Part shown: one piece after another, positions 1 to 34,848 of the stretch
How the letters are laid out: each line of letters starts with the position of its first letter
Position numbering within the stretch: the stretch's first letter is position 1
Source of the DNA: Lachnospiraceae bacterium
GTDB taxonomy: Bacteria; Bacillota; Clostridia; Lachnospirales; Lachnospiraceae
Assembly: GCA_024685495.1 (NCBI GenBank)
Contig: JAIKVT010000121.1
Span: 1 to 34,848 of the forward strand
Length of the DNA stretch: 34,848 nt
Direction of reading: 5' to 3'
The notes under the pieces: generated by a model
What the model was told of the DNA's origin: nothing
Database searches by the model: none
The model's input: only the letters and a program-made list of their open reading frames with translations
Program-made: the position numbers and the translations under genes

Positions 1-1
1 T

Positions 2-442
2 AAGGATGAGAAACTTACCTTTGCATCGCAAGAGAGCTTCTGGAAAGATTTTATGAAGGAAGATTTTGATATAGAGGGCTTTCGCGAGTATTACGACACA
101 TTAGTTGACGGACACATTGACATTGAAAAGCTCAAGGCAGAAGGAAAGACGCTTCGCGATGCCTTTAATGAGCCGTATCATGACTATATCAATAATACAC
201 ATTTCATTGGCAGAGTGTTCACAGAAGAAGAACTCTATCAATATGTTGATGAACAAGTTAGGGGTAATCAGGACAAGAAGAAATCTCTGTACGATTTATT
301 AAAGGATTCTTGTCCTGAAGGAATAAATGCAACATTCAGATTCGCAGGAGAGTCTGAAATTTACAGTTTCTATGACTTTATTGATGAGTTCATGAGAAGG
401 TCTAACGACGGGAGAGAAAGAGGTGTGACATATGCAAATTAA
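2..442 (+). CDS. hypothetical protein, 5' end outside the window
   Basis: The frame is open from base 2, so the gene very likely begins before the window; the first internal ATG is at 53. The visible part (about 146 residues) is acidic and rich in Asp, Glu, Phe and Tyr, with no signal peptide or membrane segment, and looks like a soluble helical protein. I do not recognise the family. Its last 11 bases overlap the next gene, so the two are probably co-transcribed and translationally coupled. Confidence 0.6.
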   Translation, partial: KDEKLTFASQESFWKDFMKEDFDIEGFREYYDTLVDGHIDIEKLKAEGKTLRDAFNEPYHDYINNTHFIGRVFTEEELYQYVDEQVRGNQDKKKSLYDLLKDSCPEGINATFRFAGESEIYSFYDFIDEFMRRSNDGRERGVTYAN

Positions 443-1415
443 TCCAATAGCAAGAAATCCATACACATCAATTACAAATAAGAATAGAAATGCTTCAACC
501 GATAGTTTTGTTAGTACTATGGGTAAAGTGTCTGATAATCATTCAAGCTATAGGGTTTATACGAAAAAGGATGATATGCTTTATTCCGGTGGCAATGGTA
601 CGGGACTATCTTTCTATCTGAAGTATGCTGAGGATTCGACCGAGGATAATCCCAAGGTTCTTGCGCGTGGGGTTGATGAAAATGGTAATGAATTTGAACA
701 GACGATAAATGTTAATGATGTTAATCCGAGAAATGCTACCATTATTGAGATGCATGCATTAGAAGCAACTAGTGGTGCGACCAAGAGGAATGGTTTGACA
801 TCGTTACCTATGGGGAGCGAGAATGTCGGGATTAATCAAAGACAGGATTTTATGGCGGCGTTCAAAAAGAATATAGCCGATATGAACTTACTTGGAGAAA
901 AGAAGACAGCTACTGAGTATAGTAAACTACATGATTTTTATGAAAATGTAGGAAATGCTACGACTCGCTCAACATCATCCAACAATGGCAAGAACATAGG
1001 TGTAATGACAATTGGTAATCAAGGATATATTGCGAAATACGCTGACTCATCAACGGACGCAGACCCGGTAATCAAGGTTGGTGACCATGAGGTTCATGTA
1101 AACAATGTTGACCCGAAGAATGCGACCGAGATAGAAATGTTCGCTTTGACTTCATATATGGATGATAAAGGGTTAACGGATAATACGGGAATGAAGTCGT
1201 TTAACAAGATGAGAGCATATTCTAAGCAGGCAGAGTATAACGGATTTATTGACGGAATCGCTGATTCGGATAATGCTTGGTCAATGAGCAGGAACTGGAT
1301 TTCGATTCTTGAAAATGCCGAGGATTCGTATTTTAAGATGTCGGAGAACTATAAACATGGTGTTGACTGTGAGAACTTGATTAGTTCTCTGCTGAGATGG
1401 AACCAGAAATCATAG
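432..1415 (+). CDS. hypothetical protein with an internal duplication
   Basis: This 327-residue protein has no recognised catalytic motif and no classical signal peptide. It contains two copies of a roughly 45-residue module: one around residues 62-112 with the core NVNDVNPRNATIIEMHAL, and one around 199-240 with the core HVNNVDPKNATEIEMFAL. Each is preceded by a KYAEDST or KYADSST segment. I recall related proteins as unannotated genes in Lachnospiraceae, but that is memory, not a search. The ATG at 432 has an AGAGGTG-type ribosome binding site just upstream and lies inside the end of the preceding gene. The duplicated module suggests a binding or structural role. No function is claimed. Confidence 0.65.
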   Translation: MQINPIARNPYTSITNKNRNASTDSFVSTMGKVSDNHSSYRVYTKKDDMLYSGGNGTGLSFYLKYAEDSTEDNPKVLARGVDENGNEFEQTINVNDVNPRNATIIEMHALEATSGATKRNGLTSLPMGSENVGINQRQDFMAAFKKNIADMNLLGEKKTATEYSKLHDFYENVGNATTRSTSSNNGKNIGVMTIGNQGYIAKYADSSTDADPVIKVGDHEVHVNNVDPKNATEIEMFALTSYMDDKGLTDNTGMKSFNKMRAYSKQAEYNGFIDGIADSDNAWSMSRNWISILENAEDSYFKMSENYKHGVDCENLISSLLRWNQKS

Positions 1416-1449
1416 AAACACTAGTGAATTTCTTTTGCTTTTTACAATT

Positions 1450-1578
1450 CTACCGAAATGGGACAGTATATCAAGCCCAAGCGACGAAGTCGTGCTACGC
1501 AGGCTTGACATACCGTCCCTTTTTTCGGTGTGTGGCAGACAAGCAAAATATAGGATAACCATTGCGTGTGTACGCAAT
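1450..1578 (+). repeat. structured two-hairpin repeat, copy A
   Basis: This is the first of two direct copies of the same element (the other is at 4804-4931), about 87% identical by eye. The left arm (from 1452, beginning ACCGAAA) pairs with the right arm (1502-1529, ending TTTCGGT) to make a long stem of about 25 bp. Inside it is a smaller hairpin with stem CGAC / GTCG around a GAA loop. After the big hairpin comes a conserved CAGACAAGCAAAA tract, then a second hairpin, ATTGCGT-gtgt-ACGCAAT (1561-1578). Relative to copy B, the inner stem has changed an A-T pair to G-C with pairing kept. It could be a structured RNA, a folded single-strand DNA site or a small non-autonomous element. Confidence 0.75.
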
Positions 1579-1654
1579 ATTAGTATTCTTACATTCATAA
1601 TAATGAAAAAATATGTATTAAACGTTGGAAAGGTGTATAATATCAATAAAGGAT

Positions 1655-1712
1655 GCAACAAGGAGTTGCTTTATAAATGAAAATGGCTATTAGACAATAT
1701 GGTATTTGTTGA
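1655..1712 (+). other. possible 11-residue leader peptide with a hairpinned SD
   Basis: A small hairpin (GCAAC 1655-1659, GTTGC 1665-1669) holds an AAGGAG Shine-Dalgarno sequence in its loop and 3' arm. An ATG at 1677 follows and opens a short frame of 11 codons ending at 1712. A TATAAT box lies upstream at 1636-1641. This could be a leader peptide or translational control element ahead of the SIR2 gene, but it could also be chance in AT-rich DNA. Confidence 0.25.
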
Positions 1713-1880
1713 TAAAATTTGAAAAAGATTATAATGATTATGTCAATTAGAATTATATCAAGATATAGAGAGGATAATTGACTTTTGTATAAAGAACATC
1801 ATTCTAAACTTGATTTTTGATGTGCAGAGAAAACTTATATGGAAGCCATCTATATAGATACTTTACGAGGAGGACGGATA

Positions 1881-4427
1881 ATGGAGTTAAATGAAGCTAT
1901 ACAACATGCGATTGATGGAGATGCAGTATTGTTCTTAGGTGCAGGATTTTCTTGTGATGGAAAGAATAAAAATGGTGAATCACTTCCTTCTGCAGGTGAA
2001 TTATCTAAAAGGATGTGTAGAGAAATGGGAGTGTCTGAATCGACTGATTTAGCAACAGTAAGTGATATGTATATTGACCATCCTCAATATGGAAAAGGGG
2101 TAAATGAATTAATCAAGTTTTTGAAAAATCAATGCTTATGTTTAAGCGCATCAAATGTGCACAATGTAATAATAGACCTTCCGTGGAAAAGAATTTATAC
2201 GGCAAATTATGATAATATTCCGGAAATATGTTCGCGTAAAAGTGGTATTGAAAGAGAAACGATTACTGCCACATTACCACATAGAAATGTTTCGTATACA
2301 AAAGGAGCAATTGTTCATTTGAATGGATACATCCAGGATGTTACAGAAGAAAGATTCTTTGAAGAATTTAAAATTACAAATTCAAGTTATTTAAGGTCGG
2401 GTTTTTTAGAATCTGAGTGGGCAGGGCAATTTATAAGAGATATTAATACATGTAAGGCAATCATATTTGTTGGGTATTCTATGAAATATGATTTGGAGTT
2501 AAGAAAAGTAATGAGTGATGCTGTTCAGAATAAAGCTATATTTATTGATAGGCACGACATTTCGGAAGAGCAGAAATATATATTTGAAAAATGGGGAACT
2601 TTTTATCCTATTGAAGTCGAGGGCTTAGCCAAAGAAATTGAAGATGTTAGTAAAGTATATAGTGCACCTGAAAGGGTTGTTAAGCTAGATAGTTTAGAGG
2701 AAATACAAATTGATAAGTATCATATGGGTCAAGTGACACCAAATGATGTTGTAAATTTACTTGTTTATGGAAAATGTGACAAGTATGATTTCAGAAAAAG
2801 TGACTACTATTTGGAAAGAAATGAACTTTTAGAAAATGTAAAATCAACATTGCAAAACAAAAAAATATGTTTGCTACATGCAAATCTAGGTAATGGGAAA
2901 TCAATTGCACTGTTCTATTTAATGAGTCAATTGGTTGAAGATTATAGGGTATATGTTGTTGATAATTTAGAAAAAATCCAAGAGGATTTAGAACTCTTGA
3001 AACAGAGAAAGTCCAATAAACATTTAATTGTTGTTGACGACTATGACATGCAAATGTCTTTGTTTAGAGAGTTGGGATATGATTTTGAGGATAATATTAA
3101 AGTTTTGGCATCGTGCAGAACTTCAATGAGTGAAATACTTTTAGATAGTATGATGGATTTATGTGGTATTTCTGATGATTGTATAGGAGTAATCAATATT
3201 GAAATTATCACTGATGACGAAAGAAGAAAGCTAATAAATCTCCTTGACAATTATAATTTGTGGGGGACAAAGACTGCATATAGTAAGACAGAAAAAAATA
3301 AATTAATATTAAAAAAATATAAGAATCGGTTATCATCAATTTTTTATATGTTATTAGAATCAAATGTGATTTCGGATAAATTAAACAACGTTTTAGATGC
3401 AATAAAAAAAGATGAGGTTAAGAAATATTTATATGCACAGGCTGTATGCGACATTTGTAATTTTAAACTGCGTGGTTATGAAATTGCATATTTGTCAGAA
3501 AGTGATTATTCAGAAATTGAAAAGGCATCATCGCTAAAAGACATGAAAGAGGTTTTTGTTAGAACATCAGAGTGTATAGAATTACGTTCAGCTGTCTTCT
3601 CTCAATATTTGATTAAGGAAAACAGAGATTACGAAATGTTGTCGGGTATTTTGATACGTATGTACAAGCGTTCAGTGAATTTGAAAGGATATGAGAGTGA
3701 TAATGTTCGAAAAAAATTGATTTCAAGATCTAATCTGATTGAAGTGTTTGGAGGAAGGAAGAATAATTCTGATTGGAGGCAGAGAGATAAGGATATATAT
3801 GCTTTTTACTGTTCCATACAGAATGATGCGAAAACAAATCCTTTTTTCTGGTTACAATATGCCATTACGGCGTTGAATCTAGAATACTATGTTGATGCGA
3901 AAATATACTTTGAAAATGCATATAGTTATGCTTCTGAATTGGATGGATTTGATTCGTTTCAGCTTGATACACACTATGCAAGATTTTTGCTTGAAGAAAT
4001 ACTGAAGTATGATGAGAAATTTGACTTTGATAAATTTACAAAGGCACATAGACTCTTGATGGATAGTAGTAATGCTGAAATACGATTATCTTATGTGTTA
4101 CGTCAAGTTGGGATATATGGAAAAATAAATCAACAATTTCAAGACGATTTTGGCGCTAATAAAAGAATGGAGTTTATTGCTGATGTAAAAGAAGTTATTA
4201 GTAAATTTGAAGAGTATTTTTCAGCGGTAGAAAAAAAGAAAAAGCAAACGTTTTATTTTGCTGTGGAGAAATCGGTTAGAAAACCATTTAAACGATTTAG
4301 AGATTTATTGTTTGATGTAATCCCATTAGAAGATATTGTAGATTTGGATAAAAGATATAATCATCTTGTATCAAAAAACGATAGAGTTAGAGTTGGAAAA
4401 CGCGATTCTAAAATAAAAAAAGGATAA
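1881..4427 (+). CDS. SIR2-STAND family antiphage-type NADase/ATPase
   Basis: This 848-residue protein starts with a SIR2-like domain: FLGAGFS at residues 18-24, TANYDN with Asn109, VHLNG with His146, and IFVGYSMKYDLEL near 190-205. Asn109 and His146 match in order and spacing the catalytic pair of defence sirtuins such as ThsA and DSR2, which degrade NAD+ during infection. A P-loop (GNGKS, Lys340) and a Walker B-like VVDDYD (386-387) follow, then a long alpha-helical C-terminal part of the kind that senses phage proteins in STAND ATPases. I infer an abortive-infection protein that depletes NAD+ when its sensor is triggered. The start at 1881 is chosen over an in-frame ATG at 1839 because AGGAGG lies 6 bases upstream. 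The gene stands alone between the two structured repeats. The trigger is unknown. Confidence 0.85.
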   Translation: MELNEAIQHAIDGDAVLFLGAGFSCDGKNKNGESLPSAGELSKRMCREMGVSESTDLATVSDMYIDHPQYGKGVNELIKFLKNQCLCLSASNVHNVIIDLPWKRIYTANYDNIPEICSRKSGIERETITATLPHRNVSYTKGAIVHLNGYIQDVTEERFFEEFKITNSSYLRSGFLESEWAGQFIRDINTCKAIIFVGYSMKYDLELRKVMSDAVQNKAIFIDRHDISEEQKYIFEKWGTFYPIEVEGLAKEIEDVSKVYSAPERVVKLDSLEEIQIDKYHMGQVTPNDVVNLLVYGKCDKYDFRKSDYYLERNELLENVKSTLQNKKICLLHANLGNGKSIALFYLMSQLVEDYRVYVVDNLEKIQEDLELLKQRKSNKHLIVVDDYDMQMSLFRELGYDFEDNIKVLASCRTSMSEILLDSMMDLCGISDDCIGVINIEIITDDERRKLINLLDNYNLWGTKTAYSKTEKNKLILKKYKNRLSSIFYMLLESNVISDKLNNVLDAIKKDEVKKYLYAQAVCDICNFKLRGYEIAYLSESDYSEIEKASSLKDMKEVFVRTSECIELRSAVFSQYLIKENRDYEMLSGILIRMYKRSVNLKGYESDNVRKKLISRSNLIEVFGGRKNNSDWRQRDKDIYAFYCSIQNDAKTNPFFWLQYAITALNLEYYVDAKIYFENAYSYASELDGFDSFQLDTHYARFLLEEILKYDEKFDFDKFTKAHRLLMDSSNAEIRLSYVLRQVGIYGKINQQFQDDFGANKRMEFIADVKEVISKFEEYFSAVEKKKKQTFYFAVEKSVRKPFKRFRDLLFDVIPLEDIVDLDKRYNHLVSKNDRVRVGKRDSKIKKG

Positions 4428-4803
4428 ATTCCTTAGGGGAAAATACCAAATATTCATATAGATGATTCTTTGTGATATATAACGGAAAAGGTACTATGAG
4501 AATACTAGGGTTGCACATTGTTGCAACTCCAATTTCTGTATCGAAGTTTTAGATGGTGTAAACCACACCATGAGAAGAAGCTTGTTGAATAATAGTTTTG
4601 AAAGCCTAAAAGACACAGATTTGTGAGTTGGCTGGATATAATTTATATTTCAAGCAAACGCTGACTTGAAAGTAAGCCACCTAAATATCCTTTGAATAAT
4701 AAACCTTTTTATCGAAAACATAGTTGGTTATTACAGTTTAATGTTTTGATGTAATCCGTAAATGTTACAACAATGCTATCGAAAGTTATTGACACATTTG
4801 TGT
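4428..4803. other. intergenic stretch with two small hairpins
   Basis: No gene is supported here. Two compact hairpins are visible: GTTGCA / TGCAAC at 4510-4527, and ATGGTGTaaaccACACCAT at 4553-4571. Neither is followed by a T tract, so they are not convincing terminators. Confidence 0.4.
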
Positions 4804-4931
4804 CTACCGAAAAGGGACAGTATATCAAGCCCAGGCGGCCATGCCGTGCTTCGCAGGCTTGATATACCGTCCCTTTTTCGGTGTGTAGCAGACAAGCAAA
4901 ACAAAGGATTACTATTGCGTCAGTACGCAAA
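4804..4931 (+). repeat. structured two-hairpin repeat, copy B
   Basis: This is the second direct copy of the element at 1450-1578, and it brackets the SIR2 gene from the other side. The long stem pairs an arm starting ACCGAAAAGGGAC at 4806 with one ending GTCCCTTTTTCGGT. The A-C mismatch of copy A is repaired here (TATATCAAGCC with GGCTTGATATA). The inner hairpin stem reads CGGC / GCCG around CAT, where copy A has CGAC / GTCG around GAA. The tail hairpin is TTGCGT-cagt-ACGCAA (4915-4930). The element ends 20 bases before the start of the HTH gene. Confidence 0.75.
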
Positions 4932-4943
4932 GCGTGATATTAT
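4915..4943 (+). promoter_or_regulatory. candidate promoter with a palindrome in the spacer
   Basis: TTGCGT (4915-4920) and TATTAT (4938-4943) are 17 bases apart, and transcription would start almost at the ATG at 4951. The -35-like hexamer is also the left arm of the TTGCGT / ACGCAA palindrome, so a protein bound there would block the promoter. No good SD precedes the ATG, which fits a nearly leaderless message. This is an inference from spacing only. Confidence 0.35.
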
Positions 4944-4950
4944 AAAATGT

Positions 4951-5160
4951 ATGAATACGCAAGAAGAATTGATTGAATTAAAAGAAAAAAGTGGATTAAG
5001 TTTAAAAAAGCTCTCGGATTATTTCGGCATCCCTTACCGTACATTGCAGGATTGGTATTATGGGAATCGTAAGATGCCGGAGTATTTGTTACGCCTTATG
5101 ATTTATAAGATGGAGATGGAGAAATTGTTGAATGATAAAAAGGAGGATGCTCCGGAATGA
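4951..5160 (+). CDS. small HTH DNA-binding protein
   Basis: This 69-residue protein has a helix-turn-helix of Xre-like character at about residues 15-42 (GLSLKKLSDYFGIPYRTLQDWY), then a short basic and acidic tail. It overlaps the next gene by four bases (ATGA at 5157-5160), so the two are translationally coupled. The likely role is an autoregulator or partner of the AlbA/ATPase protein. The start at 4951 is taken because the frame further upstream is only the structured repeat. No strong SD is visible before it. Confidence 0.7.
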   Translation: MNTQEELIELKEKSGLSLKKLSDYFGIPYRTLQDWYYGNRKMPEYLLRLMIYKMEMEKLLNDKKEDAPE

Positions 5161-6737
5161 AGACAGAAAAAGAAATACGTGAATTACTCCTACGGGGAGA
5201 GAAAGCTGATCTGGAGTGTAAAACCGCAGAAAGAAAGACGCCTAAATCCATATACGAATCTTATTCAGCTTTTGCAAATACAAATGGTGGAATAATTCTT
5301 CTTGGTGTAAGCGAAGATAAATATGCAGAGATGCCTCAAAAAAAGTATGTTTTATCCGGTGTAGAGAATACTGATAAGATTATTACAGATTTTTGGAATA
5401 CTATAAACGGAAATAAAGTTAATGCTAACATTCTTAAGGATGAAGATGTTTATTCATTTGACATTGACGGCGTGCAGCTTGTCGTTATTGAGGTTCCACG
5501 AGCAGATTATGTGACACGACCGGTTTATATTGGTGATAATCCATTTAAGGGTTCTTTTAAGAGGAATCATGAGGGCGATTATCACTGTGCACAGGCTGAA
5601 GTTCGGGCAATGATTCGTGATGAGAATGAAGGCGGAAACGACGGCTTAATAATGGAGAATTATACAATGGACGATATAGATGATAATACACTCCATCAAT
5701 ATCGGAATCGATTTCGTGTTGTAAATGAGGATAATGTCTGGAATAATTTGGAGGATAAAGAGTTCCTTGAAATGTTAGGAGGATATCGCTACGACCGCCA
5801 AAAGAAGGTGGAAGGACTTACTTTAGCCGGATTACTGATGTTTGGAAAAGGATATCCTATTCGTGATAAGTTTGATATGATCAATATGGACTATCGAGAA
5901 GAAACGGATGTAAATTTTGATGTTCGTTGGAATGACCGAATAACATATGATGGAACATGGGAAAACAATCTGTATACTTTTATTCAGAAGGTAATGCCCA
6001 AATTGACATCAGAGCTTCCTAGACCTTTTAAGCTAGAAGGTGTACTTCGCGAAGATGATACACCTCAACATAAGGCATGTCGTGAGGCAATGATTAATAT
6101 GATTATACACGCAGATTTTCAAGGAGAAGGGACACTTAAGGTTATAAAGCGTTCAGATGCATTTGAATTTTCAAATCCGGGAACACTAAAACTTCCTAAA
6201 GAGCTTATCTATAAAGGTGGTAACTCTAAAGCAAGAAACCCAAAGATGCAGACGATGCTTCGAATGATAGGGTATGGAGATACTGCGGGATCTGGTTTTC
6301 CCACCATACTATCAGCTTGGAGCGAAAAGAATTGGCCTGAACCGGAACTTTTCGAGGATACTGTTCTAAATCAGGTAACACTAACATTGAAGCATGAGCT
6401 TGGCAAAGAATCTATCAGAGAAAACAATTCAACTACCAAAGAAACTGCTACAGCTACTAAAGAAAATGGTACAACTACCAAAGAAACTGCTAAAAAAACG
6501 GTTGGAACTACCAAAGAAACGAAAAAGACTACCAAAGAAAATACGAAAGAAGTGGCCGAGAGAATTATGGAAATTCTAAGGGAAAATCCGAAAAAGTCAG
6601 CGAAGGAAATTGCTGACTATGTAGGGATGACACCAGATGGAGTTCGTTATCATTTAAATAAACTAAAGAAGGAAGGGTTACTACATCACAAAGGGCCAAC
6701 AAAAGGCGGTTATTGGTTAATTGACAAAGACAGATAG
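5157..6737 (+). CDS. AlbA_2/Schlafen-like DNA-binding protein with ATPase-like half and winged helix
   Basis: This 526-residue protein has an N-terminal AlbA_2 (Schlafen-like) domain (about residues 12-130; DLECKTA, then AFANTNGGIILLGVSED). A HATPase_4-like region follows at about 300-385 (REAMINMIIHADF, EFSNPGTL, GYGDTAGSGFPTI). Residues about 421-458 are a low-complexity linker of repeated TTKE/KKT units. A C-terminal winged helix (about 460-526; AKEIADYVGMTPDGVRYHLN) ends the protein. The architecture is often annotated as RecG-like helicase or transcriptional regulator, but no helicase motor is present. A DNA-binding regulatory or defence role with the small HTH partner is inferred. A decayed paralogue lies at 20781-21308. 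Confidence 0.8.
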   Translation: MKTEKEIRELLLRGEKADLECKTAERKTPKSIYESYSAFANTNGGIILLGVSEDKYAEMPQKKYVLSGVENTDKIITDFWNTINGNKVNANILKDEDVYSFDIDGVQLVVIEVPRADYVTRPVYIGDNPFKGSFKRNHEGDYHCAQAEVRAMIRDENEGGNDGLIMENYTMDDIDDNTLHQYRNRFRVVNEDNVWNNLEDKEFLEMLGGYRYDRQKKVEGLTLAGLLMFGKGYPIRDKFDMINMDYREETDVNFDVRWNDRITYDGTWENNLYTFIQKVMPKLTSELPRPFKLEGVLREDDTPQHKACREAMINMIIHADFQGEGTLKVIKRSDAFEFSNPGTLKLPKELIYKGGNSKARNPKMQTMLRMIGYGDTAGSGFPTILSAWSEKNWPEPELFEDTVLNQVTLTLKHELGKESIRENNSTTKETATATKENGTTTKETAKKTVGTTKETKKTTKENTKEVAERIMEILRENPKKSAKEIADYVGMTPDGVRYHLNKLKKEGLLHHKGPTKGGYWLIDKDR

Positions 6738-6830
6738 ATAATGCTAGGGTTAATTCCTTAGACAAGGTTGGGAATTGATGTATAAATGATGGGACAAAAG
6801 AAATTACAGAAAGTAGAGAGTTAGTATAGT

Positions 6831-7568
6831 ATGGCTACAGCAAAAAAACCAAAGAAACGAAGACGTCGGCTAATGAATAAGCGTTCAGTAGTAGATAGTG
6901 CAGTAAGGAATGCGGCATCGCTTTCTGATGGTTGTAATCCAGAACTTGTTATCGGGGCTGAATTTGATGGCATTTTTGAAATGCCTATTATTAAGAAACC
7001 AAAGAAATACGTTATACCTAAGAATCTTGTTCCGTTTAGCAAGATGGAGAAAGCAGATAAAAAGTCATTTGCTGTGTGCGAATACGAGAATGACGTGGAA
7101 TTTAAGGATTTACTTGTTAATCCAGATGAGTATATTGAAATACTAAAGCAATATCAAGGGTTCATATCGCCTGATTGTTCTGTTTATAGAGACATGCCGC
7201 TTGCAATACAGATTACGAATATTTATCGCAGTCGTGCAATTGGCTATTGTTTTCAGAAACACGGAGTATATGTAGTTCCTTGTGTAAGATGGGGAGATGA
7301 AAGAACCTATACAAGAAAATTCCTTCCCGAGAAAATTGCTTTTAGCGGAGTTGAGAAGAACTCTATTGTTTCAGTTGGTAGCTATGGACAGTTGAAGGAT
7401 AGAGTAAATAGATATTATTTTGAAGCAGGCATGGATGCCATGATGGAAGAATTGGAGCCGGAAATAGTACTCGTTTATAGTAAAATGCCGGATTATATAG
7501 AAGAAGAATATCCGAAAACCAGATTTGTAGAGTATCCTGATTGGACCAGTATCGTGAGGAATAATTAA
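6831..7568 (+). CDS. DUF4417-type protein
   Basis: This 245-residue protein starts with a basic tail (KKPKKRRRRL). Residues about 90-215 resemble DUF4417: GFISPDCSVYRDMPLAIQ, then NIYRSRAIGYCFQKHG and VPCVRWGDERT. The biochemical role of DUF4417 is not established as far as I know. I recall that it often occurs on phages and mobile elements, near transposon or toxin genes. The stop codon shares a base with the start of the next gene, so the two belong to one transcript. Assignment is by motif memory. Confidence 0.7.
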   Translation: MATAKKPKKRRRRLMNKRSVVDSAVRNAASLSDGCNPELVIGAEFDGIFEMPIIKKPKKYVIPKNLVPFSKMEKADKKSFAVCEYENDVEFKDLLVNPDEYIEILKQYQGFISPDCSVYRDMPLAIQITNIYRSRAIGYCFQKHGVYVVPCVRWGDERTYTRKFLPEKIAFSGVEKNSIVSVGSYGQLKDRVNRYYFEAGMDAMMEELEPEIVLVYSKMPDYIEEEYPKTRFVEYPDWTSIVRNN

Positions 7569-7996
7569 TGGGAGCGGGACAGAGTGATTTATACAAGGGA
7601 ACTTATGGAGATGATGTAGGTAACATCCCGAGTGAAGTGTCGGGTATATCAATGCCTAATCACAAAAATGCAGTTACACCAGAGGAAAAGTTTATAAATT
7701 ACTCATTAAATCCTAATAATCCTAATGCGAAGGGAAAAGCAGAAGCATATGAAAGGGCGCTGGGATTTAATAGAAACAATGCGCAGGAGCTTATTCGTCA
7801 AATTGAGGGAGCAGTAAAAAACGAAAGCGTAAGCCCTATTAGTATTTCTAAGACGGAGTTTGGAGCTAAGTATAAATACCGAATTCCGGTAAAGGGTGAA
7901 AATGGGCAAATCAAGAATGTTATTGCTGTTTATCAGATTGATAAAGGGAGTCAAATTCCAAGAATGATAACAAATTATGTGGAGAAAAAGCGATGA
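7568..7996 (+). CDS. possible toxin-type domain protein (DUF6883-like)
   Basis: This 142-residue protein has a Gly/Ser-rich start and then a compact domain: EEKFINYSLNPNNPNAKGKAEAY, LGFNRNNAQELIRQI, and a beta-rich YKYRIPVKGENGQ segment. The order resembles DUF6883, a domain I recall at the C-termini of polymorphic toxins and as stand-alone genes. There is no signal peptide. The start overlaps the previous stop by one base, and the end overlaps the next ATG by four bases, so translation of all three is linked. A toxin role is inference. The small acidic next gene would be the natural antidote. Confidence 0.55.
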   Translation: MGAGQSDLYKGTYGDDVGNIPSEVSGISMPNHKNAVTPEEKFINYSLNPNNPNAKGKAEAYERALGFNRNNAQELIRQIEGAVKNESVSPISISKTEFGAKYKYRIPVKGENGQIKNVIAVYQIDKGSQIPRMITNYVEKKR

Positions 7997-8181
7997 TTAA
8001 AGAAAATGATAGAGTAAAAACACTGGTAGAAAAAGAAGGATTTCCTGTGGGTACAATGGGTGTTGTGGTTAGTGTTTATTCTGAAGGGACTCAGTGTGAA
8101 GTGGAGGTATGGGATGCAGACGAATACCCTGTTGACGTAGTGACTTATAGTGTTGATGAGATTGAGAGCGTTGAAGAATAG
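7993..8181 (+). CDS. small DUF4926-like protein, possible immunity partner
   Basis: This 62-residue acidic protein is a predicted small beta-barrel: IKENDRVKTLVEKEGFPVGTMGVVVSVY, then CEVEVWD and the closing TYSVDEIESVEE. The pattern (start of a barrel, a GTVV-like strand, a final EI/DL strand) fits DUF4926, which often lies next to DUF6883-type genes. The ATGA overlap with the preceding gene suggests the two products are made in fixed ratio, as in toxin-antitoxin or toxin-immunity pairs. Function is inferred. Confidence 0.6.
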   Translation: MIKENDRVKTLVEKEGFPVGTMGVVVSVYSEGTQCEVEVWDADEYPVDVVTYSVDEIESVEE

Positions 8182-8245
8182 GATGAGTGATTCGGAGTGA
8201 TAGTTGTTTTTGGCGATGTACAGGTAATAGAATAGGGGCATAGAA

Positions 8246-8410
8246 ATGAATGAGAAACAAGTAAAAGTTTTGTGTAAATTCTTAATTGATAATGGTAATA
8301 ATCAATTCACAGACGGGCAAAAGGAACTGATAAAACACGCAGTTGATCAAGCCCGTACGCCACAACAACTTGTGGAAATAATTATTACATCAAGAGTTTT
8401 TGGTGGGTGA
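8246..8410 (+). CDS. small hypothetical protein, 54 residues
   Basis: The frame from ATG 8246 to TGA 8408-8410 encodes 54 residues (starting MNEKQVKVLCKFLIDNGNN, ending RVFGG) with an AGGGG ribosome binding site at about 8234-8238. It looks like a short helical protein and has no stop or frameshift. It follows the DUF4926-like gene by 64 bases and may be the last member of that operon. I do not recognise it. Confidence 0.5.
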   Translation: MNEKQVKVLCKFLIDNGNNQFTDGQKELIKHAVDQARTPQQLVEIIITSRVFGG

Positions 8411-8524
8411 ATTTAAGAAAAAGGAATAATCTAAATTGCGTGATACCTTTTAAATGGGAAAGTATAAAAACAAGAAAAACTGTGTAAAATAAGTGTGCAT
8501 AAAGAAAGGCTTTATAGCGATATG

Positions 8525-8542
8525 TATAACAAATATGTTATA
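8525..8542. promoter_or_regulatory. 18-bp inverted repeat before the decayed restriction gene
   Basis: TATAACAAATATGTTATA is a perfect palindrome (six-base arms, self-complementary centre) beside a TATAAT-like box at 8540-8545. It could have been an operator controlling the downstream restriction gene, or it is chance in AT-rich DNA. Confidence 0.3.
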
Positions 8543-8550
8543 TAATTATA

Positions 8551-9166
8551 GAACTGGAATAACAGAAGAAACGTTAAAAGTTTTGCAAGCAATTAATTCG
8601 AGCAATGATGATAAGATGGTGCAACGCTTCTTATAATATCATGAGAAGTTAGTGGATATTTATGCCTCGAAAAAAGAGAATAACAATGATGCCGGTTAGA
8701 ATCAACGGAACGGATTTTCAGTTTTCGTCAGGGAAGCATAACGAATTACAGAAGGCATTATTGAGGAATTTGCGCCTAGATTCGCACCAAATGCGGAAGG
8801 TCTTTATGTGGGAGATACAATTGCTAAAGATTTAGTAAAAAATGATGATAAATTGAAAAAGCTAGGATTTGAAATATCTTTACATGATAAGATGCCGGAT
8901 GTCGTTTTGTATAGGGAAGATTCGGATTGGATTTATTTTGTAGAGTCAGTAACGTCAGTCGGGCCAATGGACGCAAAGAGAGTAATTGAGGTTTTAGAAA
9001 TGACAGCCAATGTTTTGGCTGGGGAAATATTTGTTACAACTTTTTGGATTTTGCAACATACAAGAAATTTGCGGAGTCGTTGGCATGGGAAACAGAAGTA
9101 TGGATTGCAGATATGCCAGACCATATGATTTATCTAAATGGCGATAGATTTACGGGACCGAGATAA
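8551..9166 (+). pseudogene. decayed BsuBI/PstI-type restriction endonuclease
   Basis: Read across several frames, this stretch gives one protein: a remnant of the N-terminal domain (TGITEETLKVLQAI, then YHEKLVDIYASKK), then [85 protein letters not shown] and GDRFTGPR. These match the BsuBI/PstI restriction endonuclease family as I know it. Frame changes near 8636, 8672, 8755 and 9045 break it, so no enzyme can be made. The longest intact piece is 8808-9128. No matching methyltransferase is present, which is safe only because the nuclease is dead. The first 180 bases after it hold only a short frame from 9180 (MDLSGIDPTIGDALIELV). Confidence 0.85.
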
Positions 9167-9360
9167 GGGGGATAAGGAGATGGATTTGAGTGGGATCGAT
9201 CCAACTATTGGAGATGCGTTAATTGAGCTGGTATAAGGATTTAATTAAAAAGCCGCAATTGGGGAACCATTAACAGAGTTGTGTGCGAGTAAAAATAAAG
9301 GGGCTACTGGTAGCCTTCAAAGGAAAAAGCGGTAATATGTAAAAAGGAAGGTAGTGTTGA

Positions 9361-10962
9361 ATGAGTTTTAAATATTGGCTCCCTGATGAAAACGGGCAGA
9401 AAACAGAGTATGAAACGCAAGATAATGCGGTTATTATTGGGGCTAATGGTTCTGGTAAAAGTAAATTGGGTGCATGGATTGAGTGTCAAAATTTTGATGG
9501 TGTGCATCGTGTTGGAGCACAACGTAATCTGAATTTCAATGAAAATATTCCACTTAAAAACTATTCTGACGCGAAGAATTGGGTTTTTATGGGAGTGGTG
9601 ATGGAAATGATCATAATAAAGGGAAAAGATGGAATTGGGGGCATTATACCACTAGATTGATGGACGATTATGATAGTGTTTTGGCGGCAGTTATAGCATT
9701 AAAAAATAATGAGATTTCTAAATTCCATCAAGAGTGTAAAGATAAAGGAAATAATAAAGAGGAATGGCCTGATACACCCGTTACGTCGATTGATAAAATT
9801 CAACATATATGGGAATCGGTTTTTCCACAACGAGAACTTATAGAAGATGATTCGAAATTTTATGCAGGATTATATAAAAATGGAAATTTTAATAAGTACT
9901 CTGCGACTGAAATGAGTGACGGAAAGCGAGCAGTTCTTTATTTGGCCGCTCAGGTTTTATCTGTGCCAAAGAACAAAATGCTAATTATTGATGAGCCAGA
10001 GGTGCATTTACATCCATCTATAATGAATAGGTTGTGGAAAGAGCTAGAAAAATGTAGAGAAGATTGTTTGTTTATATATATTACTCATGATTTGAATTTT
10101 GCATCTGATTATGTTAATGCAAAAAAATTTGGATTAAAGATTATGATGGAGAGCACTGGAAACTTGAACAGATAATTGAAGAGAGTATACCAGAGAACTT
10201 GTTTTTGAGATATTAGGTAGTAGAAAAAACGTTTTATTTGTGGAAGGTGAAACAAGTAGTTATGATAGTCAATTATATACGCAAATATACCGCGATTATG
10301 TAGTCATTCCGTGTGGAGGATGTGCACAAGTAGTTGAAAGAACTAAGGCATTTAGAAATAGTAAAATATTACATGAATGCACTGTATATGGATTAATTGA
10401 TCGTGATTATAGATCAGAACACGAAATTGCTTCATTGAAGAAAAACGGTATATATGTAATAGATGTTGCTTAGGTAGAAAACGTATTCTTGGTTGAAGTA
10501 TTAATAAGTTTTGTTGCAAAACGTTTTGCGACGGAAAGAGTTGAACAAACAATAGAAAATATAAAGGGTCATGTAATCAATACTAAATTTGCGAATATGA
10601 TTGAACTTCAATTATGTCAAAGCGTGGTTGCAGAGATAAAATATCAACTGTCTTGTATAGAAATTAAAAACAAAAGTGAAGAAGAAGCGAAAAATACATT
10701 GCAGAAAGGATTGGATTCTATTTCATATAATGATATCCGAAATGAAAGAGAAATAATTTTTCGGCAGGCTTTAGAGAGCAATGATTATAAAAGTATATTG
10801 AAAATATTTAACGAGAAGGGTATTTCAAAGACAATAGGCGAGTTTATGGGCATTAAAAATGAGGAATATCAAGGAAAAGTTATTACTCTGTTAAAAGGAG
10901 AGTGTTATGAAGAGATTGCAAGTATATTGAGCGCTTATTTGCCGGATGAAATTCCAAGATGA
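9361..10962 (+). pseudogene. decayed AAA ATPase with TOPRIM/DUF4435-like C-terminal half
   Basis: The pieces at 9361-9590, 9579-10175, 10240-10473 and 10489-10962 are one broken gene of about 530 codons. The N-terminal half is an ABC/AAA15-type ATPase with Walker A IIGANGSGKSK, a signature-like SATEMSDGKRA, Walker B MLIIDEPEVHLHP and a switch ITHD. The second half begins NVLFVEGETSSYD and continues GCAQVVE and YGLIDRDYRSEHE, as in DUF4435/TOPRIM-like nuclease domains of OLD-type defence proteins. Lesions: a frameshift in the GGGTTTTT run near 9584-9590, frameshifts near 10150 and 10205, and a stop TAG at 10471-10473 where GAG is expected (VAEVENVFLVEV). It was probably an antiphage nuclease-ATPase, now inactive. 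Confidence 0.85.
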
Positions 10963-10981
10963 AGTGATATATATGTTGTAA

Positions 10982-11161
10982 ATGAATAATGCACAAGCTC
11001 CTAAGGGTGCGAAGGGGGTTAATATGTGTCAGGCAGTAGAGGGAATGAAGATAGGAGCAGTTGAAAAAGTAATTTATAATATGCTTGTTAAGTTTATAAA
11101 GAATTTTATGAATAATTTGAAAAAGACAGCTGGACGTCCAAGACAGGACTATATGGTATGA
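10982..11161 (+). CDS. short ORF, possible remnant of a PD-(D/E)XK transposase-family tail
   Basis: An unbroken frame of 59 codons whose middle reads CQAVEGMKIGAVEKV. This resembles the C-terminal tails (CQAVEEMK...) of Rpn/PDDEXK-family transposase proteins in Clostridia, but the nuclease part is absent. No clear ribosome binding site precedes it. It is most likely a fragment rather than a working gene. The strong terminator just downstream suggests it was once the end of a transcription unit. Confidence 0.3.
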   Translation: MNNAQAPKGAKGVNMCQAVEGMKIGAVEKVIYNMLVKFIKNFMNNLKKTAGRPRQDYMV

Positions 11162-11201
11162 TAAATTGACATCATTGTTTGCAAGAAAGTCAATTCTATT
11201 A

Positions 11202-11231
11202 GGGTGGCATCAGAACCACCCGTGCTTTTTT
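11202..11231 (+). terminator. Rho-independent terminator
   Basis: A GC stem GGGTGG (11202-11207) and CCACCC (11216-11221) with an 8-base loop is followed by GTGC and a run of six T. This is a classic intrinsic terminator, closing the decayed ATPase region. Confidence 0.8.
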
Positions 11232-11473
11232 ATATGAATAAAACTGATAGAAGATAATAAACCTTAGTTAGATGACTTTGACTTTTAGGAAGATAGACAA
11301 TTATATTGAAACATTTATTGTGTTAAAGTTGCAGATGAATGGAAAAAGAAGGGTTAATATTTATTAATTGTTGGATCCAATAATCTTCAAGTCATAAAAA
11401 AACCGATGTATATGGACAAAACATAAATAAAGGATGCAATAAAACTAGCGAAGATAATAGGATGTAAACACAT

Positions 11474-11501
11474 TTGAATTATGATTAGGTTGTAGTAGAA
11501 T
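11474..11501 (+). promoter_or_regulatory. sigma-A-type promoter of the ImmA/IrrE-DUF4411 pair
   Basis: TTGAAT (11474-11479) and TAGAAT (11496-11501) are separated by 16 bases. AAAGGAGGTAG at 11511-11520 is the ribosome binding site and the ATG follows at 11527, giving a short leader of about 20 bases. No rival promoter is closer. The 240 bases between the terminator and this promoter hold nothing I can name. Confidence 0.5.
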
Positions 11502-11526
11502 ATAGGAGTGAAAGGAGGTAGAAGCT

Positions 11527-12684
11527 ATGCCGACAGTAAAAGTAAGTATTCAACCAGAAATTATTAGTTGGGCAATGAGCCAAACAGACGAAAGTCAACT
11601 TGGAACAGCATTATTAAGTAATATTCGGAAATGGCTTGATGGCACAAAGACGCCTACCTTCAATCAGATAGAAGAATTTAGCCGTAAATCACATATACCG
11701 CTTGGTTATTTCTTTTTGCAAAAGCCACCGGTTGAGAATATTGAGCTGTTAGAATATAGAACTATTGATAGTGTGGAACTTGCTAACCCAAGTAGAGACA
11801 TGATTGATACCATCAATGACATGAAAAGGGTACAAGATTGGATGAAAGAGTATCGCCAAGAGACAGGCTTTGATACGCTTAGAATTGTGGGTAGTTTGAG
11901 TGGGCAAAAAGAACATGAGTATATCGCAGAATGTATAAGGCAAGACATGGATTTGGATCGCGAATGGTTTAGGCAGCAAAAAGATGCAAATGATTCTTTT
12001 AAATATATTAGAGGGCAGTTAGAAGAAAGTGGTGTATTAGTAATGCTTAATGGTATTGTTGGGAAAAACACTCATAGGGCTTTGAATATTAATGAGTTTA
12101 GAGCCTTTGCGATGGTGGACGAGTGGGCACCGTTGATATTTATAAATAGTGTTGATTCTCAAGGGGCAAAAGTATTTTCTTTATTTCATGAAATTGCGCA
12201 TATATGGCTGGGAGAGGACGATCTATATAATGATAGAGGAAACAGTGAAAATGTTAACCAAATAGAGGTAATATGTAATGCTGTAGCAAGTGAATTGATG
12301 GTTCCATTTGATGTGTTTTTAAATGAATGGAATAGTATTAATGAAGGAGACGAACAAGAAACAATAACTTGTTTGTCAAGGGTTTTTAATTGTAGTAAAA
12401 CAGTAATTGCAAGAAAAGCGTTGGACATAAAAAAAATTAGTAAAAAAATGTATGATGATATAGTAGAAGACGCTATTATAGAGTATAAGACTATGAAAGA
12501 GAATAAAACATCAGGTGGCAATTACTATAATAATGCAAAAAATCGGCTTGATGGATGCTTTGTGAAAGCTCTTTGTAATAGTGTTGCATCTGGTAGAACA
12601 ACCTTTACAGAAGTATTTAGGTTAACGAATACTAGTAGAAAGACTTTTTTGGAAGTTGCTTCGAGTCTAGGAGGTGAGATTTGA
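11527..12684 (+). CDS. ImmA/IrrE family metallopeptidase with N-terminal HTH region
   Basis: The 385-residue protein has an Xre-like N-terminal helical domain (about residues 1-65; TALLSNIRKWLDGTKTPTFNQ, EFSRKSHIPLGYFF). A zinc-peptidase domain of the ImmA/IrrE (DUF955) family follows, with HEIAH at 221-225 and the later NAVASELMVPF segment that supplies the third ligand. Such proteins cleave or sequester repressors and toxins. The downstream PIN-like gene overlaps its stop by one base, and this order (ImmA/IrrE, then DUF4411) is a widespread toxin-antitoxin arrangement. It is probably the antitoxin and regulator of the pair. A strong AAAGGAGG site supports the start. Confidence 0.85.
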   Translation: MPTVKVSIQPEIISWAMSQTDESQLGTALLSNIRKWLDGTKTPTFNQIEEFSRKSHIPLGYFFLQKPPVENIELLEYRTIDSVELANPSRDMIDTINDMKRVQDWMKEYRQETGFDTLRIVGSLSGQKEHEYIAECIRQDMDLDREWFRQQKDANDSFKYIRGQLEESGVLVMLNGIVGKNTHRALNINEFRAFAMVDEWAPLIFINSVDSQGAKVFSLFHEIAHIWLGEDDLYNDRGNSENVNQIEVICNAVASELMVPFDVFLNEWNSINEGDEQETITCLSRVFNCSKTVIARKALDIKKISKKMYDDIVEDAIIEYKTMKENKTSGGNYYNNAKNRLDGCFVKALCNSVASGRTTFTEVFRLTNTSRKTFLEVASSLGGEI

Positions 12685-13202
12685 TGGGAAAACAGGAGAC
12701 ATTTCTTGTTGATTCAAATACATTTATTACACCATTTAGATTGTATTATTCGTTTGATTTAGTCCCCTCATATTGGAAAGAATTAAAAAAATATCTTGAC
12801 TCTGGAAGCATTGTAGTTCTTGATTTAGTAAAAAAAGAGATTGAGGGAGGAAAAGATGAACTGTCTGAATGGCTTTCTGGGGTGGATGATCTTATTGTTG
12901 TACCTAAAGTAACTGAACAAACAGTAAAATCGTATCAAGAAGTAATGCGGTTTGTGTCAAGTTCAGGATACTATAAGGAATCAGCGTTATCGAGTTGGGC
13001 ACCATCGAATGTTGCAGATCCATGGCTTATTGCATCAGCTAAAACAAATGGTTATACACTTGTGACTGAAGAAAAAAAGTCGGGTGGATTAAGCAAGAAG
13101 AATCCCAACAAGTATGCAAAGATTCCGGATGTAGCGGAACAATTGGGGGTCAAGACAATAAGAATTTATGACATGATGAGGAGATTAGGAATCATTATTT
13201 AA
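12684..13202 (+). CDS. DUF4411 PIN-like toxin
   Basis: The 172-residue protein opens with the PIN-type acidic motif FLVDSNTFITP (Asp10), has a second acidic cluster at DLVKKEIEGGKDEL, and carries the DPWLIASAK motif plus TLVTEEKKSGG that mark DUF4411. PIN-fold enzymes are metal-dependent RNases, so it is probably the toxin partner of the ImmA/IrrE protein. The ATG at 12684 is used because AGGAGGTGAG ends 7 bases upstream; a TTG at 12681 would also be possible. It overlaps the previous stop codon by one base. All expected acidic residues appear present, so the module may be active. Confidence 0.85.
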   Translation: MGKQETFLVDSNTFITPFRLYYSFDLVPSYWKELKKYLDSGSIVVLDLVKKEIEGGKDELSEWLSGVDDLIVVPKVTEQTVKSYQEVMRFVSSSGYYKESALSSWAPSNVADPWLIASAKTNGYTLVTEEKKSGGLSKKNPNKYAKIPDVAEQLGVKTIRIYDMMRRLGIII

Positions 13203-13390
13203 CATTGACTATTAGTTGCTGAAAACACTGCTTGTAGCAGGTTTTGAATTAAACGCGTTCATAATCCTATGCGATGATGACATTGTTAAGAATAATTGCT
13301 ATTGGCACCGTATTTGATACAAGAAATGGGTAAAGAAGAACGACAAATTATGTAAAACACATAGGTTGCGATTTGCTTATTAGTGAGACC

Positions 13391-13528
13391 ATGTTTTCAA
13401 AAGCAGATACTACTACGTTAAGAAGAGAGAAGCGTGAACTTCAGATTGTTTATGAAGATAGAGATTATTATTGTTCTGCACTGCGTCGAGATGGATCACT
13501 TATTGATGTGACAGTATGGCTTCAGTAG
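13391..13528 (+). pseudogene. fragment of an unknown protein
   Basis: A 45-codon frame (and in-frame codons just before it: GCDLLISET) encodes KADTTTLRREKRELQIVYED, then RDYYCSALRRDGSLIDVTVW. It looks like the end of a protein whose front is lost, because the upstream sequence is full of stops and no ribosome binding site is present. I do not recognise the family. The 13203-13390 stretch before it shows nothing else. Confidence 0.4.
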
Positions 13529-13563
13529 GTAATGGTAAAAAGTATACATAGCAGGAGAGCATT

Positions 13564-13764
13564 ATGAAGGCTAATGATGAAGCAATGTATTGGATGGAAA
13601 ATGAATAATGGTTCAGGCTTAATAAAGAAAACGATTGTATAGAGCTTACTGCATCTGCACCACAGCGAGCGGTAGAAAGCTTTCAGTTGTATCTTCTAAG
13701 GAATGATTTGCCTGTGGAAGATATGGTGATTCCAGATGAAACAAAATGTTTAACTAGTACTTGA
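13564..13764 (+). pseudogene. small gene broken by a stop codon
   Basis: An ATG with AGGAGAG just upstream opens a 66-codon frame broken by a TAA at codon 15 (…WMENE-stop-WFRLNKENDC…), after which the frame stays open to 13764 (AVESFQLYLLRNDLPVEDM). Apart from that single change the frame is open. The product is unrecognised and may be an antitoxin-like small protein. Confidence 0.4.
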
Positions 13765-13765
13765 T

Positions 13766-13798
13766 ATTTTGGGTACATTTTGGGTACATTTTGGGTAC
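13766..13798 (+). repeat. three perfect 11-bp tandem repeats
   Basis: ATTTTGGGTAC occurs three times in a row without a mismatch, directly after the end of the broken small gene and before an AGGAGG. It may be the relic of a repeated linker in a coding region, as the following bases read NDTNLTENVSKDTQ, a type of linker seen before winged helices in AlbA or Fic family proteins. The 13800-13982 stretch after it is decayed DNA. Confidence 0.7.
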
Positions 13799-13982
13799 AG
13801 GAGGTTTTGAATGATACGAATTTGACGGAAAACGTATCAAAAGATACGCAGAAAATGTACGTAGAATAAAGGATATAACGGTTTGAAAAAGACGAGCCAT
13901 TGAGTCTTTATAGGTTATTCGAAGAAACTGAGGTTAACAAAGCAGGACAGCGTGTTAATAAGTATGGGGTATCATTATGATC

Positions 13983-14196
13983 ATGTTTATAGATATGAAT
14001 GCGCGTATAGATGAACATTTGATAAACTATGCGTATTTTTACGAGCCAGGATTAGAGTTTTACAAAGAACAAAAAACGGTTGGAACATAATCTATTTTGT
14101 ACTTTTTTTAGTGAAGACAATATTATAGATGCATATAATATTGAAGAAGAATGGTTTCCATTTATAGAGGCGGACATATCTTTTGGATTAGGATAA
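13983..14196 (+). pseudogene. frameshifted small protein upstream of the retron operon
   Basis: MFIDMNARIDEHLINYAYFY, then EPGLEFYKEQK is read in one frame. HNLFCTFFSEDNIIDAYNI, then EEEWFPFIEADISFGLG continues in another, with the break in the A run near 14070-14080. The reconstructed protein (about 70 residues, rich in acidic and aromatic residues) is not recognised. It ends 8 bases before the phosphoribosyltransferase gene, so it may once have been the first gene of that operon. Confidence 0.4.
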
Positions 14197-14203
14197 ATGA
14201 TAT

Positions 14204-15115
14204 ATGAATGATGCAGAAATAAAAGCAAAGGCAGATGAGATTGCTCGACTGTGTTTAGTTAAGTGGGAAATAAAGGATGATGATGTAAGGATTCTGAAAT
14301 TTAAGGAGGAATTACCGCATTTCATACGAGAATTTGATGATTCATCGATGCCTATGATAGAGAATCTACTTCATCGTTTTGATTATTTTTCGCATGAGAA
14401 TGTCAATAAGAGACTTGTTGAATTATATACCAAGATAAGTGCGAAATATGATTTAGATCCAATACTTACTGCATATAGTACGGTTAAATCAGCAACTGGG
14501 AGAATTAACAGTAGTAACGATTATGTCTCAGAATTTGGTTTTTTAAACCATATCAGTAAAAACTACATCTTTACAGATGTTGATACAGAAGCAGGACGTG
14601 ATGAATGGATTTATTTTGACACTGTCGTACTTATAGATGATATCTGTGGATCGGGAGATACTTTAAAGAGTTTTCTAAAAGATAGATATGATATTTTTAA
14701 AGATAAAAGAGTGATTTACGTTGTGATTTGCGCAATGAGTAAAGCAATAACTAAGATTGAAGAATTTGCGTCAATTAAAGGGTTTAATGTCGTTGTAGAA
14801 TGTTCTGTAAAATTTGATAAGGCGATTGAGGATTCAGAATTGAAATGCAGGAAGAATGAATTTATAAGATTATCTGAGGATCTTGATATATATGGTCACG
14901 ACATATTAGGGCATAGACATGCTGAGTCATTGGTTGCATATTATAATAATACGCCTAATAATACTTTAGGTGTTTTTAGAAAAGTTACAAGTAAAAATCA
15001 TGCTATTTTCCCAAGAGATGACGATGCAAAGATAAACATAGAAGAAATGAAAAAGGCTAGCGAAAAGAGAAAAAGAAATAATTATAATAATAGGATGGTA
15101 AGCTATAGTGAATGA
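14204..15115 (+). CDS. retron-associated phosphoribosyltransferase-like effector
   Basis: The 303-residue protein has a PRPP-binding-type loop at residues 141-154, VVLIDDICGSGDTL, the hallmark of type I phosphoribosyltransferases, after a helical N-terminal part of about 110 residues. A beta strand VIYVVICAMS follows as in that fold. A polar, basic C-terminus (KASEKRKRNNYNN) ends it. The gene lies directly before a small winged-helix gene and a retron RNA and reverse transcriptase. As I recall it, this makes up the phosphoribosyltransferase-containing retron class (type III in the Mestre scheme). It is probably the toxic effector held in check by the RT and its RNA-DNA hybrid. Substrate unknown. 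The start ATG has only a weak SD. Confidence 0.8.
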   Translation: MNDAEIKAKADEIARLCLVKWEIKDDDVRILKFKEELPHFIREFDDSSMPMIENLLHRFDYFSHENVNKRLVELYTKISAKYDLDPILTAYSTVKSATGRINSSNDYVSEFGFLNHISKNYIFTDVDTEAGRDEWIYFDTVVLIDDICGSGDTLKSFLKDRYDIFKDKRVIYVVICAMSKAITKIEEFASIKGFNVVVECSVKFDKAIEDSELKCRKNEFIRLSEDLDIYGHDILGHRHAESLVAYYNNTPNNTLGVFRKVTSKNHAIFPRDDDAKINIEEMKKASEKRKRNNYNNRMVSYSE

Positions 15116-15443
15116 ATATGTTGAACTGTTAATTTTAGCTTATTTTAGGGAATATAGGACAAGTTACTCTGTGTCAGATTTGGCGTATAAATTAGGCTTG
15201 ACAATAGAGTTGTTGAATTCATACATTGAAGAGTTATTGGAGAAAAAAGAATTATGTATAAAAGAGAATATGATTTCAATTTCTAAAGGAGGGCGTCTTG
15301 CATTAGAAAATTCTGATATGGAAAACTATTCTTTTGATAGTGAATCATATTTAATTGATGGTGTTAAAGAGAAATGGCCTATAGAAAAGGTCTATCCGGT
15401 TCATAGTTTTTCTAAAAATAAGTGGAGAGGAGGGGAGGAATAG
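15108..15443 (+). CDS. retron-associated winged-helix protein
   Basis: The 111-residue protein has an N-terminal winged helix (about residues 8-68: ILAYFREYRTSYSVSDLAYK, then LGLTIELLNSYIEELLEKKE and ISISKGGRLAL) and a C-terminal tail (YPVHSFSKNKWRGGEE). It begins with GTG inside the last codons of the phosphoribosyltransferase gene (8-base overlap), with AGGATGG about 10 bases upstream; no in-frame ATG is near. Coupled translation suggests it forms a complex with the upstream enzyme. DNA-binding partners of this kind are known in retron systems. Here it could tether the effector to the msDNA or to invading DNA. Confidence 0.75.
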   Translation: MNEYVELLILAYFREYRTSYSVSDLAYKLGLTIELLNSYIEELLEKKELCIKENMISISKGGRLALENSDMENYSFDSESYLIDGVKEKWPIEKVYPVHSFSKNKWRGGEE

Positions 15444-15452
15444 CCATTATTT

Positions 15453-15669
15453 TAAAGCACATTTGTTAGAAGGCGAAAGGACAGTGGACTTTCATAGTTT
15501 TAAGGTTTCTTAATTTGCAGTAAGAGAAAGGCAAGCTTTCTCTTACTGTGAATGTTGGCATAACAACATTTACAGTCTATATTTTCCTCTTCGCGCGGAG
15601 ATATCCGCGCTCAGACTCAAATATAGACTGCATATCACAAATACAGATTTTAGTAGCAAATGTGCTTTA
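15453..15669 (+). ncRNA. retron msr-msd RNA
   Basis: All the expected parts are visible. The a1 arm (15453-15465, TAAAGCACATTTG) and a2 arm (15657-15669, CAAATGTGCTTTA) are perfect 13-base complements. After a1 comes TTAG; G15469 is the candidate branching guanosine. The msr hairpins are GAAAG / CTTTC (15475-15493), CAGTAAGAGAAAG / CTTTCTCTTACTG (15518-15548) and AATGTTG / CAACATT (15551-15570). The msd is a long hairpin: CAGTCTATATTT (15573-15584) pairs with AAATATAGACTG (15619-15630), and at its tip GCGCGGA pairs with TCCGCGC around GATA (15593-15610). The reverse transcriptase gene follows 21 bases after a2. The exact boundaries of the RT-DNA cannot be read from sequence. Confidence 0.92.
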
Positions 15670-15690
15670 GAATGATGGTTGTTTAGATAT

Positions 15691-16704
15691 ATGGGATATA
15701 TAGAGGAACTTCAGATAGTATTAATTGAACAAAATGAACCGGAGGAAGATATTGATGCTGCGTGTAAATATGCAGAGAACCTTATTTCATTGGATATGCC
15801 AGTGATATTTAATAGAGAACATTTTTCATTGTTGGTTGGTCGAGAGAAGGAGGATATTTACAAGATAATATCGTCTCTTGAAAGTCATTATTACCAGCAG
15901 ATAACCATAAAGAAAAAAAGCGGTGGAGATCGTATCCTTTCTGTGCCGGCTTTAACATTAAAAGAAATTCAGAAGTGGATTTTAGATAATGTCCTTAGTA
16001 AGATGTATGTTTCTCCATATGCAATGGGTTTTCAAAAAGAAAGGTCTATAGTAACGAATGCCAAAGCACACGTTGGGAAAAAGTGCGTTGTAAATTTAGA
16101 TTTAAAAGAATTCTTTCCAAGTGTAAAGCTTGAAAAGGTCTTTAGAGCTTTTTATTATTATGGATACACCATAAGTGTTTCATATCTTATGGCTAGACTA
16201 TGTACATATAATAATGAATTACCGCAAGGAGCGCCAACAAGTCCTTATCTATCAAATGTTGTTTGCTTAAAAATGGATAAAAGGATTTCGGAACTTGCAA
16301 AAAAGTATGATGCATCCTATACAAGGTATGCTGATGATATTACGTTATCTGCAAATACTGATATATCAAATATTATACCGATTGTCGAGAAAATAGTAAC
16401 CGATGAAGGGTTTTCCTTAAATGAAAAAAAGACGCGAGTGTTATATGAATATCAAAGGCAAGAAGTTACAGGACTCTTGGTTAGTGGAAATAAGGTTAGG
16501 GTTGATAAGAAATATATTAAGAAGCTAAAACAAGAAATATATTACTGCAAGAAATATGGAGTAACTGATCATTTAAGGCATATTAGGTGTGATAAGCGTT
16601 TTTATAAGGAACATATGTATGGGAAGGCATATTTTGTTAAGATGGTAGATGCTCATCTTGGACAGTGGATTATTAAGGAATTAGATTCAATAGCATGGGA
16701 GTGA
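15691..16704 (+). CDS. retron reverse transcriptase
   Basis: The 337-residue enzyme makes msDNA from the RNA just upstream. Motifs are complete: NAKAH (123-127, the retron NAxxH signature) followed by NLDLKEFFPSV, LPQGAPTSPYLSN (about 177-189), the catalytic YADD (213-216), LNEKKTRV, and the retron-specific VTG (259-261). The C-terminus (KKYIKKLKQEIYYCKKYG onward) is the basic thumb that recognises the msr stem. The ATG at 15691 is chosen. A TTG at 15679 is in frame and possible, and neither start has a strong SD. The length is normal for retron RTs, and no lesion is seen, so the system may be active. Confidence 0.95.
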   Translation: MGYIEELQIVLIEQNEPEEDIDAACKYAENLISLDMPVIFNREHFSLLVGREKEDIYKIISSLESHYYQQITIKKKSGGDRILSVPALTLKEIQKWILDNVLSKMYVSPYAMGFQKERSIVTNAKAHVGKKCVVNLDLKEFFPSVKLEKVFRAFYYYGYTISVSYLMARLCTYNNELPQGAPTSPYLSNVVCLKMDKRISELAKKYDASYTRYADDITLSANTDISNIIPIVEKIVTDEGFSLNEKKTRVLYEYQRQEVTGLLVSGNKVRVDKKYIKKLKQEIYYCKKYGVTDHLRHIRCDKRFYKEHMYGKAYFVKMVDAHLGQWIIKELDSIAWE

Positions 16705-16713
16705 TTTGATTTT

Positions 16714-17301
16714 ATGGTTGCAGATATGGATAAACTATACAAAATGAGAGACTATGCAAATCAGCTTTCCCAAGGGATAGATCCTACATCAGGCATATCT
16801 TTTCCAGATGATTCGATTATGAATATTAGAAAAATTAAGCTTCATAATAAAGAAGTATGCAAACTTATAGACTCAATTATTATTGCGGCAAGTCGTCGTA
16901 CCTCAGCAGAAGCGAGAAAGATTCCTTTCTTTATGCTAGCAGAAGCTAAGGAGAGTTTTCAATATTTTGAAGAACATCCAGTATCTATCAGTATGTTATG
17001 TAATAGAATCAACGAGTGTGCAATGAATGGAATGTCAAAGGTTCGCCCGATGGTGATTACTCGTGGACTAACTAATTTGGGGTATCTGGAAGAAATATTT
17101 CGAGATGAAGAAGAGCGTTTTAAGGTTCCAACCGAGAGGGGATCAATGATTGGTATCAGTAAGGAAAGAAGAAAAAACCAATATGGGAATGAGTATACAG
17201 TTAATTTATATGATTTGCAGGCACAGAAGTTTGTAATTACAAATATAGAAGAAATCTTGAATGCTGCAGTAGAAAAGAAGATGTTGGATGGATTATTGTA
17301 A
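16714..17301 (+). CDS. unknown protein coupled to the retron, 195 residues
   Basis: It starts 9 bases after the RT stop, with GGGAG 12 bases before the ATG, so it is probably in the same operon. The N-terminus (QLSQGIDPTSGISFPDDSIM) matches a short motif that I recall at the start of many bacterial proteins of unknown function, often near helicases or nucleases. The remainder is helical and basic (SKVRPMVITRGLTNLGYLEE), ending in a small beta domain (QYGNEYTVNLYDLQAQKF). No catalytic motif is seen. It could be a fourth component of the retron or a partner of the helicase downstream. A search with homologues is needed to decide. Confidence 0.65.
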   Translation: MVADMDKLYKMRDYANQLSQGIDPTSGISFPDDSIMNIRKIKLHNKEVCKLIDSIIIAASRRTSAEARKIPFFMLAEAKESFQYFEEHPVSISMLCNRINECAMNGMSKVRPMVITRGLTNLGYLEEIFRDEEERFKVPTERGSMIGISKERRKNQYGNEYTVNLYDLQAQKFVITNIEEILNAAVEKKMLDGLL

Positions 17302-17451
17302 CTAAGTGAACAATGTGGTAGATGATTCCTAAGTATAAATGTATATTAAAGGTTGAAAGATGGATGTTCAATTACTTATATAAATAGTACAAGAAGTATT
17401 AAGAAGATTTGAGTATTATTTGAATAAAATCACCAAGGTAAGGGGAAATAT

Positions 17452-17785
17452 AGAATCGTTGAGGACACTTTATGGGAAATTGCGAGTCAGATAATGGACA
17501 ATAATCTGGCTAATAAATAGCTTAAATCGGATATTTTTAGAGATAGAACATATAAAAATAGGACTGTTGCCGGTCTTGATCGAATTAAGAAATTTTGCGA
17601 GAATAATAATCTGATTACCGATTATATTCAGAAGGCTGAAATACGATTTGATGATTCCTTTGCCGAGAAGAATGCAAGGGGAGCTGCTTGAATCTAGAAA
17701 ATGTCAGATGCTGTTGGATGCAGCGGATGAGATTGACCTTTCTGATACAAGGGTATTTCAGACACAGTTTTCTGAGCTGTTGTAG
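17452..17785 (+). pseudogene. remnant of an unidentified gene
   Basis: The pieces read RIVEDTLWEIASQIMDNNLA, a TAG stop, then SDIFRDRTYKNRTVAGLDRI, DYIQKAEIRFDDSFAEKNAR, then after a frame change CQMLLDAADEIDLSDTRVFQ. One protein clearly once ran through here. I cannot name it. The whole stretch 17302-17986 between the 195-residue gene and the helicase holds no intact gene. Confidence 0.45.
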
Positions 17786-17986
17786 CGATATCCATATAAA
17801 TAGTATGTTATAACTGGTTTCGAAAAGAAGAGTATACAATTAATATCTGAATCCTGTATATGGAACAAGTAGAGGATTACAATATGGATGCTTTCAAGGA
17901 AGAATATATGAACATTCAAATCTTGAGACGTATGCTTGAGGAGTTCTGAAACAATACATGAATTATTGGAGGCAGTTTGAAATCAG

Positions 17987-20719
17987 ATGCTACGAATAGA
18001 TAGGGATATATTGAATATAGATCAAGTCATTTGTTCAAATATTGATTTGATAGATTTTGAGACTGTTACTAGATCTTTGGTGGCTCAGAATTTGCTCAGC
18101 TACTCACGTAATCTTGTTGAGCACATTGCTGTAAAACTGTATGGAGAGGGAAGAGATATCGTTGTAGGTTTGCAAACAATCAAGCCTGCAATGGAATATA
18201 TTAAACGGGATAATAGATATCAGTTTTTACGGAGTTTTCATGGGTTTCTTCAAGAATCAGAGTCTCATTATACTCCTGAAAATGAAGGTGCTGAGCGCCT
18301 TGCGCTAAAATACTATCAATATTATTTACTCATAAAGGATTTTATGAAGAAGCAGTTTCAAATGGATATTCTTCATAATCTTGATAAGTTCCCACTGGAC
18401 ACGGATAAAAGCATTCAGGAATATCATGAAAAAATAGCAGATAGACTAAATGTTTTAAGGCCTATAAATGATTTAAACCGAGCACAGAGACTGTATGTTC
18501 ATAAGGTCGTGCCTTTTATTGCGCTGGAAAAGGTTTATTTCGAGGTAACGCTCACACCGGCATATGATACAACAAGTAAATTTGATCGGTTCGTGTGCTA
18601 TTCGTCATTTTGGGTGCCGCCGCATTATTCTTTAAAGGCGGATATATACCACGATGATATCATTCTTGATGATAAAAAGATGCCAATTAATATCCTTTCT
18701 GGTTATATGGTTTCTATAAGGCCGTGTGAACTAAATAATTATGCCAGTATCTTTGGCATTGACATAGATATCAAGGCTAACCATGCGGAATATCGTGGAA
18801 TGATGACATATCTGTCAAAATCCGGAGCCAGTTTGCTGGAAATAGTTCTTTCGTCGGATGGGGAATATAGGCGGATTAAACGGGAAATGTTTTCAAGGAG
18901 TCAGGTGCATCATTTTGAAAACATTTTGGATAAGAGTAGAGCGTTGATATTAAGCGGCAGAGCAGGATCAACAACAATTAGATACTTGCTTCATACTATG
19001 AATAATAAAGTTATTAAGAATCAGCGTAGTGATGAGGGTAATGGGTATCTATCCGGACTAAGGCTAAACTATGGTTGTATTCCTTTCGACACGATGCCAT
19101 TTGCATCTTCTTTGATTCAGCATATTCCAGGGAATTCTGCTCTTTTTGGAAGTGTTGAGAAAGAAGGAAGGGATTGTGAATTCTTTGCCAGCTATATTCA
19201 GTCGAACATGAATATTAATTCCTGTTTGTATACGAAGGAAACAGATATTGTTGAAAGATTTCCTGATGTAGATAAACTGATAGCGGCATTTAATGATAAG
19301 CTATATAAACCAAAGCATTGGAGGAGACGAATAGAAAAATTTGGCAAAAACCTCTATGTTGTAGAAGCGTTTGATAATACAAAGAAGGTAATCGAAAAGC
19401 TTCAAGAATGTTCTCAAAGCGGTATGCAGGGGTATGACGCAGCAATATCTTCGTGGATCGATTCACAAACTGACATTGATAGCGAAGAAAAGAAATATAT
19501 CCTTCTTGATATGTTTACAAAATCTTGTGTGGCTTTAATATATGGCGCGGCAGGAACGGGGAAAACATATCTAATTAACCATATTTCTCAGTTTTTCGGC
19601 GACTATGAAAAGTTGTATTTGGCAAATACAAATCCAGCGGTTGAAAATCTTAAAAGGAAAGTGAATGCGCAGAACTGCAGGTTCTCAACAATAAAGAAGT
19701 ATCTTATGTCACAGTGTGTCCAAACGGAATACGATATGTTGATCATGGATGAGTGCAGTATGGTTAGCAATGCTGATATGAATGCGATTTTGTCGAAGAC
19801 AAAATATAAAATGATGATCCTTGTGGGAGATACATATCAGATAGAGGCTATAAATTTTGGGAATTGGTTTTCCTTTGCAAGATACTTTATACCGAAAGCA
19901 GCATGGTGGGAGTTGGAAAATCCATATCGTACCAAGGATGAAGGACTTTTGGAATTGTGGAGAAAGGTGCGACTGTTAGAGACGGATCTTACGGAGCATA
20001 TAGTAAGTCATAGATATTCTTCAAAATTGGACTCTACTGTTTTTGATAGGCGAACAGAGGATGAAATTATTCTGTGCTTGAATTATGACGGATTGTACGG
20101 GATTAATAATATTAACAGATTTCTGCAGAATAATAATCCCAATAAAGCGTTCTACTGGGATTTGTGGACCTTCAAAGTGGGAGATCCTATTCTTTTTAAC
20201 GAATCTGAAAGATTCACACCGGTTCTATATAACAATTTGAAGGGTACCATTGTAGATATAGAAGCAGATAATGTGGCAGAAGAAATTTGGTTTTCGATAG
20301 AGGTTGATAAGCCATTGATGGCTATTGATGCTGACAATGTCGGATTGGAATTGCTGGAACCCTTAAATTCTGGCAAGTCAGTAATTCGCTTTAAGGTGAA
20401 AAAGAAAAAAGAATCTGACGATGACAGGGACTTTGCAGATGATACAGATATCCCATTTCAGGTTGCCTATGCCGTATCCATACATAAAGCCCAAGGTTTA
20501 GAATATGATTCTGTAAAGGTGATAATAACAAGAGATATTGATGAAATGATCACACATAATATTTTCTATACTGCAATAACACGGTCGAAGAAGTATTTGA
20601 AAATATTCTGGAGTCCAGAAACAATGCAGAGTGTCATAAGTAAATTTGAAACGATGAATGTAAGAAATGACGCGAATATTTTTTCTGCACAAAGCGGAAT
20701 CAAAATGCATAGGTTGTAA
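17987..20719 (+). CDS. SF1 (RecD/UvrD-like) helicase with a large unique N-terminus
   Basis: The 910-residue protein has helicase motifs in its second half: Walker A GAAGTGKT (about 520-527), Walker B MDECSM (about 587-592), motif III-like LVGDTYQIEAI (about 611-622), and UvrD-C motifs VSIHKAQGLEYDSVKV (about 830-845) and FYTAITRSKKYLKIFW (about 860-877). Residues 1-500 match no family I recognise. The order fits RecD-type 5'-3' DNA or RNA helicases. A defence role as sensor or remodeller of foreign nucleic acid is inferred from the island context. The start is fixed by an in-frame stop at 17978; the GGAGG at 17968 is 14 bases away, which is long. No lesion is seen. Confidence 0.8.
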   Translation: MLRIDRDILNIDQVICSNIDLIDFETVTRSLVAQNLLSYSRNLVEHIAVKLYGEGRDIVVGLQTIKPAMEYIKRDNRYQFLRSFHGFLQESESHYTPENEGAERLALKYYQYYLLIKDFMKKQFQMDILHNLDKFPLDTDKSIQEYHEKIADRLNVLRPINDLNRAQRLYVHKVVPFIALEKVYFEVTLTPAYDTTSKFDRFVCYSSFWVPPHYSLKADIYHDDIILDDKKMPINILSGYMVSIRPCELNNYASIFGIDIDIKANHAEYRGMMTYLSKSGASLLEIVLSSDGEYRRIKREMFSRSQVHHFENILDKSRALILSGRAGSTTIRYLLHTMNNKVIKNQRSDEGNGYLSGLRLNYGCIPFDTMPFASSLIQHIPGNSALFGSVEKEGRDCEFFASYIQSNMNINSCLYTKETDIVERFPDVDKLIAAFNDKLYKPKHWRRRIEKFGKNLYVVEAFDNTKKVIEKLQECSQSGMQGYDAAISSWIDSQTDIDSEEKKYILLDMFTKSCVALIYGAAGTGKTYLINHISQFFGDYEKLYLANTNPAVENLKRKVNAQNCRFSTIKKYLMSQCVQTEYDMLIMDECSMVSNADMNAILSKTKYKMMILVGDTYQIEAINFGNWFSFARYFIPKAAWWELENPYRTKDEGLLELWRKVRLLETDLTEHIVSHRYSSKLDSTVFDRRTEDEIILCLNYDGLYGINNINRFLQNNNPNKAFYWDLWTFKVGDPILFNESERFTPVLYNNLKGTIVDIEADNVAEEIWFSIEVDKPLMAIDADNVGLELLEPLNSGKSVIRFKVKKKKESDDDRDFADDTDIPFQVAYAVSIHKAQGLEYDSVKVIITRDIDEMITHNIFYTAITRSKKYLKIFWSPETMQSVISKFETMNVRNDANIFSAQSGIKMHRL

Positions 20720-20780
20720 AAGGGTAGTGGCCTTCTGGCGATGTACTGGCAGACGCCATAGAATCTGGAGGTAAATGTTT

Positions 20781-21308
20781 ATGGCATAGAGTCAAAACAT
20801 AGAATATAGGGAAAGCTGGCGAGAGGAATACCGGAAGTGGCTTTGTGGTTTTGCCAATACTCAAGGCGGCACCAGCCACATCGGTATCGATGATGCCGAG
20901 AAAGTTGTCGGCGTGAAGGATGTCAAAAAGTTAATGGAAGATATTCCGAATAAAACCCAGTCGGGATTGGATATCGTTGCAGATGTGAATAAGCATATGA
21001 AGGATGGGAAAGACTATCTTGAAATAAAAGTTGTTCCGAGTTCATTTTCCATTTCCCGGCGCTCAAGAGTGCTCTTATAGATTAGCCCAAAGCACCAAAG
21101 CACGGAAAAGCACGGTGCTTTGGACGATGCAATGGTGCTTAGGATTGTTGAAATTTTGAAGGAGCAACCTGACATTTCTCAGGAGGCATTAGGCGAAAGC
21201 TTGGGCGTAACACGACGAGTTGTACAAAAGTTTATTAAAGTTCTTAAAGAAACCGGTCGCATTGAACGTGTTGGTGGTAAGCGTTATGGTCATTGGAAGG
21301 TAAAATAG
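20781..21308 (+). pseudogene. decayed AlbA_2/Schlafen-like regulator
   Basis: A good SD (CTGGAGG) precedes an ATG at 20781, but codon 3 is TAG. After it the AlbA_2 domain is plain: NIEYRESWREEYRKWLCGFA, NTQGGTSHIGIDDAEKVVGV, IKVVPSSF, ending at a TAG near 21078. The same frame then continues into a winged helix (21120-21308; DISQEALGESLGVTRRVVQK, then RIERVGGKRYGHWKV). The middle ATPase-like half present in the intact paralogue at 5157-6737 is missing. It is therefore an internally deleted pseudogene with two stop codons. The winged helix piece could still be read from TTG 21120 as a 62-residue protein, but no SD supports that. Confidence 0.8.
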
Positions 21309-21325
21309 GCTATTAAGTAGATATA

Positions 21326-23041
21326 CTATCTCTCGATATCTAATATACGCTTTCTTTGATGCTCAAGGCTAGGCTCTTGTAGCATATTATCAACATTACG
21401 TTTAATTGTATAGAGTCGTTTTTCTTCATTTTTGGCAGATTTATAGCGCGCACGGATAGGTTGTTGCTTTTTGATGAGCTTATCCCTTGTGGATTTTAGC
21501 GTGTTTAATGTAGGAGTCTTGCCTGGAGCAACTTTTATATAGGCTCGGGAGGGCAGAGTGCCTTCCTCAATATGCTCTTTTATGTATCGCTGGGCTGCTT
21601 CATAGAGCACGATTTCCGTCCTGTGTTCAAATCTAAATCTATCTTTGTTTCTTGCCTTCAAATAGGCATTATATACGTCCTTATTGACAAGATATTGACC
21701 GGTGTAGTGTATCTGCTCATTAAGTGCATCTATGCTATTTTCAGAATTCTTCAGAGCAGAACGAGCGTTGTATAGCTTATCGCGGGTATTCTGATATGCA
21801 TTATCTAAGGCTTCTCTGCTACTAATACCATGTTCTTCCATGTATATGATAGTGTCTGCCATATCTTTAAGGTTATTAATCTTAATACCACGGTCGATAG
21901 CACGGTTGGTAGTTGTGATGGCAGATATCTGTAAATCACGCACGAACGGAAGCCTTGTATCCATAGTAAATGCTGGAGGATACTTGATGTTTCGTCTTCT
22001 TACAGAATCGAGCTTCTCAAGGTTAGATGTTTTACGGTCAGGTGTGCTATGTTCAATAGGAACCCTATTCTTGGTGGCTTCATTAGTATTGTTCCTAAAA
22101 GTTTTGTTAACTCTATTATCAGCATTTGCCCTAGTCCTATTCTTATTCCTAGCATTTTCCTTAAAACGAACACGCAAAAAATCTTCCGTATAATCCGTTC
22201 CCAGAGCCCTTCCACGTATAGCCTTCTTATAATTAGGCAGGATATAACTGTATCTTCCACGACTAATTTTAAATGTGATATTATATTTGCTTTTAAGAAT
22301 ATGGGCAAACTCTTTTTCAGATCTGCTTTTGGCGAAAGCGTACTCTATAGCAGAGCGCAGGATATCCTTGTTAGTTCTGAAGCTTTCCCCTTTAGCTTCT
22401 TTTCCACGTTCTTTAGCCCAATATTCCTTCTCTGTAACTCTTTTCTTGGCAGGCTTCTTTAAGTCTACCTGATGTAACTTCTTCCGCTTGCATACGTCCA
22501 TTAGGTCGATTTTAAGGTATTCAAGGTATTTATCTGTAAGATGATGCTTATAACCGGCACGGCAGTCAATTTTTCTCTCCATAAAGTAACGTCTTTTAAC
22601 ATCTCGTTTTCTCAAACTATTAAAGATTATATGCACATGTATGTTTCCACTTCCATGTTCACCGTCATCATGAGTACAGACGATTGCCTGGTGCCCGGGA
22701 AAATTTCTTTCGGCGTATTCCATTCCGATTTGCTGTGCGTCCTTCATAGTGAGCTTGCCTTCAATAGCATCCTTCGGATCAAAGCTTATGATGTAATGGT
22801 GGGATTTTATATCGCCGTATTTCTGATTCTTGTGGTATCTATTATTAAGCATTCTACATTCGGCATCGAAAGTGGATACATTACAGTTAAGAGAATCAAT
22901 TATAAAATTTTCGCGCATAATAAGACGACCGTTCTCATCTTCAATAGAACGATTAGTAAGTCTGTCTTGTTCATACATAAGATATTCAACTGCTCTCCCA
23001 TAGTTTGCACTTTTTGATGATAAATGTTTTAAGATTGCCAT
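21326..23041 (-). CDS. MobA/VirD2-type relaxase
   Basis: The 571-residue protein nicks the transfer origin and pilots the strand in conjugation. An N-terminal relaxase domain (about 1-200) carries HHYIISFDPKD (81-91) and the metal-binding THDDGEHGSGNIHVHIIFNS (His124, His135, His137); candidate catalytic tyrosines are Tyr14 and Tyr20. The rest is a basic, coiled, helical C-terminus. It follows MobC on the minus strand with one base between them, so they are one operon reading away from the oriT-like region. No DNA transfer channel genes occur here, so the element would rely on a helper conjugation system. It fits the Firmicutes MOBP group. Confidence 0.92.
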   Translation of the reverse strand: MAILKHLSSKSANYGRAVEYLMYEQDRLTNRSIEDENGRLIMRENFIIDSLNCNVSTFDAECRMLNNRYHKNQKYGDIKSHHYIISFDPKDAIEGKLTMKDAQQIGMEYAERNFPGHQAIVCTHDDGEHGSGNIHVHIIFNSLRKRDVKRRYFMERKIDCRAGYKHHLTDKYLEYLKIDLMDVCKRKKLHQVDLKKPAKKRVTEKEYWAKERGKEAKGESFRTNKDILRSAIEYAFAKSRSEKEFAHILKSKYNITFKISRGRYSYILPNYKKAIRGRALGTDYTEDFLRVRFKENARNKNRTRANADNRVNKTFRNNTNEATKNRVPIEHSTPDRKTSNLEKLDSVRRRNIKYPPAFTMDTRLPFVRDLQISAITTTNRAIDRGIKINNLKDMADTIIYMEEHGISSREALDNAYQNTRDKLYNARSALKNSENSIDALNEQIHYTGQYLVNKDVYNAYLKARNKDRFRFEHRTEIVLYEAAQRYIKEHIEEGTLPSRAYIKVAPGKTPTLNTLKSTRDKLIKKQQPIRARYKSAKNEEKRLYTIKRNVDNMLQEPSLEHQRKRILDIER

Positions 23042-23042
23042 A

Positions 23043-23405
23043 TCACTTCTCCAATAATTCGTTAATCCTATTCGTTAATTCTCGTAAGTCATCCGCGCGA
23101 GAAATCAAATCGTTAGCTATCGGTTCTGTGAAATCATATCCACTATTTAGATGATGAGCGATTTGATTAAGATTGATTCCAATTTTATGAAATTCTTCTG
23201 TGAGTGCTGAGGCTTTTGCTAGTTCGGACTTATTGTTTTTTGAAATCACAACCTTTCCGTTTTTGATTTGCTCTCTTACAAAATCCGAAATCGATATTTT
23301 TGATTTTCTTGATTTAGATTTCAAATTATCTAATTCCTGATCGGTCAATCGAAAGGTAATTCTGTTTCCTCTTTCTTCAGATTTTTCTTTCCTTGGTCTA
23401 CTCAT
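23043..23405 (-). CDS. mobC: MobC-type relaxosome protein
   Basis: The 120-residue protein has a ribbon-helix-helix-type start (RITFRLTDQELDNLKSKSRK, then SISDFVREQIKNG) and the C-terminal MobC motif (IGINLNQIAHHLNSG). MobC helps melt oriT and guides the relaxase. An AGGAGG ribosome binding site lies on the minus strand just before the ATG (plus-strand complement at about 23412-23418). It is the first gene of the mob operon and borders the hairpin-rich region that it should bind. Confidence 0.9.
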   Translation of the reverse strand: MSRPRKEKSEERGNRITFRLTDQELDNLKSKSRKSKISISDFVREQIKNGKVVISKNNKSELAKASALTEEFHKIGINLNQIAHHLNSGYDFTEPIANDLISRADDLRELTNRINELLEK

Positions 23406-23434
23406 TTTGAATTCCTCCTGTGTGAAAATTGATT

Positions 23435-23610
23435 ATCGACGGAGTCGATTTGTGCGAAGCACCATTGCTGTTTTCTGCGAAGCAGAAAACCATTATCGGG
23501 TCTGGGGTGATAACCCCAGCAAGATTTGCCGAAGGCAGACAAAACGAGCGTAGCGAGTTTTTGTCTGACGCAGGCGAATCTTGCGTTAACTAAGTAGTGC
23601 CCTTTATATA
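23435..23610. other. candidate oriT with stacked hairpins
   Basis: Five stem-loops lie side by side: ATCGAC / GTCGAT (23435-23449), GTGC-gaa-GCAC (23452-23462), GTTTTCTGC-gaa-GCAGAAAAC (23470-23490), CTGGGG / CCCCAG (23502-23519) and a large one pairing GCAAGATTTGCC (23519-23530) with GGCGAATCTTGC (23573-23584) that also holds CAGACAAAA / TTTTTGTCTG. Just after it is CTAAGTAGTGCCCTTT, which resembles the TAAGTGCGCCCT nick region of IncQ-type origins. Position upstream of mobC and the relaxase fits an oriT. The nick site itself is a guess. Confidence 0.55.
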
Positions 23611-23691
23611 TAGAAATTTCAGAGCACTTATTTTTACTTCTTTCAGATGTTATTTTGAATTAGTAAAAATTCATTGCTTTAAATTTCTATA
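23609..23691. promoter_or_regulatory. interrupted palindrome 1, mob-xis region
   Basis: TATAGAAATTT (23609-23619) pairs with AAATTTCTATA (23681-23691), and TTTTTACT (23631-23638) with AGTAAAAA (23662-23669). The unpaired stretch on each side between the two stem segments is 11 bases long on both sides. Such balanced spacing suggests protein binding on both arms rather than a simple terminator. It lies between divergent mob and xis genes, so it could be an operator or an excision/transfer protein site. Confidence 0.55.
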
Positions 23692-23719
23692 AAATGAGGG
23701 GCAAAAAATCCCTTTACTA

Positions 23720-23801
23720 ATAACAAATCTAGAACACTAAAAGTAAACATCTCTGAAAAATTATTTGAAAATGTTTACTTTGACCTTCGTAGATTTGTTA
23801 T
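23720..23801. promoter_or_regulatory. interrupted palindrome 2, mob-xis region
   Basis: ATAACAAATCT (23720-23730) pairs with AGATTTGTTAT (23791-23801), and AAGTAAACAT (23741-23750) with ATGTTTACTT (23771-23780). The intervening segments are exactly 10 bases on both sides. The plan is the same as in the palindrome at 23609-23691 and the inner arms share AGTAAA / TTTACT. It ends just before the GGAGG of the excisionase gene. Confidence 0.6.
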
Positions 23802-23821
23802 ACATGGGAGGTTTATAAGAT

Positions 23822-24040
23822 ATGGTCAATAAGGAAAACAATTTGGTTCTACCTTGGTGGAAGAAATATACGTTGACATTGAATGAGGCATCGGAATATT
23901 TCGGAATCGGATACAAGAAGCTTAAACTTTTTGTTCAAGAACATAAGGATGATGACTTTGTTTTGTGGAACGGTAACAGAGCGTTAATCAAACGAGCACA
24001 GTTTGAAAAGTACATGGATGAAAAGATGAATGTAATTTAG
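23822..24040 (+). CDS. xis: Tn916-type excisionase
   Basis: The 72-residue basic protein has the winged-helix start of MerR/Xis-like proteins (LTLNEASEYFGIGYKKLKLF) and the later wing (VLWNGNRALIKRAQFEKYMD), as in the excisionases of Tn916-like elements. These bend the DNA at the element's end so that the integrase can excise it. GGAGG lies at 23807-23811. It precedes the integrase gene, as is usual in this family, and follows the palindrome pair. Confidence 0.85.
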   Translation: MVNKENNLVLPWWKKYTLTLNEASEYFGIGYKKLKLFVQEHKDDDFVLWNGNRALIKRAQFEKYMDEKMNVI

Positions 24041-24065
24041 CCTGATGACAAGGTTCTTATAGAGA

Positions 24066-24147
24066 AAGAGCTGGTTCTGTGTTATGCTATTTGTACATAG
24101 TTATATAGGACTATGTATCTATAAAAGCATATAGAATACGGCTCTCC
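24066..24147. promoter_or_regulatory. long imperfect inverted repeat before the integrase
   Basis: An inner hairpin, TACATAGT (24094-24101) with ACTATGTA (24110-24117), is nested in a longer imperfect palindrome whose ends AGAGCTG (about 24067) and CGGCTCT (about 24140) nearly match. There is no T tract. The integrase SD (AAGGAG) follows shortly. It could control integrase expression or be a binding site for the recombination proteins. Confidence 0.4.
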
Positions 24148-24171
24148 GAATAAGAAAGGAGACAACGTAGA

Positions 24172-25449
24172 ATGAGCGAGAAAAGACGAGATAATAAGAA
24201 TCGTATTTTACGCACAGGGGAGAGCCAGGATGCGGACGGACGCTATAGGTTTAGATATACTGACTCTAATGGTAAACGTAAATCGGTTTACAGTTGGAGA
24301 TTGGTGGCGACTGATAGTCTTCCGTACGGTAAAAGAGACAACTTGCCTCTGCGAGAACAAGAAAAAACTATTAACAGAGATCTTGAGGATGATATTCTTC
24401 CTGATGGTGGTGGACTTACAGTTCTTCAGCTGTCGAAGAAATATGTTGCAACAAAAACCGGAGTTAAGCATACGACGAGAGCCGGATATGGAACAGTACT
24501 CAGATTATTGGAAAGAGATCCATTTGGCGCTAAGAGAATCGATAGAGTAAGACTCTCTGATGCCAAAGAATGGTTGATTAAATTACAGCAGGTGGATAAG
24601 AAAAGCTATTCTTCTATTCATACTATTAGAGGAGTGCTTCGCCCAGCGTTTCAGATGGCTGTCGATGATGACATACTTCGGAAGAATCCATTTGATTTCC
24701 TGATAGCTACTGTTTTGGTAAATGATTCTGTAACAAGGGAAGCTATTTCGAGAAAGCAAGAAAGGACATTTCTTGAATTTGTTAAGAATGACTCACATTT
24801 CTGTAGATATTACGATGGCTTTTACATTCTTTTTAATACGGGGATGCGTATTTCGGAGTTCACAGGCTTAACCATATCAGATGTCGATATGGAGAACAGG
24901 ACGATTAACATTGACCATCAATTACAGAAGACAGGGACATTAGTATATATTAATACAACTAAAACCAATGCCGGGAAGAGAGTTATTCCGATGCAGGATG
25001 ATGTGTATGAGTGCTTTGAGAGAATCCTTGCAAGAAGACCAAAGTTAAAGGTGGAGCCGATGATTGATGGTTATTCCGGATTTCTTTGGTTTGACAAGGA
25101 TGGGAAGCCGATGGTTGCGCTGCATTGGGAGAAGTACTTTCAGCATGCGGTTGATAAGTATAATAGCATTTATCGTGTACAGCTTCCGAGAATTACACCG
25201 CATGTGTGCCGTCATACATATTGTTCGAATATGGCTAAGTCGGGAATGAATCCAAAGGTACTGCAATACCTTATGGGTCACTCTGATATAAGTGTTACGT
25301 TGAATACGTATACTCATCTGAAGTTCGATGATGCCAAGGACGAGATGGAGAAGATGGCTAAGAAACAGGCCGAGGCAAATGAAGAGTATAAGAAGTTGGG
25401 CATAAAAGATAATGAGCATTCGGTAATAAAATTTGGTGCGAATGGCTGA
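24172..25449 (+). CDS. int: tyrosine integrase, Tn916 family
   Basis: The 425-residue recombinase has an N-terminal arm-binding region like that of Tn916 Int (about 12-80; GESQDADGRYRFRYTDSNGK), a SAM-like core-binding domain (about 85-185) and a catalytic domain with Arg226 (NTGMRISEF), His344 and Arg347 (TPHVCRHTY), His370 (MGHSDIS) and nucleophile Tyr380 (LNTYTH). It excises and integrates the element by site-specific recombination. AAGGAG is 12 bases before the ATG. The 3' end points at the chromosome-side boundary, so the attachment site should lie between 25450 and about 25700. No lesion is seen. Confidence 0.95.
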   Translation: MSEKRRDNKNRILRTGESQDADGRYRFRYTDSNGKRKSVYSWRLVATDSLPYGKRDNLPLREQEKTINRDLEDDILPDGGGLTVLQLSKKYVATKTGVKHTTRAGYGTVLRLLERDPFGAKRIDRVRLSDAKEWLIKLQQVDKKSYSSIHTIRGVLRPAFQMAVDDDILRKNPFDFLIATVLVNDSVTREAISRKQERTFLEFVKNDSHFCRYYDGFYILFNTGMRISEFTGLTISDVDMENRTINIDHQLQKTGTLVYINTTKTNAGKRVIPMQDDVYECFERILARRPKLKVEPMIDGYSGFLWFDKDGKPMVALHWEKYFQHAVDKYNSIYRVQLPRITPHVCRHTYCSNMAKSGMNPKVLQYLMGHSDISVTLNTYTHLKFDDAKDEMEKMAKKQAEANEEYKKLGIKDNEHSVIKFGANG

Positions 25450-25520
25450 AAAACCGCAGAAAATAAGGGCTTAGAAAAAATTATGCCATAGGAAAACGGC
25501 AAATGTCGGAATAATATTTG

Positions 25521-25572
25521 AATGGTCTAAAATGAAAAAATTAGGCCAATTTAGACCAATTTTTAGACCATT
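25521..25572. repeat. 12-bp inverted repeat near the element's right end
   Basis: AATGGTCTAAAA (25521-25532) and TTTTAGACCATT (25561-25572) are exact complements separated by 28 bases. A further direct TTTAGACCA copy lies at about 25550-25558. Placed just past the integrase stop, these are candidate arm-type binding sites or the element end. The exact crossover site cannot be told without the left end. Confidence 0.5.
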
Positions 25573-25662
25573 TGAAGGACGAAATAGGCTGAGATAAGCC
25601 GAGAAATGCCGAACAACGGTCATTTGACCAAAATTCCGAAAACCTTGAAAAAAGGCTAATAT

Positions 25663-25693
25663 CCGAGATAAATCCGGGATAAACCGAGATAAA
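25663..25693 (+). repeat. three tandem CCGRGATAAA units before the phosphatase gene
   Basis: CCGAGATAAA, CCGGGATAAA and CCGAGATAAA follow one another (first unit 11 bases, others 10). Related GCCGAGAAATG and GGCTGAGATAAG words occur at 25587-25610. They sit between the integrase boundary and the ribosome binding site of the next gene and may be the chromosomal attachment region or a regulatory repeat. The stretch from 25450 to 25710 holds no gene. Confidence 0.5.
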
Positions 25694-25710
25694 ACAAGAG
25701 AGGAAAATGA

Positions 25711-26217
25711 ATGACTAGGATACTATTCATCTGCCACGGCAACATCTGTCGCTCGCCGATGGCGGAATTTGTTATGAAAGATATGGTGGAGAAGCTCGGG
25801 GTGCAGCAGGACTTTTATATCGAGTCGGCGGCGACGAGCACCGAGGAGATCTGGGGCCGTGAGGGTAACCCTATCTATCCGCCTGCCAAAGAGATGCTTA
25901 GGCGCCACGGAATCGGCAGGACTGCCTACACGGATTTTAGCGGCAAGCGGGCGCGCCAGATCACGAGAAGCGACTACGATAAGTACGATTACATCCTATG
26001 CGCCGATTCGAATAATATAAGAAATGTTAAGCGCATTACGGGCGAAGACTACGACGACAAGATTAAGTTGATGCTCGATATTCCGAAGAGTACCGGCCGA
26101 AGCATCAGCGATCCGTGGTACACGGGAGACTTCGTTGCGGCGTATAATGATGTGCGTTATGGTTGCATTAATCTTCTGAATTATTTAGGATATAATACAG
26201 ACGCATTGTCTGATTAG
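25711..26217 (+). CDS. low-molecular-weight protein tyrosine phosphatase
   Basis: The 168-residue enzyme has the P-loop CHGNICRS (Cys8 to Arg14, the CX5R motif) and the general-acid motif SDPWYTGDF (Asp134). It removes phosphate from protein tyrosine or arginine. The AGAGAGGA site at 25697-25704 supports the start. This is the first ordinary chromosomal gene after the mobile element. The sequence looks intact and of normal length. Confidence 0.95.
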   Translation: MTRILFICHGNICRSPMAEFVMKDMVEKLGVQQDFYIESAATSTEEIWGREGNPIYPPAKEMLRRHGIGRTAYTDFSGKRARQITRSDYDKYDYILCADSNNIRNVKRITGEDYDDKIKLMLDIPKSTGRSISDPWYTGDFVAAYNDVRYGCINLLNYLGYNTDALSD

Positions 26218-26299
26218 ACTTCTTTGAAATGTGTCATTAATCGGACATATCTGTCTGATATGAAGTGAAAGGCGAAAGTCTAATATACGGAGGTAAACT

Positions 26300-27742
26300 A
26301 TGCTGGAGAATCTATACCCGAATGAGGTTTTTAAATATTTTGAAGAGATTTCTAACATACCGAGAGGTACATATAACGAGAAAGCAATCAGTGATTATCT
26401 TGTTGCATTTGCCAAGGAGAGAAATTTAGAAGTATATCAGGATGATTTATATAATGTCATAATATTTAAAGAGGCGAGCACAGGGTATGAAGACAGAGAG
26501 CCTATAATACTCCAAGGCCATATGGACATGGTATGCGAACAGGATTCCGATGTTAATAAGGATATGGCGACAGAGCCGATTGAACTTGAGATAGTTGACG
26601 GATTTGTTACTGCGAAGGGTACGACATTAGGCGGTGATGACGGAGTATTTGTGGCCTATGCTCTTGCAGTGCTAGACTCAGATTCTGTTAAGCATCCTAG
26701 GCTTGAAGTAGTATTTACCGCAAGCGAAGAAGACGGTATGGACGGTGCGAGTGGAATAGATTTATCCATGCTTCAAGGACGGAGACTTCTCAATATCGAT
26801 AATGAAGAGGAAGGGCTGATTACTGTTGGTTGCGCAGGCGGATGCAGGCTTAATATTACTTTGCCCGTTCTACGTAAAATGTGTAATTATGACTTGCTCG
26901 AAATCAATATATCCGGTCTTTTGGGAGGCCACTCAGGCTGCGATATTAATAAGGGAAGATTAAGCGCATATACTGCTCTTGACAGGTTAATTAGAAAGCT
27001 GGCTAATGGTGTAGATGTACGTTTGGTTGAATTCAAGACAGGCAATAAGATTAATGTTATATCCAACAGTGCAAGACTACTTATTGCGGTAAGTGATGTT
27101 AAGAAATGTAATGAGTTATTAGATGAGTTTATTAAGGAAATCGATACAGAATACGCCGGCATAGAGAAGGATATTAATATTGAATGTGCTACGGTTCAGG
27201 AAAATGGTGACAGTAAACTTACACCTTTAACTAAAGAATCGACAGATAATGTGATTTCGTTGTTGTCATCTGTTCATCAGGGCATTTACAGGATGAGTAG
27301 TGATATGGAAGGCGCTGTTGATACTTCAATCAACTGTGGAGTATGTACATTATCCGAGAAAGAACTTAGTATGAATGTTCTGGTTAGATCTCAAGTTGAT
27401 TCGAGTGCAGACGACTTAATTGATAGGGTACGATGGGTTGCAAATGGTCAGGGTGCAAAGTGTGAGATATTAGACAGATATCCCGCCTGGCAATATGTTA
27501 GGACTTCACCGCTTAGAGATAAGATGGTTGATATATACGGGGAAATGTTTGGCGTTGAAGCCAAGGTTGAGATAACACATGCAGGATTAGAATGCGGTTT
27601 TATTGCAGAGAAGATTAAGGGAATTGATGCAGTAGCCTTTGGACCTGATGTAAAAGATATCCACACAACGAAAGAGCGATTAGATATTGAATCAGCCGGT
27701 CGAATGTGGGATTATTTAATAAGAATATTAGAAGAGGCATAA
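26300..27742 (+). CDS. pepD: aminoacyl-histidine dipeptidase (PepD, M20C)
   Basis: The 480-residue metallopeptidase hydrolyses aminoacyl-histidine and other dipeptides in the cytoplasm. Metal and catalytic motifs are present: LQGHMDMV (His and Asp), GTTLGGDDGV, TASEEDGMDGASG (catalytic and metal Glu) and the late THAGLECG. The Met is preceded by ACGGAGG. Length and motif order are standard for M20C peptidases. It reads in the same direction as its neighbours. Confidence 0.95.
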   Translation: MLENLYPNEVFKYFEEISNIPRGTYNEKAISDYLVAFAKERNLEVYQDDLYNVIIFKEASTGYEDREPIILQGHMDMVCEQDSDVNKDMATEPIELEIVDGFVTAKGTTLGGDDGVFVAYALAVLDSDSVKHPRLEVVFTASEEDGMDGASGIDLSMLQGRRLLNIDNEEEGLITVGCAGGCRLNITLPVLRKMCNYDLLEINISGLLGGHSGCDINKGRLSAYTALDRLIRKLANGVDVRLVEFKTGNKINVISNSARLLIAVSDVKKCNELLDEFIKEIDTEYAGIEKDINIECATVQENGDSKLTPLTKESTDNVISLLSSVHQGIYRMSSDMEGAVDTSINCGVCTLSEKELSMNVLVRSQVDSSADDLIDRVRWVANGQGAKCEILDRYPAWQYVRTSPLRDKMVDIYGEMFGVEAKVEITHAGLECGFIAEKIKGIDAVAFGPDVKDIHTTKERLDIESAGRMWDYLIRILEEA

Positions 27743-27831
27743 TTTAAGTAAGGATTATAATTTCAATAAGGAGTATCGAAGAAGTATACTTTCAGCAAAT
27801 ATATTAGAAGAAGTATAATTTCAGAAAGGAG
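27727..27831 (+). repeat. repeated SD-containing segment between pepD and the next gene
   Basis: The pattern TAGAAGARGYATAATTT…AAGGA recurs three times: from 27727, from 27778 (GAAGAAGTATACTTTCAG) and from 27807 (GAAGAAGTATAATTTCAG). The last two are 29 bases apart with one mismatch. The final copy supplies the GAAAGGAGC ribosome binding site of the gene at 27837. It looks like a local tandem duplication of the end of pepD plus an SD. Confidence 0.55.
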
Positions 27832-27836
27832 CGCTT

Positions 27837-29222
27837 ATGTCTATAGTTGGTGCATTTATGGTGCCGCATCCACCGATGATAGTTCCGAGTGTCGGAAGGG
27901 GAAGTGAGAAGCAAATCGAGATGACAATTGCCGCTTATGAGAAGGTGGCAGATATGATTGCTAATCTTAAGCCCGAGACCATTATCATATCGAGTCCGCA
28001 TTCGATTATGTACTCGGATTACTTTCACATTTCACCGGGCAAAGGTGCAACGGGTTCCTTCTCAGACTTCGGCGCGGGAGATGTGAAGTTCAATATTGAT
28101 TATGATAAGACACTTTCTGATTATATAAGTAGGATGGCTAAGGAGCAGGATTTTCCTGCCGGCACGATGGGTGAAAGAGAGAGAAGACTTGATCATGGCA
28201 CGATGGTCCCCTTGTATTTTATCTTGAAGAAATATACACATTTTAAAGTTTTAAGAACAGGGTTGTCGGGACTCGACCTTATGACTCATTATCAATACGG
28301 CATGATGATTAAAAAGGCTGTAGAAGATTTAGATAAGCGTGTTGTATATGTGGCGAGCGGAGATTTGTCGCATAAATTGCAAGACTACGGACCTTACGGA
28401 TTTGCCAAAGAGGGACCTGAATATGACAAGCGAATAATGGAGGTTTGCTCATCGGGGCAGTTCGACAGACTCTTTGATTTCGATGAGAATTTTTGTGATA
28501 AAGCATCGGAGTGCGGTCATCGCTCATTTGTAATTATGGCGGGTGCGCTCGACGGTGTTAAGGTAGAGGCCGAGCAGTTGTCGCACGAGGATGTGACGGG
28601 AGTCGGATACGGCATATGCACATTTATTCCGAAGGGGCCTGATGAGAGCCGTCATTTTTTGGATGACGTACTTCGAAAGGAAGAAGATAAATTGAATGAT
28701 ATAAGAGCAAAGTCGGACGACTACGTTAAGCTTGCGAGGACATCGCTTGAATATTTTGTTAAGAATAAAAGGGCAGTTGATATGCCTGATTGGGTGCCTG
28801 ATGAGATATTAAACAGACGAGCGGGTGCATTCGTATCTGTCCATAAAAACGGACAGCTTAGAGGATGCATCGGAACCATTCTTGCAACACAGGATAATCT
28901 CGGTGAAGAGATTATTAACAACGCAATCAGTGCCGCTTCAAAAGATTATCGCTTTAATCCGATTACGGAAGATGAGTTGAAATGGCTTGATATCAGCGTT
29001 GATGTATTAAGCGAGCCTGAGAAAATTGCATCCAAAGACGAGCTCGATGTTAAACGCTACGGAGTCATTGTCGAGTCGGGCTATAAGAGGGGGCTTTTGC
29101 TTCCGGATCTTGACGGAGTAGATACTGTAGAAGATCAAATTGACATTGCAAGACAGAAAGCCGGAATCGCACCGGGAACTAAAGTACAATTATATAGATT
29201 TGAAGTTGTGAGACATTACTAG
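27837..29222 (+). CDS. AmmeMemoRadiSam system fusion protein (B + A)
   Basis: Residues 1 to about 265 form the MEMO1/LigB-like dioxygenase-fold part (AFMVPHPPMIVPSVGRG, SSPHSIMYSDY, GDLSHKL). Residues about 280-461 form the AMMECR1 part (GAFVSVHKNGQLRGCIGTI, AISAASKDYRFNPI). Both are AmmeMemoRadiSam system proteins, which go with a radical-SAM enzyme not seen in this window. Function is not established biochemically as far as I know. The fused arrangement is common in Clostridia. The C-terminal 11 codons are partly copied twice downstream. Confidence 0.9.
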   Translation: MSIVGAFMVPHPPMIVPSVGRGSEKQIEMTIAAYEKVADMIANLKPETIIISSPHSIMYSDYFHISPGKGATGSFSDFGAGDVKFNIDYDKTLSDYISRMAKEQDFPAGTMGERERRLDHGTMVPLYFILKKYTHFKVLRTGLSGLDLMTHYQYGMMIKKAVEDLDKRVVYVASGDLSHKLQDYGPYGFAKEGPEYDKRIMEVCSSGQFDRLFDFDENFCDKASECGHRSFVIMAGALDGVKVEAEQLSHEDVTGVGYGICTFIPKGPDESRHFLDDVLRKEEDKLNDIRAKSDDYVKLARTSLEYFVKNKRAVDMPDWVPDEILNRRAGAFVSVHKNGQLRGCIGTILATQDNLGEEIINNAISAASKDYRFNPITEDELKWLDISVDVLSEPEKIASKDELDVKRYGVIVESGYKRGLLLPDLDGVDTVEDQIDIARQKAGIAPGTKVQLYRFEVVRHY

Positions 29223-29288
29223 AGAATACAGATTAGAAGTTTGAGACATTACTAGAGAATACAGATTTGAAGTTTGAGACATTACTAA
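29190..29288 (+). repeat. three tandem copies of the 3' end of the preceding gene
   Basis: The end of the gene (GATTTGAAGTTGTGAGACATTACTAG) is followed by two further copies of a 33-base unit, AGAATACAGATT-GAAGTTTGAGACATTACTA, at 29223-29255 and 29256-29288, differing in only one or two bases. Each carries the ATTACTA stop region. The next gene starts 25 bases later. This points to tandem duplication by slippage or recombination and, as noncoding DNA, to a recent event. Confidence 0.85.
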
Positions 29289-29313
29289 GATGGTTTTTGG
29301 TTAGGAGGTTAGT

Positions 29314-30075
29314 ATGTTTTCAGAAGATTTTGAGAAGATGGGTAACGCCGCAGTTGCAAAACGCGACTTTCTTAAGAACAATTTTTTGGGATATTTCCTG
29401 CTGTCGATGCTTGCGGGAATGTTCATAGGATTCGGCGTGTTATTAGCATTTACCATAGGAGGACTCATGGACGGTGCACCGGTGACTAAAGTGCTTATGG
29501 GCGTGTCGTTCGGCGTGGCCTTATCACTTGTCGTTATGTGCGGAGCGGAGCTTTTTACGGGCAACAACCTCGTTATGACGGCGGGAGCTTTGATGCGTAA
29601 GACTTCGGTTTTAGATGCTGTCAAGCTATGGGTTGTGTGTTGGATTGGAAATGCGTGTGGTAGCGTACTTCTTGCAGTGATATATCATTTCACGGGGCTT
29701 GGAGACGGCAGCGCGGGCGAGTTCATGGCGAAGGCAGCCTTAGCTAAGATGTCAGCGGGACCGGTGGAACTTTTGTGTAGGGGCATCCTCTGTAACGTGC
29801 TTGTCTGTCTTGCCGTATGGGCGTCGTTCAGATTAAAATCAGAAGCCGGCAAGCTTATTATGATTTTCTGGTGCCTGTTCGCATTTATCACAACAGGCTT
29901 TGAACATAGCGTTGCGAACATGACGCTTCTTACGATAGGATTATTCAGACCGTGCGGAGTGGACTTGACCGTAGGCGGACTGTTCTATAATCTTTTGATT
30001 GTAACTCTTGGCAATATGATAGGTGCCATTTGCCTTGTTGCTGTGCCGTATTTCATTGGCCAGCGCAAGAAATAA
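29314..30075 (+). CDS. formate/nitrite-type (FNT) channel
   Basis: This 253-residue membrane protein has six predicted hydrophobic helices and the FNT signatures GAELFTGNNLV (about 71-81) and FEHSVANM (about 190-197, containing the conserved His). Family members pass formate, nitrite or hydrosulfide across the cytoplasmic membrane. Which substrate cannot be told from sequence; formate is the usual one in fermenting Clostridia. It starts after AGGAGG at 29304-29309. It is alone in its unit. Confidence 0.9.
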   Translation: MFSEDFEKMGNAAVAKRDFLKNNFLGYFLLSMLAGMFIGFGVLLAFTIGGLMDGAPVTKVLMGVSFGVALSLVVMCGAELFTGNNLVMTAGALMRKTSVLDAVKLWVVCWIGNACGSVLLAVIYHFTGLGDGSAGEFMAKAALAKMSAGPVELLCRGILCNVLVCLAVWASFRLKSEAGKLIMIFWCLFAFITTGFEHSVANMTLLTIGLFRPCGVDLTVGGLFYNLLIVTLGNMIGAICLVAVPYFIGQRKK

Positions 30076-30156
30076 CGCGTGTCGCGTATTGAGAATATAG
30101 CTCCAATATTGCTGCAAATTATGGTGGCAATTGAATTAGGTGTTTAAGGAGACATG

Positions 30157-31176
30157 ATGAGAAATAATATTGTTGTTGTGGACGACGATCCTGTAATTTT
30201 ACAAAGCGCATGGAACATTCTTAGTAAAGCCGGAATGAAGACGACCGTGCTAAGATCGGGAAGGCAGCTTCTTGACTATATCGAAGATAAGCCGCTTCCT
30301 GACTTGATTCTTCTTGATATTATGATGCCGAAGATGAATGGTTTCGAAGTTATGAATGAGCTTAAGAAGACTAAGGCAAAAGATGTTCCCGTAATTTTTC
30401 TTACCGCGAGGGATGATGAGCGCTCGGAAGAAGAAGGACTGTCATACGGTGCGATGGATTACATAAGAAAGCCGTTTGTTGCAGGGGTGTTAATCTTAAG
30501 AGTTAAGAATGCGGTCGAACTTATCAGGCTTCAGCGAAATCTCGAGGAAGAGGTTAGGATTAAGACTAAGGAAAATGAGCAGCTTTTTCTTCATGTCGTA
30601 AGTTCACTTGCAGCGGCAATCGATGCTAAGGATGCTTATACTAACGGCCACTCTAGGAGGGTTGCCGAGTATTCGAGGGAAATCGCGAAGAGGTACGGAT
30701 ATAATGAGACGCAACAGCAAAAGATTTATATGATGGGAATTTTGCACGATGTCGGCAAGATTGGTGTGCCCGACGAAGTTATTAATAAGCCCGGCAAATT
30801 GAATGATGAAGAATTTGCACAGATTAAGAAGCATCCCGTTATGGGCGGTGAGATATTAGATAACATTACCGAGATGCCGGAGATTGCTGATGGAGCGAGA
30901 TGGCATCATGAGAAATACGCAGGCAACGGTTATCCCGACGGCCTGAAGGGCGAAGATATTCCGGAGGTTGCAAGAATAATCGCAGTTGCCGATGCGTATG
31001 ATGCGATGACGAGTAACAGAAGCTATCGCAAGGTTATGCCGCAGTCGAAGGTTAGACAGGAACTTGTTGACGGAAGAGGAACGCAATTCGATCCTAAGTT
31101 CGCCGACATCATGATATCCATGATAGATGATGATAAAGATTACGAGATGGTTGGTGGTGGAAAATGTGATAAGTAA
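30157..31176 (+). CDS. response regulator with HD-GYP phosphodiesterase domain
   Basis: The 339-residue protein has a receiver domain (about 1-120; phosphoacceptor Asp in LILLDIMMPKMNGFEV near residue 54, VVVDDDP at the start, and FLTARDD, then RKPF), a short coiled linker, and an HD-GYP domain (GHSRRVAEYS, LHDVGKIGVPDEV, HHEKYAGNGYPDGLKGE). HD-GYP enzymes degrade cyclic di-GMP, so it lowers that messenger when phosphorylated. The second of two consecutive ATGs (30157) suits the AGGAG at 30147-30151 better than 30154. The partner kinase is not in the window. Confidence 0.92.
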   Translation: MRNNIVVVDDDPVILQSAWNILSKAGMKTTVLRSGRQLLDYIEDKPLPDLILLDIMMPKMNGFEVMNELKKTKAKDVPVIFLTARDDERSEEEGLSYGAMDYIRKPFVAGVLILRVKNAVELIRLQRNLEEEVRIKTKENEQLFLHVVSSLAAAIDAKDAYTNGHSRRVAEYSREIAKRYGYNETQQQKIYMMGILHDVGKIGVPDEVINKPGKLNDEEFAQIKKHPVMGGEILDNITEMPEIADGARWHHEKYAGNGYPDGLKGEDIPEVARIIAVADAYDAMTSNRSYRKVMPQSKVRQELVDGRGTQFDPKFADIMISMIDDDKDYEMVGGGKCDK

Positions 31177-31181
31177 CATAT

Positions 31182-31208
31182 AAAAAATAGTCATAACGAC
31201 TATTTTTT
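31182..31208. terminator. bidirectional terminator
   Basis: AAAAAATAGTC (31182-31192) and GACTATTTTTT (31198-31208) form an 11-bp stem with a 5-base loop. T tracts lie on both strands, so it serves both the HD-GYP gene (plus) and the converging DtxR-type gene (minus). The last codon of the minus-strand gene lies inside it. Confidence 0.8.
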
Positions 31209-31574
31209 ATTTAACTCATTCATATGATCTTTTATTGCTTGAAACGTCTTATCGCTTATATAGTGTTCGATTCGACACGCATCTTCTGTCGCTGTTTCTT
31301 CATCGACGCCAAGCTCTTTGAAGAATTCCGATAATACGGTGTGTCGCTCATATATATTAGTGGCGATTGATTGACCTTCTTTGGTAAGTTTGATAAACCC
31401 GTTGTCATCTGTAGTGATGAGTCCTTCTTTCTTGAGGACTCTGATGGCACGGCTTACTGACGGTTTGGAATATCCCATGTGCTCGCTTATATCTATTGAG
31501 CGAACATTATTAGATTTTTGAGACAGAACATGTATAGTCTCGATGTACATTTCCCCAGATTCTTTAAGTGCCAT
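31200..31574 (-). CDS. DtxR/MntR-type metal-dependent repressor
   Basis: The 124-residue protein has an N-terminal winged helix (VRSIDISEHMGYSKPSVSRA, IRVLKKEGLI) and a dimerization domain with the metal-binding pattern IYERHTVLSEFFKELGVDEE then DACRIEHYISDKTF, as in MntR and DtxR family regulators. Such proteins bind DNA with Mn(II) or Fe(II) and repress metal uptake genes. It lacks the SH3-like third domain, so MntR-like size. The SD AAAGGAG lies on the minus strand before ATG 31574. The targets are not visible nearby. Confidence 0.88.
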   Translation of the reverse strand: MALKESGEMYIETIHVLSQKSNNVRSIDISEHMGYSKPSVSRAIRVLKKEGLITTDDNGFIKLTKEGQSIATNIYERHTVLSEFFKELGVDEETATEDACRIEHYISDKTFQAIKDHMNELNKK

Positions 31575-31709
31575 TATTAGTCTCCTTTAACCCCTAGCAA
31601 TTATATTCAAGATGTATTTTTTATTCGGTAAAGTATTTCAAGTATATTATAAGGTAGTTTACCACATCGATATTTAAAATTCAATTATGCAAAAATAGTG
31701 TGTTATTAC

Positions 31710-31736
31710 TTGCAATAATACAAGATATAGTATAAA
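31710..31736 (+). promoter_or_regulatory. possible promoter of efp
   Basis: TTGCAA (31710-31715) and TATAAA (31731-31736) are 15 bases apart, which is short. GGAGGA at 31781 is the ribosome binding site. A weak or non-standard promoter is possible. No better match was found in the 200 bases between the divergent genes. Confidence 0.3.
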
Positions 31737-31793
31737 ATAAGGTAAGTTTATGAGTGTACTCATAGCAGCAGATTGTTTAAGGAGGATTTAACA

Positions 31794-32351
31794 ATGATTA
31801 CAGCTGGGGATTTCAGGAACGGTCTGACGGTAGAATACGATGGAAAGGTATGTCAGATTGTAGAATTTCAGCATGTTAAACCCGGTAAGGGTGCAGCATT
31901 TGTAAGAACTAAATTAAAAGATATTGTCAACGGAGGTGTTGTAGAGACTTCTTTCAGACCTACAGAGAAGTTTCCACAGGCACATATCGATCGTAAGGAT
32001 ATGCAATATCTGTATGCAGACGGAGATTTATACAATTTCATGGATGCAGAGACTTATGATCAGATTGCTTTATCAGCAGATGATATCGGTGATGCGCTTA
32101 AGTTCGTTAAGGAGAATGAGACATGTAAAGTTTGCTCATACAAGGGCAAGGTATTCTCAGTAGAACCTCCTATTACGGTAGAACTTGAGATTACAGAGAC
32201 AGAGCCCGGATTCAAGGGCGATACAGCTACCGGAGCAACAAAACCTGCTACAGTTGAGACAGGAGCCAACATCCTTGTTCCTCTATTTGTAGAGCAGGGT
32301 GATGTAGTTAAGATTGATACAAGAACCGGAGAGTATTTATCGAGGGTGTAA
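31794..32351 (+). CDS. efp: elongation factor P
   Basis: The 185-residue protein rescues ribosomes stalled at polyproline stretches. It is recognised from [18 protein letters not shown], the modification-loop region [18 protein letters not shown] with lysine at the loop tip (PGKGAA), and the C-terminal TGEYLSRV, which are typical. The ATG at 31794 is used because GGAGGA lies 8 bases upstream and the family starts there; an in-frame ATG at 31773 is earlier but has no SD. It starts a possible operon with the next two genes. Confidence 0.97.
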
Positions 32352-32354
32352 AGT

Positions 32355-32576
32355 ATGGCGAAATTGAGAGATGAACCTCTATCACAGATTCTTCGAACGG
32401 AGCAGATTTATAATTTGTTTTATGAAGAATTTCAGAAAGAAGAATGGCTTGATGCCACTGTTTTACTTCAGTGCGATTGCAGTGCTGATGAATTAATTGA
32501 CGACGGCTCTGTGCCTAAGACAGTTATGCTTCGTATTGTTGATAGACTAGATGATCTTGATAGGGCGAATGCATGA
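32355..32576 (+). CDS. small unknown protein between efp and the transglycosylase
   Basis: The 73-residue acidic protein (LSQILRTEQIYNLFYEEFQK, then DGSVPKTVMLRIVDRLDDLD) is helical, with no recognised domain. It begins 4 bases after the efp stop and ends in a four-base overlap (ATGA) with the next gene. The tight spacing makes an operon of three genes very likely. GAGGG at 32342-32346 serves as a ribosome binding site. Function is unknown. Confidence 0.65.
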   Translation: MAKLRDEPLSQILRTEQIYNLFYEEFQKEEWLDATVLLQCDCSADELIDDGSVPKTVMLRIVDRLDDLDRANA

Positions 32577-33364
32577 AGATATCAGTAATAAATGATCAGG
32601 GAACAACTGTATATACAGAGACGGTTGAGAAGGCTGCGCCAAGCGCTGACTTTGCCAACACGCTTGCAGAAGAAGCGACTAAGTTAGCGGATCACTACAA
32701 CGGACTGAGTACCGCTAATGCAGATTCGAGGACGATGTCTCTAGAAGATATGCTTAACGAAGCAGCTGAGACATATAACATCGACGTCAATTTTCTTAAA
32801 GCCGTTGCTAAGTTAGAATCGGATTTTGATCCTGATTGTGTAAGTTCGGCGGGTGCTGTAGGAATTATGCAGATGTTACCGTCGACTGCTGAAGGACTCG
32901 GCGTTGAAGACATCTACGATCCGTATCAGAATATTATGGCCGGTGCCAAATATTTAAGACAGATGCTTGATCGATTCGACGGAGATTACGAGTTGGCATA
33001 TGCCGGATACAACGCAGGTCCCAATGCCGTGGCAAGAGCGGGAGGAATTCCCGATAACGGCGAGACGCCTAAGGCGGTAGCTCTTGTTATGGGCTATTAC
33101 AATAACGGCGTTGAAGTGCCGGATAGAGTTTATACAGTGAGTGCAGGCAGTTCGAGTGAGGTATCTGCTTCATCAGCTGAAGCCAGAGCCAAGGTGGCAG
33201 CGGAGTTAGCTGAGAAGCTTAAAGAATTTCCCAATCACACGTCATACGAGTTTTTTGTAGAAGAACTTCAGAAACAAGGCAATTCTACGACAGATACAGC
33301 TTATGAAAATTTATTAAGTCAGGCCAATCAGATAATCAGGCAGATGATTGAAGATGGCAATTAG
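32573..33364 (+). CDS. soluble lytic transglycosylase (SLT domain) without signal peptide
   Basis: The 263-residue protein contains an SLT domain (about 65-175) with the catalytic Glu82 in AKLESDFDPDCVSSAGAVGI and the later AYAGYNAGPNAV. These enzymes cut the glycan strands of peptidoglycan. The N-terminus (MKISVINDQGTTVYTETVEK) is not a secretion signal, so it may be exported by another route, for example with flagella, which is an inference. An acidic C-terminal helix follows. It overlaps the small upstream gene. Confidence 0.88.
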   Translation: MKISVINDQGTTVYTETVEKAAPSADFANTLAEEATKLADHYNGLSTANADSRTMSLEDMLNEAAETYNIDVNFLKAVAKLESDFDPDCVSSAGAVGIMQMLPSTAEGLGVEDIYDPYQNIMAGAKYLRQMLDRFDGDYELAYAGYNAGPNAVARAGGIPDNGETPKAVALVMGYYNNGVEVPDRVYTVSAGSSSEVSASSAEARAKVAAELAEKLKEFPNHTSYEFFVEELQKQGNSTTDTAYENLLSQANQIIRQMIEDGN

Positions 33365-33379
33365 TTTAAAATGATTATT

Positions 33380-33405
33380 TCGCCTTCATTATGAAGGCGA
33401 TTTTT
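33380..33405 (+). terminator. intrinsic terminator
   Basis: TCGCCTTC (33380-33387) pairs with GAAGGCGA (33393-33400), loop ATTAT, followed by T5 (33401-33405). This closes the efp-transglycosylase unit. Confidence 0.85.
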
Positions 33406-33442
33406 CTGCGATTAACAGAGTATTATTTTAGAGGTGATAGAA

Positions 33443-34210
33443 TTGAGAGATATTGATTATATTATTGATTTTGCGGCTCATTTCGGCCGGGAATTATTAT
33501 TCGCCGGCGCCAACTTAGAGAGAGCCAATAATACGATGGAGAGGATATGTAAGACATATTCGCTTCACGAGGTAAGTATCTTTTCGCTCAGCAGTAATAT
33601 TACATTAAGTGCCAAGACGGCAGACGGTGAGACTCATATTAGACAGGTGTCCGTTCCCGGTCCTGCAATCCATCTTACCAAGCTTACTAAGCTTAGCCGT
33701 TTAGCTAACAAAGTTTGCGAAGAGGCTCCCGAACCTAAGAAGCTGCAAGACATGTTGTATGAGGCCATCATGGTTCCTTCATATGGTACATGGATTGATA
33801 TGGGAGCATTTGTCCTCGCAATTACATGTCTTTGCCGTATATTTGGCGGAAATTGGCAGGAGCTTGTGGTGACGGCATTAGTTACCGTGATGGCGTATTG
33901 GATATCCCGCCCGCTTCGAAGAGCGAATCTTAACAGAATTATTATTAACATAACTAATATGTTTGCGGCAGCGTCAGTATTCTTCTTTACGACGTGGATT
34001 AATTTTACATCAGATATAATGTGTATGCTCACGGCGATATCGCTGATGTTCATTCCGGGTGTGCCACTCGTTAACTCAATGCGAAATATCTTATGTGGCA
34101 ACGAGATGAACGGTATACTTGAGTTTCTCAAAGTAGTCTTAGAGACGCTTACTATTTGTCTAGGCGTATTCATTGCATACGCTTTATTCGGGAGGTGGTA
34201 TACATGGTAG
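33443..34210 (+). CDS. threonine/serine exporter, N-terminal half (ThrE family)
   Basis: The 255-residue membrane protein begins with a cytoplasmic region (about 1-105; FGRELLFAGANLERANNTME), then five hydrophobic helices (IDMGAFVLAITCLCRI, ELVVTALVTVMAYWIS, NMFAAASVFFFTTWI, MCMLTAISLMFIPGVPLVNS, VLETLTICLGVFIAYALF). This is the ThrE/DUF1212 pattern. TTG at 33443 is preferred to GTG at 33434 because AGAGGTGAT itself (33430-33438) is the ribosome binding site. The gene overlaps its partner by 7 bases. Confidence 0.85.
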   Translation: MRDIDYIIDFAAHFGRELLFAGANLERANNTMERICKTYSLHEVSIFSLSSNITLSAKTADGETHIRQVSVPGPAIHLTKLTKLSRLANKVCEEAPEPKKLQDMLYEAIMVPSYGTWIDMGAFVLAITCLCRIFGGNWQELVVTALVTVMAYWISRPLRRANLNRIIINITNMFAAASVFFFTTWINFTSDIMCMLTAISLMFIPGVPLVNSMRNILCGNEMNGILEFLKVVLETLTICLGVFIAYALFGRWYTW

Positions 34211-34653
34211 AATCGTTAGAATTAATCGGATTATCGTTCCTTGCGTCTTTGGGCTTTGCAATAATATTCCAGGTTAGAGGCAAGTTCTTACTTATAGCAG
34301 GAGCCGGTGGTGCCTTAGTTAGGACAGTTTATATAATATGTCAAATGTTTATTCCGTATAGAATCCTATACGCCGGGCTTGCAGCTATGGCAGCAGCCAT
34401 ATTCGCTGAGATTGTGTCAACTAAGAAGAACACTCCGGCTACGGTATTCTTATATCCGTTCATAATTCCGCTGATTCCTGCAGACTTAATATACTACACG
34501 ATAGGTGGACTTATCCTCGGGGAGACTAATACTTTCGTAGAAAACGGAATAGATTGCTTACTTGCACTTCTTGGAATCTCAATCGGATTCGTTGTGGCAT
34601 CAACGATTTCGCATTACATAAGAAAATTTGCCCTTTCAAAAGAAGGCGCATAG
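34204..34653 (+). CDS. threonine/serine exporter, C-terminal half (ThrE_2/DUF3815)
   Basis: The 149-residue protein has four hydrophobic helices (LIGLSFLASLGFAIIF, ILYAGLAAMAAAIFAEI, TVFLYPFIIPLIPADLIYY, CLLALLGISIGFVVASTI) and the FIIPLIPADL segment found in DUF3815. The exporter is split over two genes, as in most Firmicutes. ATG 34204 lies inside the end of the first half, with GGGAGGTGG at 34190-34198 as the ribosome binding site, so translation is coupled. They should work as one complex in the membrane. Confidence 0.88.
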   Translation: MVESLELIGLSFLASLGFAIIFQVRGKFLLIAGAGGALVRTVYIICQMFIPYRILYAGLAAMAAAIFAEIVSTKKNTPATVFLYPFIIPLIPADLIYYTIGGLILGETNTFVENGIDCLLALLGISIGFVVASTISHYIRKFALSKEGA

Positions 34654-34848
34654 AGTGCAGGTGGCCTATTGAAGTCAAAGTGGCATAATAAGGATAATGT
34701 AGCATATAATTACTTTGTTACTTGATAACATCTATATAAGGGCAGATACCGGCTGCAGTACTTTCTGACTGACTACCCGGCTGCACTTTGTGCAGACGCT
34801 TTGTTCCGCCAGCACCTGAACACCGTCCTTTACAGTCAGGACGGTTTC
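34654..34848. other. noncoding stretch with hairpins at the window end
   Basis: No gene is visible. CTGCAC-ttt-GTGCAG (34781-34795) and ACCGTCCT / AGGACGGT (34822-34845) are clear stem-loops; the second is at the window edge, so a following T tract cannot be checked. They might belong to a leader RNA such as a riboswitch or terminator of the next gene, which is outside. Confidence 0.35.

Follow-up and report, generated by a model that had tools for sequence, protein, structure and literature searches.

The window, by which we mean the whole 34,848-nucleotide stretch analysed (contig JAIKVT010000121.1 of Lachnospiraceae bacterium assembly GCA_024685495.1), carries on its forward strand a retron, a gene for a 195-aa protein, a stretch of DNA with no intact gene and a gene for a 910-aa helicase, in that order (Table 1). 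According to the ORF listing of the window the helicase gene is one uninterrupted ORF, and its product is made up of an N-terminal module (residues 1 to ~450) and a helicase core (~448–888).

Table 1 Positions of the features discussed, in window coordinates, with the basis for each call.
Feature	Position	Strand	Basis
SIR2-like/nSTAND NTPase gene, 862 aa	1839..4427		
Fragments of BsuBI/PstI-type restriction endonuclease and AAA_21 protein	8808..10175		
ImmA/IrrE-type M78 peptidase and DUF4411 genes	11527..13202		
Retron PRTase effector, 303 aa	14204..15115	+	PRTase_III-A 3.5e-60; PRTase-CE 1.3e-22
Retron winged-helix protein, 111 aa	15108..15443	+	WH_III-A 6e-15
Retron ncRNA	15444..15678	+	fold energy; a1/a2 inverted repeat
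Retron type III-A RT, 341 aa (YADD)	15679..16704	+	RT_III-A 4e-136; RVT_1 2e-28
195-aa protein related to RecQ C-terminal tail; retron fourth gene	16714..17301	+	RecQ relation; gene order at L090
685 bp without intact gene; pieces of it with weak coding signature	17302..17986	+	frames, codon score
910-aa SF1B helicase, PDC-S53 family	17987..20719	+	ORF call, PDC-S53 HMM, RecD2-like 448-888, PHROG_325, models
N-terminal helical bundle, residues ~1-160	17987..18466	+	helices 3-21, 29-53, 62-74, 76-93, 99-124, 141-154
Five-stranded beta domain, residues ~167-243	18485..18715	+	strands 168-242; OB/SSB-like, suggestive
Remnant of Schlafen AlbA_2 / HTH gene	~20795..21308	+	SLFN_AlbA_2 3.5e-10; HTH_11 on 21120-21305
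Relaxase, MobC/NikA-like protein, Tn916-type integrase	21326..25449		

The PADLOC HMM for PDC-S53 matched the helicase from end to end (E = 0, 1171 bits; residues 1–905 against positions 1–896 of 900 in the profile), while PHROG_325 (“Dda-like helicase”) covered residues 3–886 and Pfam placed an SF1 helicase at ~511–871. The conserved motifs I–VI of SF1B helicases (RecD/Pif1/Dda) were recovered by alignment, Pfam and fold matches; they are intact and were invariant across an alignment of 18 proteins from several phyla: motif I at residues 519–526, with K526 as the Walker A residue, motif II (DECS) at 588–591, motif III (GD..Q) at 614–618, motif V at 831–840 and motif VI (YTAITR) at 861–866. 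Judged by family membership alone, the enzyme would translocate 5′–3′. The best folds for the full-length model in Foldseek were RecD and RecD2 (E 1e-16), with further matches to Pif1/Dda folds. By sequence, the protein is thus an intact member of PDC-S53, a catalogued candidate phage-defence family. PDC entries are candidates found via “guilt-by-embedding”, most of which still await experiments (PMC12988326, PMC10855318). Our literature search found no paper naming PDC-S53.

Relatives ~40–86% identical over nearly their full length were found in Bacillota, Actinomycetota and Bacteroidota, and on plasmids and phages. Comparison with the closest of these, at locus L016 (86% identical), gave dN 0.08 and dS 2.4, a dS which is saturated and makes the ratio approximate only, and constraint was alike on both halves of the protein; these values point to strong purifying selection. 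The preliminary description of this DNA had called the gene an intact 910-residue SF1 helicase that was likely under selection, and on both counts it holds. A deep sister group (L085, L087; tree branch 2.28), whose helicases have ~1100 aa and a longer N-terminus, is possibly a second related family.

The N-terminal half had been described as having no recognised domain, and we also found none: residues 1 to ~450 matched no Pfam family, PDB sequences searched with a profile built from 23 N-termini gave nothing credible (best E 0.23) and Foldseek gave no significant match for this half (all E at least 0.009). AlphaFold modelled it fairly confidently (pLDDT 80, pTM 0.74) as a helical bundle (1–155), a five-stranded beta domain (168–242) and a helical region (246–345), the model being less certain from after residue 345 to ~450. 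Foldseek matches of the small domain were recurrently to OB folds, including SSB, Rim1, RPA, TTC5-OB and phage SSBs; these OB/SSB targets were numerous, with TM (target) up to ~0.5, but at E of at least 0.02, which is below significance, and the model is suggestive of an OB-like ssDNA-binding domain at residues ~167–243. A RecD-family accessory domain, which the preliminary description had named as a finding that would refute its reading, was absent among the N-terminal fold matches listed, and we assign the full-model match to RecD/RecD2 to the motor half because sequence places the relation there. The conserved polar residues of the N-terminus contain no recognisable nuclease signature. Many N-terminal residues, like the helicase motifs, were invariant in the 18-protein alignment, so that the N-terminus is integral to the family and is no chance fusion. 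In our searches this ~450-residue module was seen only in PDC-S53.

The genes upstream of the helicase are predicted to form a type III-A retron with none of its parts missing: genes for the PRTase, the winged-helix protein and the RT and, 5′ of the RT, a structured ncRNA with an a1/a2 repeat (AAAGCACATTTG at 15454–15465, complement at 15657–15668). The 235 bp between the winged-helix and RT genes had a folding energy of −99.8 kcal/mol (z −11.1), equalled by no shuffle; an Rfam search for retron RNA gave no match. This set of genes and RNA agrees with the composition given for type III retrons in PMC12548924.

The other intact ORFs nearby include the DUF4411/ImmA pair, the SIR2/nSTAND gene and a 526-aa AlbA_2 gene. 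The ImmA/IrrE-type M78 peptidase gene overlaps the DUF4411 gene in a toxin-antitoxin-like arrangement. For the 862-aa protein, which combines a SIR2-like and an nSTAND NTPase domain, the PADLOC match was only weak (Dsr1, 7e-6). According to the preliminary description most neighbours of the helicase had decayed, which is right in part: remnants lie directly downstream (the AlbA_2/HTH gene) and in the restriction endonuclease and AAA_21 fragments, which are decayed defence genes, whereas the retron and the other neighbours are intact. The presence of a relaxase (MobA/VirD2-like), a MobC-like protein and a Tn916-type integrase beside the defence genes implies that the island is mobilisable, and it looks like an integrative mobilisable element. 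An integration hotspot common with genome G298 was considered, as both loci are near a LigB-AMMECR1 gene, and was rejected since that one gene alone is in common.

We compared the neighbourhoods of the helicase relatives. On the same strand, and often only 5–90 bp downstream of the preceding operon, the helicase follows: BrxHI-PglZ-BrxA at L016; type I RM at L018, L020 and, separated from it by small ORFs, L118; type III RM at L120; a DUF3427/PLD type IV enzyme and NUDIX at L080; Gabija at L081, where Avs4 lies downstream; IetAS at L082; a PDC-S08 candidate at L074; and an AAA_5 gene and a second gene at L077, the latter read as McrC, which makes the locus McrBC-like. A defence neighbour lay upstream in 10 of the 18 non-phage loci (window included), a count made without a matched control which therefore denotes association with defence loci and no specific joint function; at the remaining 8, no defence gene could be recognised next to the helicase on its strand. 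The association with known defence systems that characterises PDC-S53 was thus seen both in the window, with its type III-A retron, and at the loci of relatives. It should be noted that adjacency inside defence islands is by itself no proof of joint or even of defence function.

DNA identity between helicase genes came to an end no more than a few codons from either end of the ORF, covering 0–2722 of 2733 between the window and L016 and 1–2713 between L018 and L072, and likewise between L018 and L031, although this boundary may stem partly from saturated non-coding flanks. Sisters in the tree also differ in their neighbours (retron in the window vs BREX at L016; Gabija at L081 vs RM III at L120). 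Identity confined to the ORF, together with sisters in different surroundings, is the pattern expected if defence loci exchange the gene as a single-gene cassette, and these comparisons indicate that one ORF is the unit that moves between loci with unrelated defence systems. All-against-all blastp found no upstream partner common to the chromosomal helicases outside the phage clade. These neighbourhoods bear on the reading that the retron operon includes the helicase as an accessory fifth member, or that the helicase generally helps whichever DNA-targeting system lies upstream by acting on its DNA products or ends. Its position directly behind BREX, RM I/III/IV, McrBC-like, Gabija and retron operons, most of which act on DNA, agrees with such a role; nevertheless, we consider it unlikely, given the 685 bp of dead DNA between retron and helicase in the window, the lack of a helicase at all other III-A retrons examined and the many relatives which are alone on plasmids or phages.

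One clade of helicases, with support 100/100, is found in phages and viral contigs. In every member examined, a partner of 278–464 aa ends within ~80 bp upstream of the helicase, and a ~70-aa HTH-like gene often follows. The upstream ORFs of this clade are L075:7146-7979 and those at L076, L109 and L122–L133. The C-terminus of the partner is conserved and its N-terminus variable; in several members the N-terminus, and only this part, resembles LmuA (1e-12 to 1e-26). PHROG_325 probably contains the phage-borne members of PDC-S53. That the helicase might serve replication or recombination of a plasmid or phage, and not defence, fits the annotation of phage copies as Dda-like or RecD-like, the relatives on plasmids and the relaxase and Tn916-type integrase of the window island. 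We nonetheless regard this as improbable: in two annotated phages the helicase cassette, which includes the partner and a small repressor-like gene, runs opposite in direction to the replication genes, like accessory cargo, and chromosomal copies lie behind defence operons.

The 195-aa gene begins 9 bp past the retron RT. Its product contains a QLSQGIDPTSG motif, which the preliminary description had linked with helicases, and a basis for this link was found: the C-terminal tail of RecQ helicases, beyond the HRDC domain, is related to its C-terminal half. Other relatives are stand-alone genes with unrelated neighbours. At L090 (genome G236) the order PRTase-WH-RT-198 aa is repeated with no helicase alongside (RT 66% and fourth gene 48% identical to the window); the fourth gene was absent from 7 other related RT loci. 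Because L090 repeats the four-gene order without a helicase, and no helicase adjacency was found elsewhere, we take the fourth gene to be part of the retron, and the retron and 195-aa gene are a system separate from the helicase. The 685-bp gap itself contains no gene-length ORF, and its codon score was slightly above that of shuffles. Searches for its source, as protein pieces and as DNA, gave no meaningful match in 150 family genomes, 21 relatives, plasmids or Pfam; nor did it resemble the BREX genes preceding the L016 helicase. The proposal of a two-gene system formed by the 195-aa gene and the helicase, with the 685 bp between them a later insertion, draws on their common strand, their proximity and the RecQ relation, but is very improbable given L090 and the absence of any adjacent pair when ~45 relatives of the 195-aa protein and ~40 of the helicase were inspected; it fails the co-occurrence check that the preliminary description had named, and the insertion suggested there was not borne out. 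The retron with its RecQ-tail-like fourth gene is a minor, separate lead.

Taken together, the ORF is quite probably a single-gene candidate antiphage helicase of PDC-S53, carried as cargo of a mobilisable defence island, a confidence which belongs mostly to the assignment and is lower for the mechanism. The motor is intact, the N-terminus is conserved and the gene is mobile and island-bound; from these features and its surroundings we infer an antiphage action. In a possible mechanism, the N-terminal helical/OB-like module would engage ssDNA or a junction arising from phage replication or from cleavage by a neighbouring system, and the motor would then translocate along the bound strand, strip or unwind it and so keep the invader's DNA from being replicated or repaired. 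Where the helicase belongs to the phage-borne clade, a dedicated partner protein encoded upstream may receive the signal. A wider proposal, which we hold to be rather doubtful, sees in PDC-S53 an immune helicase of general, plug-in use whose N-terminus is a new fold that senses DNA: cells would place it 3′ of unrelated DNA-targeting operons (restriction, BREX, Gabija, retron) to attack their DNA intermediates, and temperate phages would carry a version wired to a dedicated partner whose N-terminus can be exchanged. If the helicase does aid restriction-type systems, one gene could strengthen many defence systems. As far as we could find, the family is catalogued yet undescribed, and the relative-less ~450-residue module, the ORF-bounded exchange and the phage clade with a fixed upstream partner are testable points.

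Compared with known systems, the window retron is like other type III-A retrons in its gene order of PRTase, WH, ncRNA and RT, and differs by the extra fourth gene (195 aa, RecQ-tail-like), found in one other genome. Hachiman HamAB and Lamassu are analogous in combining a helicase or ATPase sensor with a separate effector, and the N-terminus of the phage-clade partner resembles LmuA, which in Lamassu is paired with the SMC-like LmuB; in contrast, the window helicase has no partner gene. HamB is an SF2 helicase, of a different superfamily from the SF1B helicase of the window. The Dda-like PHROG_325 matches the protein over nearly its full length, whereas the solved structure of T4 Dda (439 residues) is without the N-terminal module and matches far less of the helicase model. 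The motor domain, motifs and fold are common with the SF1B helicases RecD and RecD2; however, against RecD2 (TIGR01448) the window helicase scored 121 bits where the cut-off is 500, with a match starting at residue 448 and profile position 261, so that it has neither the score nor the N-terminus of RecD2, and neither sequence nor fold search related its first 450 residues to the N-terminus of RecD/RecD2. With PDC-S53 (PADLOC-DB 2.0, a single-gene candidate) no difference was seen: both halves match over the full length, and known defence systems precede or surround the gene, as predicted for the guilt-by-embedding class (PMC12988326, PMC10855318). Overall, the gene is real and a useful lead, although its family is already catalogued and the retron beside it is ordinary apart from one unusual extra gene.
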